From positions 186,232 to 250,231 of the forward strand of contig NZ_WVZN01000005.1 in NCBI RefSeq assembly GCF_011772445.1: a stretch of 64,000 nt of DNA, read 5' to 3'. The DNA comes from Hydrogenophaga sp. (GTDB taxonomy: Bacteria > Pseudomonadota > Gammaproteobacteria > Burkholderiales > Burkholderiaceae_C). Shown piece after piece: positions 1 through 64,000 of the stretch (positions within the stretch are counted from its first letter, which is position 1; each line of letters begins with the position of its first letter). Below the pieces are notes generated by a model. It was not told the DNA's origin, made no database searches, and was given only the letters and a program-made list of their open reading frames with translations. Made by a program: the position numbers and the translations under genes.

Positions 1-562
1 CCGGGGCGCTGGTGAGCTGTTCCGAATAGACGGTCTGGATCGAGTCGATCACCGCGATCGCGGGCTTCTCGGCGTCCAGCGTGGCCAGGATCTTCTCGAG
101 CTGGATTTCGGCCAGCACCTGAACCTCGGAGCCGTCGATGCCGAGGCGGCGCGCGCGCAGCGCCACCTGGGCGCCGCTTTCCTCGCCTGTCACGTAAAGC
201 GAGGGAAACCCCGCGCGCTGCAGGCTGTCCAGCGCCTGCAGCAGCAGGGTGGATTTGCCGATGCCCGGGTCACCGCCGATCAGCACCACGCCGCCCTCGA
301 CGATGCCACCCCCCAGCACCCGGTCCAGTTCCTCGTGGCCGGTGGGCGTGCGCTGCACGTCCTTCGCCTCGATGCGCGAGAGCGGCATCACCTCGCTGGT
401 CTTGGCCAGCGCCGCGAAGCGGTTCTTCGACGGCGCGCCGCCGCCTTCGGCCACGCCCTCCACCAGCGTGTTCCAGGCGTTGCAGTGCGGGCACTTGCCC
501 AGCCAGCGCGGGCTGGTGCCCCCGCACTCGCCGCAGGTGTAGATCGTCTTGTCCTTGGCCAT
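1..562 (-). CDS. radA: DNA repair protein RadA (5' part, runs off window)
   Basis: RadA is a RecA-like ATPase that processes branched recombination intermediates. Only the first 187 codons are present; the gene continues beyond base 1. The N-terminal four-cysteine zinc finger is visible (C10, C13, C24, C27; CGECG then KCPHC), followed by the Walker A motif GGDPGIGKST near residue 98 and the TGEESG segment typical of RadA/Sms. The start MAKDKTIYTCGECG is the usual RadA beginning. It lies 10 bases upstream of the stop of the nitronate monooxygenase gene on the same strand, so the two may be co-transcribed. Confidence 0.96.
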   Translation of the reverse strand, partial: MAKDKTIYTCGECGGTSPRWLGKCPHCNAWNTLVEGVAEGGGAPSKNRFAALAKTSEVMPLSRIEAKDVQRTPTGHEELDRVLGGGIVEGGVVLIGGDPGIGKSTLLLQALDSLQRAGFPSLYVTGEESGAQVALRARRLGIDGSEVQVLAEIQLEKILATLDAEKPAIAVIDSIQTVYSEQLTSAP

Positions 563-572
563 GAGGCCGGGA

Positions 573-1619
573 CTATATCGGGCCGAACCCCTCGATCAGC
601 CCGCGCGTGATCTCGCCCGCGCCCGCCGCGCGGCAGCCGCTGGCGTTCTGGCCCGACCACAGCGGCGTGAAATCGCCCTTGCCCTGTTTCTCCCAGTGCG
701 CGCGCAGCGGCGCGATGGCCGAGGTGGCCAGCGGAAACTCGGGCGCCACCGGGTTCAGCGGCCCCAGTTCGCGCATCACGCGGTTGGGCACGCCGCGCGC
801 GGGCCGGCCGGTGAACAGGGTGGTGAGCTGCGTGTGGCGCGCGGCCTCGCTCTGCAGCACGGCGCGGTGCAGGGCGCTGGTGGTGGCCTCGGGGCTGCAC
901 AGGTAGGCGGTGCCCACCTGCACGCCGTCGGCGCCCAGGGCCATGGCGGCGCGCACGCCCGCCGCGTCGGCGATGCCGCCGGCCGCGATCACCGGCACGC
1001 GCACGGCGGCCTTCACCTGCGGCAGCAGCGCGAAGGTGCCGGTCTGGCGCGACAGGTCGTGGCTCAGGAAGTGGCCCCGATGGCCGCCGGCCTCCAGGCC
1101 TTGCGCGATCACCGCGTCCGCGCCGTTGGCTTCCAGCCAGATCGCTTCGTCCACCGTGGTGGCCGAGCTCAGCACCTTCGCGCCCCAGGCCTTCACGCGC
1201 GCCAGGAGATCGGGCGCGGGCAGGCCGAAGTGAAAGCTCACCACGCGAGGCTTGAAGGGCTCCAGCGCATCCGCCGCCGCCGCGCTGAAGGGCAGGCGGC
1301 CCGGGCCGGCGGGGATGCTGGCCGGGTCGATGCCGATCTCGGCGTAGTAGGGCGCCAGCGCCGCGCGCCAGGCGGCCTCGCGCGCGGCGTCGGGTTCGGG
1401 CGGCGTGTGGCAGAAGAAGTTGACGTTGTACGGGCGACCGCCGGCGGCCAGCAGCGTGAGCTCGCGCTGCATTGCGTCGGGCGCCAGCATGGCGCAGGGC
1501 AGGGAGCCCAGGGCGCCCGCCTCACCCGCCGCCAGCGCCAGGGCCGCGCCCTGCACGCCCGCCATCGGCGCCTGGATCAGGGGCCAGCGCGTGCCCAGCA
1601 GTTCGCTCAGTCGGTTCAT
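573..1619 (-). CDS. Nitronate monooxygenase (NMO class I, FMN-dependent)
   Basis: A 348-residue TIM-barrel flavoprotein of the 2-nitropropane dioxygenase/nitronate monooxygenase family, which oxidises alkyl nitronates such as propionate 3-nitronate. Family motifs are seen: QAPMAGVQG near residue 16, the AQGLEAGGHRG loop carrying the proposed catalytic His, the phosphate-binding AAGGIADAAGV and GADGVQVGTAYL segments, and SGQNASGCR near the C-terminus. I start at MNRLSELLG; the frame stays open eight codons further upstream, but MPPAYTRA is not family-like. It lies between radA and a LysR gene on the same strand. The substrate in vivo is inferred from family only. Confidence 0.9.
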   Translation of the reverse strand: MNRLSELLGTRWPLIQAPMAGVQGAALALAAGEAGALGSLPCAMLAPDAMQRELTLLAAGGRPYNVNFFCHTPPEPDAAREAAWRAALAPYYAEIGIDPASIPAGPGRLPFSAAAADALEPFKPRVVSFHFGLPAPDLLARVKAWGAKVLSSATTVDEAIWLEANGADAVIAQGLEAGGHRGHFLSHDLSRQTGTFALLPQVKAAVRVPVIAAGGIADAAGVRAAMALGADGVQVGTAYLCSPEATTSALHRAVLQSEAARHTQLTTLFTGRPARGVPNRVMRELGPLNPVAPEFPLATSAIAPLRAHWEKQGKGDFTPLWSGQNASGCRAAGAGEITRGLIEGFGPI

Positions 1620-1669
1620 GGCGCGAGTGTAGGCAGGCGGCAATGCCCCTTGTGCCGACCCGGCGCGGC

Positions 1670-2587
1670 TCAGGCGCCGCTCTCCATCAGATCGGCGAAG
1701 GCCCGCGCGGCGGGTGACAGCGATCGATCGCTCTTGAACACCACGGCCGTGTCGCGCTCCACCGCCGGGCGCATCAGGCGCCGCGCCACCAGCTCGGGGT
1801 GCAGGGCGGGTGCGAACACGCTGCCCGGTACCACCGCCACGCCCAGGCCGGCCGCGGCCAGGGCCACCGCCGTGGTGAGCAGCGAGACCTCGTGCGCGAC
1901 GCGCAGTTCGGCACCCGCTTCGCGCGCCGCCGCGTCGATGCGCCGGCGCACGCCGTAGCCCGGCCGCACCGTGATCACGGGCCAGGCGGCGAGCTGCTTC
2001 CAGGTCAGCGGCTTGTCCGCCGCGAACCGCGGCCCGGCGGGCGCCACCGCCGCCAGGTGGTCGCGCAGCACCACGCGCTGCGACAGCCCGGGCACCGGAC
2101 CTTCGAGCGTGCCCAGCCCCAGGTCCACGTGGCCCGCGAGCACGCGCTCGGCGAACTCGCCGGGCGCGCAGTCGTCGATCTGCAGCTCGATGGCAGGGTA
2201 GCGGTCGAGGTAGCGGCGCACGGCCGCCGGCAGCAGGGTCTGCGCCACCGTGGACGTGGCCGCGATGCGCAGCCGCCCGCGTTCGCCGCGCGCCAGCGAG
2301 GCCATGCCGCCGCTCAAGGCCTGCATCTCGGCCAGCGCGCGACGCGCGTGGCCGATGGCCTCGGCCGCTGCTTCGGTGCGGCGCAGGCTGCGCGTGCTGC
2401 GGTCGAACAGGCGCACGCCCAGGCGCGCCTCCAGTTCGCGCAGCAGCACGGTCACGGCCGGCTGTGTCAGCGACAGGGCCTCGGCCGCGGCCGAGAGCTG
2501 GCCGCTGTCGTACACCGCCACGAAGGCGCGCAACTGGCGCACCGAGGGCAGGCTGCCCAGGTGGGCGGGATTTTTATGAATCGCCAT
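1670..2587 (-). CDS. LysR-family transcriptional regulator
   Basis: A 305-residue LysR regulator. The N-terminal winged helix-turn-helix (SVRQLRAFVAVYDSGQLSAA, then SLTQPAVTVLLRELEARLG) is followed by a periplasmic-binding-protein-like effector domain. The frame opens at a GTG (base 2605), but I prefer the ATG at 2587 because a TCACGC-GGT-GCGTGA inverted repeat sits at 2602–2616 and would otherwise lie over the start codon. It diverges from the flavin monooxygenase gene at 2660, which is its most likely target in the classic LysR arrangement. The inducer is unknown. Confidence 0.9.
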   Translation of the reverse strand: MAIHKNPAHLGSLPSVRQLRAFVAVYDSGQLSAAAEALSLTQPAVTVLLRELEARLGVRLFDRSTRSLRRTEAAAEAIGHARRALAEMQALSGGMASLARGERGRLRIAATSTVAQTLLPAAVRRYLDRYPAIELQIDDCAPGEFAERVLAGHVDLGLGTLEGPVPGLSQRVVLRDHLAAVAPAGPRFAADKPLTWKQLAAWPVITVRPGYGVRRRIDAAAREAGAELRVAHEVSLLTTAVALAAAGLGVAVVPGSVFAPALHPELVARRLMRPAVERDTAVVFKSDRSLSPAARAFADLMESGA

Positions 2588-2601
2588 GGAAGTTTCATTT
2601 T

Positions 2602-2616
2602 TCACGCGGTGCGTGA
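2602..2616. promoter_or_regulatory. Candidate LysR operator between divergent genes
   Basis: The inverted repeat TCACGC-GGT-GCGTGA lies in the short space between the divergent LysR regulator and the flavin monooxygenase. A dyad here is what LysR autoregulation of a divergent target would need. The match is perfect over two 6-base arms; binding is inferred. Confidence 0.5.
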
Positions 2617-2659
2617 GGGCCTGTAATTGTGGGTTCCCATCGATTCAACGGAGACAAGC

Positions 2660-4315
2660 ATGACCCAGACCCTGCGCGCGCAGGTGCTGATCGTGGGTGC
2701 CGGGCCCGTGGGCCTGACGCTCGCCATGGACCTCGCCCAGCGCGGCATCGACGTGCTGGTGGCCGAGACGCGCCACCGCGGCGAGCCGCCCAACGTCAAG
2801 TGCAATCACGTGTCGGCGCGCTCGATGGAGATCTTCCGCCGCCTGGGCGTGGCCGGCGCGCTGCGCGAGGCCGGCCTGCCCGCCGACTACCCGAACGACG
2901 TCGCCTACCGCACCAGCTTCACCGGCGACGAGCTCTCGCGCATTCCCATTCCCGCGCGCCAGAGCCGCTACACCGCCACCGGCGGCCCCGACACCTGGTG
3001 GCCCACGCCCGAGCCGCCACACCGCATCAACCAGATCTACCTGGAGCCCGTGCTGTTCGCGCACGCCGAACGCCAGAAGGGCCTGCGCATCCTCAACCGC
3101 ACGCGCATCAACGAGGTGTCGCAAGACGAGAGCGGCGTTCACGCCCGTGGCGTGAACCTGGACAGCGGCGAGGCGCTGCACCTGGAGGCCGACTACCTCA
3201 TCGGCTGCGACGGCGGCCGATCGATGGTGCGCAAGCAGATCGGCGCCAAGCTCTCCGGCACCGACGAGGTGGGCCGCGTGCAGTCCACCTACTTCCGCGC
3301 GCCGTCCCTGCTGGGCCTGGCGAAACACGGCCCGGCCTGGGCCACCTTCTCGCTCAACCCGCGCCGCTGCGGCAACGTCTACGCCATCGACGGGCGCGAG
3401 ACCTGGCTGCTGCATAACTACCTCAAGGCCGACGAGGCCGACTTCGAATCCGTCGACCGCGACTGGGCGATCCGCGAGATCCTGGGCGTGGGGCCTGACT
3501 TCCAGTACGAGATCATCAGCAAGGAAGACTGGATCGGCCGCCGCCTCGTGGCCGACCGCTTCCGCGACCGCCGCATCTTCATCTGCGGCGACGCCTCGCA
3601 CCTGTGGATCCCCATGGCTGGTTACGGCATGAACGCGGGCATCGCCGACGCGATGAACCTGTCGTGGGTGCTGGCCGCGCACCTCAATGGCTGGGCCACC
3701 GAGGCCGCGCTCACGGCCTATGAGCGCGAACGCCAGCCCATCACCGAGCAGGTCTCGCGCTTCGCCATGAACCACGCGCTGGCCTTGCAGGCCCAGCGCG
3801 AGGGGGTGCCGGCCGGCATCGAGGACGCGGGCGAGGCCGGCGCCGCCGCGCGCGCCAAGGCCGGTGTCGCGCTGTACGAACTCAACGTGCGCCAGTACTG
3901 CTGCGGCGGCCTGAACTTCGGCTACTTCTACGACGACTCGCCGCTGATCGCCTACGACGGCGAGGCCGCGCCCGGCTACACCATGGACGGCTTCACGCCC
4001 TCCACCGTGCCGGGCTGCCGCACGCCGCACGTCTGGCTCGACGACGGCCGCTCGCTCTACGACGCGCTGGGCCCCGACTACACCCTCCTGCGCCGCGACC
4101 CCACGGTCGACGTGCGGCCGCTGGAAGACGCGGCGCGCCAACGTGGCGTGCCCCTGCGCTTGCTGGACCTGAGCCCGCGCGAGGCCGGCGAGCTCTACAC
4201 GCCCGCGCTGCTGCTCTCGCGCCCCGACCAGCACGTGGCCTGGCGCGGCGACGCACCGCCGGCCGATCCGCTCGCGCTGATCGACCGCCTCCGCGGCGCC
4301 GCAGTCGCGGCCTGA
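2660..4315 (+). CDS. FAD-dependent aromatic monooxygenase, class A (PheA/TfdB/MhpA-like)
   Basis: A 551-residue single-component flavoprotein hydroxylase that would add one oxygen to an aromatic ring using NAD(P)H. Visible motifs: the FAD dinucleotide-binding GAGPVGLTLAMDLAQRG near residue 12, the middle motif DYLIGCDGGRSMVRK, and the second FAD motif FICGDASHLWIPMAGYGMNAGIADAMNL. The C-terminal ~150 residues match the thioredoxin-like tail of phenol hydroxylases. The start ATG follows a purine-rich GGAGAC site. It diverges from a LysR gene and lies upstream of a Bug receptor and the homoprotocatechuate cluster, which lacks the usual hpaBC hydroxylase. A phenolic or hydroxyphenylacetate-type substrate is therefore possible but not shown. 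Confidence 0.88.
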   Translation: MTQTLRAQVLIVGAGPVGLTLAMDLAQRGIDVLVAETRHRGEPPNVKCNHVSARSMEIFRRLGVAGALREAGLPADYPNDVAYRTSFTGDELSRIPIPARQSRYTATGGPDTWWPTPEPPHRINQIYLEPVLFAHAERQKGLRILNRTRINEVSQDESGVHARGVNLDSGEALHLEADYLIGCDGGRSMVRKQIGAKLSGTDEVGRVQSTYFRAPSLLGLAKHGPAWATFSLNPRRCGNVYAIDGRETWLLHNYLKADEADFESVDRDWAIREILGVGPDFQYEIISKEDWIGRRLVADRFRDRRIFICGDASHLWIPMAGYGMNAGIADAMNLSWVLAAHLNGWATEAALTAYERERQPITEQVSRFAMNHALALQAQREGVPAGIEDAGEAGAAARAKAGVALYELNVRQYCCGGLNFGYFYDDSPLIAYDGEAAPGYTMDGFTPSTVPGCRTPHVWLDDGRSLYDALGPDYTLLRRDPTVDVRPLEDAARQRGVPLRLLDLSPREAGELYTPALLLSRPDQHVAWRGDAPPADPLALIDRLRGAAVAA

Positions 4316-4343
4316 CACGATTCATCACCACAGGAGACACACC

Positions 4344-5326
4344 ATGAACCGCCGCCTTGCCCTGACTCAGCTTGCCGCGCTGTGCGCCGCCACCGCCTCG
4401 CCCGCTGCCTTCGCGCAGCCCGACAAACCCATCACCATCGTCGTGCCCTACGCGCCTGGCGGCACCACCGACCTGCTCGGCCGCCTGCTCGCGCAGCACA
4501 TGTCGCCGCTGCTCGGCCGCACCATGATCGTGGAGAACAAGCCCGGCGCCGGCAGCGGCGTGGGCGCGGCCCACGTGGCGCGCGCGGCCGCCGACGGCAA
4601 CACCCTCCTGGTGGCCACCAGCACCACGCTGGCCATCAACCCCTGGCTCTACAAGCAGCTCGCCTACGACCCGGCGAAGGACTTCGCGCCCATCGGCATG
4701 ATCGGCGCGGTGCCGCTGCTCGTGTGGTGAACCCCTCGCTGCCGGTGAAGACCATCGCCGAACTGGTGGCGCTGTCGAAGTCGCGCCCCGGCGGCCTGGT
4801 CTACGGCTCGGCCGGCAACGGCAGCCCGCACCACCTGGGTGCCGAAATGTTCAAGGCCGCCACCGGCGCCAATCTCAAGCACGTGCCCTACCGTGGCAGC
4901 GGCCCCGCCATCACCGACCTGCTGGGTGGCCAGATCGACCTCATGTTCAGCGACATCCCGCCCGCGCTGGGCCACGTCAAGACGGGCAAGCTGCGCGCCA
5001 TCGCCGTCACCTCCGCCAAGCGCCAGCCCGCCGTGGCCGAGGTGCCCACCATCGCCGAATCGGGCCAGGCCGGCACCAAGGACTTCGAGGCCGTGGCCTG
5101 GCAGAGCGTGGTGGCCCCGGCCGGCACGCCGCCCGAACTCATCAACCGGTACGCCGAGGCCCTGGCCAAGGTGATGAAGGAGCCCGCGCTGCGCGCGCGC
5201 CTGGAGGGCGATGGCTTCGAGCCAGTGAGCGCGCCCATGAGCCCGGCGCAGCTCGGCGCTTACCAGCGCAGCGAGACCGAGCGCTGGGGCAAGGTGGTGC
5301 GCGCTTCGGGCACCACCATCGACTGA
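4344..5326 (+). pseudogene. Frameshifted tripartite tricarboxylate-type (Bug) solute-binding protein
   Basis: The two halves together make a normal ~326-residue Bug/TctC periplasmic receptor. Frame one (4344–4730) has a signal peptide ending AAFAQ, then KPITIVVPYAPGGTTDLLGR and the family's VENKPGAGSGVGA. It stops at TGA after LLVW. The rest (VNPSLPVKTIAELV… to KVVRASGTTID) continues in another frame to 5326. The junction reads GTGTGGTG at 4722–4729; removing two bases (one TG) restores LLVVNPSLP. This is either a real 2-bp duplication that inactivates the gene or a sequencing error. No TctA/TctB membrane genes are nearby, which is usual for Bug proteins. Confidence 0.9.
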
Positions 5327-5362
5327 GGTCCCGCGACGAACGGGCCCCTGGCTCGGGGAAAA

Positions 5363-5380
5363 CCCCAGAACGTTCCGGGG
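5363..5380. repeat. 18-bp imperfect palindrome upstream of hpaR
   Basis: CCCCAGAACGTTCCGGGG is palindromic except for one pair and lies between the broken Bug gene and hpaR. It could be a weak terminator stem for the upstream gene, although no T-run follows, or a second regulatory site of the hpa promoter. Confidence 0.4.
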
Positions 5381-5400
5381 TAGGCGGATCGGTCGATTTC

Positions 5401-5416
5401 ATTTAACATGTTAAAT
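5401..5416. promoter_or_regulatory. Perfect 16-bp palindrome, candidate HpaR operator
   Basis: ATTTAACATGTTAAAT is a perfect inverted repeat in an AT-rich patch 14 bases upstream of the hpaR start, within otherwise very GC-rich DNA. MarR-family repressors bind such palindromes, and HpaR is known to repress its own operon. The TTAAAT half could also be the -10 hexamer, so binding would block transcription. That would put the RNA start only about 8 bases before the ATG, and no Shine–Dalgarno sequence is seen there. Confidence 0.7.
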
Positions 5417-5430
5417 AAATCGACGCCGCC

Positions 5431-5916
5431 ATGGACAGCACCGACAAGACCTTCACCCACCGCAACCTTCCGCGCCTGTTGCTGCAGGCGCGGGAGTCGG
5501 TGATGCAGCACACGCGGCCCAGCCTGCGCGAGCACGGCCTGAGCGACCAGCAATGGCGCGTGCTGCGTGTGCTGGGCGAACACGCGCGCGACCCGGCCGG
5601 CATCGAGACCGGGCGCATCGCGCGCGAGGCCTTTCTGCTCGGGCCCAGCCTCACCGGCGTGCTCGCGCGCATGGAGCGCGACGGCCTGATCTCGCGCGAG
5701 CGCTGCAGCCAGGACGCACGTCGCACCGTGGTGCGCGCCACCCCCGCCGGGCTCAAGCTCGTGCGCAAGCTGTCCGCCACCATCCAGGCGCACTACGCCT
5801 GGCTGGAGGAGCGACTGAGCAAGGCGCGGCTCGCGCAGCTGTATGCCCTGCTCGACGAGGTGATCGCCCTCGAAGGTGATGTGGACGACAACGACATGAA
5901 TGAGGAGGCTGCATGA
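5431..5916 (+). CDS. hpaR: MarR-family repressor HpaR of homoprotocatechuate degradation
   Basis: A 161-residue winged-helix MarR protein. The opening HRNLPRLLLQARESVM and LSDQQWRVLRVLGEHA match the HpaR subfamily, with the recognition region SLTGVLARMERDGLISRE and the wing SQDARRTVVRATPAG following. It should repress the operon it heads and release DNA on binding 4-hydroxyphenylacetate-type ligands (known for E. coli HpaR). A perfect palindrome at 5401–5416 is the likely operator. It overlaps hpaG1 by four bases (ATGA), so regulator and enzymes share one transcript and should be autoregulated together. Confidence 0.93.
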   Translation: MDSTDKTFTHRNLPRLLLQARESVMQHTRPSLREHGLSDQQWRVLRVLGEHARDPAGIETGRIAREAFLLGPSLTGVLARMERDGLISRERCSQDARRTVVRATPAGLKLVRKLSATIQAHYAWLEERLSKARLAQLYALLDEVIALEGDVDDNDMNEEAA

Positions 5917-6569
5917 GCGGTCCTGGATGGGTGCCGCCGGGCACCGTATACGGCACGCTGCTGAACTTCCGCGGCGAAGTCGCGCGCTGGCAGCCGCGCA
6001 TGGACGACAAGCCCTATGGCGGCGCGCCCAAGGCGCCCGTGCTGTACGTGAAGACGGCCAACACCTTCGCGCCGCACGGCGCCAGCGTGGCCCTGCCCGC
6101 GGGTGAGACGGTTGAGGTCTCGGCCAGCCTGGGCCTGCTGATCGGCGAGCACGGCGCGCCCACGCACGCGCTGCTGGTCAACGACGTGAGCCTGGCGCAC
6201 GACAGCTACTACCGCCCACCCATGAAGTTCCGCAACCGCGACGGCTTCCTGGGCCTGCCGCAGGAACCCACGCCGCTCAACGCGCTCGGTGGCATCGACG
6301 GCCTGGCCGCGCTCGAACTGGAGCTGCGCATCCACGGCGTGCACAAGCAGAGCACCACGCTCAAGGACCTGGTGCGCGACATCCCCACGCTGCTGAAGGA
6401 CGTGGGCGAATTCATGACCTTGCGCGCCGGCGACGTGCTGCTGATCGGCAGCGAGGTGCTGGCCGACGGCACCCGCCCGCGCGTGGTGGCCGGTGATGCG
6501 GTGGAGATCAGTGCGCCGGGCTTCAAGCCCGTCATGCAGCGCTTCGTGACCGAGGAGGAACCGCGATGA
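5913..6569 (+). CDS. hpaG1: HpaG1: fumarylacetoacetase-fold subunit of OPET decarboxylase/HHDD isomerase
   Basis: A 218-residue protein equal to the N-terminal half of E. coli HpaG, which decarboxylates 5-oxopent-3-ene-1,2,5-tricarboxylate and isomerises the product. Family segments are GTVYGTLLNFRGEV, KAPVLYVKTANTF and FMTLRAGDVLLIGSEV. It lacks the strong metal-binding Glu-x-Glu seen in HpaG2, as is usual for the N-terminal half. In E. coli the two halves are fused; here they are separate genes overlapping by four bases (stop of hpaG1 over start of hpaG2), suggesting the products assemble together. Confidence 0.88.
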   Translation: MSGPGWVPPGTVYGTLLNFRGEVARWQPRMDDKPYGGAPKAPVLYVKTANTFAPHGASVALPAGETVEVSASLGLLIGEHGAPTHALLVNDVSLAHDSYYRPPMKFRNRDGFLGLPQEPTPLNALGGIDGLAALELELRIHGVHKQSTTLKDLVRDIPTLLKDVGEFMTLRAGDVLLIGSEVLADGTRPRVVAGDAVEISAPGFKPVMQRFVTEEEPR

Positions 6570-7339
6570 AACGAGCCCGCATCGCCTGGGCCGGCGCGGT
6601 CCACGACGCCGTCGAGCGCGACGGCCAACTCGAGCTGCTCACGCCCGCCTTCAAAGGCCGCCGCGTCGGCTTCGACGAGGTCGTCTGGCTGCCCCCGCTG
6701 GCGCCCGTGCCGCGCCCGCGCACCGTGCTGGCCCTGGGACTGAACTACGCCGACCACGCCAAGGAACTGGCCTTCAAGCCACCCACCGAACCCCTGGCGT
6801 TCGCCAAGGGCGAGGCCTCGCTCATCGGCCACCGCGCCTTCACCGTGCGACCGGCCGACGTGAAGTTCATGCACTACGAGTGCGAGCTCGCCGTGGTCAT
6901 CGGCCGCACCGCGAAACACGTGAAACGCGGCGACGCCCGGGACTTCATCGCCGGCTACACCGTGGCCAACGACTACGCGATCCGCGACTACCTGGAGAAC
7001 TGGTACCGCCCCAACCTGCGCGTGAAGAACCGCGACACCTGCACGCCCATCGGCCCCTGGCTGGTGGACGCGCAAGACCTGCCCGACCCCGCGAACCTGG
7101 CCCTGCAGACCACGGTGAACGGCAAGGTCACCCAGAGCGGCAACACCCGCGACATGGTGTTCGACGTGCCCACGCTCATCGAGTACTTCACTTCCTTCAT
7201 GACCCTGCAGGCCGGGGACCTGATCCTCACCGGCACGCCCGACGGCGTGGTCGACTGCCAGCCCGGCGACGTGATCGTCACGTCCATCGAGGGCATCGGC
7301 GAACTGCACAACACCATCACCGCACCCGCCACCACATGA
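6566..7339 (+). CDS. hpaG2: HpaG2: 2-hydroxyhepta-2,4-diene-1,7-dioate isomerase / decarboxylase
   Basis: A 257-residue FAH-superfamily enzyme corresponding to the C-terminal, metal-binding half of HpaG. It carries GLNYADHAKEL, the metal-ligand segment HYECELAVVIGR, the conserved NDYAIRDYLENWYRPNLRVKN block, and the closing TGTPDGV and PGDVIVTSIEGIGEL signatures. It works on the ring-opened homoprotocatechuate intermediate after HpaE and HpaF. It overlaps its neighbours by ATGA on both sides, so translational coupling across hpaR–G1–G2–E is likely. Confidence 0.92.
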   Translation: MKRARIAWAGAVHDAVERDGQLELLTPAFKGRRVGFDEVVWLPPLAPVPRPRTVLALGLNYADHAKELAFKPPTEPLAFAKGEASLIGHRAFTVRPADVKFMHYECELAVVIGRTAKHVKRGDARDFIAGYTVANDYAIRDYLENWYRPNLRVKNRDTCTPIGPWLVDAQDLPDPANLALQTTVNGKVTQSGNTRDMVFDVPTLIEYFTSFMTLQAGDLILTGTPDGVVDCQPGDVIVTSIEGIGELHNTITAPATT

Positions 7340-8805
7340 CCATCCAGCACCTCATCAACGGCAAGGCCGTCGGCAGCGCCGCCACCTTCGAGACCACCAA
7401 CCCCGCCACGCAGGCCACGCTGGCCGAGGTCGCCGCTGGCGGCGAGGCCGAGGTCAACGCCGCCGTGCAGGCCGCCAAGGACGCCTTTCCCGCCTGGGCC
7501 GGCCGCCCCGCCACCGAGCGCGCGGCCATCATGCGCAAGCTGGGCGAACTCATCACGAAGCACGTGCCCGAGCTCTCGCGCACCGAGACCGACGACACCG
7601 GCCAGACGATTTCCCAGACGGGCAAGCAGCTGGTGCCGCGCGCGGCCGACAACTTCAGCTACTTCGCCGAGATGTGCACGCGCGTGGACGGCCACACCTA
7701 CCCCACGCCCACGCACCTGAACTACACCCTGTTCCATCCGGTGGGCGTGTGCGCGCTCATCAGCCCCTGGAACGTGCCCTTCATGACGGCCACCTGGAAG
7801 ACCGCGCCCTGCCTGGCTTTCGGCAACACGGCCGTGCTGAAGATGAGCGAGCTGAGCCCCTTGACGGCCGCGCGCCTGGGCGAGCTGGCGCTCGAGGCCG
7901 GCGTGCCGCCGGGCGTGCTCAACATCGTGCACGGCTACGGCCGTGAGGCGGGCGAGCCCCTGTGCAGCCACCCCGACGTGCGCGCCATCAGCTTCACCGG
8001 CTCCACCGCCACCGGCAACCGCATCGTGCAGAGCGCGGGCCTGAAGAAGTTCAGCATGGAACTGGGCGGCAAGAGCCCCTTCGTGATCTTCGAGGACGCC
8101 GACCTGGACCGCGCGCTCGACGCGGCCGTTTTCATGATCTTCAGCAACAACGGCGAGCGCTGCACCGCGGGCAGCCGCATCCTGGTGCAGCAGAGCATCT
8201 ACGCCGACTTCGCGCAGAAGTTCGCCGAACGCGCGAAGAAGATCGTGGTGGGCGACCCGCAGGACGACAAGACCATCATCGGCCCGATGATCAGCCAGGC
8301 CCACCTGGCCAAGGTGAAGAGCTACATCGAACTCGGCCCGAAGGAGGGCGCCACGATGCTCTGCGGCGGCCTGGACCGCCCGAGCTACGCGCCCGAGCTG
8401 TCGGCGCGCGTGGCCAAGGGCAACTTTGTGTGGCCCACGGTCTTCGCCGACGTGGACAACCGCATGAAGATCGCGCAGGACGAGATCTTTGGCCCGGTGG
8501 CCTGCCTGATCCCGTTCAAGGACGAGGCGCACGCCATCGAGCTGGCCAACGACATCCAGTACGGTCTCTCCAGCTATGTGTGGACGGAGAACCTGGGCAA
8601 GGCGCATCGTGTGGCGGCTTCCATCGAAGCGGGCATGTGCTTCGTCAATTCTCAGAACGTTCGCGATTTGCGGCAACCCTTTGGGGGAACCAAGGCTTCG
8701 GGTACCGGGCGCGAGGGCGGCACCTGGAGCTACGAAGTCTTTCTCGAACCCAAGAACGTGGCGGTGTCTTTGGGGGCGCACCACATTCCTCATTGGGGGG
8801 TGTGA
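7336..8805 (+). CDS. hpaE: 5-carboxymethyl-2-hydroxymuconate semialdehyde dehydrogenase
   Basis: A 489-residue NAD-dependent aldehyde dehydrogenase that oxidises the ring-cleavage product of HpaD to the carboxylate. Catalytic features: the oxyanion Asn N146 in SPWNVPF, general base E242 in MELGGKSPF, nucleophile C276 in NNGERCTAGSR, and the Rossmann loop FTGSTATGNRI. The frame is open far upstream inside hpaG2; the ATG at 7336 (overlapping the hpaG2 stop) gives the family start MTIQHLINGK. The last ~200 bases use codons that are rare elsewhere in the gene (AAT, TCT, GTT, GAT, TTG, TTT), next to the inverted repeat pair. The protein sequence there is still normal for the family. Confidence 0.95.
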   Translation: MTIQHLINGKAVGSAATFETTNPATQATLAEVAAGGEAEVNAAVQAAKDAFPAWAGRPATERAAIMRKLGELITKHVPELSRTETDDTGQTISQTGKQLVPRAADNFSYFAEMCTRVDGHTYPTPTHLNYTLFHPVGVCALISPWNVPFMTATWKTAPCLAFGNTAVLKMSELSPLTAARLGELALEAGVPPGVLNIVHGYGREAGEPLCSHPDVRAISFTGSTATGNRIVQSAGLKKFSMELGGKSPFVIFEDADLDRALDAAVFMIFSNNGERCTAGSRILVQQSIYADFAQKFAERAKKIVVGDPQDDKTIIGPMISQAHLAKVKSYIELGPKEGATMLCGGLDRPSYAPELSARVAKGNFVWPTVFADVDNRMKIAQDEIFGPVACLIPFKDEAHAIELANDIQYGLSSYVWTENLGKAHRVAASIEAGMCFVNSQNVRDLRQPFGGTKASGTGREGGTWSYEVFLEPKNVAVSLGAHHIPHWGV

Positions 8806-8842
8806 TGGGTTTTCGGGGCGCTTCGCTCATCTGGGTCGGCAG

Positions 8843-8946
8843 GATCGAAGCGCCAGGGCGCTCTGTTCCGCGAATGTCCCCCGGATCGGGCTGCGCCCGA
8901 CCCTCCTCCTTTATTTCGCTACACAGAGCGCCCTGTCACTTCGATC
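8843..8946. repeat. Structured repeat element, copy 1 (of an inverted pair)
   Basis: The outer arms 8843–8866 and 8923–8946 are complementary at 22 of 24 positions. Inside are GCGAA (8870–8874) and TTCGC (8915–8919), which pair with each other. An apical hairpin follows: GATCGGG/CCCGACC, including one G·T pair. The conserved unpaired stretches are TGTCCCCCG and CTCCTCCTTTAT. Copy 2 lies 60–150 bases downstream in the opposite orientation, with the same core but different stem sequences. There is no open frame, and this 358-base gap between hpaE and hpaD otherwise holds nothing recognisable. Confidence 0.75.
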
Positions 8947-9005
8947 AACAGACGAGCGCGGCGCGCCAACGGATGGTTGACCTCGTTCGCAGCCCAGCAG
9001 TGACG

Positions 9006-9087
9006 ATGGGTGCCCGCCGCAGCGAAATAAAGGAGGAGCCAAGGGCGCAGCCCTTGGCGGGGGACATTCGCGGAGGCGGGCACCCAT
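9006..9087. repeat. Structured repeat element, copy 2 (inverted relative to copy 1)
   Basis: Perfect 13-base arms ATGGGTGCCCGCC (9006–9018) and GGCGGGCACCCAT (9075–9087) enclose the conserved GCGAA (9022–9026)/TTCGC (9067–9071) pair and an apical hairpin CCAAGGG-CGCAG-CCCTTGG (9039–9057). Read in the same sense as copy 1, the single-stranded parts ATAAAGGAGGAG and CGGGGGACA are identical, while both variable stems differ but remain paired. It looks like a bacterial interspersed palindromic element (BIME-like) or a structured RNA. Confidence 0.75.
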
Positions 9088-9163
9088 TGGCGCTGCCCCC
9101 CACCAAGGCAGCCGAGCAATCGGTGGCAAACCAAGCCACCACACCTGGAACAGGAGACCAACC

Positions 9164-10090
9164 ATGGGCAAGCTAGCACTGGTAGCCAAGATCACCCACG
9201 TCCCCTCCATCGTCCTCAGCGAGATCGATGAGGGCCCCCGCAAAGGCACCCGCCAGGACGCCATCGACGGCCTCAAGGAAATAGGCCAGCGTTGCAGAGA
9301 CATGGGCGTCGACACCTTCATCGTCTTCGACACCCACTGGCTGGTCAACGCCAGCTACCACATCAACTGCGCCAAACACTGGCAAGGCAACTACACCAGC
9401 AACGAACTGCCGCACTTCATCGCCAACATGCCCTACGCCATCCCCGGCAACCCCGAACTGGGCAAGCTGCTGGCCAAGGTGGCGAACGAGTGGAAGGTGG
9501 ACACCCTCGCGCACGACGGCACCACCCTCGCGCCCGAGTACGGCACCCTGGTGCCCATGCGCTACATGAACCCCGACCAGCACTTCAAGGCCGTGTCGGT
9601 CTCGGCCCTGTGCATGGCCCACTACCTCAACGACAGCGCCCGCCTGGGCTGGGCCCTGCGCCGCGCCATCGAGGACGAATACGACGGCACCGTCGCCATC
9701 CTTGCCAGCGGCTCGCTCAGCCACCGCTTCGCGCAGAACGGCCTGGCGCCCGAATACGCCTTCAAGCTCTGGAGCCCCTTCCTGGAAACCATGGACCACG
9801 AGGTGGTGCGCATGTGGCAAAGCGGTGAGTGGAAGGCCTTCTGCGAGATGCTGCCCGAGTACGCCGTCAAGGGCCACGGCGAAGGCTTCATGCACGACAC
9901 GGCCATGATGCTCGGGGCGCTCGGCTGGAGCGAGTACGACGGCCACGGCGAAGTCATCACGCCGTACTTCGGCGCCTCGGGCACGGGCCAGATCAACATC
10001 GTCTTCCCGGTCACGCCGGTCACGGGCAAGGCCATCCCGCAGCCGCAGGCCTCCTCGGCCCAGGGCTTCCAGGCCGTCTCGCGGCTCTGA
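9164..10090 (+). CDS. hpaD: Homoprotocatechuate (3,4-dihydroxyphenylacetate) 2,3-dioxygenase
   Basis: A 308-residue class III (LigB-type) extradiol dioxygenase, which cleaves the ring of homoprotocatechuate with Fe(II) and O2. The metal/active-site region FDTHWLVNASYHI near residue 50 matches the family, as do the AHDGTTLAPEYGTLVPMRY block and SGSLSHRFAQNG. It resembles E. coli HpaD/HpcB rather than the vicinal-oxygen-chelate type. An AGGAGA site lies just upstream of ATG 9164. Unlike the tightly overlapping upstream genes, it is separated from hpaE by a 358-base gap filled with two structured repeats, so it may have its own promoter or altered expression. Confidence 0.94.
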   Translation: MGKLALVAKITHVPSIVLSEIDEGPRKGTRQDAIDGLKEIGQRCRDMGVDTFIVFDTHWLVNASYHINCAKHWQGNYTSNELPHFIANMPYAIPGNPELGKLLAKVANEWKVDTLAHDGTTLAPEYGTLVPMRYMNPDQHFKAVSVSALCMAHYLNDSARLGWALRRAIEDEYDGTVAILASGSLSHRFAQNGLAPEYAFKLWSPFLETMDHEVVRMWQSGEWKAFCEMLPEYAVKGHGEGFMHDTAMMLGALGWSEYDGHGEVITPYFGASGTGQINIVFPVTPVTGKAIPQPQASSAQGFQAVSRL

Positions 10091-10095
10091 ACGCC

Positions 10096-10551
10096 ATGCC
10101 CCACCTCGTCATCCTCTACAGCGGCAACCTCGACCGGCCCGACGCCGAGGGCGGCACCGACATGCGTGCGCTGTGCCGATCGCTCGCCGACGCCATGCTC
10201 ACCATCCACGACGAAGGCGGGCGCCAGGTGTTCCCCACCGGCGGCACGCGTGTGCTGGCCTTTCCCGCCGCGCACTGGGCCATCGCCGACGGCGGCGACG
10301 CGGGCGAAGCCGCTGGCATGGGCCGCGACTACGCCTTCGTCTACCTCAACCTGCGCATGGGCCGCGGGCGCAGTGCGGCGGTGCAGAAGCGTTCCGGCGG
10401 CGCGCTGGAGGCCGTGGCGCGCCAGCACTTCGCCGAGCAACTGGCGCGCCGGCCCATCGGCATCACCGTGCAGGTGGACGAAGGCCCCGAGGTCTTCGAC
10501 GCCAAGATCAGCTCCCTCCATCCCCTGTTCACGCCCCTGCGATCGACCTGA
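10096..10551 (+). CDS. hpaF: 5-carboxymethyl-2-hydroxymuconate delta-isomerase
   Basis: A 151-residue tautomerase-superfamily enzyme that isomerises the HpaE product. The start MPHLVILYSGNL leaves Pro as the N-terminal residue after Met removal; this proline is the catalytic base in CHMI. Also visible are RVLAFPAAHWAIADGG and the C-terminal DEGPEVFDAKISSLHPLF. It begins 5 bases after the hpaD stop and ends 2 bases before hpaH, so it is inside one operon. It is longer than the ~126-residue E. coli HpaF, with extra residues in the middle (GMGRDYAFVYLNLRM…KRSGGALEA). Confidence 0.9.
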   Translation: MPHLVILYSGNLDRPDAEGGTDMRALCRSLADAMLTIHDEGGRQVFPTGGTRVLAFPAAHWAIADGGDAGEAAGMGRDYAFVYLNLRMGRGRSAAVQKRSGGALEAVARQHFAEQLARRPIGITVQVDEGPEVFDAKISSLHPLFTPLRST

Positions 10552-10553
10552 CC

Positions 10554-11378
10554 ATGCTCGACGACGCCACCCTTCAACAGCTCGCCACCGAACTCGATGA
10601 ATCCGCGCGCCAGCGCGTGCCGCTGCGTCACTTCTCTCAGCGCTTCCCGTCCATGACCATCGACGACGGCTACCGCGTGGGGCGCGCCTGGGTGGCGCTG
10701 CAGCGTGGCCGCGGTGACCCGGTCATCGGCCACAAGATCGGTCTCACCAGCCGCGCCATGCAGATCTCCAGCCAGATCGACGAGCCCGACTTCGGCACCC
10801 TGCTGGGCTCCATGAAGCTGGTGGCCAAGGCGGGCGAAGAACTCGAGATCCCGGTGAACCGCTTCCTCTCGCCACGCGTGGAGGTGGAACTGGCCTTCGT
10901 GCTCAAGCAGGCGCTCAGCGGCCCGGTCACGGTGGAACAGGTGCTGGCCGCCACCGACTACGTGACGCCCGCCATCGAAATCATCGACGCCCGCATCGAA
11001 CAGTTCGACCGCGACAGCAAGAAGCCGCGCAAGGTCTTCGACACCATCAGCGACAACGCCGCCAACGCCGCCATCGTCATCGGCGAGGGCGACGCCCGCT
11101 ACCGCGCCAACCCGCTCACCACCGACTTGCCCTGGTGCGGCGCCGCGCTCAAGCTCAACGGCGTGGTGGAGGAGACCGGTCTGGCCGCTGGCGTGCAGGG
11201 CCACCCGGCCATCGGCATCGCCTGGTTGTCGGAAAAGCTCGCCCCCTGGGGCGAAACCTTGCAGCCCGGGCAGATCGTGCTCGCGGGCTCGTTCACGCGC
11301 CCGGTGCCCGCCAAGGCCGACGACCGCTTCGAGGCCGACTACGGCCCGCTCGGCGTGCTGCGCTTCCGTTTCGTTTGA
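10554..11378 (+). CDS. hpaH: 2-oxo-hept-3-ene-1,7-dioate hydratase
   Basis: A 274-residue Mg-dependent hydratase of the MhpD/HpaH family that adds water to 2-oxohept-3-enedioate to make 4-hydroxy-2-oxoheptanedioate. The metal-binding acidic residues lie in [12 protein letters not shown], followed by [28 protein letters not shown] and the closing [22 protein letters not shown]. The start [16 protein letters not shown] at 10554 is two bases after the hpaF stop. It supplies the substrate for HpaI, the next gene. Confidence 0.94.
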
Positions 11379-11389
11379 CGCCGTTCGAC

Positions 11390-12217
11390 ATGCAGATCCC
11401 CACCAACGTCTTCAAGCAGGCCCTGGCCGAAGGCCGCGCGCAGATTGGCCTGTGGGCCGCACTGGCCAGCGCCTACAGCACCGAACTGATCGCCGGCATC
11501 GGCTACGACTGGCTGCTCATCGACGGCGAGCACGCGCCCAACGACGTGCGCAGCACGCTGGCGCAACTGCAGGCCGTGGCCAGCGCGCAGCAGGGCTTCG
11601 GCGATGCGCGCTCCCACCCCGTGGTGCGCGTGCCCGTGGGCACCGGTGACGTGGGCACCGCGCTCATCAAGCAGTACCTGGACATCGGCGCCCAGACCCT
11701 GCTGGTGCCCATGATCGACACGGCCGAACAGGCCGCCCAGGTGGTGGCCGCCACGCGCTACGCGCCCGTGGGCGTGCGTGGCATGGGCAGCGCGCTGGCG
11801 CGCGCCTCGCGCTGGCAGGCGCACGCGCGCTACGTGCATGAGGCCGACGAACAGGTCTGCGTGCTGGTGCAGGCCGAGACCGTCACCGCCATGAAACACC
11901 TCGACGCCATCGCCGCCACGCCGGGTGTCGACGGCGTGTTCATCGGCCCCGCCGACCTCAGCGCCAGCATGGGCCACCGCGGCAACGCCGGCCACCCCGA
12001 GGTGCAGGCCGCCATCGCCGACGGCATGCGCCGCATCCGCGCGGCGGGCAAGGCCCCGGGCATCCTGGCCACCACCGAGGCCGGCGCGCGCCAGTGGCTG
12101 GACGCCGGTGCGCTGTTCGTCGCCGTGGGCGCGGACAGCATGCTGCTGGCCGCCGGCGCCACGCAACTGCTCACCCGATTCAAGGGCCCGATCGAACAGG
12201 GCCCGAACACCTACTGA
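11390..12217 (+). CDS. hpaI: 4-hydroxy-2-oxoheptane-1,7-dioate aldolase
   Basis: A 275-residue class II (metal-dependent) pyruvate aldolase of the HpcH/HpaI family. It splits 4-hydroxy-2-oxoheptanedioate to pyruvate and succinate semialdehyde, the last step of the pathway. Active-site features: [12 protein letters not shown] (catalytic His), [15 protein letters not shown] (metal Glu) and [15 protein letters not shown] (metal Asp). It starts 11 bases after hpaH. Succinate semialdehyde dehydrogenase (gabD/davD) is not encoded in this window. Confidence 0.95.
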
Positions 12218-12251
12218 TCCACGACCCACCCGAGACCCGAGGAGACACGCC

Positions 12252-13046
12252 ATGAACGCCGCCCTGCAAACCAGCACCGTGCTGCCGCCCGGCATGCACG
12301 CCGACGAATGGGCCGCGCGCCTGGAGCTCGCCGCCTGCTACCGCGTCTTCGCCATGCTCGGCTGGACGGAGATGATCTACAACCACATCACCCTGCGCCT
12401 GCCCGACAGCGTGACCGGAGGCGAGAAACACTTCCTCATCAACCCCTTCGGCCTGCACTACAGCGAGGTCACGGCCAGCAACCTGGTGAAGATCGATCTG
12501 CAGGGCCAGGTGCTCGACGGCTCCACGCACCGCGTCAACCCCGCAGGCTTCACGGTGCACGCCGCCATCCACGACGGCTTGCAAGGCGCGCACTGCGTGA
12601 TGCACACGCACACCACGGCCGGCGTCTCCGTGGCTTGCCTGAAAGACGGCCTGCAGCAGACCAACTTCTACACCGCGCAACTGCACGGCATGGTGGCGTA
12701 CCACGACTTCGAGGGCATCACCATCCACGCCGACGAGGGCCCGCGCCTGCTCCAAAGCATCGGCGACAAGCCGGCCGTGATCCTGCGCAACCACGGCCTG
12801 CTGGCCTGGGGCGCCACGCTGCCGCAGACCTTCGCCATCCTGTGGACCCTGCAGCGTGCCTGCGAGATCCAGCTCGCCACCTTCAGCATGGGCGGACCGC
12901 AGGCCGTGATCCCCGTGCCCGAAGACATCGCCGCCAAGTGCACGCGCGACGCCTTGCAGTTCAGTCCGAACCACGGCGCCGGCCGCGACGTGTTCGACGC
13001 CTTGGTGCGCCAGGTCGACCGCATCGATTCGAGCTATCGGGCATGA
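12252..13046 (+). CDS. Class II aldolase/adducin-family protein
   Basis: A 264-residue member of the fuculose-phosphate-aldolase/adducin fold. The zinc-ligand pattern is clear: HTHTTAGV (two His) and a later HG segment (RNHGLLAWG), with the N-terminal YNHITLRLP and FLINPFGLHYSEVTASNLV. A GAGGAGACACGCC ribosome-binding region precedes ATG 12252. It follows hpaI by 34 bases and overlaps the next gene by ATGA, so it probably belongs to the same transcript. It is not a normal part of the homoprotocatechuate pathway; the substrate is unknown. Confidence 0.88.
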   Translation: MNAALQTSTVLPPGMHADEWAARLELAACYRVFAMLGWTEMIYNHITLRLPDSVTGGEKHFLINPFGLHYSEVTASNLVKIDLQGQVLDGSTHRVNPAGFTVHAAIHDGLQGAHCVMHTHTTAGVSVACLKDGLQQTNFYTAQLHGMVAYHDFEGITIHADEGPRLLQSIGDKPAVILRNHGLLAWGATLPQTFAILWTLQRACEIQLATFSMGGPQAVIPVPEDIAAKCTRDALQFSPNHGAGRDVFDALVRQVDRIDSSYRA

Positions 13047-14050
13047 GCGCGCCCACCGAGATCCGCAGCGTCGCCATCGTCGGCGCCGGCGCCATCGGCG
13101 GTTGGCTCGGCACGCGCCTGGCGCGCTCGGGCCGCGAGGTGAGCGCGCTTGCGCGTGGCGAGACGCTGGCCGCGCTGCGCGCGAACGGCCTGCGCCTGCA
13201 CCAGGGCGGCGAGCTGCTGCAGGCGCCGGTGCGCGCGTCCGATCAGGCCCACGAACTCGGTCCGCACGACCTCGTGATCCTCGCCGTGAAGGCCCCCGCG
13301 CTGCCCGGCATCGCGCCCGCCATCGGGCCATTGATCGGCCGCCACACCGCCGTGCTCACGGCCATGAACGGCGTGCCCTGGTGGTTCTTCGAAGGCTTCG
13401 GCGGCGCGCTGCAAGGCACGGCCCTGCCCGTGGTGGACCCGGGGGGCGCCATGGCGCGCGCCGTGCCCGGCCGCCACGTGCTGGGCGGCGTGGTGCACGC
13501 CAGTTGCGCGCTCGACGCGCCCGGCGTGGTGCGCCACCACTTCGGCAACGGCCTCATCGTGGGTGAGCCGTCGGGCGAACAGAGCCCGCGCGCGCAGGCC
13601 GTCGTTGACGCGCTCACCGCGGCCGGCATCGAGGGCAAGCTGTCGCCGCAGATCCAGAAGGACGTCTGGTACAAGCTCTGGGGCAACATGACGGTCAACC
13701 CCGTGAGCGCCATCACCGGCGCCACCACCGACCGCATCCTCGGCGACCCGCAGGTGCGCAACTTCATCAGCGCGGTGATGCTGGAGGCCAAGGCCATCGG
13801 CGCCAAGCTGGGCATCCCCATCGACCAACAACCCGAAGACCGCCACGCCGTCACGCTCAAGCTCGGCGCCTTCAAGACCTCCATGCTGCAGGACGTGGAG
13901 GCCGGCCGCCCGGTGGAGCTGGACGCGCTGGTCGCCGTGGTGGCCGAGCTGGGCCGCCTCACGCAGGTGCCCACGCCCTTCACCGAGGCCTTGCTGGGTC
14001 TGGCCCGCTTGCGCGCCCGAACCCTCGGCCTGTACCCCGAGCAGGGTTAG
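13043..14050 (+). CDS. 2-dehydropantoate 2-reductase-like oxidoreductase (ApbA/PanE family)
   Basis: A 335-residue NADP-dependent ketopantoate-reductase-like enzyme. The N-terminal Rossmann motif is VAIVGAGAIGGWLGTRLARSG, followed by DLVILAVKAPAL and TAMNGVPWWFFEGFGG. The C-terminal domain has the catalytic-lysine region QKDVWYKLWGNMTVNPVSAITGATTD. Its position after a catabolic operon and beside a class II aldolase suggests a role in degradation of a keto acid rather than pantothenate synthesis, but this is inference. Start and upstream stop overlap as ATGA. Confidence 0.88.
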   Translation: MSAPTEIRSVAIVGAGAIGGWLGTRLARSGREVSALARGETLAALRANGLRLHQGGELLQAPVRASDQAHELGPHDLVILAVKAPALPGIAPAIGPLIGRHTAVLTAMNGVPWWFFEGFGGALQGTALPVVDPGGAMARAVPGRHVLGGVVHASCALDAPGVVRHHFGNGLIVGEPSGEQSPRAQAVVDALTAAGIEGKLSPQIQKDVWYKLWGNMTVNPVSAITGATTDRILGDPQVRNFISAVMLEAKAIGAKLGIPIDQQPEDRHAVTLKLGAFKTSMLQDVEAGRPVELDALVAVVAELGRLTQVPTPFTEALLGLARLRARTLGLYPEQG

Positions 14051-14091
14051 TCCGCTGGCGCGCCGGGCGGGCCTGTTTCCAGAATGGGCGC

Positions 14092-14907
14092 ATGCCCGCC
14101 ATCTGGTCCCTCGATGCCCCCGCGCCCGGCCAGGCCCTTAGCCCCGCCGCCGTCTCGGCCCTGCTCGACTGCGCGAGCGCACCGCCCAGCGCGGCGCGCT
14201 TGCTCAGCGCCATCGACGCGGTGGTGCCCGTGGAGTACCTCTCGCTCGTCAACTTCCGGCGCGACACACCCGAACTCGTCGAAGGCAGCTCACGCCACGC
14301 GCACGGCCGCGACGTGGTCGCCGAGTGCTTCGCCATCTACCGCCGCAGCTACTGGCGCGCCGACTCGGTGATGCGCCTGGCCGACCGCGTGGCGCGGCGG
14401 CCCTCGCGCGAGGTGGCGGTGCTGCACTGCCGCGCCGACGAGTTGCCCGTGGCGGGCTGGCGCAACGACATCTACAAGCGCGAGCGCCTGACCGAGCGCT
14501 TCACGCTGCTGCACGCGCCCACGCCGGGCGCGGTGCAGGCCATCCACCTTTACCGCGACGAACGCCAGGGCCTGTTCCGCGCGGACGAGATCGATCGTCT
14601 GCTCGGCCTGGCGCCGCTGCTGCGGCAGGCGCACCAGGCGGCGCTGAACGCGGAGTGCGTGGCCGTGGACCGCGAGGCGCAGATCGCGCAATCGCGCCAG
14701 CGCCTCGCGCGGTTGGTGCCGACGCTCTCGCCGCGCGAGGCCGAGGTGGTGGCGCGAATCGCGCACGGGCTCAGCGCGGACGGCATCGCTGCGGAGCTTG
14801 ACATCGCGCCGTCGACGGTGGTGACGTTAAGGAAGCGGGCGTACGCCAAGCTGGCGGAGGCGGGGTTGCCGGCAGATCGGCTGCGGCTGGCGCGCTGGCT
14901 GGCATAG
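14092..14907 (+). CDS. LuxR-family transcriptional regulator
   Basis: A 271-residue regulator with a C-terminal LuxR/GerE helix-turn-helix, roughly residues 206–271 (LSPREAEVVARIAHGLSADG then IAPSTVVTLRKRAYAKL). The first 200 residues show no CheY-like aspartate pocket or autoinducer signature that I recognise, so the input is unknown. It lies 41 bases after the ketopantoate-reductase-like gene on the same strand, and may control that operon or the Rieske oxygenase downstream. Confidence 0.87.
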   Translation: MPAIWSLDAPAPGQALSPAAVSALLDCASAPPSAARLLSAIDAVVPVEYLSLVNFRRDTPELVEGSSRHAHGRDVVAECFAIYRRSYWRADSVMRLADRVARRPSREVAVLHCRADELPVAGWRNDIYKRERLTERFTLLHAPTPGAVQAIHLYRDERQGLFRADEIDRLLGLAPLLRQAHQAALNAECVAVDREAQIAQSRQRLARLVPTLSPREAEVVARIAHGLSADGIAAELDIAPSTVVTLRKRAYAKLAEAGLPADRLRLARWLA

Positions 14908-14943
14908 TGTGTTGCCCTTCCTCAGTTCGACGGAGAGAGTTAC

Positions 14944-15399
14944 TTGACGAATTCGATGGATCGCGGCCAGGTCGTGCGGATGGATCCCGAAGCGAAGTCA
15001 ATGGATCCGGAGTTGCCGCCCTTCATCGCGGCACCGCCGGATGCCCCTGCCTACCATGGGTTTCCTTTGCTTCCGCAGTCTCGACTGGACGACTTCGTCT
15101 TTGGTCTGATTACCGAGGTCCAAGGGGATCAGCCTGCCAGTTGGGGGGATGCATTCGTGGTGGCACCGAACGGTTCTCGTGCGGGCATCGTGTGGCAGTC
15201 GGGAACTGGCGAAGCGCACGAGATTTGTTCACCGAGTGCTGGTCGGTGGGGTGTCTATGGCTTCTACTTCAAGCGGCCGATCCGCTGCGACGCCGATCTC
15301 GTCGCGGAGCTCCATGCGGTTCTGCCTGAAATCAAGGCGTTCTATTCCGAGGCCGCCAAGTGCTGCCCTGAATCGGTCGTCCCGTGCCCGCCTTACTAA
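14944..15399 (+). CDS. Hypothetical protein, possible TTG start
   Basis: A 151-residue protein of unknown function. The segments APAYHGFPLLPQSRLDDFVF, GDAFVVAPNGSRAGIVWQSG and GRWGVYGFYF look like a conserved globular family of small Burkholderiales proteins, but I cannot name it. A GGAGAGAG site ends 6 bases before the TTG at 14944, which favours TTG over the ATG at 14956. Base composition and codon use are clearly less GC-rich than the neighbours, hinting at recent acquisition. It stands alone between a LuxR gene and the Rieske oxygenase. Confidence 0.65.
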   Translation: MTNSMDRGQVVRMDPEAKSMDPELPPFIAAPPDAPAYHGFPLLPQSRLDDFVFGLITEVQGDQPASWGDAFVVAPNGSRAGIVWQSGTGEAHEICSPSAGRWGVYGFYFKRPIRCDADLVAELHAVLPEIKAFYSEAAKCCPESVVPCPPY

Positions 15400-15427
15400 G
15401 TCCCCTTCCATCCCCTTCGAAGGGGAC
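15400..15427. terminator. Palindromic hairpin after the hypothetical gene
   Basis: TCCCCTTCGAAGGGGA at 15411–15426 is a perfect 16-bp palindrome. An alternative stem is GTCCCCTT (15400–15407) with AAGGGGAC (15420–15427). It directly follows the stop codon. No T-run follows, so a role as terminator or as a short interspersed repeat is tentative. Confidence 0.4.
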
Positions 15428-15487
15428 AAGCCACCCCCACCCGCCACCTAGCATGCCCTCTCCATCCCCACGAGGAGGAGACACCCC

Positions 15488-16576
15488 ATGTGGCTGCGCA
15501 ACTGCTGGTACGTCATCGCCTGGGACCACGAGATCCCGGCGGCCGATTCGCCGACCCTGTTCACGCGCACCGTGCTCGGCGAGCCGGTGCTGGTCTACCG
15601 CACGCAGATCGGCGAACTGATCGCCCTGGAAGACCGCTGCTGCCACCGGCACGCGCCGCTGTCGGTGGGCCGGCGCGAGGGCGATTGCGTGCGCTGCGGC
15701 TACCACGGCCTGAAGTTCGACCACCGCGGCCAGTGCGTCGAAGCCCCGGGCATCGAGATCATTCCGGCCAAGGCCAAGGTGAAGCGCTACCCGCTGGTGG
15801 AAAGAAACAAGTGGGTCTTCGTGTGGATGGGCGACCCCGCGCTCGCCGACGACGCGCTGCTGCCCGACAACTTCAGCTGCGATTCACCGGACTGGCAGAA
15901 CAAGCCCGGCTACCTGCACTACGACACGCCCTACCTGCTGATCTGTGACAACCTGCTGGACTTCTCGCACCTGAGCTACGTGCACGAGAAGTCGCTCGGC
16001 GGCTCCACGCGCATCGCGCAGGCACGCCCCGCCATCGAGCCCGTGCCCGGCCCTAACGCCGAGTGGCCGCAGATCGGCATCAAGGTCTCGCGCCACGTGA
16101 ACGACGTGCCGCCGCCGCCCTTCTACCAGCGCTTCCGCCGCTTCGACACGAACCTGGACCGCTGGTTCGTCTACGAATTCCTGTTGCCCGGCACGCTGCT
16201 CATGCACTCGGGTGGGCGGCTCACCGGCAGCGCGCCCGACGCGCCCGGCCCGTCGGTGCGCCTGCATTCCTGCCAGACGCTCACGCCCGAGACCGCCACC
16301 ACCACGCATTACTTCTTTCAACAGTCGCACCCCACGGGCGAGGGCGACGAGACGGTGACGCAGAGCATCTACGACAGCCTGATCGGCGCCTTCAACGAAG
16401 ACCGCGACATGATCACCGCGCAGCACCGCAACATTCAGCGCAACCCCACGTTGCCCATGCTGCCGCTGGCCATGGACGCGGCGCTGATCCAGTTCCGCCG
16501 CCTGCTCGAGGCGCGCGTGCGCGCGGAGCAGCAGGCGCAGACCCTTTCCCCCACCCAGCCGGCCACGATGGCCTGA
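15488..16576 (+). CDS. Rieske non-haem iron oxygenase, VanA-like alpha subunit
   Basis: A 362-residue terminal oxygenase of the vanillate O-demethylase/toluenesulfonate-monooxygenase class. The Rieske [2Fe-2S] ligands are C51, H53 and C70, H73 (CxH–x16–CxxH). The mononuclear iron site is in CDNLLDFSHLSYVHEKSLGG, with both histidines and the bridging Asp present. A GAGGAGGAGAC site precedes ATG 15488. No ferredoxin/reductase partner (VanB) is adjacent, so it must borrow one. Placement beside a TRAP receptor and the hpa island suggests aromatic ether or carboxylate degradation; the substrate is not inferable. Confidence 0.9.
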   Translation: MWLRNCWYVIAWDHEIPAADSPTLFTRTVLGEPVLVYRTQIGELIALEDRCCHRHAPLSVGRREGDCVRCGYHGLKFDHRGQCVEAPGIEIIPAKAKVKRYPLVERNKWVFVWMGDPALADDALLPDNFSCDSPDWQNKPGYLHYDTPYLLICDNLLDFSHLSYVHEKSLGGSTRIAQARPAIEPVPGPNAEWPQIGIKVSRHVNDVPPPPFYQRFRRFDTNLDRWFVYEFLLPGTLLMHSGGRLTGSAPDAPGPSVRLHSCQTLTPETATTTHYFFQQSHPTGEGDETVTQSIYDSLIGAFNEDRDMITAQHRNIQRNPTLPMLPLAMDAALIQFRRLLEARVRAEQQAQTLSPTQPATMA

Positions 16577-16598
16577 CAAGCACCACGGAGACAAGTCC

Positions 16599-17612
16599 AT
16601 GACCCGCCACACCCTCAAGCCCATCGCGCTGCTCGCGCTGTTGGCCGCCAGCGGCACCGCCAGTGCCCAGACCGTGCTCAACGTCTCCACCTGGCTGCCG
16701 CCCGCGCACGGCGCCACCATGGCGCAGAACCAGTGGTGTGAAGCGGTAGAGAAAGAAACCAAAGGCAGCGTCAAGTGCAACCTGCTGCCCAAGGCCGTGT
16801 CCGCGCCGCCCGGCACCTTCGACGCCGTGCGCGACGGTCTGGCCGACGTGTCCTACACGGTGGACGGCTACACGCCCGGGCGCTTCATCTTCACGCAGGT
16901 GGCCGAGTTCCCCTTCCTCGGTGACTCCTCCACCGCCACCAGCGTGGCCTACCAGCGCATCTACGACAAGTACTTCGCGCCGCTGGGCGAACACCGCGGC
17001 GTGAAGACGCTGGCCGTGTTCACGCACGGCCCCGGCATCATCTTCACGGTGAAGCAGCCGGTGGCCAGCGCGGCCGACGCGGCCAAGCTCAAGTTCCGCA
17101 TCGGCGGCGGCAACATCAACGAGCTGTCCAAGCTCATGGGCTGGAACACCACCCTCAAGCCCGCCACCGACTCCTTCGAGCTGCTGTCCACCGGCGTGAT
17201 GGACGGCACCTTCTTCCCCGACGAGTCCCTGCAGTCCATGCGCCTGGGCATGGTGAAGTACGCCACCACCTTTCCGGGCGGGCTCTACAACACCAGCTTC
17301 GTCTTCATGATGAACAAGGCCAGGTACGACAGCCTCAAGCCAGAGGAACGCGCGGCCATCGACAAGGTCTCGGGCGAGTACGCCGCGCGCCTGTTCGCCG
17401 CCGGCTGGGACCGCACCGACGCCGCCTCGCGCGACATCCAGAAGACCACTGGCGTGCAGCGACAGATGGCCAACGAGGCCTTCGTGAACGAGGTGAAAGC
17501 CAAGCAGGCGCAGCTGGAGGACAAGTGGGTGGCGGCCGCCGAAGGCCGTGGCCTCAAGAACGCGCGTGCGGTGCTGGCGGAGTTCCGCGCGGAGACGCAG
17601 AAGCTGAAGTGA
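16599..17612 (+). CDS. TRAP-type dicarboxylate/aromatic acid receptor (DctP family)
   Basis: A 337-residue periplasmic solute receptor of TRAP transporters. It has a signal peptide (LLALLAASGTASAQ) and the DctP pattern: LNVSTWLPPAHGATM, the ligand-arginine region KLKFRIGGGNINELSKLMG, and GVMDGTFFPDESLQSMRLG. DctQ and DctM membrane subunits are not in the window, so it is an orphan receptor. It sits 22 bases after the Rieske oxygenase and probably brings in that enzyme's substrate or a related carboxylate. Confidence 0.88.
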   Translation: MTRHTLKPIALLALLAASGTASAQTVLNVSTWLPPAHGATMAQNQWCEAVEKETKGSVKCNLLPKAVSAPPGTFDAVRDGLADVSYTVDGYTPGRFIFTQVAEFPFLGDSSTATSVAYQRIYDKYFAPLGEHRGVKTLAVFTHGPGIIFTVKQPVASAADAAKLKFRIGGGNINELSKLMGWNTTLKPATDSFELLSTGVMDGTFFPDESLQSMRLGMVKYATTFPGGLYNTSFVFMMNKARYDSLKPEERAAIDKVSGEYAARLFAAGWDRTDAASRDIQKTTGVQRQMANEAFVNEVKAKQAQLEDKWVAAAEGRGLKNARAVLAEFRAETQKLK

Positions 17613-17635
17613 GCCCCTGGCGCGCGGGCCGGGGT

Positions 17636-18712
17636 TCAGGCCTCGGCCACGCGCACCACCGTCTTGCCCAGGTGCCGCCCCGCCAGCAGGTCGATCAGCC
17701 CCTGCGGTGCTTGCAGCAGCCCGTCCACCACGTGCTCCTGCGCATGCACCTGACCGTCCTCGATCCAGCGGTGCATGCGCTCGCGAAAGCCCCGCAGGTG
17801 TTCGAGGCGCTCGCCGTAGTGGTCGAGCACGATGAAACCCTGCATGCGAACGCGCTTTTGCAGCACGGTGGCCAGCAGCGCGGGCCGCTGGTCCGGTGAC
17901 GGCGCGTCGCCGGTGGCCCCGTTGTAGTGGGCGATGAAGCCGCACACCGGCACCCGCGCGCCGGGGTTGAGCAGGGGCAGCACGGCGTCGAGCACGGCGC
18001 CGCCCACGTTCTCGAAGTACACGTCGATGCCTTGGGCACAGGCCCGCGCGAGTTGCTGCGCGAAGTCGGCGGCGTGACGGTCGACGCAGGCGTCGAAGCC
18101 CAGGACGTCCACGGCGTGCCGGCATTTGTCGGCACCCCCCGCAATGCCCACGGCGCGCGCGCCGTGCAGGCGCGCCAACTGACCCACCATGGCCCCCACG
18201 GCACCCGTGGCCGCGGCCACCACCACGGTCTCGCCAGGGCGCGGCTGGGCGATGTCGAGCAGGCCCACGTGCGCGGTGAAACCCGGCATGCCCAGCGCGC
18301 CGAGCGAGAGCGAAGGCGCCAGGGGCCGCGCCGCGCTCTCATCGAGCGGCAGCAACTCGCTGCCGTCCGACAGCGCAAAGTCCTGCCAGCCCGCGCGAGC
18401 GAGGACCAGCTCGCCGGTCCGCCACTCAGGGTGGCGCGACGCCACCACGCGGCTGACCGTGCCGCCCACCATGGTCTCGCCCAGGGCCACGGGTGGCGCG
18501 TAACCCGGGCCCACCGGGTCCATCAGGTTGCGCATGTAGGGGTCGAGCGACAGCGCCAGGGTGCGCAGCAGCACCTGGCCCTGCGCGGGCTCGGGCACGG
18601 GCCCGGTCTCGATGCGAAAGTCCGACAGGCGCGGCGCGCCCTCGGGCCGGGCGGCGAGCGCGATGCGTCGGTTCTGTCCGGGGACCTGGACGGGAGAAGG
18701 GCTTGCGTTCAT
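17636..18712 (-). CDS. NADP-dependent oxidoreductase, MDR/CurA (zinc-free) family
   Basis: A 358-residue medium-chain reductase of the leukotriene B4 12-hydroxydehydrogenase/CurA group, which reduces alpha,beta-unsaturated ketones with NADPH. Seen: SLDPYMRNLMDP near the N-terminus, VVVAAATGAVGAMVGQLARL (nucleotide-binding AATGAVG), DVYFENVGG and CGFIAHYNG. The zinc ligands of classical alcohol dehydrogenases are absent, as expected. The same frame is open far upstream through the MFS gene, but MNASPSPVQVPGQNRRIAL is the family-like start. It is 14 bases downstream of the MFS gene on the same strand. Confidence 0.9.
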   Translation of the reverse strand: MNASPSPVQVPGQNRRIALAARPEGAPRLSDFRIETGPVPEPAQGQVLLRTLALSLDPYMRNLMDPVGPGYAPPVALGETMVGGTVSRVVASRHPEWRTGELVLARAGWQDFALSDGSELLPLDESAARPLAPSLSLGALGMPGFTAHVGLLDIAQPRPGETVVVAAATGAVGAMVGQLARLHGARAVGIAGGADKCRHAVDVLGFDACVDRHAADFAQQLARACAQGIDVYFENVGGAVLDAVLPLLNPGARVPVCGFIAHYNGATGDAPSPDQRPALLATVLQKRVRMQGFIVLDHYGERLEHLRGFRERMHRWIEDGQVHAQEHVVDGLLQAPQGLIDLLAGRHLGKTVVRVAEA

Positions 18713-18726
18713 GGTGTCGTGTTCCG

Positions 18727-19968
18727 TCAGGCGCGCTGGACGCGCGGGCCATGGCGCAGGGTCAACAGCGTGCCCAGGGTGATGGTGGCAATGGCGAACA
18801 GGGGCCCGCCGAGCGCGCCCACGTGATCGACCAGCATGCCGCCGCCGATGGCGCCGCTGGCGATGGCGATCTGGAACGCGGCCACCAGCAGCCCGCCCGC
18901 GGCTTCGGTCTGGTCGGGCGCGGCGCGCACGATCCAGGTCTGGAACCCCACCGGGAAGGCGCCGAAGGCAAATCCCCAGAGCGTGACGGCGACGGCCGTC
19001 ACCAGCGGCGAGCTGCCCGCCAGCAGCAGGCCCGCGGCCAGCAGCACGATCAGCGTGCCGCCGGCCACGATGGCGCGGCGTTCGCTGCGCTCGGCCAGGT
19101 AGCCGCCCACGAGGTTGCCGAAGAAGCCGCCGATGCCATAGCCCAGCAGCACCAGCGAGATCGCCTGCACCGACAGGTGGGTGACGTTCTCCATGAGCGG
19201 GCGGATGTAGGTGAAGCCGGCGAAGTGGCCCGAGATCACCAGCACCACCGCCAGCAGGGCCACGCGCACGTCGCCGCGGGTCAGCAGGCGGCCCAGCCGG
19301 CGCAGGTCGGCGTGGTCGCGCGGCGGCAGCGCCGGCAGGGTGAGCGCCTGAGCCGCCAGCGTGAGCAGGCTCACCGCGCCCGCCACGACAAAGGCGCTGC
19401 GCCAGCCCCACAGCTCTCCCATCCAGGCGCCGACGGGCGCGGCGCACACGGTGGCCACCGACACGCCGGTGAGGATCAGGGACATCGCCCGCGCGAAACG
19501 CTCGGGCGGCACCAGCCGCAGCGCCAGCGCGCCGGCCAGGGACCAGAAGCCCCCCAGCGCCACGCCCAGCAGCACGCGCGCCAGCAGCAAGGCGGGCAGG
19601 GAACTGGCCAGTGCAGCCATCAGGTTGGAGACCACCAGCAAGGCGCTCAGGGCCAGCATGACCCAGCGGCGGTCGATGCGCCGCGTGAGCACGGGCAGGG
19701 CGGGCGCGGCGATGGCGCCGACCACGGCCGTGGCGGTGACGGTCTGGCCGGCCGCGCCGTTGCTGATGCCCAGGTCCGCGGCCATGGGCGTGAGCAGGCT
19801 CGCGGGCAGGAACTCGGCCGTCACCAGGCCGAAGACGCCCAGCGACAGGGAGCCGATCGCGGCCCAGTGGGCCTTGTCGGTGGTCGGTGCAGGGGCGCCA
19901 GAGGATTCGGGCGTGAGGGGGTGGCCGGCCGGTTCGGCGTCGAGGCAGGCGCTGCAGGAAGAAGTCAT
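18727..19968 (-). CDS. MFS drug/purine-type efflux transporter (DHA1 family)
   Basis: A 413-residue inner-membrane transporter with about 12 hydrophobic segments. MFS signatures include SLGVFGLVTAEFLPASLLTP in helix 1 and RRIDRRWVMLALSALLVVSN at the loop 2–3 region. It resembles the NepI/YdhP/AraJ group of proton-driven exporters. I start at MTSSCSACLDAEP (19968); 20 further upstream codons are open but not family-like. It pairs with the CurA-type reductase downstream and diverges from an AraC regulator, suggesting a small detoxification unit under that regulator. Confidence 0.88.
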   Translation of the reverse strand: MTSSCSACLDAEPAGHPLTPESSGAPAPTTDKAHWAAIGSLSLGVFGLVTAEFLPASLLTPMAADLGISNGAAGQTVTATAVVGAIAAPALPVLTRRIDRRWVMLALSALLVVSNLMAALASSLPALLLARVLLGVALGGFWSLAGALALRLVPPERFARAMSLILTGVSVATVCAAPVGAWMGELWGWRSAFVVAGAVSLLTLAAQALTLPALPPRDHADLRRLGRLLTRGDVRVALLAVVLVISGHFAGFTYIRPLMENVTHLSVQAISLVLLGYGIGGFFGNLVGGYLAERSERRAIVAGGTLIVLLAAGLLLAGSSPLVTAVAVTLWGFAFGAFPVGFQTWIVRAAPDQTEAAGGLLVAAFQIAIASGAIGGGMLVDHVGALGGPLFAIATITLGTLLTLRHGPRVQRA

Positions 19969-20057
19969 GGGTGGGCAAGGGTTGAAAAGGGCGCCGGATG
20001 GGCAAGGTCGACAGCCTAGGGCTAGCATCTCGGCGTTTCAATGTCGAATCGGCCGAA

Positions 20058-21074
20058 ATGCATGACCATTCCTCCGCGCTTGCGCCCCAACTCCGTGAAC
20101 CGGCGCCCAGCAAGCCCTCGGATCTGCTGAGTCAGATCCTGCTCGGGCTGCGGCTCGATGGCGTGGAATACGGCCGCTGCGTGATGCGCCCGCCCTGGGC
20201 CGTGGCCTTTCCCGCGCGGCCCGAGGCGCGCTTTCATTTCGTGGCCCGTGGCACCGCCTGGCTGCGCACGCCGGGCAGCGATTGGCTGGCGCTGCAGGCC
20301 GGTGACGCCGTGCTGCTGCCGCGCGGCGCCTTTCACGTGCTGGCGAGTTCGCCGCAGGTGCCGACGGTGGACATCGATTCGCTGGCGCGCACCCCCGTGG
20401 CCGACAACATTTACCTCGTGGGCGAGGCGCCACCCGCGGGTGGCGAGCCGCTGGGCCCGAGCAGCGACGTGATGTTCTGCGGCGCCATGCGCTTCAACCT
20501 CGACCCGCTGCACCCGCTGCTGGCCATGATGCCGGACGTGATGCGCGCCAACGAGCTGGCGTCGCGCGACCCGTCGGTGCCCGCGCTGCTCGAGGCCATG
20601 GAGCGCGAGGTGGCGCTGGAGCGCATCGGCGCCTGCGGCATGCTCGCGCGCCTGGCCGACGTGCTGGCCGCGAGCATCATCCGCGCCTGGGTGGAGTGCG
20701 CCTGCAATGACGCCAGCGGCTGGATCGCGGCCATGCAATGCCCGCGCATCGGCAAGGTGATCGCGGCCATTCACGCCGCGCCCGAGCGCGACTGGTCGGT
20801 GCCGGCACTGGCGGACCTGATGGGCGCGTCGCGCTCGAGCTTCGCCGAGGCCTTCACCCGCACCGTGGGCGAAAGCCCCGCGAAGTACGTGGCCCGTGTG
20901 CGCATGTTCCAGGCGCGGCGCTGGATCGAGCGCGAGGGCATGCGCGTGGCGGTGGCGGCCACGCGCTTGGGCTACGACTCCGAGGCCTCGTTCAGCCGCG
21001 CCTTCAAGCGCATCGTGGGCCTGCCGCCCGCGGCCCTGCGCCACAAGCGCCTGGCTGCGGCGGCCACGCCCTAG
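20058..21074 (+). CDS. AraC-family regulator with cupin sensor domain
   Basis: About 338 residues. The N-terminal half is a cupin_6-type sensor (RFHFVARGTAWLRT, DAVLLPRGAFHVLASSP), and the C-terminal ~100 residues are the double AraC helix-turn-helix (DLMGASRSSFAEAFTRTVGE and LGYDSEASFSRAFKRIVG). The frame opens at 19998, but MHDHSSALAPQLREPAP at 20058 is a more normal beginning. It is divergent from the MFS/CurA operon, the usual arrangement for a regulator of exporter-plus-reductase pairs. Confidence 0.88.
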   Translation: MHDHSSALAPQLREPAPSKPSDLLSQILLGLRLDGVEYGRCVMRPPWAVAFPARPEARFHFVARGTAWLRTPGSDWLALQAGDAVLLPRGAFHVLASSPQVPTVDIDSLARTPVADNIYLVGEAPPAGGEPLGPSSDVMFCGAMRFNLDPLHPLLAMMPDVMRANELASRDPSVPALLEAMEREVALERIGACGMLARLADVLAASIIRAWVECACNDASGWIAAMQCPRIGKVIAAIHAAPERDWSVPALADLMGASRSSFAEAFTRTVGESPAKYVARVRMFQARRWIEREGMRVAVAATRLGYDSEASFSRAFKRIVGLPPAALRHKRLAAAATP

Positions 21075-21096
21075 CGCGTGCGGGCGATCCCGGCTC

Positions 21097-21717
21097 TCAG
21101 GCCGCCAGTGCGGGAAAGAGCTTCACCAGCCCGCTGGCCATCACCTCCACCGACAGCGCCGCCAGGATCAGCCCCATCAGGCGCGTCATCACGTTGATGC
21201 CGGTCTGCCCCAGGCCACGCGCGATGGGCTCGGCCAGCGCGAAGCACACCGCCGTGGCCAGCGCGATGACCACGCCGTAGCCCACCAGCGCGGCGTGCTG
21301 GAGGAAGGTCTTGGCCTGGTCGGCGTAGATCACCACCGTGGACATGGTGGCCGGACCGGTGAGCAGCGGGATGGTGAGCGGCACCACCGCGATGCTGGTG
21401 CGCGGCGAATCCTCGCTCAAATCCTGGTCGGCCGCTTTGGCCTCGGCCGGGCGCGCGTTCAGCATGGCCAGCGCCGAGGTCAGCAGCAGCATGCCGCCGC
21501 CCACCTGGAAGCTCGCTAGCGAGATCGAGAAGAACTCCAGGATCTGCAGCCCCACCAGCGCGCAGGTGGCGATCACCGCGAAGGCGCTGAAGGCCGAGAT
21601 CATCACCGTGCGCTGGCGCTGTTTGCGGCTGAAGCCCTGCGTGTAGTGGATGAAGAAGGGGACGATGGCCAGCGGGTTGACGATGGCCAGCAGGGTGATG
21701 AGGGGTTTGAAGTCCAT
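21097..21717 (-). CDS. MarC family integral membrane protein
   Basis: A 206-residue membrane protein with about six hydrophobic helices. The opening MDFKPLITLLAIVNPLAIVP and the central VVPLTIPLLTGPATMSTVVI are the two repeated MarC signatures (NP and GP in matching positions). The family was once linked to multiple antibiotic resistance, but its function is not established. It is convergent with the AraC gene and stands alone on its strand, with 36 bases between it and the MaoC gene. Confidence 0.9.
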   Translation of the reverse strand: MDFKPLITLLAIVNPLAIVPFFIHYTQGFSRKQRQRTVMISAFSAFAVIATCALVGLQILEFFSISLASFQVGGGMLLLTSALAMLNARPAEAKAADQDLSEDSPRTSIAVVPLTIPLLTGPATMSTVVIYADQAKTFLQHAALVGYGVVIALATAVCFALAEPIARGLGQTGINVMTRLMGLILAALSVEVMASGLVKLFPALAA

Positions 21718-21753
21718 GGTGGCGGCGGGTGGCGCGCCGCATTGTGGCTGGCT

Positions 21754-22233
21754 TCAGGGCGTTTGGGCAGGGTTCCTCAAGCGGAACATGCCGTAGCCCT
21801 CCATGCGCAACACCGGGTCCCCATGCTGGTTCACCATCTCCCAGATGGTGCGCACCAGGCCGACGTCGGGGCGTTTGCCCATCACGCGCTTCTCGGTGAT
21901 GGTGTGCCTGAGCGTGAGCGTGTCGCCGGGGAACACGGGCTTGAGCCACTTCAGGCTCTCCAGCCCCGGTGAGCCGAGGCTGGAGGTCTCGTGCAGGAAG
22001 TTGGTGACCATGAGCCGCATGGCCATGGCGCAGGTGTGCCAGCCGCTGGCGCACAGGGCGCCGAAGACCGAGTCCTTCGCGGCCTCGGGGTCGAGGTGGA
22101 AGGGCTGCGGGTCCCACTGGCTGGCGAAGGCGACGATCTCCTCGGCGGTGGGCGAGAGGCTGCCGAGGTCGCGCGTCTCGCCGACCGACAGGTCTTCCCA
22201 GTACAGGCGGGGTTCCTTTTTCGGCACGGACAT
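21754..22233 (-). CDS. MaoC-like dehydratase / hotdog-fold protein
   Basis: A 159-residue single hotdog domain of the MaoC (R-specific enoyl-CoA hydratase) family. The segment ASQWDPQPFHLDPEAAKDSV carries the Asp/His dyad of the hydratase motif, with FGALCASGWHTCAMAMRL following. It overlaps the upstream SDR gene by one base (TGATG), so the two are co-translated and probably act on the same acyl-CoA or keto intermediate. Confidence 0.9.
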   Translation of the reverse strand: MSVPKKEPRLYWEDLSVGETRDLGSLSPTAEEIVAFASQWDPQPFHLDPEAAKDSVFGALCASGWHTCAMAMRLMVTNFLHETSSLGSPGLESLKWLKPVFPGDTLTLRHTITEKRVMGKRPDVGLVRTIWEMVNQHGDPVLRMEGYGMFRLRNPAQTP

Positions 22234-22982
22234 CAGCGCGCTCCCGAAACGTCGATCAGGCTCATGGTGGTGTAGCTCGCGGCGTCGGACAACAGCCAGA
22301 CGATCAGGCCCGCCACCTCGTCGGCCTGTCCGCCGCGTTGCATGGGGACCTGCGGCGCGAGCTCGCGCAGCCGATCAGGCCGCCCGCCGCTGGCGTGGAT
22401 GTCGGTGTCGATCAGGCCCGGCCGAACGGCGTTGACGCGGATGTTCTCCGCCGCGAGTTCCTTGGCCAGGCCCACGGTGAAGCTGTCGATGGCGCCCTTG
22501 GCGGCCGCGTAGTCCACGTACTCGGCGGGCGAGCCCAGGCGCGCCGCCGCGCTGGAGAGGTTGACGATGGCGCCCCCCGAGCCGCCGTGTCGGGGGCTCA
22601 TGCGGCGCACGGCCTCGCGCGCGCACAGCAGGCTGCCGATCACGTTGATGTCGAACATGCGCCGCCAGCGCGCCATGTCCATCTCGTCGAGGCGCGCCCG
22701 GCGGTCCACCACGCCGGCGTTGTTCACCAGGCCCGTGAGGCGGCCCAGCTTGGCGTCGATCTGCTCGAACATGCGCAGCACCTGCGCCTCGTCCTCCACT
22801 TGCGCCTGCACCGCCATGGCGCGCCCGCCGTCGGCGCGGATGGCGCGCACCACCTCGTCGGCCGCCAGCGAGTTCGCGGCGTAGTTCACCGCCACCGCCC
22901 AGCCCGCCTTCGCGGCCAGGCGGCAGGTGGCCGCGCCGATGCCGCGCGAGCCGCCCGTGACCAGCAAAACCTTGTCGCTCAT
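22233..22982 (-). CDS. Short-chain dehydrogenase/reductase
   Basis: A 249-residue classical SDR with the cofactor motif TGGSRGIG near residue 9, NNAG at the VNNAGVVDRRA position, the catalytic Ser in VNLSSAAARLG, and YxxxK in YVDYAAAKGAIDS. The sequence resembles glucose-1-dehydrogenase/FabG-like enzymes. It is the first gene of a two-gene unit with the MaoC protein. The divergent gene at 23073 encodes a glutathione-linked isomerase. Substrate unknown. Confidence 0.9.
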   Translation of the reverse strand: MSDKVLLVTGGSRGIGAATCRLAAKAGWAVAVNYAANSLAADEVVRAIRADGGRAMAVQAQVEDEAQVLRMFEQIDAKLGRLTGLVNNAGVVDRRARLDEMDMARWRRMFDINVIGSLLCAREAVRRMSPRHGGSGGAIVNLSSAAARLGSPAEYVDYAAAKGAIDSFTVGLAKELAAENIRVNAVRPGLIDTDIHASGGRPDRLRELAPQVPMQRGGQADEVAGLIVWLLSDAASYTTMSLIDVSGAR

Positions 22983-23072
22983 TCCCTACCTCCTGCAACA
23001 GTCATCCGCATGGCGTACAAGAGCGCCTGCGCCTTTGAACGGCGCCCATTACAACAGCCAAACGGAGACTCC

Positions 23073-23672
23073 ATGCGTCGCACGGTCGACTACTTCTTCG
23101 CCACGATGAGCCCCTGGGCCTACCTCGGTCACGAGCGCTTCGTGCGCATCGCCCACGCCGTCCACGCCGAGGTGCGCGTTCGCCCCATGGACCTGGGCAA
23201 GATTTTTCCCCTTTCGGGCGGTTTGCCGCTCGGCAAGCGCGCGCCCCAGCGCCAGGCTTACCGCCTGGTGGAACTGCGCCGCTGGAGCGAGTGGCTGGGC
23301 CTGCCGCTGAACCTGCACCCGAAGCACTTTCCCGTGGCGGGCGACCCCTCGGCGCGGCTCATCAGCGTGGTGGCCGAGCGCGACGGCACCGAGGCCGCGT
23401 TGCGCCTGACGGGCGCGGTGCTTTCGGCCGTCTGGGCGCGCGAGCTCGACATCGCCGACGCCGACACCCTGGCCGTGCTGCTGAAGGAGGGTGGCCTCGA
23501 CGCCGCGCGGCTCGCACAATCGCAAGCCGACGAGGCCCAGGCGCTGGCCGACGCCCACACCCAGGCCGCGATCGACGCGGGCGTGTTCGGCGCGCCGGCC
23601 TACGTCATCGACGGCGAACTCTTCTGGGGCCAGGACCGGCTCGACTTCGTCGAGCGCCGGCTGCAGGCCTGA
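23073..23672 (+). CDS. 2-hydroxychromene-2-carboxylate isomerase (DsbA-like, GST kappa fold)
   Basis: A 199-residue protein of the HCCA isomerase family, a thioredoxin-like glutathione-dependent enzyme known from naphthalene degradation. Seen: VDYFFATMSPWAYLGHERF with the catalytic Ser replacing the DsbA cysteine, PMDLGKIFPLSGGLPLGKR, and the cis-Pro region GVFGAPAYVIDGELFWGQDRL. The frame is open upstream, but ATG 23073 follows an AACGGAGAC site. It is followed 24 bases later by a dienelactone hydrolase. Its presence does not prove naphthalene catabolism, since homologues are widespread. Confidence 0.9.
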   Translation: MRRTVDYFFATMSPWAYLGHERFVRIAHAVHAEVRVRPMDLGKIFPLSGGLPLGKRAPQRQAYRLVELRRWSEWLGLPLNLHPKHFPVAGDPSARLISVVAERDGTEAALRLTGAVLSAVWARELDIADADTLAVLLKEGGLDAARLAQSQADEAQALADAHTQAAIDAGVFGAPAYVIDGELFWGQDRLDFVERRLQA

Positions 23673-23696
23673 CACCACCCACCAAGGAGAACACGC

Positions 23697-24383
23697 ATGA
23701 GCGACACCATCACCCTCAAGGCCGCCGACGGCCACAGCTTCCCCGCCTACGTGGCGCAACCCGCCGGCAAGCCCAAGGGCGGCATCGTCGTCCTGCAGGA
23801 AATCTTCGGCGTCAACTCGCACATCCGGTCGGTGGCCGACGGCTACGCGGCGGCGGGCTACCTCGCCGTGGCGCCCAGCACCTTCTCGCGCATCGGCAAG
23901 GGCGGGCTGGAGATCGGCTACACCGAGGCCGACATGAAGGAGGGCATGGGCCTGAAGTCCGCCGTGGAAGCCTTGCCTGCACCCGGCGTGATGCCCGACA
24001 TCCAGGCCGCCATCGAGCACGCCGCACAGGCGGGCAAGGTGGGCATCGTGGGCTTTTGCTGGGGTGGCCTGCTCACCTGGCGCGCGGCCTGCACGCTCAA
24101 GGGCCTGAGCGCGGCGGTGCCGTATTACGGCGGTGGCATGACCACGCCCGAGGAAGCGGCGCGCCAGCCCCGGGTACCCGTGATGGCGCACTTCGGCGAC
24201 CAGGACCACTGGATCCCGCTGGACACGGTGGAAGCCTTCAAGAAGGCCCAGCCCGGCGTGACCGTGCACGTCTACAACGCCAACCACGGTTTCAACTGCG
24301 ACCAGCGCGGCTCGTACAACGAAGCGGCCGCCAAGTTGGCGCGTGAGCGCACGCTCGCATTCTTCGCCCAGCACATAGGCTGA
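23697..24383 (+). CDS. Dienelactone hydrolase family protein
   Basis: A 228-residue alpha/beta hydrolase of the dienelactone (carboxymethylenebutenolidase) family. The full active site is present: E35 in QEIFGVN, nucleophile C121 in GFCWGG, D170 in GDQDHWIP and H197 in NANHGFNCD. An AAGGAGA site precedes the start. It lies in a run of plus-strand genes with the HCCA isomerase and the amidohydrolase. A broad carboxylesterase or lactonase role is inferred; no chlorocatechol genes are nearby. Confidence 0.93.
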
Positions 24384-24385
24384 AC

Positions 24386-25363
24386 ATGGAACACCCCCGC
24401 CGCGCTTCGCGCGTCCCCCCTCGAGGGGGCGATGCCTGCGGCCCGGCGAAGCCGGTTCCGCGGCATCTCTGGGTGGGGCTCCTGCTCTCGATCGGGATGG
24501 GAAGTGCCGCCGCGCAGTACCGCGGCCCGCTGTTCGACGCGCACCTGCACTACAACGACGAGGCCTGCGGCCACGCCAGCACGCCCGCGCCCGAGTGCCC
24601 GCATCCGCTGACCGACGTGCTGGACCGCATGCAGCGCAATGGTGTGCGCGCCATCGTGGCCAATTCGCGGCCCAACGACGGCACGCGCGCCCTGGCGCAG
24701 GCGCGCGAGCAGACGCGTGCGGCTGGCGTCACCGTGGTGCCCTTCGTGCGGCTCTACCGCAACCGCGCCGATTACAGCAACTGGTTCCGCGACCCGAGCA
24801 TCGTGGAGATGGTGAACACCGAACTCGCGCGCGGCACACCCGCCGGGCCCTACCGCGGCCTGGGCGAATTCCACCTGTACGACAGCGCCAACGCCGACGG
24901 GCCCGTGGCGAAGCAGCTCATGGCCCTGGCGGACGAGAAGGGCCTCGCCGTCCTCGCGCACGTGGACGACGTGGCGGTGGAAAAGCTCATGGGGCACACG
25001 CCGTCCAAAGGCCGCAACACGCGCCTGATCTGGGCGCACACCGGCATCGGCGGCTCACCGGTTGCGCGCGTCGATGAACTCTTCGCCCGCTTCCCGCAAC
25101 TGCGCGGCGAACTGTCCTACCGCCCCGGCCTCACCTGCGGCGAGGGCGAGCTGTGCCCCGAGTGGCGCGCGCTGCTGCTCAAGTACCCCGACCGTTTCCT
25201 CATCGGCTCGGACACCTGGGTCAACCAGCGCTGGCTGTACTACGACGGCCTGATGCAGGGCTACCGCGCCTGGCTGGGCACGCTGCCGCCGGCGGTGGCA
25301 AAAAAGATCGCCTGGGACAATGGCGCCGCGCTTTTTGGTGTGTCCGAGCCCCCCTCTCGATGA
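24386..25363 (+). CDS. Amidohydrolase-family protein with repeat-derived N-terminus
   Basis: A 325-residue TIM-barrel hydrolase (amidohydrolase_2-like). Metal-site candidates are FDAHLHY near residue 51, the AHVDD and WAHTGIGG histidines, and the late Asp in [13 protein letters not shown] hydrophobic stretch, residues ~28–44 ([17 protein letters not shown]), looks like a signal peptide, so it is probably periplasmic. The ~27 residues before it (rich in Arg, Pro, Gly) are translated from an interspersed palindromic repeat at 24393–24468, so the true start may differ; a GTG at the V of LWVGLLL is one alternative. It overlaps the GST gene by ATGA. Confidence 0.75.
24393..24468. repeat. Structured interspersed repeat inside a gene start
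   Basis: Three palindromes are packed together: CCCCCTCGAGGGGG (24417–24430, perfect), CCGGC-GAA-GCCGG (24444–24456), and an outer pairing of GATGCC…GCGG (24432–24442) with CCGCGGCATC (24459–24468). Such elements are common between genes in Comamonadaceae genomes, as I recall. Here it lies within the 5' end of the amidohydrolase frame, immediately after the dienelactone hydrolase stop. Confidence 0.65.
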
Positions 25364-26022
25364 TCCGACTGCACTTCTACCCCAGCACCGCGGCCATGGT
25401 GCCGCACATCCTGCTCGAAGAACTCGGCGTGCCTTACGAGCGCGCGCGCATCGATCGCGAGCACGGCGCGCTCGACTCGCCGGCCTACCGCGCGCTCAAC
25501 CCCAACGGCCTGATCCCCGTGCTGGAAGACGGCGATCTCGTGCTCTACGAAACCGCCGCCATCTGCCTGCACCTGAGCGACACGCACCCCGAAGCGAAGC
25601 TCATGCCCGCCCTGGGCACGCCTGAACGGGCGCAGGCTTACAAGTGGCTCATGTGGCTCACCAACACCCTGCAGGCCACGCTCATCGTCTACTTCTATCC
25701 GCACCGCTGGGTGAACGAGGCGGGCAGCGAGAGCGAAGCCGAGATCAAGGCCGTGGCCAAGCGCCGCGTGGGCGCGCAGCTGGATCAACTCGATGCCGAA
25801 CTCGCGCGCCACGGCGGCCCGTGGTTCCTGGGCGAAGCGTATTCGCTGCTCGACGCCTACGTCTTCACGCTGTGCCGCTGGACGCGGCACTTCTCGCCCG
25901 ACTCCCCGGTGCGCCCCGCGCGCGAGCGCCCGCACCTGGGGCCCTACCTGCAGCGCGTGCTCGATCGTCCGGCGCTGCGGCGCGTGATGACCAACGAAGG
26001 CCTCGCCGAGCCCTGGGTCTGA
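25360..26022 (+). CDS. Glutathione S-transferase family protein
   Basis: A 220-residue soluble GST. The N-terminal thioredoxin fold ([21 protein letters not shown], then [28 protein letters not shown] with the glutathione-binding ET-A motif) is followed by an all-helical C-terminal domain ending in the [20 protein letters not shown] segment. It overlaps the amidohydrolase stop by four bases (ATGA), so the two are translationally coupled. Substrate unknown. Confidence 0.9.
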
Positions 26023-26024
26023 GC

Positions 26025-27137
26025 TCAGCGGCCTGACGACGAGCGCAGGTAGCGCTTGCGCCAGAAGTAGGCGCTGAGGCCCACGGCCACGAACACCATC
26101 GAGCCCATCGCCCACCAGAAGCCCGCGCGCTCGTGGATGAACGGGATGAACTCGAAGTTCATGCCGAAGATGCCGGCGATGAGGTTCAGCGGCAGGAACA
26201 CGGCGGTCAGCGCCGTCAGCGTGCGCATGATGTCGTTGGTGCGGTTGCTCTGCGCCGAGAAGTGCATCTGCACGGCCGTCTCCGCGTTCTGCTCGAGCCG
26301 GCGCACGTGGTGCACCACGCGCTCGATGTGCTCCAGCACATCGCGGCTGCGCACCTTCAGCAGCTCCAGCCCGCGGTGGCCGCCGATGGCCTCGTTCGCG
26401 TCCCAGTCCTCCAGCGCCTCCAGCCAGTCCTGCAGGGCGCTGCGCTGGTCCTCGCAGATCTCGTCGAGGTGGTGCAGCGAGATGCGCGCGTCCAGCAGCG
26501 AGTTCCAGTTGGTGAAGCGCGTCTTGGGGTGCAGCAGTTCGGACTGCCAGTGATCGAGCTGGCGCGTGAGCTCGCGCCGCAGGTCCAGGTAGCCGTCCAC
26601 CATCTGGTTGACGATGCGCAGCATCAGGTCGGCCGGGTTGCCGGGCAGGCCGCCGCCCACGGCGCGCGGCGCCACGCCGGCGCTGGCCAGCAGCCGCGCG
26701 GAGTACTGGTCGAGCACGCCGCAGCCGGCCGGGTGCACCGTCAGCAGCACGCGGTCGAACACCGCGAAGCCCACGGGGCTGGTGTCGATGCGCCGCAGCA
26801 CGGGCGGCCCACTGCGCTTGACGTGTTCGGTGAGCACCGCGCCGGGTTGCGAGATGTCGGTCTCGGCCTGGCCCGCGGCCAGGCGGCGAAAGACCAGGAT
26901 GTCGTACTTGGACGTGTAGTCGTAGTGCGAGGGCAACTGGTTGTTGAGCAGGTCGCTCACGTGCAGGTCCACCAGCGTGGTGCCGCACATCACCTGCAGC
27001 GCGGCCTGCACGTGGCCGTGTTCGAGCTCGAATTCGCGCCGGCCGCAGGCCACCCAGAGAAAGCCCTTTGCGGGCAGCAGCATCGGCAGCGCGGTGGATT
27101 CGTTCACCGATCCGGGCTGTACGTGAAAGACCCGCAT
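26025..27137 (-). CDS. CorA/ZntB-family divalent cation transporter
   Basis: A 370-residue member of the CorA superfamily. It has a long cytoplasmic N-terminal domain and two C-terminal transmembrane helices, with the pore signature GMN in NLIAGIFGMNFEFIPF at the end of the first. The extracellular loop after GMN is short and acidic (FIPFIHERAG). The C-terminus is basic (YFWRKRYLRSS). I start at MRVFHVQPGSV; 17 more codons are open upstream. Mg2+ uptake or Zn2+ efflux cannot be told apart from sequence alone. It is 25 bases downstream of hemB on the same strand. Confidence 0.88.
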   Translation of the reverse strand: MRVFHVQPGSVNESTALPMLLPAKGFLWVACGRREFELEHGHVQAALQVMCGTTLVDLHVSDLLNNQLPSHYDYTSKYDILVFRRLAAGQAETDISQPGAVLTEHVKRSGPPVLRRIDTSPVGFAVFDRVLLTVHPAGCGVLDQYSARLLASAGVAPRAVGGGLPGNPADLMLRIVNQMVDGYLDLRRELTRQLDHWQSELLHPKTRFTNWNSLLDARISLHHLDEICEDQRSALQDWLEALEDWDANEAIGGHRGLELLKVRSRDVLEHIERVVHHVRRLEQNAETAVQMHFSAQSNRTNDIMRTLTALTAVFLPLNLIAGIFGMNFEFIPFIHERAGFWWAMGSMVFVAVGLSAYFWRKRYLRSSSGR

Positions 27138-27162
27138 CGTGTGGCCCTGTGTTGGCGGCCGG

Positions 27163-28290
<1,128 letters not shown>

Positions 28291-28300
28291 TTACATCGCC

Positions 28301-28326
28301 CGCCAGGACGGACCACCCCCCTGGCG
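28301..28326. repeat. Hairpin-forming inverted repeat in the hemB / pseudokinase intergenic region
   Basis: CGCCAGG (28301–28307) and CCTGGCG (28320–28326) are perfectly complementary, separated by 12 bases. It lies 47 bases before the start at 28373, in the divergent 208-base space between hemB and the next gene. It could be an operator or a 5'-UTR structure. I see no convincing promoter hexamers. Confidence 0.35.
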
Positions 28327-28372
28327 ACAGGCGGACAAAGCACCAGATGACGCAAGCCCCGTGTTGAAACCC

Positions 28373-29494
28373 ATGGCCACACCGAAGAAAGACCAGCCTG
28401 GCGCCGCCGGCGCGGCGGGCCAGCCGCGCGGCGACGAGCACTGGTCGCTGGCCGAGCAGTGCCCGCAGTTGCTGACCGCGGCGGCCGGGCAGATCAGCGA
28501 CGCCTTGCAGGCCCTGCAGAGCGGCCTGGACCAACTGAACGCCCACGGCGCGGTGCCCGCCCGCGAGCAATGGGCCCTGACGGTGCCCATGGGCCGCATC
28601 AAGCGGCTGACGACGGTGATGCAGCAGATCCAGCGCTTTCACGACGGGCGCATCCGCCAGTCGCACGAGAAGCTCGATCTCTCGCAACTGGTGGAGGCCT
28701 GCCTGCAGGAGCGCCGCAAGGAGTTCGCGCTCATGGGCGCCGACGTGCGGCGCAAGCTCAAGCCGGTGGAGGTGCTGCTCGACCCCACCGTCACGCACGC
28801 CCTGTTCAACGCGCTCCTCGATTGGGCGCTGCCCCTGGGACGCCACGTCAGTGTGCGGGTGGACATCAACGACTGGCCGCCACACGCGCGCCTGCAGGTG
28901 CGCGTGCACGGCGACGAGGCGCCGTCGTCGCGCGCGCCGGACCTGGACAACCTGGATTGGGCGCTGGTGCGCCAGATCGCCCACACCACCGGCGGCATCG
29001 AGGTGCAGCGCCAGGTGTCGGCCGATGGCATCGTCGCCAGCGTTATGTTCCACCGCACGGTGCAGGCCATCGACGGCATCTCGGCCGTGGATCTGTCCGA
29101 CGGGCAGTCCTCGATGTTCAAGTCGCTGCAGGGGGTCTACGCGCTCATCGTGTCGCCTTCGCTGCAGATCCGCTCGGACGTGCGCGACGCGCTGCGCGAG
29201 ATCGGCGTGAGCGCCGACAGCGTGGTGGACCTGATCCAGGCGCGCGAGGCCTCGGCGCACCGCATGCCCAGCCTGGTGGTCATCGACGCCGTGCTCAAGG
29301 GGCCGGAGTTCGACCAGTTCCGTCGCGCCCTGGTGCGCGACGCGATGGACATGCCCTTCGTCGAGATCTCGCCCGATGACAGCGCGTTCGACATGTCGGG
29401 CTTCGGTGACATGGCCATGGCCCGCGTGGGCCGCGGCAACATCCGCGAGTCGCTTGGCACGGCGGTGATGTTCGAACTCGCGAAAACGATCTGA
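28373..29494 (+). CDS. Degenerate histidine kinase–receiver-like protein (pseudokinase)
   Basis: A 373-residue soluble protein with no assigned function that I know of. The middle part resembles the dimerisation and ATPase domains of sensor kinases: DLSQLVEACLQERRKEF, an N-box-like ALFNALLDWAL, and a G2-like LDWALVRQIAHTTGGIEV. The G1 box (DxGxG) is missing, and no phosphoacceptor His in an H-box is evident. The last ~120 residues look like a receiver domain (VYALIVSPSLQIRSDVRDAL, then SLVVIDAVLKGPEF with the central Asp), but the acidic pair and the conserved Lys are gone. It may be a protein-interaction scaffold. The frame also allows a GTG at 28361. It ends at a strong terminator. Confidence 0.7.
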   Translation: MATPKKDQPGAAGAAGQPRGDEHWSLAEQCPQLLTAAAGQISDALQALQSGLDQLNAHGAVPAREQWALTVPMGRIKRLTTVMQQIQRFHDGRIRQSHEKLDLSQLVEACLQERRKEFALMGADVRRKLKPVEVLLDPTVTHALFNALLDWALPLGRHVSVRVDINDWPPHARLQVRVHGDEAPSSRAPDLDNLDWALVRQIAHTTGGIEVQRQVSADGIVASVMFHRTVQAIDGISAVDLSDGQSSMFKSLQGVYALIVSPSLQIRSDVRDALREIGVSADSVVDLIQAREASAHRMPSLVVIDAVLKGPEFDQFRRALVRDAMDMPFVEISPDDSAFDMSGFGDMAMARVGRGNIRESLGTAVMFELAKTI

Positions 29495-29535
29495 TCTTCC
29501 AACCGGTTGATGTGCGGCCACCAAGGGCCGCCATA

Positions 29536-29564
29536 GAGAAGGGCGCCCGCAAGGCGCCCTTCTC
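29536..29564. terminator. Bidirectional intrinsic terminator
   Basis: GAGAAGGGCGCC, loop CGCAA, GGCGCCCTTCTC: a perfect 12-bp stem between two convergent genes (stops at 29494 plus and 29583 minus). The run of T after the stem is weak, but the position and stability fit a shared terminator. Confidence 0.8.
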
Positions 29565-29582
29565 GCCTTCTGGCGGGGCCCG

Positions 29583-31781
29583 TCAGGCCGAGGCCTTCAC
29601 CTTCAGGCGCCAGGCGTGCAGCAGCGGCTCGGTGTAGCCGCTGGGCTGCTCCTTGCCCTTGAACACCAGGTCCAGCGCGGCCTGGTAGGCCTTGCTGGTC
29701 TTGGCGTTGCCGGCCAGGGGCTGGTAAAGCTTGTCGCCCGCGTTCTGCTTGTCCACCTTGGCGGCCATGCGCTCGAAGGTGTCGCGCACCTGCTTTTCAC
29801 TGACCACGCCATGGTGCAGCCAGTTGGCGATGTGCTGGCTGGAGATGCGCAGCGTGGCGCGGTCTTCCATCAGGCCCACGTCGTTGATGTCGGGCACCTT
29901 GGAGCAGCCCACGCCCTGGTCCACCCAGCGCACCACATAGCCCAGGATGCCCTGCGCGTTGTTGTCCAGCTCCTGCTGCTTCTCGGCCGCGCTCCAGTTC
30001 GGGTTGGCGCTCACGGGCACGGTGAGCAGGCCGGTGAGCAGGGTGTCGCGTTCCCTGTCGGCGTCGATCTTCTCCATGCCCTTCTGCACGTCGCTCACGA
30101 GCACCTGGTGGTAGTGCATGGCGTGCAGCGTGGCGCCGGTGGGGCTGGGCACCCAGGCGGTGTTGGCGCCGGCCTTGGGGTGGGCGATCTTCTGCTCCAG
30201 CATGGCCTTCATCAGGTCGGGCATGGCCCACATGCCCTTGCCGATCTGCGCCTTGCCGCGCAGGCCGCACGAGAGGCCCACCAGCACGTTGTTGCGCTCG
30301 TACGCCTGGATCCAGGCGCTGGCCTTCATGTCGCCCTTGCGCACCATGGGGCCGGCCAGCATGGCGGTGTGCATCTCGTCGCCGGTGCGGTCGAGGAAGC
30401 CGGTGTTGATGAAGGCCACGCGGCTGGGCGCGGCGGCGATGCAGGCTTTCAGGTTCACGGAGGTGCGGCGCTCCTCGTCCATGATGCCCAGCTTGACCGT
30501 GCTCTCGGGCAGGCCCAGCAGTTGCTCGACGCGGCCGAACAGCTCGTCGGCGAAGGCCACTTCGCGCGGGCCGTGCATCTTGGGCTTGACGATGTAGACC
30601 GAGCCCTTGCGCGAGTTGCGCAGCGGGTGTTTCTTGTCCTTGCGGATGTCGTGCACCGCGATGGCGGTGGTGATGACCGCGTCCATGATGCCCTCGGGAA
30701 TCTCCTTGCCCTCGGGGCCCCAGAGGATCGCGGGGTTGGTCATCAGGTGGCCCACGTTGCGCACGAAGAGCAGCGAGCGGCCATGCAGGCGGACCGTTTT
30801 CTTGCCCTTGGGCGCCGTGTACTCGCGGTCGGCGTTGAGGCCGCGCGTGAGCGTCTGGCCGCCCTTCTCGAAGGTCTCGGTCAACGTGCCCTTGAGGATG
30901 CCCAGCCAGTTGCTGTACGCCAGCAGCTTGTCCTCGGCGTCCACCGCGGCCACGGAGTCTTCCAGGTCGAGAATGGTGGACAACGCGGCCTCGACCACCA
31001 GGTCGCTCACGCCCGCCGGGTCGGTCTTGCCGATGGCGCTGTCGGGGCGGACCTGGATTTCCAGGTGCAGGCCGTTGTGCGCCAGCAGGATGGCGGAGGG
31101 CTTCTTCGCATCGCCCTGGTAGCCGATGAACTGCTTGCCATCGGCCAGCGGGCTGGTGCCGCCGCCGGCCAGCGACACGACCAGCTCACCGTCTTTCACG
31201 CGGTAGCCGGTGGAGCCGACGTGGGAGCCCTTCTTCAGCGGGCAGGTGCGGTCCAGCACGTGGCGGGCCCATTCGATGACCTTGGCGCCACGCTTGGGGT
31301 TGTAGCGCGCGCCCTTCTCGCAGCCGCCGTCCTCGGCGATCACGTCGGTGCCGTAGAGCGCGTCGTAGAGCCTGCCCCAGCGCGCGTTGGCGGCGTTGAG
31401 GGCGTAGCGCGCGTTCAGGATGGGCACCACCAACTGCGGGCCGGCCTGCACCGCGAGCTCGTCGTCCACGTTCTTCGTCGTCGCTTTCACCTTGCCCGGG
31501 TCGGGCACGAGGTAGCCGATGGTCTCGAGGAACTTGCGGTAGGCCGCCATGTCGCGCACCGGGCCGGGGTTGGCGCTGTGCCAGGTGTCCAGCTCGGTCT
31601 GCAGGCGGTCGCGCTCGGCCAGCAGGGCCGCGTTCTTGGGTGCCAGGCCGCGAACCAGGGTGTCGAAGCCCTGCCAGAAGGCGGCCGGCTCGGTGCCTGT
31701 GCCGGGCAGCACCTCGTCGTTGATGAACTGGTACAGGGCCGTGTCGACCTGCAGGCTGTGGATCGTGGTGCGTTGGCTCAT
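29583..31781 (-). CDS. glcB: Malate synthase G
   Basis: A 732-residue monomeric malate synthase of the G type, condensing glyoxylate and acetyl-CoA in the glyoxylate shunt or after glycolate oxidation. The length fits GlcB (~725). Seen: [16 protein letters not shown], the catalytic base region [50 protein letters not shown], and the catalytic Asp region [11 protein letters not shown]. The frame extends 43 codons upstream, but [20 protein letters not shown] is the family start. No isocitrate lyase gene is in the window. The gene stands between a terminator and a haloacid dehalogenase gene 35 bases upstream on the same strand. Confidence 0.97.
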
Positions 31782-31816
31782 GCGAGGGCTCCGGAAGAAA
31801 AAACGGAAGACGGGAA

Positions 31817-32512
31817 TCAGAAGAAATCGAGCACGGCGCGCAGGTTGGTGCCGGTCGCCGTGGGTTGGGTGTCGAGTTGCTCGAAGGGCAGATTCGCGCG
31901 GTTGATCCACAGGGTCTGGTAGCCGAACCAGGTGGCTCCCAGCACGTCCCAGGCGTTGCTGCTCACGAAGACGATCTGCGCGCGCGTCAGGCCGGTGGCC
32001 TGTTCGCCCAGGGCGTACAGCCTGGGGGACGTCTTGAAGGCGCGCACCGACTCGGCGCTGATCACGTGGTCGAACAGGCCCTCGAGCCCGGCGCTGCGCA
32101 GGGCGATGCCCAGCATCTCCGGGTCGCCATTGGACAGGATGCCGGTGGTGACGCTCTGCGCGCGCAGCGCCTGCAGCACCTCACGGTTCTCCGGGAAGGA
32201 CGAGAGGTGGCGGTACTGGTTCATCAGGCTGGCCGCCGCCTCGGCGTAGTCGTCCCAGCGTTCGGCCGCCTGCGGCACCAGCGCCTGGATGGCGTAGCGC
32301 AAGGCGCGCTCGGTGAGGTCCCAGAAGCTGCGGTAGTGCGCCGGCTCGCCGCTCATGGTGATGAGGCGCGAGTAGTCGATCTGGCGTTCGCGCCACAGCA
32401 CGGCCAGGCGCGCCCCGCGGCCCGGGAACAGCTGTTCCGCGCGCAGGCCCACGCTGTACACGTCGAACAGCGTGCCGTAGGCGTCGAAGAGCACGGCGCG
32501 GGGTTTGGCCAT
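31817..32512 (-). CDS. Haloacid dehalogenase, type II
   Basis: A 231-residue HAD-superfamily enzyme of the L-2-haloacid dehalogenase class, which converts L-2-haloacids to D-2-hydroxy acids. The nucleophile motif is [14 protein letters not shown], followed by the Arg-containing [15 protein letters not shown], the Ser/Asn motif ILSNGDPEM, the Lys of [13 protein letters not shown], and [16 protein letters not shown] in the fourth motif. These spacings match true dehalogenases rather than phosphatases. It is 35 bases upstream of glcB on the same strand; glycolate from haloacetate dehalogenation would feed glyoxylate, the GlcB substrate, so a functional link is plausible. Confidence 0.9.
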
Positions 32513-32619
32513 GGGAAGGCACTGTATTGCAAACATCGGCGCGCATTGATCGGCTCATGCGCGATGGATCCATGACTTTTTTGCGTGTAATCTGCGGCTG
32601 ATCATTCGAGGAGACCGCA

Positions 32620-33822
32620 TTGAGCCCTGCCCCCGACCGCCCGAGCCTGCCGCTGAGCGGCATCCGCGTCGCCGAGTTCTCGCACATGGTGATGGGCCCC
32701 ATGTGCGGCATGGTGCTGGCCGACCTGGGCGCCGAGGTGATCAAGGTGGAACCGCCGGCGGGCGACAACACGCGCCGCCTGCTTGGCTCGGGTGCGGGCT
32801 TCTTTCCGCTGTTCAACCGCAACAAGAAGAGCCTGGTGCTGGACCTGCAGAGCGAGGAAGGCCGCGAGGCCGCGCTGCGCCTGGTGGCCACGGCCGACGT
32901 GCTGGTGGAGAACTTCAAGCCGGAGACCATGCGCAAGCTCGGCCTGGATCACGCGAGCCTGAAGGCGCGCTTCCCGCGCCTGATCCACGTGAGCCACAAG
33001 GGCTTCCTGCCCGGGCCGTACGACCACCGCACGGCGCTCGATGAGGTGGTGCAGATGATGGGCGGCCTGGCCTACATGACCGGGCGCCCCGGCGACCCGC
33101 TGCGCGCGGGCAGCAGCGTCAACGACATCATGGGCGGGATGTTCGGCGCGATCGGCGTGCTGGCCGCGTTGCGCGAGCGCGAGCGCACCGGGCATGGCCA
33201 GGCGGTGCAGAGCGCGCTGTTCGAGAACAACATCTTCCTGGTGGCCCAGCACATGCTGCAGTACGCGGTGACGGGCGCGGCCGCCAACCCCATGCCGCAG
33301 CGCATCTCGCCCTGGGGCATCTACGACGTGTTCGACGTGGCCGGCGGCGAGCAGATCTTCCTGGCGGTGGTGAGCGACACGCAGTGGGCCATCTTCTGCA
33401 GCGCCATGGGCTGGAGCGACTGGCGCGACGACCCACGCCTGCGCACCAACAACGACCGCGTGCGCGCGCGCGACTGGCTGCTGCCCGAGCTGCGCGCGCG
33501 TGTGGCGCAGCGCCCGGCGAAAGAACTGGCCGAGCTGTTCGAGCGCCACGGCCTGCCGTTCGCCCCCATCGCCAAACCGCACGAGCTGCTGGACGACCCG
33601 CACCTGCGCGCCACGGGCGGCCTGGCGCCCATCACGCTGCCCGACGGCGAACGCGCCGGCCAGACCGTGCAGACCGTGCCGCTGCCCTTCACCCTGGACG
33701 ACCAGCGCCTGCCGGTGCACAGCCCGCCGCGGCTGGGGGCGCACAGCGCCGCCGTGCTGCGTGAGCTGGGCTACGAGGACGCGGCGATCGAGCGGATGTC
33801 GCGCACGGCGAACAAGGGCTGA
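32620..33822 (+). CDS. CaiB/BaiF-family (class III) CoA transferase
   Basis: A 400-residue CoA transferase that moves CoA between carboxylic acids. Family signatures: GIRVAEFSHMVMGPMCGMVLADLGAEVIKVE at the N-terminus (seen as a whole across residues 14–44), FNRNKKSLVLDL, the catalytic-Asp region SSVNDIMGGMFG, and GHGQAVQSALFENN. The start is TTG at 32620, chosen because AGGAGAC ends six bases upstream. It is followed by a LysR gene five bases after its stop. Confidence 0.9.
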   Translation: MSPAPDRPSLPLSGIRVAEFSHMVMGPMCGMVLADLGAEVIKVEPPAGDNTRRLLGSGAGFFPLFNRNKKSLVLDLQSEEGREAALRLVATADVLVENFKPETMRKLGLDHASLKARFPRLIHVSHKGFLPGPYDHRTALDEVVQMMGGLAYMTGRPGDPLRAGSSVNDIMGGMFGAIGVLAALRERERTGHGQAVQSALFENNIFLVAQHMLQYAVTGAAANPMPQRISPWGIYDVFDVAGGEQIFLAVVSDTQWAIFCSAMGWSDWRDDPRLRTNNDRVRARDWLLPELRARVAQRPAKELAELFERHGLPFAPIAKPHELLDDPHLRATGGLAPITLPDGERAGQTVQTVPLPFTLDDQRLPVHSPPRLGAHSAAVLRELGYEDAAIERMSRTANKG

Positions 33823-33827
33823 AGCGC

Positions 33828-34757
33828 ATGGACAAGCTCAAGCAGCTTGAGACTTTCGTCTCCGTGGCCACGCGCGGCAGCCTCACGGCGGCGGCGCGCG
33901 CCGAGTCGGTGGCGCCGGCCATCATCGGCCGCCGGCTGGACGCGCTCGAGTCGCGCCTGGGCGTGAAGCTGCTGGTGCGCACCACGCGGCGCATCTCGCT
34001 CACGCACGAAGGCAGCGCCTTCCTGGAGGACTGCCAGCGCCTGCTGACCGACCTGTCGAATGCGGAAGCGAGCGTGAGCGCGGGCGGCGTGAAGGCCAGC
34101 GGGCATTTGCGCATCACCGCGCCGGCCGGCTTCGGCCGGCGCCATGTGGCCCCGCTGGTGCCGCGCTTTCGCGAGCTGCACCCGGAGGTGACGGTCTCGC
34201 TCAACCTGTCCGACCGCGTGGTGGACGTGGCCGGCGAGGGCTACGACTGCGCCGTGCGCGTGGGCGACCTGCCGGATTCGTCTCTGGTGAGCGTGCGACT
34301 GGCCGACAACCGCCGCCTGTGCGTGGCCGCGCCGGCCTACCTGCAGCGGCGGGGCACACCCGAAGCGCCGGCGGATCTGGTGCGGCACGACTGCCTCACC
34401 TTGTCCAGCGACGCCTCGCAGACGCGCGGCTGGGCGTTCTCACTGCCCGCCGAGGGCGGCGGCAGCGAGCGCGAGATCCACTACCTGCGCCCCGGCGGCC
34501 CCCTGGACTGCAGCGACGGGCAGGTGCTGCACGAGTGGTGTCTGGCGGGTCAGGGCATCGCCTGGCGCAGCACCTGGGAGGTGGAGGCCGACGTCGCCGC
34601 CGGCCGCCTGGTGCGGGTGCTCGACGCCTTCGCCGCGCCGCCCAACGGCATCTACGCGCTGTTTCCGCAGCGCAAGCACCTGGCGCTGCGCGTGCGGCTG
34701 TGGATCGACTACCTCAAGCACGAGTACGGGCGGGTGGAGTACTGGTCGGGAAAGTGA
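33828..34757 (+). CDS. LysR-family transcriptional regulator
   Basis: A 309-residue LysR regulator of the DsdC/CrgA-like group. Helix-turn-helix region: LKQLETFVSVATRGSLTAAARA then IIGRRLDALESRLGVKLLVRTTRRISLT. The effector domain contains RITAPAGFGRRHVAPLVPRF and GYDCAVRVGDLPDSSLVSVRL. It follows the CoA transferase by five bases, so it may be expressed with it. Its 3' end overlaps the convergent davA gene by 44 bases. Confidence 0.9.
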   Translation: MDKLKQLETFVSVATRGSLTAAARAESVAPAIIGRRLDALESRLGVKLLVRTTRRISLTHEGSAFLEDCQRLLTDLSNAEASVSAGGVKASGHLRITAPAGFGRRHVAPLVPRFRELHPEVTVSLNLSDRVVDVAGEGYDCAVRVGDLPDSSLVSVRLADNRRLCVAAPAYLQRRGTPEAPADLVRHDCLTLSSDASQTRGWAFSLPAEGGGSEREIHYLRPGGPLDCSDGQVLHEWCLAGQGIAWRSTWEVEADVAAGRLVRVLDAFAAPPNGIYALFPQRKHLALRVRLWIDYLKHEYGRVEYWSGK

Positions 34758-35472
34758 CTGTGGCCTGCAGCACGTCCTCATCGCGCGTCGCCGCGCCCAG
34801 GCGCTCACCTGCCCGCGAGCACACGGTCGACAGGCCGTTGTAGACCGTCTCGCCCTCGCGCCCACAGGCGTTCGCATAGGCGATCGCCACGCCAAAGCGC
34901 CGCGCCGCCTCCGGCAGGCGCGTGCGTTGCACCTGGTCGTAGCCGACCATGTTGGCCGTCGGCACCAGCACCGCGTGCGCGCCGGCGTCGGCGAGTTGTC
35001 GCAGCGGTTCGTCGTGCTCCACGTCGAAACAGATCAACAGGCCCAGGCGCCAGCCGCGCCAGTCGAACCAGGCCGGCGGCGCGCTGCCTGGCGTGAAGCG
35101 CAGCGTGTCCCCGTCGCCGAAGAGGTGGGTCTTGCGGTGCACCGCGAGCAGCGCGCCGGTCCCATCGATCGCCGCGGCGCTGTTGAAAGGGCGTGCTTCC
35201 TTGTTGGCTTCGGGCCAGCCCGTGACGATGCCGATGCGGTGGCGCCGCGCGATGCCGCGCACCGCCTGCAACAGCGGGCCGTCGGCTGTCTCGGCGTGCG
35301 CGATCAGTCGCTCCGGGGCGATGAGGTAACCCGTGAGGAACATCTCGGGCGTGACGAGCCAGTGCGCGCCCCGCGCGGCGGCCTCGCGCGAGGCGCTGTC
35401 GAGACGCGCCAGCGCCTCGGTGCTGTCGGCCGGGTGGGCCGTCTGCCAGAGCGCCAGGCGCAGCGGCTCCAT
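34714..35472 (-). CDS. davA: 5-aminovaleramide amidase (carbon–nitrogen hydrolase)
   Basis: A 252-residue nitrilase-superfamily amidase with the complete triad E43 (VTPEMFLTGY), K114 (VHRKTHLFGD) and C148 (LLICFDVEHDEP). It should hydrolyse 5-aminovaleramide to 5-aminovalerate and ammonia, the second step of the delta-aminovalerate route of lysine degradation. The assignment rests on the family pattern, its resemblance to Pseudomonas DavA, and its position four bases after davB. The 3' end overlaps the convergent LysR gene by 44 bases. Confidence 0.85.
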   Translation of the reverse strand: MEPLRLALWQTAHPADSTEALARLDSASREAAARGAHWLVTPEMFLTGYLIAPERLIAHAETADGPLLQAVRGIARRHRIGIVTGWPEANKEARPFNSAAAIDGTGALLAVHRKTHLFGDGDTLRFTPGSAPPAWFDWRGWRLGLLICFDVEHDEPLRQLADAGAHAVLVPTANMVGYDQVQRTRLPEAARRFGVAIAYANACGREGETVYNGLSTVCSRAGERLGAATRDEDVLQATVTFPTSTPPARTRA

Positions 35473-35476
35473 GGCC

Positions 35477-37138
35477 TCAATCGCTCAGCGCCACCGGCCC
35501 CATGCCGGGCCAGGCCTCGCAAGGCCCAGGGTTGTCCGCGTGGCTCGCGCCGCCCAGGTGGCGCACCATGCCCGCCACCGCGTTCAGCGCGGTCTGAACC
35601 GCGCCCTCCACCCAGGCCGGGGTGAAGGACACGTCGTCGCCCGCGATGAAGAGGCCGCGCTCGGCTTCGGGCAAGGCGTCCTGCATGAAGTGGCCAAACA
35701 TGCGGTGGTTGTAGCGGTAGTGGCCCGGCAGCGCGCCCTTGAAGGCGCCGAGGAAGTAGGGATCGGCCTCCCAGGACACGCTGATCGGGTCGCCGATGAC
35801 GTGGCTGGCGATGTCCACGTCGGGGTAGATCCGCTTCAGCGCCGACAAGGCGAGCTGCACGCGCCGTTCGGTGGGGTGCGGCAGCATCTTCAGCGCGTCG
35901 CTCATCCAGGCGTAGCTCAGGCAGATGACGCCGGGCTTGTCGGGGCCGTTGTCGAACAGGTAGGTGCCGCGCGTGAGCCGGTCGGTCAGCGTCATGCCCA
36001 TCACCGGCCAGCCGTCGGCCTTCAGGTCGTTCCAGAACGGCCGGTCCACCATCACGAAGGTCTTGGACGACTGCATGTAGCGCGTGCGGTCCAGCGCCAT
36101 CCACAGCTTGTGCGAGAACAGCGATTCCTCCACCGCGATCTGCGTGGTGAGCAGCCAGCTCTGGCAGGTGACCAGCACGGCGGGGTAGCGGCGGGTGTTG
36201 CCGAGCACGTCGGTGACGTCGATCTGGCCATGCGGCGCACGCGCGATGGCGGCCACGCCCGGGCGGGGCGCGCCGCTGTGCAGGCCGGCGAGCGAGGTAC
36301 CGGCGCCCCAATGCCCGTGCGCCTTCGCCTCGGGTGCGTGCTGCCACAGGCCCTGTGGCACCTGCTGCACGCCGCCGACCACCAGGTGCTGGTTCTCGTC
36401 GCAGCCCGTGAGCACCACGCGCAGGATCTCCAGCATGGAGTTGGGAAAGTCCGAGTCCCAGCCGCCGGTGCCGAAGCCGACCTGGCCGAAGACCTCGCGG
36501 TGGTGGAAGGACAGGCGCTGGAAGGCGCGCGATTGCGCGACGAAGTCGTAGAAGGTGCGGTCGTCCCAGAGCGGCACCAGGCGGTCCCACAAGGCCTTCA
36601 GGCGCGGCACGTCGCGCTCGCGCAGGGCGTCCTGCAGTTCCCCGAAGCCCGCGCCTTCTTCCAGCGCGTCGGCCCAGGCGGCAGCCACCTCGCTGAAGAG
36701 CGGCGGCAGGTCGGCCAGGGTGCGCGCGCGGTGCGTGCGGCCTTCCAGGTCGATCACGGTGCAGCCGGCCGCGGGGGTGAGCGGATTGGGGAAGGGTGTC
36801 GTCGCCAGGCCCAGGCGGTCGACGTAGTGGAAGAAGGCCGTGCCGGAGCGTGGGAAGCGCATGCCGCCCAGCTCGGCCACCACGCCCTGGCCGCCCTCGA
36901 AGGCCTGCGAGCGCAGCCGCCCGCCCAGTCGCGAGGCCTCGTACACCACGGGCTTGAGGCCCAGTTTCATCAGCTCGAACGCGGCGGTCAGGCCCGCCAT
37001 GCCCGCGCCGACGATGGCGACCTCGGCACCCAGCAGGTCGCGCGGCACCTTGCCCAGGCCCGCGGGGTGGCGCAGCCAGTCGTCGTAGGCGAAGGGAAAG
37101 TCGGGGCCGAAGACGGTGACGGGTTTCGACGAGGGCAT
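35477..37138 (-). CDS. davB: L-lysine 2-monooxygenase
   Basis: A 553-residue FAD enzyme of the flavin monoamine-oxidase fold that oxidatively decarboxylates L-lysine to 5-aminovaleramide. The start TVFGPDFPFAYDDW, the FAD motif VAIVGAGMAGLTAAFELMK (residues ~40–58), VVYEASRLGGRLRSQAFEGG, AELGGMRFPRSGTAFFHYVD, VGFGTGGWDSDFPNSMLEI and the C-terminal FIAGDDVSFTPAWVEGAVQT track Pseudomonas DavB closely along the whole length, as I recall that sequence. Tryptophan 2-monooxygenase (IaaM) is the nearest alternative, but the downstream davA and upstream lysE favour lysine. Seven bases separate it from lysE. Confidence 0.9.
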   Translation of the reverse strand: MPSSKPVTVFGPDFPFAYDDWLRHPAGLGKVPRDLLGAEVAIVGAGMAGLTAAFELMKLGLKPVVYEASRLGGRLRSQAFEGGQGVVAELGGMRFPRSGTAFFHYVDRLGLATTPFPNPLTPAAGCTVIDLEGRTHRARTLADLPPLFSEVAAAWADALEEGAGFGELQDALRERDVPRLKALWDRLVPLWDDRTFYDFVAQSRAFQRLSFHHREVFGQVGFGTGGWDSDFPNSMLEILRVVLTGCDENQHLVVGGVQQVPQGLWQHAPEAKAHGHWGAGTSLAGLHSGAPRPGVAAIARAPHGQIDVTDVLGNTRRYPAVLVTCQSWLLTTQIAVEESLFSHKLWMALDRTRYMQSSKTFVMVDRPFWNDLKADGWPVMGMTLTDRLTRGTYLFDNGPDKPGVICLSYAWMSDALKMLPHPTERRVQLALSALKRIYPDVDIASHVIGDPISVSWEADPYFLGAFKGALPGHYRYNHRMFGHFMQDALPEAERGLFIAGDDVSFTPAWVEGAVQTALNAVAGMVRHLGGASHADNPGPCEAWPGMGPVALSD

Positions 37139-37145
37139 GGAGGGC

Positions 37146-37772
37146 TCAGAAGAGGGAGCTGAGCAGCCAGAAGGCCGTGCCCCACATCATGAGCGCAACC
37201 AGCCCGTCCAGCACGCGCCAGATGTGCAGCGAGTTGAGCCGGCGGCCGGCCCAGAAGGCGGCGGCGCCCAGGCCGGTGAACCAGATCAGCGAGCCGGTGG
37301 CCGCGCCCAGGCCGAAGACCTCGCTCGCCGGGCCATAGGCCAGCGAGGCGGTGCCGATCAGCACGGCGGTGTCCAGCCAGGCGTGCGGGTTGAGCCAGGA
37401 AAAGGCCAGCGCCGAGAACACGGCCTGGCGGCGCGTGGTGGGCGCAGGCGCCAGCGGCTGGCCCTCCAGCCCGCGCGCCGCGGGCGAACGGAAGCGCTGA
37501 AAGGCCTGCCAACCGTAGACCGCCAGGAACAGCACGCCCGCGCCGATGAGCGCGCCCTGGAGCTTGTCCGACAGGCCACCGAGTTGGGCCAGGCCCAGCA
37601 CGCCCAGGCCGATGAGCGCGACGTCGGAGAGGGCGCACAGCGCCACCGTGAGCCACAGGTGCTGGCGTTGCAGGCCCATGCGCAGCACGTGCGCGTTCTG
37701 CGGGCCGATGGCCATGATCAGCGACAGGCTCAGCACCATGCCGGCGGAAAAGACGGGAAAGCTCAGGCTCAT
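37146..37772 (-). CDS. lysE: LysE/ArgO-family basic amino acid exporter
   Basis: A 208-residue inner-membrane exporter with about six hydrophobic helices. The hallmark LysE/ArgO segment SLIMAIGPQNAHVLRMGLQR follows the first helix, and AFSWLNPHAWLDTAVLIG carries the conserved NPHAxLD motif. Start MSLSFPVFSAG is chosen over an open 27-codon extension. It is the first gene of lysE–davB–davA and diverges from a LysG/ArgP-type regulator, the standard arrangement for lysine/arginine export control. Confidence 0.92.
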   Translation of the reverse strand: MSLSFPVFSAGMVLSLSLIMAIGPQNAHVLRMGLQRQHLWLTVALCALSDVALIGLGVLGLAQLGGLSDKLQGALIGAGVLFLAVYGWQAFQRFRSPAARGLEGQPLAPAPTTRRQAVFSALAFSWLNPHAWLDTAVLIGTASLAYGPASEVFGLGAATGSLIWFTGLGAAAFWAGRRLNSLHIWRVLDGLVALMMWGTAFWLLSSLF

Positions 37773-37838
37773 GCGGGTCTCGGGTGGGGTGACAGCGGGA
37801 CGCATGGTGCCGCAAAGCCGGCTGATGTTTAATCGAGT

Positions 37839-37856
37839 TGATTCGAATTCCAATCA
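37839..37856. promoter_or_regulatory. Candidate LysG operator in the lysE–lysG intergenic region
   Basis: TGATT-N8-AATCA, an interrupted palindrome in an AT-rich patch between the divergent lysE and regulator genes, 20 bases before the regulator start. Its position fits autoregulation and activation of lysE. Binding is inferred. Confidence 0.45.
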
Positions 37857-37875
37857 CTCAAGTTTCATTTAAATC

Positions 37876-38781
37876 ATGCTGGATCCACGCCAACTCGAGG
37901 CCCTGGCCGCCGTGGTGGAGCACGGCGGTTTCGGCCCGGCCGCGCAAGCCTTGAAGCTCACCCTGGCGGCGGTCTCCTTGCGCATCAAGTCGCTGGAGGA
38001 CCAGCTCGGCCAGCGCCTGCTGGTGCGCGGCAAGCGCGTGCGCGCCACGCCCGCCGGCCAGGCCCTGCTGGGCCACGTGAAGCAGGTGCGCCTGATGGAG
38101 GCCGACCTGCTGGCCGGCCTCGTCGGCGGCGAGGCGCGCGCGGGCGAGCGCTGGCAGAGCCTGTCGGTGGCGATCAACGCCGATTCGGTGTCGAGCTGGT
38201 TTCTGCCTGGCGTGGCGCCGCTGTTGTCGCGCCAGCGCCTGCTGCTGGAGGTCGTCATCGACGACCAGGACCACACCCACGATGCCCTGAAGAGCGGCGA
38301 CGTGGTGGGCTGCGTGACCACCCGCGCCGACGCCATGCGCGGCTGCGTGGCCGAGCCCCTGGGCGTGATGCGCTACCACTGCGTGGCCACGGCGGCCGTG
38401 GCGCAGCGTTGCCGCACACCGCGCGGCGCGGTCTCGCCGCACAAGCTGCTGGCGCAGCCGGCCATCATCTTCAACCGCAAGGACGCGCTGCAGGACGCCT
38501 TCCTGGCGCAGCACATCGGCCTGCAGCAGCCGGCCTACCCGCGCCACTACGTGCCGGCGGTGGAGGCCTTCGAGACCGCGATCGAGCTGGGCATGGGCTG
38601 GGGCATGGTCCCCACGCAGCATCTGCCCAGGCACCCCAGCCTGACCGAGCTGTTGCCCGGTGCCACGGTGGACGTGGCCCTGTACTGGCAGCACTGGACG
38701 CACGAGCCGCCCTCGGCGCAGCGGCTCACGGCGGCGGTGAAGTCGGCGGCGCGCCAGCGCCTGGCGCCGATGGCTGTCTGA
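37876..38781 (+). CDS. lysG: LysG/ArgP-type LysR regulator of lysine export and catabolism
   Basis: A 301-residue LysR protein of the ArgP/LysG subfamily. It opens LDPRQLEALAAVVEHGGFGP, followed by LKLTLAAVSLRIKSLEDQLGQRLLVR, and the effector domain has LSVAINADSVSSWFLPGVAP, typical of ArgP. In Corynebacterium and E. coli these proteins activate lysE/argO when lysine or arginine is high. Divergent position from lysE supports the same role here, with davB and davA probably in the regulon. The overlapping long reverse frames are not genes. Confidence 0.9.
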   Translation: MLDPRQLEALAAVVEHGGFGPAAQALKLTLAAVSLRIKSLEDQLGQRLLVRGKRVRATPAGQALLGHVKQVRLMEADLLAGLVGGEARAGERWQSLSVAINADSVSSWFLPGVAPLLSRQRLLLEVVIDDQDHTHDALKSGDVVGCVTTRADAMRGCVAEPLGVMRYHCVATAAVAQRCRTPRGAVSPHKLLAQPAIIFNRKDALQDAFLAQHIGLQQPAYPRHYVPAVEAFETAIELGMGWGMVPTQHLPRHPSLTELLPGATVDVALYWQHWTHEPPSAQRLTAAVKSAARQRLAPMAV

Positions 38782-38785
38782 GGTC

Positions 38786-38986
38786 TCAGGCGCCCTGCCG
38801 GCGGCCGGCGCCGTGCTGACGCAGCCGGGCGTGCAGGCGCTGTGAACTGCGCGCCAGGCGCGCGGCGGCGTCGCGCTGCATGCGCGCCCAGACGGCGTCC
38901 GCGTCGCGCCAGAAATCCGCCATGGCGTGGGCGCGCAGGGCGGCGGCGCGGGCTTCGTGCAGGCACAGGGGCGATTCGGTGGGCAT
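38786..38986 (-). CDS. Small helical hypothetical protein
   Basis: A 66-residue protein, MPTESPLCLHEARAAALRAH… ending HGAGRRQGA, strongly helical and rich in Ala and Arg. A CCGGAG ribosome-binding site stands 6 bases before the ATG. The frame is open upstream, so the start is set by the Shine–Dalgarno. It is convergent with lysG, 4 bases apart, and divergent from the LysR gene at 39102. No function can be assigned; similar small Arg-rich proteins occur in Burkholderiales. Confidence 0.6.
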   Translation of the reverse strand: MPTESPLCLHEARAAALRAHAMADFWRDADAVWARMQRDAAARLARSSQRLHARLRQHGAGRRQGA

Positions 38987-39101
38987 GGCGGGCTCCGGTG
39001 GGTGGCGGTGCTTGAACAATAGGAGTGGTGCAGAGGCTTGGAAACGCCTGCAGAAGCCAATTGGTGTTGCAGAAACTGCACAAGCAGCCGAGCATGGCGT
39101 C

Positions 39102-40019
39102 ATGAAGCTGGACTTGGACGACGCCGAACTCTTCCTGCGCATCGCCGAACTGGGCTCGCTGTCGGCCGCTGCCCGCGAGCGGGACCTGCCGGTGAGCCAG
39201 GTCTCGCGCGCGCTGGCGCGGCTGGAGGCGCGCTGCGGCGCGCGGCTGATGCACCGCAGCACCCACAGCCTGAGCCTGACGGACGAAGGCGACACCTTCG
39301 CCGGCCACGCGCGCCGACTGCTGGAGACGCGCGACGAACTGGCGGCCAGCTTCGCCCGCCAGCGCGCCGGCCCCAGTGGCTGGGTGCGCGTCAGCGTGAG
39401 CCCCGTGCTGGCCGAAACGGTGATTGCGCCCAGCCTGCCCTCCCTGCACGAGCGCCACCCCCAGCTGCAGCTGGAGGTGATGGCCGACGACCGCATCAGC
39501 GACATGGCGCGCGATGGGGTGGACATCGCGGTGCGCACCGGCACGGCGCACAGCGATCAGCTCATCGCGCTTCCGCTGGCGGAGCACGGGCGCCGTCTGT
39601 GCGCGGCGCCCGGCTACCTGGCCCGCTTCGGCACCCCGCGCCACCCGGACGAGCTGTCGCAGCACCGCCTCATCACGCACAGTGTCAATGCCGTGCTGAA
39701 CCGCTGGCCCTATGCCGCGGGCAAGGGCTACGCGCGCGGGGCGGTGTATCAGGCGCGCGGCCACACGCGCAGCGACAACTCGGCCGTCACCATGGCGTTG
39801 GCGCTGCAGGGGGCAGGCATTGCGCGGCTCAACGACCTGCTCTCTCGCGAGCACATGGCCCGCGGCGCGCTGGTGCCCGTGCTGGATGACTGGTTCGACC
39901 GCAGCCGCGTGCCCATCGTCGCCGTGATGCTGCCCGAGCGTCACCGTCTGCCCAAGCTGCGTGCCTGCATCGATCACTGGCGCGACTGGCTGGCCGGGCG
40001 CGTTCGTGCCCCCACCTAA
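39102..40019 (+). CDS. LysR-family transcriptional regulator
   Basis: A 305-residue LysR regulator. HTH: DLDDAELFLRIAELGSLSAAARERDLPVSQVSRALARLEARCG. Effector domain: WVRVSVSPVLAETVIAPSLP, ISDMARDGVDIAVRTGTAHS. The frame is open well upstream of the ATG at 39102 chosen here (MKLDLDDAELF). It sits 9 bases before argS on the same strand, but a regulatory link with argS is unlikely; the target is unknown. Confidence 0.88.
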   Translation: MKLDLDDAELFLRIAELGSLSAAARERDLPVSQVSRALARLEARCGARLMHRSTHSLSLTDEGDTFAGHARRLLETRDELAASFARQRAGPSGWVRVSVSPVLAETVIAPSLPSLHERHPQLQLEVMADDRISDMARDGVDIAVRTGTAHSDQLIALPLAEHGRRLCAAPGYLARFGTPRHPDELSQHRLITHSVNAVLNRWPYAAGKGYARGAVYQARGHTRSDNSAVTMALALQGAGIARLNDLLSREHMARGALVPVLDDWFDRSRVPIVAVMLPERHRLPKLRACIDHWRDWLAGRVRAPT

Positions 40020-40028
40020 AATCGCCCG

Positions 40029-41702
40029 ATGCTCCAGATCCAACAAGACCTGCTCGCGGCCCTGCGCGACGAGCTGGAAAAACTCAGCCCCGGCGCGGGC
40101 GAGAAGGCCGCCTTCGAGTCGCCCAAGGTGGCGGCCCATGGCGATTTCGCCGTGACGGCGGCCATGCAGCTGGCCAAGCCGCTCAGGCTCAACCCGCGCG
40201 CCGTGGGCGAGCAGCTGCGCGCCGCTCTGCTGGCGCAGCCGGCCTTCGAGCGCTGGGTCGAGGCGATCGAGATCGCCGGCCCGGGCTTCATCAACATCCG
40301 CTTGAAGCCCGAGGCCAAGCAGCAGGTGGTGCACGAGGTGCTGGGCGCGGGCGAACGCTTCGGCGTCCAGCCGGGCAACGGTCAGCGCCTCATGGTCGAG
40401 TTCGTCTCTGCCAATCCCACGGGCCCGCTGCACGTGGGCCACGGCCGCCAGGCCGCGCTGGGCGACGCCATCTGCAACCTGTACCAGACCCAGGGCTGGG
40501 ATGTGCACCGCGAGTTCTATTACAACGACGCGGGCGTGCAGATCAACACCCTGGCCACGTCCACGCAACTGCGCGCGCAGGGCGTGAAGCCCGGCGACGC
40601 CAACTGGCCCGAGGCCGCCTACAACGGGGACTACATCCAGGACATCGCGAACGATTTCCTCGCGAAGAAGACCGTGAAGGCCGATGACCGCGAGTTCACG
40701 GCCAGCGGCGATGCGAACGACCTCGATGGCATCCGCCAGTTCGCCGTGGCCTACCTGCGCCATGAGCAGGACCTGGATCTGCAGGCTTTCGCCGTCAGGT
40801 TCGACCACTACTACCTCGAGTCCAGCCTGTACACCAGCGGTCGCGTCGAGGCCGCGGTGAACCGGCTCATCGCCAACGGCAAGACCTACGAGCAGGACGG
40901 CGCGCTGTGGCTGCGCACCACCGACTACGGCGACGACAAGGACCGCGTGATGCGCAAGTCCGACGGCTCGTACACCTACTTCGTGCCCGACGTGGCGTAC
41001 CACATCGCCAAGTGGGAACGCGGCTTCAGCAAGGTCATCAACATCCAGGGCACCGACCACCACGGCACCATCGCGCGCGTGCGCGCCGGCCTGCAGGCGG
41101 CCGACGTGGGCATTCCCGCCGGCTACCCCGACTACGTGCTCCACACCATGGTGCGCGTGGTGCGCGGCGGGCAGGAGGTGAAGATCAGCAAGCGCGCGGG
41201 CAGCTACGTCACGCTGCGCGACCTCATCGAATGGACCAGCAAGGACGCGGTGCGCTTCTTCCTGCTCAGCCGCAAGCCCGACACCGAGTACACCTTCGAT
41301 GTCGACCTGGCCGTGCAGCAGAACAACGACAACCCGGTCTACTACGTGCAGTACGCGCACGCGCGCATCTGCTCGGTGCTGGCCGGCTGGGGTGGCGACG
41401 TGGCCACGCTGGCGGGGGCCAATCTGTCCGCGCTGGACACGCCGGCCGCCCAGGCCCTGATGCGCCAGATCGCCAGGTACCCCGAGATGCTCACCGCCGC
41501 CGCGCGCGACTTCGCGCCGCACGACGTGACCTTCTACCTGCGCGAGCTTGCCGCGAGTTACCACAGTTACTACGACGCTGAACGCATCCTGGTCGATGAT
41601 GAAGCGGTCAAGCGCGCGCGCCTGGCGCTCGTCGCGGCCACGCGGCAGGTGCTGCACAATGGCCTGGCCGTGCTGGGCGTGAGCGCGCCGCAGAAGATGT
41701 AA
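40029..41702 (+). CDS. argS: Arginyl-tRNA synthetase
   Basis: A 557-residue class I aminoacyl-tRNA synthetase charging tRNA-Arg. The HIGH motif is HVGH at residues 135–138 within [20 protein letters not shown], and the KMSKS-equivalent is KISK at 385–388. The C-terminal DALR anticodon-binding domain ends in [21 protein letters not shown]. It is followed by a SPOR protein and dsbA, a gene order that recurs in Burkholderiales. Confidence 0.98.
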
Positions 41703-41709
41703 GAGCACC

Positions 41710-42405
41710 ATGAGCAAGAAATCCTCCTCCTCCAAGTCGTCGTCGCGCAGCAGCCTGGGCGGCACGCTGGTGGGCTTCATCGTCGGCCTGCTGGTCGGTC
41801 TGGCGGCGGCCCTGGCCGTGGCGGTCTACGTCACGCGCGTGCCAGTGCCCTTCGTCGATCGCGGCCTCTCGCGCAGCGCCGAGGACGATGCCAAGGAAGC
41901 CGAGCGCAACAAGGGCTGGAACCCCAACCGCGGCGTCAGCGGTATGCCGTCCGCGCCACCCGCCACGCCGGGCGCCGCGCCGGGCACCGAGGGCGCCATC
42001 TCCGTGCCGCCCGCCGACGGCCGCACCCTGCCGCCCGCTGGTACCGCGCCGGCGCCAAGCGATCCTCTGGGTGACCTGGCCCGCTCCCGCACCGCCCAGC
42101 CCGCGCCCGCCTCGCCCGGTGCCGCACCGGGGGCCGCGCCCGCCGAAGCCCCCGCTCCGGGCGCCGACCCCTACACCTACTTCGTGCAGGCCGGTGCCTT
42201 CCGCAACGCACCCGACGCCGAAGCCCAGCGCGCGCGACTGGCCATGCTGGGCATCTCCGCGACGGTGGACGAGCGTGAACAGGCCGGGCGCACCCTCTAC
42301 CGCGTGCGCGTGGGCCCCTTCGCCCAGAAGGCCCTGGCCGACCTGACCATCGAGCAGTTGCAGGTCAACGGGGTCGAGTCGGCCCTGGTGCGCGTGCAGC
42401 GCTGA
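41710..42405 (+). CDS. SPOR-domain membrane protein (FtsN-like)
   Basis: A 231-residue bitopic protein. A Ser/Lys-rich cytoplasmic N-terminus is followed by one transmembrane helix (residues ~17–42, LGGTLVGFIVGLLVGLAAAL), a long Pro/Ala-rich periplasmic linker, and a C-terminal SPOR domain (YFVQAGAFRNAPDAEAQRAR, LYRVRVGPFAQKALADL) that binds denuded septal peptidoglycan. It starts 7 bases after argS. The role is presumably in cell division, as for FtsN. Confidence 0.92.
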   Translation: MSKKSSSSKSSSRSSLGGTLVGFIVGLLVGLAAALAVAVYVTRVPVPFVDRGLSRSAEDDAKEAERNKGWNPNRGVSGMPSAPPATPGAAPGTEGAISVPPADGRTLPPAGTAPAPSDPLGDLARSRTAQPAPASPGAAPGAAPAEAPAPGADPYTYFVQAGAFRNAPDAEAQRARLAMLGISATVDEREQAGRTLYRVRVGPFAQKALADLTIEQLQVNGVESALVRVQR

Positions 42406-42472
42406 GCCGGCGCGGGAACTTCCCGCGCTTCGCCCGGCCCAAGCGCTGGTTCAACCCCTGGAGTGCCGTCTC

Positions 42473-43093
42473 ATGCTTCGCCGCGATTTCGCCCTGTCCC
42501 TGCTCGCCACCGGCGCCAGCCTGCCGGCCCTGGCCCAACGGATCGCTCCCAAAGAGGGCACCGAATACGTGCGCCTGGGCAAACCCGTGCCCGTGGAAGC
42601 GCCGGCAGGCCAGATCGAGGTGGTCGAGTTCTTTGCCTACTCGTGCATCCACTGCTTCAACTTCGAGCCGCTGCTGGAAGACTGGGACAAGCGCAAGCCC
42701 GGTGGCACCGTGCTGCGCCGCGTGCCGGTGGCCTTCAGCCCGGCCTTCGTGCCCATGCAGCGCCTGTACTACACGCTGGAGGCCATGAACCTCGTCGAAC
42801 GCCTGCACACCCAGGTGTTCAAGGCCATCCACGTCGACCGCCAGCCGCTGACCACGCCGGGGCCGATCACCGACTGGGTGGCCAGACAGGGCGTGGACCG
42901 GGCGAAGTTTTCGGAGATCTTCAACCACGCCGACACCTTGAAGAAGGCCCAGCACGCGGCCTTGCTGCAGGATGTCTACGGCGTGGAGGGCACGCCCGCC
43001 CTGGGCGTGGCCGGCCGCTTCTACATCCCCGGCCAGGGCCCCAAAACGCTGACCATCGCCAACTACCTCATCGGCGAAGCCAAAAAAGGCTGA
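42473..43093 (+). CDS. dsbA: Thiol:disulfide interchange protein DsbA
   Basis: A 206-residue periplasmic oxidase that introduces disulfides into exported proteins. A signal peptide (LLATGASLPALAQ) precedes the thioredoxin fold. The active site is C58-I-H-C61 rather than the usual CPHC; CIHC and CVHC variants are known in other betaproteobacteria. The cis-Pro loop is VEGTPALGV. It follows the SPOR gene by 67 bases. Confidence 0.93.
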   Translation: MLRRDFALSLLATGASLPALAQRIAPKEGTEYVRLGKPVPVEAPAGQIEVVEFFAYSCIHCFNFEPLLEDWDKRKPGGTVLRRVPVAFSPAFVPMQRLYYTLEAMNLVERLHTQVFKAIHVDRQPLTTPGPITDWVARQGVDRAKFSEIFNHADTLKKAQHAALLQDVYGVEGTPALGVAGRFYIPGQGPKTLTIANYLIGEAKKG

Positions 43094-43156
43094 GGCAGCG
43101 ACACTCGGGCGCGCGCCCTGGGTGTTTAGAATGCATGCAAGTTTCGTGCCCTTGAC

Positions 43157-43780
43157 ATGCCACACGCCCTCCCCCTGCTGCACCGCACCACCCTCGGTTT
43201 GCTGATCGCCTGCTCGTTGGCAGGCACCGCCCGGGCCGAGCAGGCCGACCGGCTCAAGCCGATGAACGCCGAGGCCGACAACCTGCGCTACGACGACGCG
43301 CGGCAGGTCAGCGTTTTCACCGGCAACGTGGTCATCACCAAGGGCACCATCGTGATCCGCGGCAATCAGGTCGAGGTGCGCCAGGACGCCCAGGGCAACC
43401 AGTTCGGCGTCGCGCAGGGCAACCTGGCGTATTTCAGGCAGAAGCGCGACGGTGTCAATGAATTCATCGAGGGTGAGGCCAGGCGCATCGAGTACGACAG
43501 CCGCGCCGACGTCGTGCGCTTCATCGGCGACGCGGTGCTGCGCCGCTACCTCGGAACCCAGCTCAACGACGAGACGCGCGGCAGTGTGATCGTCTACGAC
43601 AACCGCACCGAAGTGTTCACGGTCGACAGCAACCCGGCGGGCGCCAACCCTGGCAACCCCTCGGGGCGCGTGCGCGCCACGCTCACCCCGGTGCCGCGCG
43701 AGGGCGAGGCGGCGCCGCAGCCCACGCCCGCCCCCACGCCGCTGCGCCCATCCAATGAGCTCGGCGGAGAGCGCAAGTGA
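43157..43780 (+). CDS. lptA: Lipopolysaccharide transport periplasmic protein LptA
   Basis: A 207-residue periplasmic bridge protein of the Lpt system carrying LPS to the outer membrane. Signal peptide [13 protein letters not shown], then [34 protein letters not shown], the OstA/LptA beta-jellyroll start, and [20 protein letters not shown]. The C-terminus is a Pro-rich tail ([13 protein letters not shown]). The stop overlaps the GTG start of lptB. lptC and kdsC, usually just upstream, are replaced here by dsbA. Confidence 0.93.
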
Positions 43781-44565
43781 GCGAGTCGCCGTCGACCACC
43801 TTCCCCGAAACGCAGGTACTGGCGACCAGCCGCCTGGAGGCCAACGGGCTCAAAAAGGCCTACGGCAGCCGCCTCGTCGTCAAGGACGTGTCGCTCGCGG
43901 TGGACAAGGGCGAAGTGGTTGGCCTGCTGGGGCCCAACGGCGCCGGCAAGACGACCTCGTTCTACATGCTCGTGGGCCTGCTGCGCGCCGACGGCGGGCA
44001 GATCCTGCTCGATGGCCAGTCGATCGAGCGCCTGCCCATCCACCGCCGCGCGCGCCTGGGCCTGGGGTACCTGCCGCAGGAGGCTTCCATCTTCCGCAAG
44101 CTCAGCGTGGCGCAGAACGTGCGCGCCGTGCTGGAACTGCAGGAGGACGCGCGCGGCCGCCCGCTGAGCACCGCCGCCATCGACGAGCGCCTGGACACGC
44201 TCTTGCGCGACCTGCACGTCGAGCACCTGCGCGATTCGCCCGCGCCCGCGTTGTCGGGAGGGGAGCGCCGCCGCGTCGAAATCGCGCGCGCCCTGGCCAC
44301 CGACCCGCGCTTCATCCTGCTCGACGAACCCTTCGCCGGCATCGACCCGATCGCCGTGATCGACATCCAGCGCATCATCGGTCACCTCAAGGCGCGCGGC
44401 ATCGGCGTGCTCATCACCGACCACAACGTGCGCGAGACCCTGGGCATCTGCGACCGCGCCTACATCATCAACGACGGCCACGTGCTCACCAGTGGCACGC
44501 CGTCGGAAATCGTCGAGAACGCCGACGTGCGCCGGGTGTACCTCGGCGAGCACTTCCGCATGTGA
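43777..44565 (+). CDS. lptB: LPS export ABC transporter ATP-binding protein LptB
   Basis: A 262-residue ABC ATPase that powers LPS extraction with LptFG. Walker [10 protein letters not shown] (residues 52–60), Q-loop [13 protein letters not shown], signature [15 protein letters not shown], Walker [14 protein letters not shown] and H-loop LITDHNVRE are all intact. GTG start overlaps the lptA stop (GTGA). It has about 20 more N-terminal residues than E. coli LptB. Confidence 0.97.
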
Positions 44566-44584
44566 CCACCGTGACTGGTCCGCG

Positions 44585-46182
<1,598 letters not shown>

Positions 46183-46186
<4 letters not shown>

Positions 46187-47463
46187 ACCAGCTCCAGCTT
46201 TTCCTCCCCTGCGCCGCCGGCGTGGAGGACTTCCTCGCCGCCGAGGTGCAGCGCATCACCGGCGTCGAGGCCATGCAGCGCTCGCGTGGTGGTGTCTCGC
46301 TGGAGGCCTCGTGGCGCGATGCGCTGCGCCTGAACCTGCACAGCCGGCTCGCGCAGCGCGTGCTGGTGCGCCTGTGGCACGGGCCGTACCGCGCCGAGCA
46401 GGACCTTTACACCGCAGCCGCCGAGGTGGCCTGGGAGATCTGGTTCACGCCGAAGCAGACCATCAAGGTCGAGTTGACCGCGCAGCACAGCCCGCTCAAA
46501 AGCCTGAACTTCGCCGCGCTGCGCATCAAGGACGCGGTGTGCGACCGCTTCCGCGACAAGCGTGGCGAGCGCCCCAGCGTGGACACGCAGCGGCCCGACG
46601 TGCGCCTGTTCGGTCACCTCACGGCCGAGACGCTCACGCTCTACATCGACACCACGGGCGAGCCGCTGTTCAAACGCGGCTGGCGCGAGGACAAGGGCGA
46701 CGCGCCCCTGAAGGAAACCCTGGCCGCCGCCATGATCGTGGCCACCGGCTGGGACACGCAGGCGCGCGAGGCCGCCACGCTGGCCGAAGTGCCGCCCCTG
46801 GTCGACCCCTGCTGCGGCAGCGGCACCGTGCCCATCGAGGCCGCGCAGATCGCGCTCAACATCGCGCCGGGTGGCCAGCGCCGTTTCGGTTTCGAGAAGC
46901 TGCTGCCCTTTCAGCCGCACGTGTGGCAGGCCCTGCGCGATGAAGCGCGTGCGGCCGAAAGGCCCTGGCCCGAGGGACAGGCGCCGATCGTCTTCGGCAG
47001 CGACGTGGCCTTCCGCATGGTCGACTTCGCCCAGCGCAACGCCGAGCGCGCGCGCGTGGCCCAGGCCATCGAGCTGCGCGGCGGCGACGCGCTGCAGCGA
47101 CTGCCGCCCAGCCCGCGCGCGGGGGTGCTGCTGCTCAACCCGCCGTATGGTGAGCGCATCGCGGCGGCGGGCGTGGCCGGCCGCAACGCGGCCGAGCGCG
47201 CGAGCGTGCGCGGCCGGGAACAGGCCCGCGACGAAGACGGCCAAGCCGCCGACGCCTTCTTCGAGCGCTTGGCCGCGCACTGGAAATCGCACTACGCCGG
47301 CTGGAGCGCCTGGCTGCTCACGCCCGACCTGAAGCTGCCCGGGCGCATGCGCTTCAAGGAGTCGCGCCGCGTGCCGCTGTGGAACGGGCCCATCGAGTGC
47401 CGTCTGTTCCGCTTCGACCTGACCGCGCGCGCCCCGCGCCCGGCGAACCCCGAGAAGGCCTGA
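46183..47463 (+). CDS. THUMP-domain class I SAM-dependent RNA methyltransferase (RlmL-type)
   Basis: A 426-residue RNA methyltransferase. The N-terminal ferredoxin-like/THUMP part (residues ~1–160, with LFLPCAAGVEDFLAAEVQRI) is followed by a Rossmann methyltransferase with LVDPCCGSGTVPIEAAQIA (SAM loop), VFGSDVAFRMVDFAQRNAER and the catalytic LLLNPPYGERI. It matches the N-terminal half of E. coli RlmL, which makes m2G2445 in 23S rRNA. The start is TTG, overlapping the rpoN stop (TTGA). Confidence 0.92.
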
Positions 47464-47465
47464 GG

Positions 47466-47891
47466 ATGGACCAGGTCGTCATCGACACCAACGTCGTGCT
47501 CGACCTGTTCGTTTTCGACGACCCTGCCGTGGCGCCGCTGCGCGCGGCGCTGGCGCATGGACGCGTCACCTGGATCGCGACGGCGGCGATGCGTGACGAG
47601 TTGCGGCGCGTGCTGGACTACCCGCACCTCGCGCGCCGACTTGACGACGCCGGGAGCGATGCCGTGCTGGCCGCCTTCGATCGCCATGTCCGCCGCCTTG
47701 AACCGGCCGACAAGTCGCCCTTCACCTGTCGCGACCCGGACGACCAGCGTTTCATCGACCTCGCCGTGGCCCACGGCGCGGCCCTGCTGAGCAAGGACAC
47801 GCAGGTGCTGGCGCTGGCGCGCCGCCTCGCACGGGTCGGTGTGCAGGTGACCCGTTCGTGGGCGCCGCAGGCCGAGAGGGCGGGCGCATGA
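47466..47891 (+). CDS. PIN-domain protein (putative toxin-like ribonuclease, COG1569 type)
   Basis: A 141-residue PIN-domain protein. Acidic metal ligands are visible: D7 in VVIDTNVVLD, the Glu in MRDELRRVL, and the Asp pair in CRDPDDQRFIDLAV. PIN domains are Mg-dependent RNases often acting as VapC toxins. No antitoxin gene lies beside it, and it sits inside an apparent operon with the methyltransferase (3 bases upstream) and overlaps the next gene by ATGA, so a housekeeping RNA role is as likely as a toxin–antitoxin role. Confidence 0.85.
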   Translation: MDQVVIDTNVVLDLFVFDDPAVAPLRAALAHGRVTWIATAAMRDELRRVLDYPHLARRLDDAGSDAVLAAFDRHVRRLEPADKSPFTCRDPDDQRFIDLAVAHGAALLSKDTQVLALARRLARVGVQVTRSWAPQAERAGA

Positions 47892-48775
47892 ACGCCTGGC
47901 GCGCCGCGGGCCTGGCGGGCCTGTTGACTGCCCTGCCACCCGCCTGGGCCGACGACGAGCCGCGCTGCGGCCCCATCGGCCCGGCCGGCCAGCAGCGCTG
48001 CGCCATGCCCGACGGTTCCACCCTTCAGCGCGCAATGAGCGCCGATGGACGCCGTGCCATGGCCTTGTTGCGCCGCTGGAGCGACGGCAGCCTGGCCGAG
48101 CTGCGCTGCGCCCCGACCAGCCTGCTGCCCGAGGACCGCGAGCCCTGTGGCCATGGCGGCGAACTCGCCGAGGTCACGCTCTACGGCGAACCCGGCAAAC
48201 CGCTGGGCACCCTGAGCCACCGGCGCGGTGTGCTGATGCGCCAGGTCATCGTGAATCCTCAGGGTGGGGTGGTGCGCAGCGAGGAGTTCGTCGACAACAC
48301 CCTCGCGCCCGACCGCCGCATCAAGCGCGTCTACTACCCCTCGGGCCGCCTGCGTCACGAGATCGACCTGGTCGAGCCCCCACCCGAGCAGTACCACGGC
48401 CGCGAGGGCGTGGGGCGCGAGTTCGCCGAGTCGGGCCAGGTCACGCAGGAGGTGGAGTGGGTCGGCGGGCGCGAGCGGCGCATCCGCCAGTGGCACCTCA
48501 ATGGCCAGCTCAAGCTGGAGCAGACCATCCGCCACCTGGGCCGCGACGAGTTGCGCGAGACGCGCAGCTTCTACGAGGACGGCACCGAAGCCGCCCTCAA
48601 CCGCGAGCGCAACGGCCGCCTGTTCGGCTGGCAGCAGTACCACGCGCCTGGCGGCGCCATGCAGCGCGAAGAGGAATACGGAGAGCGTGGCGTGCTGCTG
48701 CGCCGCAAGCTCTACGACCCGCGCGGCCGCCTGCTGCGCGACGAGCGCGTGAACGAGGACCCGTCGCGCAGTTGA
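47888..48775 (+). CDS. Secreted YwqK/MORN-like repeat protein of unknown function
   Basis: A 295-residue protein with a signal peptide (AGLLTALPPAWA). The body has repeated two-strand units: KRVYYPSGRLRHEI, IRQWHLNGQLKLEQT, ETRSFYEDGTEAALN, GWQQYHAPGGAMQREEEY, LRRKLYDPRGRLLRDE. This pattern (aromatic, then x-x-G-x-L/xx-E) is that of MORN/YwqK antitoxin-type repeats. Function unknown; it may be a periplasmic beta-sheet scaffold. It overlaps the PIN gene by ATGA. Confidence 0.7.
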   Translation: MNAWRAAGLAGLLTALPPAWADDEPRCGPIGPAGQQRCAMPDGSTLQRAMSADGRRAMALLRRWSDGSLAELRCAPTSLLPEDREPCGHGGELAEVTLYGEPGKPLGTLSHRRGVLMRQVIVNPQGGVVRSEEFVDNTLAPDRRIKRVYYPSGRLRHEIDLVEPPPEQYHGREGVGREFAESGQVTQEVEWVGGRERRIRQWHLNGQLKLEQTIRHLGRDELRETRSFYEDGTEAALNRERNGRLFGWQQYHAPGGAMQREEEYGERGVLLRRKLYDPRGRLLRDERVNEDPSRS

Positions 48776-48787
48776 GGCGCGGCCTCA
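48773..48787. terminator. Hairpin built from two convergent stop codons
   Basis: TGAGGC-GCG-GCCTCA is a perfect inverted repeat that contains both the plus-strand TGA (48773–48775) and the minus-strand stop (48785–48787). It may help terminate both genes, though no T-run is present. Confidence 0.45.
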
Positions 48788-50410
48788 GACCTGCTGAGAG
48801 AAGCTGTCGGCGCTCGCTCGCCGCCACCACGTGGTGAACACGGCGTGCTCGCCTTCGGCGTCGTTGTCCAGCAGCGCGCCCGGCGAGGTGGTGGGCAGCA
48901 GGTTGGCCAGCAGGCGCACCTCGTTGTCGTTCACACGGCGCACCATGTGCTGCGCGCTGATCTCGCCGGGGTGTTGCAGGCCGGCAGCCTGCACCAGCTC
49001 CTTCAGCGCCTTCAGTGTGTTCTGGTGGTAGCGCCAGACGCGCTCGGCCTTGTCGGGCACCACCAGCGCCTGCTGGCGCAGCGGGTCCTGCGCCGTCACA
49101 CCCGTGGGGCACTGGCCGGTGTGGCAGTGCTGGGCCTGGATGCAGCCCAGCGCGAACATGAAGCCGCGCGCGCTGTTGCACCAGTCGGCGCCGATGGCGA
49201 TGGCGCGCGCGATATCGAAGGCGCTCACCACCTTGCCCGCGCAGCCGATGCGGATGCGGTCGCGCAGGTTCACGCCCACCAGCGTGTTGTGCACCAGGCG
49301 CAGGCCTTCCTGCAGCGGCGCGCCCACGTGGTCGGTGAACTCCAGCGGCGCTGCGCCGGTGCCACCCTCGGCGCCATCGACCACGATGAAGTCGGGCGTG
49401 ATGCCGCTCTTCTGCATGGCCTTGACCATGGCGAACCATTCCCATGGGTGGCCGATGCAGAGCTTGAAGCCGACCGGCTTGCCGCCCGAGAGCGAGCGCA
49501 GCTTGGCGATGAATTCCATCAGCTCCATCGGCGTGGAGAACGCGCTGTGCGCCGCGGGCGAGATGCAGTCCACCGCCTCGGGCACACCGCGTGCGGCCGC
49601 GATCTCGGCCGTGACCTTGGCGCCCGGCAGCACCCCGCCATGGCCGGGCTTGGCGCCCTGGCTCAGCTTGATCTCGATCATCTTCACTTGCGGGTCGAGC
49701 GCGTTGGCGGCGAACCTCTCCGCGCTGAACGCACCGTCGTCGTCGCGGCAGCCGAAGTAGCCCGAACCGATCTCCCAGATCAAATCGCCGCCGTGCAGGC
49801 GGTGCCAGGCCGAGATCGAGCCTTCGCCCGTGTCGTGCGCGAAGCCGCCGCGCTGCGCGCCCGCGTTGAGCGCCTGGATCGCGTTGGCCGACAGCGCGCC
49901 GAAGCTCATGGCCGAGATGTTGAACACGCTGGCCTCGTAGGGCTGCGCGCAGTCGGGGCCGCCGATGCGCACGCGAAAGTCGTGCGAGGGCAGGCTGGTC
50001 GGCGCGATCGAGTGGTTGATCCACTCGTGCCCGTTGCTCAGCATGTCGACCTGGCTGCCGAAGGGGCGCTTGTCGGTCTCGCCCTTGGCGCGTGCGTAGA
50101 CCAGGCTGCGCTGGGCGCGCGAGAAGGGTTGCGCCTCGGTGTCGCTCTCGATGAAGTACTGGCGCATCTCGGGCCGGATGTACTCCAGCATGAAGCGCAG
50201 GTGGCCGATCACCGGGTAGTTGCGCAGGATCGAGCTGCGCGTCTGGCGCAGGTCCCACAGGCCCAGCAGCGTGAGCGCACCGAACAGCAGGAACCAGACG
50301 CCGCCGACGCCGAACGCCACCAAGGTGAACAGGCTCAGCAGCGCGATGAAGGCGCACAGGCCGAGCGCGGTGTAGCGCACCGGGTAGATGGCGTTGAGTC
50401 GGTCAAGCAT
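48785..50410 (-). CDS. FMN-binding glutamate synthase family protein
   Basis: A 541-residue membrane-anchored protein with the FMN-binding barrel of the glutamate synthase large subunit but no amidotransferase domain. Two N-terminal hydrophobic helices (residues ~12–50, LCAFIALLSLFTLVAFGVGG and VWFLLFGALTLLGLW) precede the barrel. Seen: NISAMSFGALSANAIQALN, HDTGEGSISAWH, KLSQGAKPGHGG, VDGAEGGTGAAPLEF, and the cysteine cluster ALGCIQAQHCHTGQCPTGV that would hold a 3Fe-4S centre. True reaction is unknown. The frame runs open far upstream; MLDRLNAIYPVRY at 50410 is the family start. Confidence 0.9.
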   Translation of the reverse strand: MLDRLNAIYPVRYTALGLCAFIALLSLFTLVAFGVGGVWFLLFGALTLLGLWDLRQTRSSILRNYPVIGHLRFMLEYIRPEMRQYFIESDTEAQPFSRAQRSLVYARAKGETDKRPFGSQVDMLSNGHEWINHSIAPTSLPSHDFRVRIGGPDCAQPYEASVFNISAMSFGALSANAIQALNAGAQRGGFAHDTGEGSISAWHRLHGGDLIWEIGSGYFGCRDDDGAFSAERFAANALDPQVKMIEIKLSQGAKPGHGGVLPGAKVTAEIAAARGVPEAVDCISPAAHSAFSTPMELMEFIAKLRSLSGGKPVGFKLCIGHPWEWFAMVKAMQKSGITPDFIVVDGAEGGTGAAPLEFTDHVGAPLQEGLRLVHNTLVGVNLRDRIRIGCAGKVVSAFDIARAIAIGADWCNSARGFMFALGCIQAQHCHTGQCPTGVTAQDPLRQQALVVPDKAERVWRYHQNTLKALKELVQAAGLQHPGEISAQHMVRRVNDNEVRLLANLLPTTSPGALLDNDAEGEHAVFTTWWRRASADSFSQQV

Positions 50411-50568
50411 GGGCGTTCGTCGTCTGGTCGGGGGCAAAAAATCCTGCATGCGCATTATTGGGGCGTGTTTTGAACAAGCGAACAATGGCTTGAATTCAGA
50501 CACCACCGCGCGCGCCGGGCAGGCGACGCGCAGCCGGTTTTCCAGGGCCTGCCGCGAAGGAGATCGCC

Positions 50569-50772
50569 ATGTTTCCCATCCTGATGGACGAGCCCGATGC
50601 CATGACCGTGAAACCCGGCGTCTGGCAAAGCCTGCAGAACGCCTGGCGCAGCGTGTACGAAGCGCCGGCACCGGCCACGCACCAGTCACCGGTCGAACAG
50701 GCCCCAAGTCCGAGCGCGCTGGCCTCGCTGGCCATGGGCCCGGCTGCGCCCTCGGGGCACACGCGCCACTGA
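50569..50772 (+). CDS. Small hypothetical protein
   Basis: A 67-residue protein starting MFPILMDEPDAM, then VKPGVWQSLQNAWRSVYEA and an Ala/Pro-rich tail. An AAGGAGA site 5 bases before the ATG supports translation. It has no motif that I recognise. It lies between the glutamate synthase-like gene (divergent, 158 bases away) and the SEC-C protein gene 76 bases downstream on the same strand. Confidence 0.6.
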   Translation: MFPILMDEPDAMTVKPGVWQSLQNAWRSVYEAPAPATHQSPVEQAPSPSALASLAMGPAAPSGHTRH

Positions 50773-50848
50773 AACCCGGCAAGCCGCACCCGGGCCGCGC
50801 GATGGGCGGCACTACACTGTCGGGCCCATTCCCGAGCGCCGCCCGCCG

Positions 50849-51640
50849 ATGACCACCGACCCCGATTCCGCCTTGCAGGCCAGTGACTTTGACGAGCTCG
50901 ACGCCATCCTGGACGAGCTCGCCGCCCTGGGCGGGGATGTGCCTCCGTGGGAATACCTGGACGGTGCCCTGACGGCCCTGGTGTGCACGCGCCGGCCCGT
51001 GCCGCCGGCCGAGTGGTTGCCCGTGCTGCTGGGCACCGGTCCGCTGCCCACGGTGCCGCACGCCGACGGGGTGCATTTCCCGAACACCGCCCGCTACGAG
51101 CGTTTCATGGCGCTGTGGGCCCGCCGCGAGGCCGAGGTGCGCCAGGCACTGGGCACCGAGGTGGGCACGCTCGACGACGAACGCGCCTACCACCCCGAAG
51201 TGGTCGATCTGCGCGGTGCCGTGGCCGCCATGCCCGAGGGCGAGCGCCCCGCGGGCGACGAGCCGCTGCCTTCGTACGCGCAGGCCTGGGCCGAGGGCTT
51301 CTTCGACGTGGTGGAGCAATGGGCCGAGGAGTGGGTGCCGCCGCGCGACAAGGAAACCGCGCGCTGGATCGCCGAGGCGCTGGAGACCATCGGCGCGCTC
51401 ACGGACGACGACCGCGGCGTGCCGACGCAGAACCTGCACGACGAAGAGGCCGCGCCCAGCGTGAGCGACGCGCGGCTCGACCAGTTCTACGGCGCGGTCT
51501 GGGCCGTGTACGAGCTGTACCGCATCTGGACCGCGCTGGGCCCGCGCGCCGAGCCGCTGCGCCAGGCCGCCACGCCCGGGCGCAACGACCCCTGCTGGTG
51601 CGGCAGCGGCAAGAAGTTCAAGAAGTGCCACGGCGCCTGA
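50849..51640 (+). CDS. UPF0149/YecA-family protein with SEC-C zinc motif
   Basis: A 263-residue protein. The N-terminal ~190 residues match UPF0149 (YgfB/YecA): ALGGDVPPWEYLDGALTALV and SYAQAWAEGFFDVVEQWAEEW. The last 20 residues are a SEC-C motif, GRNDPCWCGSGKKFKKCHG, with the CxC–x8–CH zinc ligands, as in SecA. In E. coli YecA this motif binds metal and ribosomes; a similar role is inferred here. Confidence 0.88.
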   Translation: MTTDPDSALQASDFDELDAILDELAALGGDVPPWEYLDGALTALVCTRRPVPPAEWLPVLLGTGPLPTVPHADGVHFPNTARYERFMALWARREAEVRQALGTEVGTLDDERAYHPEVVDLRGAVAAMPEGERPAGDEPLPSYAQAWAEGFFDVVEQWAEEWVPPRDKETARWIAEALETIGALTDDDRGVPTQNLHDEEAAPSVSDARLDQFYGAVWAVYELYRIWTALGPRAEPLRQAATPGRNDPCWCGSGKKFKKCHGA

Positions 51641-51673
51641 GGGCGCCTGGGGAGCGTTCGAGGCCGCCGGGCT

Positions 51674-52336
51674 TCAGCCGAGGATCTCGAACGGCCCGCC
51701 CTTGTCGATCGCGCGGCGGTAGGCGGGGCGGTCGTGGATGCGGCGCAGCCAGTCCATCAGGCGCGGGCGCTTCGCATCAAGCCCGCCCCGAGCCACGGCC
51801 GCTTCCACCGGAAAGCTCATCTGAACGTCGGCGGCGCTGAAGGACTGCCCGGCGAACCACGGGCCGCTGGCCAGCTCGGCTTCGAGGAAGTCCAGGTGCT
51901 GCGTCAGGTTGGGCGTGATGAAGCGGCGCTTGACCTTGGCCGAGATGGCTTTCGCCACAGGCCGGACGATCAGTGGCGCCTTCTCCACCTGGTCGAACAC
52001 CAGTTTCAGCAGCAGCGGCGGCATCAGCGAGCCTTCGGCGTAGTGCATCCAGTAGCGGTAGCGCAGGAACTCGGGTGAGGCGGGGTCGGGCCGCAACTGC
52101 GGGCCGTGGCGCTCCACCAGGGTTTCCAGGATGGCGCCGGATTCGGCCAGCACCAGCGCGCCATCGGTGACCACGGGCGATTTGCCCAGCGGGTGCACGC
52201 GCTTGAGCTCCGGCGGCGCGAGCATGGTCCGGCGGTCGCGTTCGTAGCGCACGATCTCGTAGGGCAGGCCCAGCTCTTCCAGGAGCCAGAGCACGCGCTG
52301 CGAGCGCGAGTGGTTGAGGTGGTGGACGCGAATCAT
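51674..52336 (-). CDS. Glutathione S-transferase family protein
   Basis: A 220-residue GST resembling yeast Gtt1/plant-type GST. N-terminal thioredoxin fold: MIRVHHLNHSRSQRVLWLLEELGLPYEIV (seen over residues 1–29), HPLGKSPVVTDGALVLAESGAILETL with the conserved ES-G binding motif. The helical C-terminal domain has SAADVQMSFPVEAAVARGG. Start MIRVHHLN chosen over an open 19-codon extension. The gene is 22 bases downstream of the DUF3597 gene on the same strand. Confidence 0.9.
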   Translation of the reverse strand: MIRVHHLNHSRSQRVLWLLEELGLPYEIVRYERDRRTMLAPPELKRVHPLGKSPVVTDGALVLAESGAILETLVERHGPQLRPDPASPEFLRYRYWMHYAEGSLMPPLLLKLVFDQVEKAPLIVRPVAKAISAKVKRRFITPNLTQHLDFLEAELASGPWFAGQSFSAADVQMSFPVEAAVARGGLDAKRPRLMDWLRRIHDRPAYRRAIDKGGPFEILG

Positions 52337-52358
52337 GCGGGCAGTCGAAACCGCTCGT

Positions 52359-52775
52359 TCAGTCCAGCAACTCCTTGGGCACGTTGCCCCCATTGGCCGC
52401 GATGTGGCCGAGCACGTTCTTGTGCAGCCATACGTTCATCTTGGCCGAGTCGTTCATGTACTCGTCGGGGCAGTAGAGCTCCTTGGCCAGTTCCTTGCGC
52501 GCCTGCAGGCTGCTGTCCATGTCGAGCAGCTTGAGCAGGTCGACGATGGAGGTTTTCCAGTTGAGCTTTTGCGGGTTGGCGGCGGCGCGCTTTTCCAGTT
52601 GCGCGACCACGTCCACCATGGCGATGGGGTTGACCACGGCCGGCGCGGGTGCCGTGGTGGCCGGTGCCGGGCTGGGTGCGGCCATGGGCGCCGGCGCTGG
52701 CGCCGAGGCGGTCGGCGTGGCCGCATTGGCGGTGGACAGGCCCAGCTTGTCGAGGATGGTCGTGAAGAACCCCAT
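52359..52775 (-). CDS. DUF3597 domain protein
   Basis: A 138-residue protein: a short amphipathic N-terminus (MGFFTTILDKLGL), a ~40-residue Ala/Pro-rich linker, and a C-terminal helical domain (VDVVAQLEKRAAANPQKLNW, SIVDLLKLLDMDSSLQARKELAKEL, MNVWLHKNVLGHIAANGG) matching the DUF3597/LysM-associated family. Function unknown. GGAGA stands before the start. It may be co-transcribed with the GST gene 22 bases downstream. Confidence 0.85.
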   Translation of the reverse strand: MGFFTTILDKLGLSTANAATPTASAPAPAPMAAPSPAPATTAPAPAVVNPIAMVDVVAQLEKRAAANPQKLNWKTSIVDLLKLLDMDSSLQARKELAKELYCPDEYMNDSAKMNVWLHKNVLGHIAANGGNVPKELLD

Positions 52776-52839
52776 GGCGATCTCCTGAAGTCGTTGCTTG
52801 GCCGGCCAGTATAGGAGTGGGGGATGACGCCTGGGGCAT

Positions 52840-53730
52840 TCAACCCAGCGCGCCGGGCAGGGATGCCGCGAGCCCGTCCCACACCGCGCGCACGCGCGGG
52901 TTGCTTCGGATCTCGCGGTGCACCGCCAGCCACATGGGCAGCGGCGGGATCGGCAGCCCCGGCAACAGGGGCACCAGCTCGGCGTGCTGGCGCGCCGCGT
53001 AGCGCGCAAGGAAGCCGATGCCGGCGCCCGCGCGCACCAGCGCCTCGTGCGCGATGAGGTCGTCGGTGCGCAGCGCGAAGTGTTCGCGCGTGACCGCATG
53101 CCCCAGCGCCGCGAAGCCACGCACGATGTCGGTCTGGCGGTCGTTGCCGATCAGCTCGTGCTGCAGCAGGTCGGTGGGCTGACGCGGCGTGCCGCGGCGG
53201 CGCAGGTAGTCGCGGTGGGCGTAGGCGCCGATGGCCACCTGGCCCACCCGCCGGCTCACCAGCGAACCCTGGTCCGGGGGCACCATGCGGATGGCGATGT
53301 CGGCGTCGCGCTGCAGCAGGTTGCTCACCGCGTTGCTCACCACCAGTTCGATCTGCACGTCGGGCAGGGCCGCGCGCAGCTGCACGAGCAGCGGGGGCAG
53401 CAGCGTGCAGGCCACGGGCTGGCTGGCGCTCAGGCGCACGGCACCCTGCAGGCCGTGCTGCGCGCCGCTGGCGCGTCGCGCGAGCTGGGCGGCGGCGGCG
53501 GCCATGCCGCGCGCCGATTCGGCCAGCCGCAGGGCGTCGGGCGTGGGAATCAGGCCGCGCCCGGTCCGCTCGAACAGCGTCAGGCCGAGCTGAGCCTCCA
53601 GCTCGGCGATGTGCCGGCCCACGGTGGGCTGGTGCAGGCCAAGGGCGCGCGCAGCGCCCATGAGACTGCCCTGGTCGAGCGCGGCCAGGAACGAGCGGAT
53701 CAGCGACCAGTTGAAGCCTGGGTCATTCAT
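52840..53730 (-). CDS. LysR-family transcriptional regulator
   Basis: A 296-residue LysR regulator. HTH: SLIRSFLAALDQGSLMGAARALGLHQPTVGRHIAELEAQLGLTLF (residues ~9–53). Effector domain: VRLSASQPVACTLLPPLLVQ and DADIAIRMVPPDQGSLVSR. It diverges from the nitroreductase-like gene 91 bases away, its probable target. A TTGATGTTCGTCAA dyad lies in between. Confidence 0.9.
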   Translation of the reverse strand: MNDPGFNWSLIRSFLAALDQGSLMGAARALGLHQPTVGRHIAELEAQLGLTLFERTGRGLIPTPDALRLAESARGMAAAAAQLARRASGAQHGLQGAVRLSASQPVACTLLPPLLVQLRAALPDVQIELVVSNAVSNLLQRDADIAIRMVPPDQGSLVSRRVGQVAIGAYAHRDYLRRRGTPRQPTDLLQHELIGNDRQTDIVRGFAALGHAVTREHFALRTDDLIAHEALVRAGAGIGFLARYAARQHAELVPLLPGLPIPPLPMWLAVHREIRSNPRVRAVWDGLAASLPGALG

Positions 53731-53747
53731 TTCTGCATGGCTGGTGT

Positions 53748-53761
53748 TTGATGTTCGTCAA
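53748..53761. promoter_or_regulatory. Candidate LysR box between divergent LysR and nitroreductase genes
   Basis: TTGA-N6-TCAA (TTGATGTTCGTCAA) is an inverted repeat that also satisfies the LysR T-N11-A rule. It sits 17 bases from the LysR start and 60 bases from the nitroreductase start. Confidence 0.45.
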
Positions 53762-53821
53762 TTGTTGTTGAGGGCCGGGCTTTCGACAATGGCGCCATCC
53801 ACCAGCCACCAGGAGCCCACC

Positions 53822-54979
53822 ATGCACCGCCGTTCCCTTCTTCGTCTTGCCGGTGGCGGCGCCATCGCAGCGGCCACCGCGGGCCTGCCGGGCTGCAGCA
53901 GCGCGCTGCCCGATGAAGCGATCGCGGCCTGGAAGGGCCCGGGCGAAGAGACCGATCCGCGCCGCTGGGCCCTGTCGTTCGCGCTGCTCGCGCCGCATTC
54001 GCACAACCTGCAGAGCTGGTTGGTGGACCTGTCGGTGCCTGAAGAGATCACGCTCTTCATCGACCGCACACGCCTGCTGCCCGAGACCGATCCGTTCTCG
54101 CGCCAGATGCTCATGAGCCAGGGCAGCTTCATCGAACTGCTCGATCAGGCCGCGCGGCAGAAAGGCCTGCGCGCTCAGATCGACCTGTTTCCCGAGGGCG
54201 CGTTCGGCCCGGCCTCGGTGGATGCGCGGCCCACCGCGCGCATCCGCCTGGTGCCCGACGCCAGCGTGAGACCCGACCCCTTGTTCGCCCAGGTGCTGCA
54301 CCGCCGCACCAACCGTGAGGCTTACGACGCCCGCGTGCCCGGGGCCACGGAGCGGGAGGCCATCGCGCACAGCGCCTCGGCCTACCCGTTCCGCACGGGC
54401 TTCGTCACAGCCGACGAGGCGGACGCCATCGCGCACCAGCGGCGCATTGCCAAGGAAGCCTGGCGCATCGAGCTCACCACGCCACGCACCGTGCTCGAAT
54501 CGTTCAAGGTGCTGCGCGTGGGCCCACGCGAGATCGCCCAGCACCGCGACGGCCTGTCGGTCAACGACCCGCTGGTGCGCGTGGTCACCGCGCTGGGGCT
54601 GTTCGACCGCAGCGTCGCGCCCGCGCCGGGCGACCGCGCGGTCCAGGGGCAGATCGACGACTTCAACGCGAAGATCGACACCACGCCGGCCTTCTACTGG
54701 CTGGTGACCGAGGGCAATGACCGGGTGACGCAGGTGAACGCCGGGCGGGCCTGGGTGCGGGCGCAGCTCGCGGCCACGGCGCAGGGGCTGTCGATGCAGC
54801 CCATCTCGCAGGCCTTGCAGGAGTACCCGGAGATGGGTGCGCTGTACCGCGAGGTCCACGAGCGCCTGCAGGCCAGCGCGCCGCGCTTCACCGTGCAGAT
54901 GTGGGCGCGCCTGGGTCACGCGCCAGCGGTGCAGCCGGCGCCCCGGCGCGGGCTGGCGGCGCACATCCTCAGGGCCTGA
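53822..54979 (+). CDS. Exported nitroreductase-family (Acg-like) protein
   Basis: A 385-residue flavoprotein-like protein with two nitroreductase half-domains as in the Acg family. The N-terminus MHRRSLLRLAGGGAIAAATAGLPGCSS has twin Arg and an LPGC lipobox, suggesting Tat export and lipid anchoring. LLAPHSHNLQSWLV and LHRRTNREAYDARVPG are the FMN-site signatures. The frame is open upstream, but the ATG at 53822 follows an AGGAG site. Its partner LysR gene is divergent. Likely an oxidative or nitro-stress reductase by analogy only. Confidence 0.8.
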   Translation: MHRRSLLRLAGGGAIAAATAGLPGCSSALPDEAIAAWKGPGEETDPRRWALSFALLAPHSHNLQSWLVDLSVPEEITLFIDRTRLLPETDPFSRQMLMSQGSFIELLDQAARQKGLRAQIDLFPEGAFGPASVDARPTARIRLVPDASVRPDPLFAQVLHRRTNREAYDARVPGATEREAIAHSASAYPFRTGFVTADEADAIAHQRRIAKEAWRIELTTPRTVLESFKVLRVGPREIAQHRDGLSVNDPLVRVVTALGLFDRSVAPAPGDRAVQGQIDDFNAKIDTTPAFYWLVTEGNDRVTQVNAGRAWVRAQLAATAQGLSMQPISQALQEYPEMGALYREVHERLQASAPRFTVQMWARLGHAPAVQPAPRRGLAAHILRA

Positions 54980-54980
54980 T

Positions 54981-56123
54981 TCAGGCCAGCAGATCGAACG
55001 CGGTCTCGGCCACCGCCACGCCGTTGACGAGCAGCTCCACGCGGTGGCGACCGGGGTAGAGGCGGCGCGTCGTCACCTCGCGCAACGAATGCGCCTTGCC
55101 CAGCGCGCGGGTCTCGCCCGGCGCGAGTTCGAGCTTCCACCCTTTGAACACCTTGGGCGAGGCCGAACCATTGGCCTTGACGTGGTGCACGGCGTAGTCG
55201 ATCACGAGCGTCTGGGCGGTGCGCGCGCGGGAGCGCAGCGTGGCCTCGAGCCGCAGGATGCCGCCCACCGCCACCTTGGCGGGCGTGAGCTTCAGCGTGG
55301 CCTCGCCCTTGAGCCCGTGGGCCAGGCCCCAGGCCGCGAGCGTGGGCGCGTGGCCGGCCTTGATGAGACCGCGGCTGGCGTGGCGCAACAAGGCCTCGCG
55401 CGCCGCGCTGGCGCCCACCCGGTGCTCGCGCACCCAGTCGGCCACCAGCGCGGGGTGGTCCTTGGCGATGTCGTTGAGGTGGTTGGCCACGCTGCGGCGC
55501 ACGTAGGCGCTGCCGTCGTTCTGCAGCGCGCGCAGCAGGGGCAGGGTGGGGGCCGGATCGGCCACCAGGGCCTGCAGGCGCAGGCCCCAGGGCAGGCGCG
55601 GGCGGCTGCCCTCGCTCACCAGCCGGCGCACGTGGGCGCTGCCATCACCCGTCCAGCGCTCGAGCAAGGGGAACACCGCCTCGGGCCGCTGCGCGATGAA
55701 GGGGCGAATGGCGAACTCGGCCGTGAAGCGCTGCGTGATCTCGCGCAGGCAGAGCAGGGCGCGCTCGGGCTCGCCCAGGCCGGCGCGCGCCACCCACTCG
55801 CCCGCGCCCCACAGCGCCCAGCCCGACACGCCCTGCGGCTGTGCCCCTTGCAGGCCCACCGGCTCGCCGTGGGCGTCCAGCGCCAATGGCGGTGCGAGCG
55901 CGGCTTCCAGTACGCCGCAGGCGCGGTCGAAGTCGGCGGGCAGCGTGGCCTGCAGCGCGTCGGCCAGGCGGTGCGCGCGGGCCTTGAACTCCAGGCCGTC
56001 CTGGCCATCGAGCGCGATGGCCGAGAAGCGATCGGCGTCGAAGCCGCGCCAGGCGCGGCGCAGGTGGCGCGCGGTGTGCGCCACGGTCTCGGGGTTGATG
56101 AGCAGCTTGAAGGCGTCGGCCAT
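54981..56123 (-). CDS. DNA alkylation repair enzyme (AlkD/HEAT-like)
   Basis: A 380-residue HEAT-repeat protein of the DNA alkylation repair family. The repeats are visible as repeated helical pairs: FAIRPFIAQRPEAVFPLLERW, SAHVRRLVSEGSRPRLPWGL, SAYVRRSVANHLNDIAKDHP. The conserved LVSEGSRPRLPW and RSVANHLNDI stretches match family members. The C-terminal ~100 residues (ATLRSRARTAQTLVIDYAVHHVKANG…) form an extra beta-rich domain found in the longer bacterial type. It lies 9 bases after cinA on the same strand. Confidence 0.85.
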   Translation of the reverse strand: MADAFKLLINPETVAHTARHLRRAWRGFDADRFSAIALDGQDGLEFKARAHRLADALQATLPADFDRACGVLEAALAPPLALDAHGEPVGLQGAQPQGVSGWALWGAGEWVARAGLGEPERALLCLREITQRFTAEFAIRPFIAQRPEAVFPLLERWTGDGSAHVRRLVSEGSRPRLPWGLRLQALVADPAPTLPLLRALQNDGSAYVRRSVANHLNDIAKDHPALVADWVREHRVGASAAREALLRHASRGLIKAGHAPTLAAWGLAHGLKGEATLKLTPAKVAVGGILRLEATLRSRARTAQTLVIDYAVHHVKANGSASPKVFKGWKLELAPGETRALGKAHSLREVTTRRLYPGRHRVELLVNGVAVAETAFDLLA

Positions 56124-56132
56124 GCGAGGGGC

Positions 56133-56609
56133 TTAGGGCAGGCGTTGCAGCAGGCCGGCGAGCGCATGCCGCACGGCCTGGGCGCGCACGGCGGCGCGGT
56201 CGCCGTCGAAGCGGCGGTGTTCCGTGGTCACGCCGGCCGGCGTGCTCCAGCCGAACCACACGGTGCCCACGGGCTTGTCGGCGCTGCCCCCCGTGGGACC
56301 GGCCACGCCGGTGACGGACAGCGCGCAGTGCGCGGCCGAGTGCGCCACCGCGCCCGCGGCCATGGCGCGCGCCACCGGCTCGCTCACCGCGCCGTGTGCC
56401 GCGATGAGCGAGGCGGGTACGCCCAGCGAATCGGTCTTGGCGGCGTTGGAGTAGGTGACGAAGCCGCGCTCGAACCAGTCGCTGGAGCCGCTGAGTTCGG
56501 TGCAGGCGGCGGCGATCAGGCCGCCGGTGCAGCTCTCGGCGCTGGCCATCATCCAGTCGCGCGCGCGCAGGCGTGTGGCGAGTTCGGTCACGAGATCGGT
56601 GAGGTCCAT
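56133..56609 (-). CDS. pncC: CinA family nicotinamide-nucleotide amidohydrolase (PncC)
   Basis: A 158-residue stand-alone CinA C-terminal domain that deamidates NMN to NaMN in NAD recycling. Signatures: SAESCTGGLIAAACTELSGSSDWFERGFVTYSNAAK with the catalytic Ser/Thr region, and VTGVAGPTGGSADKPVGTVWFGW. The frame is open upstream into pgpA; MDLTDLVTELATRLR at 56609 is the family start. It begins 2 bases after the pgpA stop. Confidence 0.92.
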   Translation of the reverse strand: MDLTDLVTELATRLRARDWMMASAESCTGGLIAAACTELSGSSDWFERGFVTYSNAAKTDSLGVPASLIAAHGAVSEPVARAMAAGAVAHSAAHCALSVTGVAGPTGGSADKPVGTVWFGWSTPAGVTTEHRRFDGDRAAVRAQAVRHALAGLLQRLP

Positions 56610-56611
56610 GT

Positions 56612-57118
56612 TCAGAAGCGCCACAGCGCGATGACCAGCAGCGTGCACAACGCCGCCGCGAAGTCGTCGAGCAGGATGCCGAAGCCGCCGCGCGGGCCAA
56701 AGCCTTTGAAGGTCCGGTCGGCCCAGGCCATGGGGCCCAGCTTCACGGCGTCGAAGAAGCGGAACAGCGCGAAGGCCACCAGCTGGGCCCAGAAGCCGCC
56801 GGGTGCGATGAGCCAGAGCACGAGCCAGAAGGCGACGACCTCGTCCCACACGATGTGGCCCGAGTCGGCCACGCCCATGTGCCGCGCCGTGACGGTGCAG
56901 GCCCACCAGCCGATCAGCGTGGCCGAGGCAATGAGCAGGCCCCAGGCGGTGGACGTGAGCACGGGATCGAGCACCAGCCAGGCCACCCAGGCCCAGAGCG
57001 TGCCCGAGGTGCCCGGCGCCAGCCGCGACAGGCCCGCGCCCGCGCCGAGCGCGATGAAGTGGGCGGGGTGGGCGATGAGGAAGCGCCAGCTGGGGCGGGC
57101 GTGAGGCGCGGCGGTCAT
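56612..57118 (-). CDS. pgpA: Phosphatidylglycerophosphatase A
   Basis: A 168-residue membrane phosphatase that makes phosphatidylglycerol from PGP. Signatures: GAGLSRLAPGTSGTLWAWVAW, DSGHIVWDEVVAFWLVL (acidic active-site residues) and FRFFDAVKLGPMAWADRTFKGFGPRGGFGILLDDFAAA. About four hydrophobic helices. thiL–pgpA–cinA/pncC order is common in proteobacteria. An ATG four codons upstream (57130) is an alternative start. Confidence 0.93.
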   Translation of the reverse strand: MTAAPHARPSWRFLIAHPAHFIALGAGAGLSRLAPGTSGTLWAWVAWLVLDPVLTSTAWGLLIASATLIGWWACTVTARHMGVADSGHIVWDEVVAFWLVLWLIAPGGFWAQLVAFALFRFFDAVKLGPMAWADRTFKGFGPRGGFGILLDDFAAALCTLLVIALWRF

Positions 57119-57165
57119 GGCCGGAATCATAGGCGGCGCGTCCTGCGCATCCTGGCCTCGGGTGC

Positions 57166-58131
57166 TCAGTTGGCGAAGTGGTCGAAGCCGCGCTCGCTCA
57201 GGCGCTGTTCGCGACCCCGGGCGTCGAGGAGCCGCAGGCCGGGCGCGGTGGTGAGTCGCCCGATGCGCGTGACGGCCAGGCCGGCGCGTTCGCCCGCCGT
57301 TAGCACGTCGGCATGGGCCGAAACATCCGCCGTGAACAGCAGCTCGTAGTCGTCGCCGCCGGCCAGCAGGCACTCGAGCCGGTGCCGCTCGTCCAGTGCC
57401 AGCAACGCGGGCGCCACTGGCAAGGCGGCGGTCTCGATCTCCGCGCCCACGCGGCTGGCCTTGAGGATGTGGCCCAGGTCGCCCAGCAGGCCGTCGCTCA
57501 CGTCCAGCGCGGCGCGCACGCCGTCGGTGGCGGCCAGGGCCTGGCCAAGCGCCAGGCGCGGCGTGGGGCGGTCCATGCGCGCCTGCACCTCGGCCAGTTC
57601 ACCGCGTGCCCAGGGCTCGCCGCGCCGCAGCGCCAGGGCCAGTCGCGCCTCGCCGGTGCGTCCGCTGACCCACAGCTCGTCACCCGCGCGTGCGGCGTCG
57701 CGGCGCAGGGCGCGGCCGGGCAGCAATTCGCCGAACACTGTGAGGCTGATGGTGAGCGGCCCGCGCGTGGTGTCCCCGCCCACCAAGGGGCAGGCGTGCG
57801 CGTCGGCCAGCGCGAACAGGCCGCGCGCGAAGGGCGCAAGCCAGGCCTCGTCGGCCGACGGCAGGGCCAGCGCCAGCGTGAAGCCCAGCGGGCGGGCACC
57901 CATGGCGGCCAGGTCGGACAGATTGACGGCGAGCGCCTTGTGGCCCAAAGCCTCGGGATCGGCGCCGGCGAAGAAGTGGCGGCCCTCCACCAGCATGTCG
58001 CTGCTGATGGCGAGCTGGTGGCCCGGCGTGGGTTGCAGCAGGGCGCAGTCGTCGCCCACGCCCAATACCACGGCGCTGCCCGCAGGCGCGGCGCGCGTGA
58101 AGTGGCGCGCGATCAGTTCGAACTCACCCAT
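57166..58131 (-). CDS. thiL: Thiamine-monophosphate kinase
   Basis: A 321-residue kinase making thiamine diphosphate from thiamine monophosphate. Signatures: GEFELIARHF, VVLGVGDDCALLQP (Mg-ATP site), ISSDMLVEGRHFF, ALAVNLSDLAAMGARP, LVGGDTTRGP, DVSDGLLGDLGHIL and GGDDYELLF. The frame is open 17 codons further upstream; MGEFELIARHF is chosen. The start overlaps the end of the membrane-protein gene at 58124 by eight bases. Confidence 0.95.
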   Translation of the reverse strand: MGEFELIARHFTRAAPAGSAVVLGVGDDCALLQPTPGHQLAISSDMLVEGRHFFAGADPEALGHKALAVNLSDLAAMGARPLGFTLALALPSADEAWLAPFARGLFALADAHACPLVGGDTTRGPLTISLTVFGELLPGRALRRDAARAGDELWVSGRTGEARLALALRRGEPWARGELAEVQARMDRPTPRLALGQALAATDGVRAALDVSDGLLGDLGHILKASRVGAEIETAALPVAPALLALDERHRLECLLAGGDDYELLFTADVSAHADVLTAGERAGLAVTRIGRLTTAPGLRLLDARGREQRLSERGFDHFAN

Positions 58132-60124
58132 GCGCGGAAGGCGCGGTGGCATCGCCGTCGTCGCCGCCGTCGGGACGTGCACGCGGTGGCAGCAGGAAGC
58201 TCAGCGGCGCCGCCCGCAGGCGTCGGCGCATGGCCACACGGATGAGCTGGCGGTTGCCGGTGCTGATGGCCTGCGCCCGCAGCGCCAGGCGAAAGGCCAG
58301 GTAGAAGCTCACCGTGAGGTTGAGCGGGCCCACCACCAGCACGCCGGCCACGGCCCACCAGAAGGCGGGCTCGCGCAGCACGTCCAGCCCGAGCGCGAAG
58401 CCGGCGGCCGTGAGCTGGCCGGCAGAGAGGGTGACGTGGCGCACGTCCAGCCCGAGGCCGAAGAACTGCGCGAACACCGGCACCAGGCCCAGCATGAAGC
58501 CCAGCGAAATGTTGGCCGCCAGACCCGAAACGTTGGCGCGCGCGAACGTGGCCCAGCGCGCGGCCCGCTCGCGCCCCAGCACGCGCGTGAAGCGCGGGTT
58601 GTGGGTGATGGCCGAGTCGAGCTTGTGGAAGACGAACCAGTTCTCGACCCAGCCCGCGACGATGCTGCTGGCGAACAGCAGCACCCCCGTGAAGGCGGCG
58701 AAGAGGGCCGTGGGGCCCAGCAGGTGCAGGCTGTGCAGCACATGCTGCGCCTGCTCGGGGCCGATCATGGCCTCGCCGGTGAGGAACAGCAGCGGCGCGC
58801 TGATCAGCAGCACCGTGGGCACCACCATGCCCACGTTGCCCAGGATGGACGCGATCTGCGAGCGGAACAGGTGCGCGACCTCGTCGATGAAGCGGCGCAC
58901 CGCGCCGGTGGCCTTGATGTCGCGCAGCTTGGCCACCATGGCGGGCGCGGTCACGGCGGGCTGTTTGGTCGCCACCGTCCACTGCAGCAGCATGATGAGC
59001 ACGAAGCAGGCCGCGTAGTTGAAGCCGGCCGCGAAGCCCCCCCAGAAGGCCGAGAGTCCCAGGCCATAGAGTGCGAACTTGATCCAGGTGGTGAAGCCCA
59101 GCACGAAGCCGCCGCCAGCGGCCTTGCCGAGCATTTCCTTGTACTCGGCCGCGTTGCGGGTGATGTAGTGCTCGCCGCTCTCGGCGCTGCGTTCGGCCAC
59201 CTTGGCGGCGGTAAGGTGTGAGCTGCTGGCGATGAGCGCCCGCACGCTGCGGTTCTCGATGCCGACCTGCACCAGGTCGGCCAGCAGGGCCGCATTGGCG
59301 CGGCCCGGCTGATCGGCCAGCAGGCAGTCCAGCAACTGCTTGATGCGCACGATGCGCTCGCGCAGTTGGCGCAGGCGGAACACGATGCCCACCGACACGC
59401 CGTGCTCCTCGAGGTGGTGGTAGACGGTGTAGGCGGCGTGGCGGCAGGCGTCGAGCTGCTCACGCAGGCGGTCGGCGGCCTGGTCGGCTTCGGCGCTGCG
59501 CGGGCCGTGCACGCGCACCTCGCGTCGCAGCGCCTCGAACACGCCGGGCAGCTCGTGGAAGGGGCGCTCGGCCTGGGCCTCGGCCGACATGCGGATGCGG
59601 ATCTCGGAGGCGAAGCCGGTGGCGCTGACCTGGCTGGTGCAGAAGGTCAGCGCGTCCATCAGCGACTCGTTCCACACCTGGGTGCCGCGCTCGGGGGTGA
59701 GCACGGCCAGCCGCCCGAGCGTGGCGGTGTCCAGCGCCTTGATCCAGCGCACGTCGAAGGGCGAGGGCAGCAGCAGCGAGAAGAGTTCGGCGAGGTCGCG
59801 CGTCTCGGGGGTGCCGGGCAGCAGCTTGCGACGCAGGCGGTGGCCCAGCTCGCTCAGGAACGCGGTGCGTGGCGCGAAACCGAAGTCGGCCAGCAAGGGG
59901 GTGATGTCCACGCCCGCCACGAAGGCGCGCAGCCAGGCATGCCAGCGCTCGCGCAGCGCGGGGTCGCTCTCCAGCGCGCCGACGAACAGGCGCACGCGGG
60001 AGATCGCGCCGGAAACGTCGAGCGCGTCGCCGCGCACCCAGGCCAGGGCGTTGGCGAGCCACAGGTGGCGTTGCGCCAGCGGCGCCTCGGGCGCCATCGA
60101 ATCGAGGAGCTCTTGCAGGTCCAT
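58124..60124 (-). CDS. Gcr/'SpecificRecomb' family membrane protein
   Basis: A 666-residue protein matching what is annotated in betaproteobacteria as 'site-specific recombinase, gcr family' (PF10136). The N-terminal ~340 residues are soluble and helical (GTPETRDLAELFSLLLPSPF, FRLRQLRERIVRIKQLLDCLL). The C-terminal half has several hydrophobic helices (FALYGLGLSAFWGGFAAGFN, MVVPTVLLISAPLLFLTGEA, ALFAAFTGVLLFASSIVAGW). I see no tyrosine or serine recombinase active site, so the recombinase name is doubtful. It overlaps thiL by eight bases. Confidence 0.82.
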   Translation of the reverse strand: MDLQELLDSMAPEAPLAQRHLWLANALAWVRGDALDVSGAISRVRLFVGALESDPALRERWHAWLRAFVAGVDITPLLADFGFAPRTAFLSELGHRLRRKLLPGTPETRDLAELFSLLLPSPFDVRWIKALDTATLGRLAVLTPERGTQVWNESLMDALTFCTSQVSATGFASEIRIRMSAEAQAERPFHELPGVFEALRREVRVHGPRSAEADQAADRLREQLDACRHAAYTVYHHLEEHGVSVGIVFRLRQLRERIVRIKQLLDCLLADQPGRANAALLADLVQVGIENRSVRALIASSSHLTAAKVAERSAESGEHYITRNAAEYKEMLGKAAGGGFVLGFTTWIKFALYGLGLSAFWGGFAAGFNYAACFVLIMLLQWTVATKQPAVTAPAMVAKLRDIKATGAVRRFIDEVAHLFRSQIASILGNVGMVVPTVLLISAPLLFLTGEAMIGPEQAQHVLHSLHLLGPTALFAAFTGVLLFASSIVAGWVENWFVFHKLDSAITHNPRFTRVLGRERAARWATFARANVSGLAANISLGFMLGLVPVFAQFFGLGLDVRHVTLSAGQLTAAGFALGLDVLREPAFWWAVAGVLVVGPLNLTVSFYLAFRLALRAQAISTGNRQLIRVAMRRRLRAAPLSFLLPPRARPDGGDDGDATAPSAHG

Positions 60125-60144
60125 GCGGGCCCCAGCGGTGAGAG

Positions 60145-60546
60145 TCAGTGCAGCACGCGCGAGGACGGGCCGTCGCTCGCGCCGCCACCCGCGCGCAGGG
60201 CGAACTCGGGCACGGCCGCCTCGAATCGCTCGCCGTCCTCGGCCACGCAGAAGAAGCTGCCGCGCATGGCGCCGGTGGGCGTGCGCAGGCGGGTGCCACT
60301 GGTGTACTGGAACGACTCGCCCGGGCGCAGCAGCGGCTGGTGACCCACCACGCCCAGGCCCTTCACCTCCTCGGTGTGGCCATGCGCGTCCTCGATGATC
60401 CAGTGCCGCGCGATGAGCTGCGCGGTGGCCTCGCCGTGGTTGGTGATGGTGATGGTGTAGGCGAAGGCGTAGAGCTCTTCCTCGGGCGCGGATTGCTCGC
60501 TCAGGTATTGCGGCTCGGCCTCGCAGGTGAAGAGGTACTTGGGCAT
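60145..60546 (-). CDS. apaG: Co2+/Mg2+ efflux-associated protein ApaG
   Basis: A 133-residue beta-sandwich (fibronectin III-like) protein. Signatures: [43 protein letters not shown] and [27 protein letters not shown] (as two long conserved stretches at residues ~25–70 and ~75–105). The exact role is unsettled. Start MPKYLF at 60546; a second ATG three codons upstream (60555) is possible. Divergent from rpe. Confidence 0.93.
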
Positions 60547-60630
60547 GGGCGGCATGTTACCCGCGGGCTGCGCCGGTCGGCGTGGCCTGAGACAATGCCG
60601 GGCTTCGATCCCCGCCGTCCCATGCATGCC

Positions 60631-61308
60631 ATGACCACCTACCGCATCGCCCCCTCCATCCTCTCCGCCGATTTCGCCCGTCTGGGCGAGGAGGTGCGCA
60701 ACGTGGTGGCCGCCGGTGCCGACTGGATCCACTTCGACGTGATGGACAACCATTACGTACCCAACCTCACCTTCGGGCCCATGGTGTGCCAGGCGCTCAA
60801 GCCGCACGCGAAGACGCCCGATGGCGTGCCGGTGCCCATCGACGTGCACCTGATGGTGCAACCGGTGGACGCGCTGGCCCAGGCCTTCGCCGAGGCGGGC
60901 GCCGATCTGATCAGCTTCCACCCCGACGCGAGCACCCACGCCCACCGCAGCGTGCAGGCCATCAAGGCGCGCGGCGTGAAGGCCGGCCTCACCTTCAACC
61001 CGGCGGCCTCGCTCGACGTGCTCGACTGGCTGATCGACGACATCGACCTCATCCTCATCATGAGCGTCAACCCCGGCTTCGGCGGCCAGGGCTTCATCGA
61101 CTCGGCGCTGCGCAAGATCGAGGACGCGCGCCGGCGCATCGAGGCCTGCGGCCGGGACATCCGCCTGGAGGTGGACGGCGGCATCAAGCCCGACAACATC
61201 CGCCGCGTGGCGGACGCGGGAGCCGACACCTTCGTGGCCGGCAGTGCGATCTTCGGCAAGCCCGACTACAAGGCCGTGATCGATCAGATGCGCGTCGCGC
61301 TGGCGTGA
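60631..61308 (+). CDS. rpe: Ribulose-phosphate 3-epimerase
   Basis: A 225-residue TIM-barrel epimerase of the pentose phosphate and Calvin cycles. Signatures: [73 protein letters not shown] 60631 is chosen to match the usual length; ATG 60622 adds MHA. Its stop overlaps the gph start (TGATG), so the two are coupled. Confidence 0.97.
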
Positions 61309-61979
61309 TGCTGCGCGGCATCCGTGCGGCCATCGTCGACCTGGATGGCACGATGGTCGATACCCTCGGCGACTTCGACGTCGCGCTCAATGCCACGCTG
61401 CGCGAACTCGGTTGCCCCGTCGTGGGCCGCGCCGACATCGAGCGCATGGTGGGCAAGGGCTCGATGCACCTGATCCGGTCCGCGCTGGTGCACGGCGGGC
61501 TCGACGGGGCGGGCGCACAGGCGCGGCTGGACGAGGCCTGGGTCAGCTACCAGCGGCATTACGCCGCCACCAACGGCGCGCACAGCGAGGTGTATCCCGG
61601 CGTGGTGGAAGGCCTGCAGGCCCTGCGGGACCAAGGTTTGGCGCTGGCCTGCGTCACCAACAAGCCGCTCGGCTTCGCGCGCGAGCTGTTGCGGGCCAAG
61701 GGCCTGGCGCCCTACTTCTCGCAGGTGTTCGGCGGCGACAGTTTCGCGCGCAGCAAGCCCGATCCGTTGCCCCTGATCGAGACGTGCAAGGCTCTGGGCA
61801 GCGAGCCCTCACGCACGCTGATGGTGGGAGACTCGCTCAACGACGCCCTGGCCGCGCGCGCGGCGGGCTGCCCGGTGGCGCTGGTGACCTACGGCTACAA
61901 CCACGGCGAGCCGGTGCGCGGCGTGGACGCCGACGCCTATCTGGACCGGCTCGACGAGTTGCCGGCCCGCCTTCAGTAG
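61308..61979 (+). CDS. gph: Phosphoglycolate phosphatase
   Basis: A 223-residue HAD hydrolase that clears 2-phosphoglycolate. Motif I VDLDGTMVDT, motif II VTNKPLGFAREL, motif III Lys in SKPDPLPL, motif IV MVGDSLNDALAARAAG. rpe–gph linkage is conserved in proteobacteria. The 3' end overlaps the convergent ABC receptor gene by seven bases, so no terminator can lie between them. The trpE gene that often follows gph in related species is not here. Confidence 0.95.
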   Translation: MLRGIRAAIVDLDGTMVDTLGDFDVALNATLRELGCPVVGRADIERMVGKGSMHLIRSALVHGGLDGAGAQARLDEAWVSYQRHYAATNGAHSEVYPGVVEGLQALRDQGLALACVTNKPLGFARELLRAKGLAPYFSQVFGGDSFARSKPDPLPLIETCKALGSEPSRTLMVGDSLNDALAARAAGCPVALVTYGYNHGEPVRGVDADAYLDRLDELPARLQ

Positions 61980-63094
61980 AGCAGCCGACCCTCGGCGGTG
62001 GCCACGCCGATGTCCACCCATTGGCTGCCTTCGTTGCCCTTGCTGAAGTCCACGCGGAAACCACCGAAATCGATCTCTCCCATGCGGTGCAGCGCGTCGG
62101 TGAGCCCGGCGGGCGTCAGCGGTCGGGCGCGGCGCGCCGCTTCGGCAAAGATCTGCGCGCTCACATAGCCCTCGAGGTGGAACGGCGTGTAGGTCTTGAT
62201 CTCGGGGTGCGCGCGCTGCATGGCGGACTTGAAGAGGCGCTGCAGCGGGGTGTTGGAGCCGTTCGGGTTGGGAAAGGTCTGGGCGATGCCCACGCCGCGC
62301 GCGCCGCTGCTGGCCAGGGCCTTCAGGGCGGGCGCCGGCAGATAGGACAAGGTGAACAGCTGCTGCGACACGCCGGCGGCGCGCAGCGCGGCCACGCCCT
62401 GGCCCATGAACTTGGGCGCACCGATGACCATGGCCGAGTGCGGGTTCTTGGCGGCGATCTGCTGGGCCGCCTTCGCGAGTTCGGCCACGTCCGTGCCTGA
62501 CTCCGCCCCGATGACCTCCATTCCCGTGCCCTGCGCGGCGGCCTTGGCCGAGGCCAGGCCCGAGGAGCCCATGGGGATGTTCTGGTACAGCACGCCCATG
62601 GATTTGATGTTCAGCGCCTGGGCGTGCGACACGATCTTGGCGATCTGCTGGTCATCGCCGGCGCGGATGTGGAACAGGCGCGGGTGGCCGGGCTCGCGCA
62701 GCACGGCCGCGCCGGGCACCGCATTGATGACGACCACGTCCGTCTGATCGAGCAGTTTCGTGTCCAGCATCTGCTTGAGCGTGACCGAACCCAGCGGCGA
62801 CAGCAGCGCCAGCGGCTTGCGCGGCATGGCCTCGGCCAGCCGGGCCTTGAAACCGTCGAAGGAGTAGGCGTCGTCCAGGCGCAGCAGCTCCACCTTGCGG
62901 CCCGCGATGCCGCCCTTGCCGTTGATGTCGGCGAAGGCGGCCAGCGCGCCCTCGTGCAATTCCTTGGCGTCCGGCGCGGGCAGCACGGTGAACGGGCCGA
63001 TGTGGGCGACCACGATGTCGCCGGCTTCCTGTGCGCGGGCCAGCAGCGGGACGGCGCCGATCGCGGCGGCCTGGAGGACTTGTCGACGGAGCAT
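61973..63094 (-). CDS. ABC transporter branched-chain-amino-acid-type substrate-binding protein
   Basis: A 373-residue periplasmic receptor of the LivJ type. Signal peptide: QVLQAAAIGAVPLLARAQ. Body: GDIVVAHIGPFTVLPAPDAKE, INGKGGIAGRKVELLRLDDAY, HIRAGDDQQIAKIVSHAQAL. No ABC permease or ATPase gene is nearby, so it is an orphan receptor. Ligand unknown. Confidence 0.9.
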   Translation of the reverse strand: MLRRQVLQAAAIGAVPLLARAQEAGDIVVAHIGPFTVLPAPDAKELHEGALAAFADINGKGGIAGRKVELLRLDDAYSFDGFKARLAEAMPRKPLALLSPLGSVTLKQMLDTKLLDQTDVVVINAVPGAAVLREPGHPRLFHIRAGDDQQIAKIVSHAQALNIKSMGVLYQNIPMGSSGLASAKAAAQGTGMEVIGAESGTDVAELAKAAQQIAAKNPHSAMVIGAPKFMGQGVAALRAAGVSQQLFTLSYLPAPALKALASSGARGVGIAQTFPNPNGSNTPLQRLFKSAMQRAHPEIKTYTPFHLEGYVSAQIFAEAARRARPLTPAGLTDALHRMGEIDFGGFRVDFSKGNEGSQWVDIGVATAEGRLLY

Positions 63095-63200
63095 GGTGTG
63101 CGGATGCCTTCTGTGACGAGGAAAACCCCGTACCGTACCCAGGATGCCGCCGCCCGTCGCGCGGCGGGGCCGTTTCGGGGGATGGCCGGCGCTCAGCCCG

Positions 63201-63809
63201 TCATGGGCGGTTGCTGCTGCGGGCTTTGCCCAACAGCGCGTCCTTCAGCTGCCAGTCGGCGGGTTTGGGGCCCAGCCAGATGCGCATGAGCGCGTCGAAG
63301 AAGGCGGGTTCCTTGAACGGCTCGCCCTCGACCTGGCCGCGCACCGTCAGCACCGATCCCGTGCCGGGCACCCAATCCACCGTGAAGGTGTCGCCCTTGT
63401 TCAGCTTCTTGTAGGCCGCGAAGATCTGGCTCATGCGCAGCACGCCGGGAATCAGCTTGGAAAAGGCCGCGCGGTCCATGTTGTCCTCCATGCCGCGCGA
63501 GAACAGCTTGCCGAGTTCGGCTGCGTCGATGTCGCGCAGCATGGTGATGGTGATGCGCTTGGGGCCGCTGTTGCCCAGCACGCCTTCGGTGGTGTCGGCC
63601 TTGGCCGTGAGGTACAGCCCCGCCGTGTAGACCTGGAACACGGCCTTGTAGCGCACGCCCGCGCCATTGAGCACCAGCGGGCTGCCCGCCACCGTGACAC
63701 GCTCCTCCAGCGGCACCCCGGCCACGTCGATGGTGGCGGCCTGGGCCGAGAAGCTGGCGCAGAAAAAAGCGCCGGCCAGGGCCAGCGCACTCAAGGGGTT
63801 GTGCCGCAT
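63201..63809 (-). CDS. Secreted chalcone-isomerase-like protein
   Basis: A 202-residue exported protein. A signal peptide (ALALAGAFFCASFSAQA) is followed by the bacterial chalcone_isomerase_like domain: IDVAGVPLEERVTVAGSPLVLNGAGVRYKAVFQVYTAGLYL (residues ~25–65), KRITITMLRDIDAAELGKLF, FTVDWVPGTGSVLTVRGQ. Bacterial members lack known chalcone isomerase activity. The start is MRHNPLSALAL; the frame is open 39 codons upstream across a palindrome at 63829, which argues for this start. Confidence 0.85.
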   Translation of the reverse strand: MRHNPLSALALAGAFFCASFSAQAATIDVAGVPLEERVTVAGSPLVLNGAGVRYKAVFQVYTAGLYLTAKADTTEGVLGNSGPKRITITMLRDIDAAELGKLFSRGMEDNMDRAAFSKLIPGVLRMSQIFAAYKKLNKGDTFTVDWVPGTGSVLTVRGQVEGEPFKEPAFFDALMRIWLGPKPADWQLKDALLGKARSSNRP

Positions 63810-63828
63810 CGTTGCGAGTCCGAAAAGT

Positions 63829-63840
63829 GAACGATCGTTC
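63829..63840. promoter_or_regulatory. Perfect palindrome GAACGATCGTTC upstream of the chalcone-isomerase-like gene
   Basis: A 12-bp perfect inverted repeat 20 bases before the minus-strand start at 63809. Its shape (GAACG-AT-CGTTC) is like TetR-family operators. No TetR gene is in the window, so the regulator is unknown. Confidence 0.45.
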
Positions 63841-63952
63841 GATTTCGGGGATTTTCCCAGCACGGGGGATGCCGGACCAGGGGGTAAGGCACTAGAACGA
63901 AAGCTTGGCGGCGTGATCGTCCGCACGCGCCGGGCGGCTTGTCGCGGTGCTT

Positions 63953-63961
63953 TGATATAGT
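63953..63961 (+). promoter_or_regulatory. Extended -10 promoter at window edge
   Basis: TGATATAGT matches an extended -10 (TGnTATAnT). No -35 at the right spacing is evident. The predicted RNA start, around 63968, is only a few bases before ATG 63971 (MFRPCTLTHG…), which runs off the window. That reading frame is too short to identify. Confidence 0.35.
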
Positions 63962-64000
63962 GCGCGCACCATGTTTCGTCCCTGCACGCTCACCCACGGC

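Follow-up and report, generated by a model that had tools for sequence, protein, structure and literature searches.

BIMEs and GTAG REPs, as described in three sources (PMC2817692, PMC3733652, PMC8266576), are dispersed extragenic palindromes with irregular stems, which form inverted pairs of two different partners and are found downstream of genes. The REPs themselves are 20-40 nt long (PMC3733652). For REPINs, PMC3116915 describes an inverted doublet with a constrained spacer as the likely unit of spread, single copies that look like remnants and compensatory changes as a common feature. The TIR repeats of TIRYTs form a further set of Y1-associated repeat families; PMC3733652 and PMC6006769 (subclass 2.1) give GGGGWSAS as their consensus and report that they often occur as dimers and that some are self-complementary. 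PMC3686654 contains no TIRYT terms.

The window analysed here, a 64,000-nt stretch of Hydrogenophaga sp. DNA, contains two hairpins between hpaE and hpaD, genes of an aromatic-degradation operon. We consider this pair to be probably one copy of a non-autonomous, REP/BIME-like interspersed repeat unit of about 250-330 bp. The element works as a BIME does, with structured palindromes of two types joined in inverted, interspersed pairs; it falls outside the GTAG REP superfamily. A search covering part of the literature revealed no paper describing its core, and the papers matched by the core letters bear titles on unrelated topics. The features of the locus, in window positions, are:

7336..8805, plus strand: hpaE, the gene left of the pair (context only; HpaE TIGR02299, 784.6 bits)
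8839..8949, minus strand: left element, hairpin 'B' of the unit (full covariance-model match, 115.0 bits; DNA fold)
8875..8883, minus strand: core of the left element, 3' strand CGGGGGACA (letters)
8884..8902, minus strand: variable apical stem-loop of the left element, GGTCGGG-CGCAG-CCCGATC (letters; the equivalent columns covary)
8903..8913, minus strand: core of the left element, 5' strand of the internal loop TAAAGGAGGAG (letters)
8950..8991, no strand: spacer of 42 nt between left and right elements (from covariance-model coordinates)
8992..9102, plus strand: right element, hairpin 'A' of the unit (full covariance-model match, 115.3 bits; DNA fold)
9028..9038, plus strand: core of the right element, 5' strand of the internal loop TAAAGGAGGAG (letters)
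9039..9057, plus strand: variable apical stem-loop of the right element, CCAAGGG-CGCAG-CCCTTGG (letters; the equivalent columns covary)
9058..9066, plus strand: core of the right element, 3' strand CGGGGGACA (letters)
9164..10090, plus strand: hpaD, the gene right of the pair (context only; HpaD TIGR02298, 431.7 bits)

The original prediction had placed two elements at 8843–8946 and 9006–9087, and both the coordinates and the letters were re-derived exactly. As described there, the outer arms pair with themselves over 24 nt with exactly two mismatches in the first element and perfectly over 13 nt in the second, the inner pair GCGAA/TTCGC is common to both copies, and the unpaired core strands are identical between them. 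The flanking genes had also been named correctly, with matches to the NCBIfam equivalog models TIGR02299 and TIGR02298. For the apical stems (CCAAGGG/CCCTTGG against GGTCGGG/CCCGATC) the change of four of seven pairs on both sides holds, one of the four being a G-T wobble. A search with AAATAAAGGAGGAG, allowing up to two mismatches, gave 2 matches in the window compared with a mean of 0.00 in 100 shuffles. Relative to shuffles, folding of the first (left) and second elements reached z values of -8.24 and -6.56 as DNA and of -8.61 and -6.55 as RNA. The covariance model detected no other element in the window up to E = 1; the one extra match was the right element read on the opposite strand (33.9 bits).

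Each element is a hairpin of about 100 nt that holds a near-invariant asymmetric internal loop (11/9 nt). From 5' to 3' it consists of an outer arm, a 3x3 loop, an inner stem, TAAAGGAGGAG, an apical stem-loop, CGGGGGACA and the complementary half. The outer arm comprises about 22 pairs with one recurrent purine mismatch, the inner stem five pairs, and the purine-rich 3x3 loop sits between the two. The sequences of the outer arm and the apical stem are arbitrary, yet paired. The covariance model has 111 positions and 33 pairs, and its matches run over the full length. In an alignment of 29 diverse copies from many genera (A1, the 111-nt sequences among 89 representatives), 93.0% of 956 cells were paired against 62.5% after shuffling, and this value dropped to 35-41% when the partner strand was slid. 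Changes on both sides were found in 32 of the 33 pairs (outer helix 21/21, inner 4/5, apical 7/7), and the covariation score of 0.796, compared with 0.204 for shuffled alignments, was reached by none of 500 shuffles. The representatives had been selected by a pattern on the core, so that core conservation in this alignment is partly by construction. The compensatory change around a fixed core that the original prediction read from two copies thus extends to further copies, here and in the locus alignments below.

Among 311 pattern-selected copies, the 3x3 loop was GCA/GGA in 199 and GTA/GGA in 44. The inner stem of such copies was GAA/TTC in 225, GAA/TGA in 37 and GAG/CGA in 13, and follows two regimes, Watson-Crick (GAA/TTC, GAC/GTC, GGG/CCC, GGC/GCC) and tandem G-A (GAA/TGA, GAG/CGA). 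Hairpin-templated correction of quasipalindromes is known from bacterial mutagenesis, and ordinary palindromes kept perfect in this way would show covarying arms and compensatory change in the absence of structural selection. The paired changes by which the host and G028 orthologues at the hpa locus differ would fit such a process. However, it would erase unpaired positions, whereas the 11/9-nt loop is kept across families and the 3x3 loop is retained in the proportions given above; moreover, the inner-stem states change together, tandem G-A forms included. We therefore regard correction of this kind as a very improbable source of the pattern.

Copies beyond the window had been named as the point on which the family would stand or fall, and they are abundant in the host and in other genomes. 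With the pair as query, the host genome gave 68 matches; the strict core AAATAAAGGAGGAG...GGGGACATT gave 35 and the relaxed core TAAAGGAGGAG...CGGGGGACA 42, a lower bound (at least 42), with no match for the reversed control of either pattern. The strict core was present in 23 of 60 genomes sampled in the genus and in 23 of 299 sampled in the family (12 of 141 genera), where one genome (G341) had 88 copies of it. Across the order, the relaxed core was found in 16 of 399 sampled genomes (8 of 158 genera), including 9 of the 11 genomes of family f13 and two of family f21. In a class-wide sample of 274 genomes the covariance model matched 3, and G775 (family f63) among these has 13 matches. Copies thus occur in Comamonadaceae, two other Burkholderiales families and Xanthomonadaceae. 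A scan of named genomes returned at least 120 stretches; among the 80 matches listed, the carriers are Variovorax, Hydrogenophaga, Ramlibacter, Rhodoferax, Xylophilus, Pseudorhodoferax, Lysobacter, Stenotrophomonas, Pseudoxanthomonas and Stagnimonas. Plasmid matches comprised three Variovorax records; viral contigs had no exact match and phage records no match. Some of the listed pattern matches are due to chance, as is that in the AT-rich L159, which is devoid of pairing arms. A record titled Bacillus subtilis SK7B5 (L158) has 67.5% G+C in the fetched stretch and a Stenotrophomonas-like element, and is probably mislabelled or mixed. Some host copies contain runs of N (G000:C2, C9, C12, C50), which are probably assembly gaps at the hairpins.

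The likeness to BIMEs drawn in the original prediction was borne out by inverted pairs, two hairpin types, near-constant spacing and intergenic position. In 54 loci from the named-genome scan, the model identified 39 pairs and 18 singles, two weak opposite-strand matches being left out; 38 of the 39 pairs are minus/plus and one is minus/minus, and the model ends within pairs are mostly 29-59 nt apart. When the arms were clustered, two different hairpin types were joined in all 36 units: 14/14 in the host, 16/16 in Variovorax (a set that includes orthologous loci between strains) and 6/6 in f13. Random pairing of types would give 9.9, 8.7 and 3.3 two-type units, respectively, and the f13 set of 6 units taken alone is not significant (p 0.066). 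Mean arm identity within a unit is 0.49 in the host, 0.43 in Variovorax and 0.45 in f13, and each hairpin of a unit has close relatives in other units. Since the two types are joined in all 36 units and each has close relatives elsewhere, the two-type pair looks, from these comparisons, like the unit of spread.

An inverted doublet as the likely unit of spread, the constrained spacer, the remnant-like singles and the compensatory changes all recall REPINs as described in PMC3116915. The REPIN doublet, however, is symmetrical and folds as one hairpin across its spacer, whereas the partners described here each fold alone, have different arms and share little beyond the core. With REPs and BIMEs the family has in common many extragenic copies, inverted pairs of different partners, irregular stems and a position downstream of genes; a palindrome of 20-40 bp and a cognate RAYT flanked by the repeat were absent, the latter at 57 Y1 loci. 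The element is about 100 nt long as against the 20-40 nt given in PMC3733652. Its fixed motif is an internal loop in the middle of the stem, in contrast to the GTAG foot of the GTAG REPs in these descriptions, and its stem sequence is essentially free. No GTAG or GTGG foot and no conserved tetranucleotide at the foot of the hairpin was found; the inner stem is preceded by GCA or GTA, which lie within the hairpin stem as part of the 3x3 loop. Membership of the GTAG REP superfamily was rejected on these grounds, namely size, foot motif and linked RAYT.

Two sites were compared between the host (G000) and its relatives. At site 1, the host has a 287-nt unit, interrupted by an assembly gap, where G049 has 1 nt, G039 30 nt, G056 16 nt and G047 18 nt; a unit is present in G028, G359 and G355 have other sequence of 120 and 142 nt, and G022 has 2.4 kb. 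At site 2, 333 nt in the host stand against 25 nt in G039; G028 again has a unit, G022 has one element, and G056, G359 and G355 have other short sequence. The model confirmed elements in 3 of 14 stretches from relatives (G028 at both sites, G022 at site 2), and apart from G028 there was no match in 11 of 12. Units are therefore present or absent at orthologous sites. Where they could be aligned, the differences between host and G028 look like the loss of single hairpins, and no insertion with defined ends or target duplication was caught in the compared sites. At another place, the flanks of one host unit (L003/L006, G000:C6 and C26) match two G028 contigs (L262/L266), a split caused either by rearrangement or by contigs having been joined at the repeat during assembly. 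At a further one, G028 has about 1.86 kb of other sequence (L299:3893-5755, G028:C21) where the host has a unit (L259:4888-5217, G000:C12).

The hpaE-hpaD gap was searched with the model in 48 cases, with gap lengths from 2 nt upward. Both elements were found in 29, one in 7 and none in 11, and one gap was cut by a contig end. Alignments of the 111-nt elements from this locus, other lengths being dropped, showed 94.9% of cells paired in 27 left elements (A2; 75.7% shuffled) and 91.3% in 24 right elements (A3; 70.8% shuffled), and in either set 24 of the 33 pairs had both of their sides changed. In the left set, the count of further pair types was matched by 11 of 500 shuffles and is a weak measure. 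Judged by the standard pairing rules, two inner pairs are open in 13 of 26 left and 18 of 24 right rows; this is the tandem G-A form, and it counts against a simple five-pair stem. The 5' core strand was exact in 52, the 3' strand in 62 and both in 51 of 66 elements, all of which were found by a model itself trained on that core. The right elements of L211 and L224 are chimeric, with the 5' arm of one kind and the 3' arm of another, which suggests exchange through the core. At this locus the pair is old, as distant species have it in common, and it gives no sign of current mobility.

The genomic setting was analysed with a simple codon-based gene caller trained on the window, and duplicates were removed from the orientation counts only where identical. 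Of 136 units with both neighbours called, 49 lie between convergent, 80 between co-directional and 7 between divergent genes; for 219 gaps that lack an element and measure 100 nt or more, the corresponding numbers are 15, 118 and 86. Units avoid divergent promoters. One of 137 placed units lies inside a called gene, and a further 39 lie at locus edges. In 42 independent co-directional loci, 56 of 69 cases had the nearest arm elsewhere on the same side, against an expectation of 34.7. For loci outside G000 and G028 the figure was 41 of 44 (21.9 expected), reached in none of 400 permutations; all Variovorax-type units faced the same way (19 to 0), and a single non-host unit (L191) appeared reversed. 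Within G000 and G028 it was 15 of 25 (12.3 expected; 96 of 400 permutations) and not significant. A smaller first count had given 20 of 20 (host 7, Variovorax 13), and in the 42 loci this polarity holds outside the host genus only. Two causes would produce it: strand-specific insertion, combined with the usual orientation of genes along the direction of replication, or a role in transcripts.

If the second were true, the hairpins would be structured RNA elements that act in transcripts, for example by stabilising them or by providing sites for processing, both at 3' ends and between operon genes, with RNA-level selection keeping the stems paired and dispersal as an old by-product. The very stable RNA folds, the strong bias to sites after gene ends, the non-host polarity and the persistence of the hpaE-hpaD pair with compensatory change in many species all agree with this. 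Every minus/plus pair, however, presents the core once per orientation, so that one transcript reads one copy in sense and one in antisense; the polarity is not significant in the host and G028; and the pair is missing from close relatives with the same hpa operon. In addition, Rfam 15 gave no match at the gathering score in 11 loci; for window positions 8000-10000, the only matches up to E = 1 were to miRNAs, below threshold and at the level of chance. We judge a function in RNA to be unlikely as the main explanation, and the interspersed repeat unit is preferred.

The original prediction had proposed looking for a RAYT-type transposase in the genome. The host does have one Y1 gene (Pfam Y1_Tnp), but it is flanked by a different repeat, GGGGTCAGA, and not by the element; GTCCCC is also present in the downstream flanks. 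Y1 genes in the host's family are flanked by inverted GGGGTCAGA repeats and, by analogy with those of PMC3733652 and PMC6006769, look like TIRYTs. Comamonadaceae genomes almost always have a single Y1 gene (L009, L063-L088) with inverted GGGGTCAGATTCCAATT-like repeats around it. The element core (TAAAGGAGG) was found within about 1.5 kb of the Y1 gene at none of 57 loci (27 + 30; 56 distinct, as L074 and L312 are the same stretch, with one further Y1 hit without a locus left out). No Y1 hit was obtained in 4 of 31 element-bearing genomes (G002, G079, G289, G326) and in 3 of 21 others (G544, G749, G751). A Y1 gene is present in 27 of 31 genomes with the strict core and in 26 of 30 without it, the latter set being defined by the strict AAATAAAGGAGGAG pattern and not truly negative (G001 has four model matches); because Y1 is near-universal, this co-occurrence is uninformative. 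The search for a shared neighbouring gene was rejected as a lead, since the clusters inspected consisted of metabolic genes of a generic kind, of shadows of reading frames or of repeated copies of a single locus, and no transposase stood out.

The one link between element and Y1 would be the heptamer GGGGACA of the core, which resembles GGGGWSAS; the last base is T in most copies, a mismatch, and C in some. The element could accordingly be a TIR repeat of the known kind, a terminal-repeat family moved by a resident TIRYT-type Y1 transposase. The resemblance of CGGGGGACA followed by T or C to the consensus, the dimers reported in PMC3733652 and the GGGGTCAGA flanks of the host Y1 gene are consistent with this, the comparison having been made by the consensus and descriptions in that source. 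Against it, the motif match covers 7 nt only and was noticed post hoc, the rest of the TIR is AATT-rich and unlike the element, carriers devoid of a Y1 hit exist, and, in contrast to the repeats as described there, a second strand of the element (TAAAGGAGGAG) is conserved, its core is buried and none of the Y1 genes examined is flanked by it. This assignment appears doubtful to us, and the REP/BIME-like unit is retained.

For such a unit, a trans-acting protein would recognise the single strand in its folded form, reading the core in the internal loop and the geometry of the helix and not the sequence of the stems. The unit would be moved or copied whole, probably as single-stranded DNA by an HUH (Y1-type) enzyme, and single hairpins would later be lost as units, leaving half-units and remnants. 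A TIRYT-type Y1 transposase, possibly acting in trans on the element, is the likeliest candidate, though a tentative one; the reason for favouring it is that GGGGWCA occurs both in its terminal repeats and in the core of the element. Against this explanation stand the absence of a linked enzyme and of a common neighbouring transposase, the equal frequency of Y1 with and without the strict core, the seven carriers devoid of a Y1 hit, the failure to catch an insertion with defined ends or target duplication and the age of the pair at the hpa locus, and the non-host polarity relative to transcription could point to an RNA role.

It is also possible, if on balance not probable, that a protein other than a resident RAYT reads the buried core in a large hairpin with free stems, and that the direction in which the asymmetric unit is placed or retained is fixed with respect to transcription or replication. 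This would represent a new class of structure-recognised repeat, with a sequence-light, shape-based address common to at least two proteobacterial orders. The 20-base core is nearly fixed over families and an order boundary, while the 33 surrounding pairs turn over and stay paired; few natural experiments in structure-based recognition are as clear as this family. Its partner protein would show how a shape is read with little sequence, whether REP-like repeats can exist without a linked RAYT and how the direction of a unit relative to genes arises. The family also amends annotation, in that pairs of this kind occur within operons and flag places where recombination and loss take place. The relatives searched further gave many matches to another short repeat, likewise dispersed, around GCTGCGCGTGACCCCCTCAAGGGGGC (L360:17421-17510, G000:C2).
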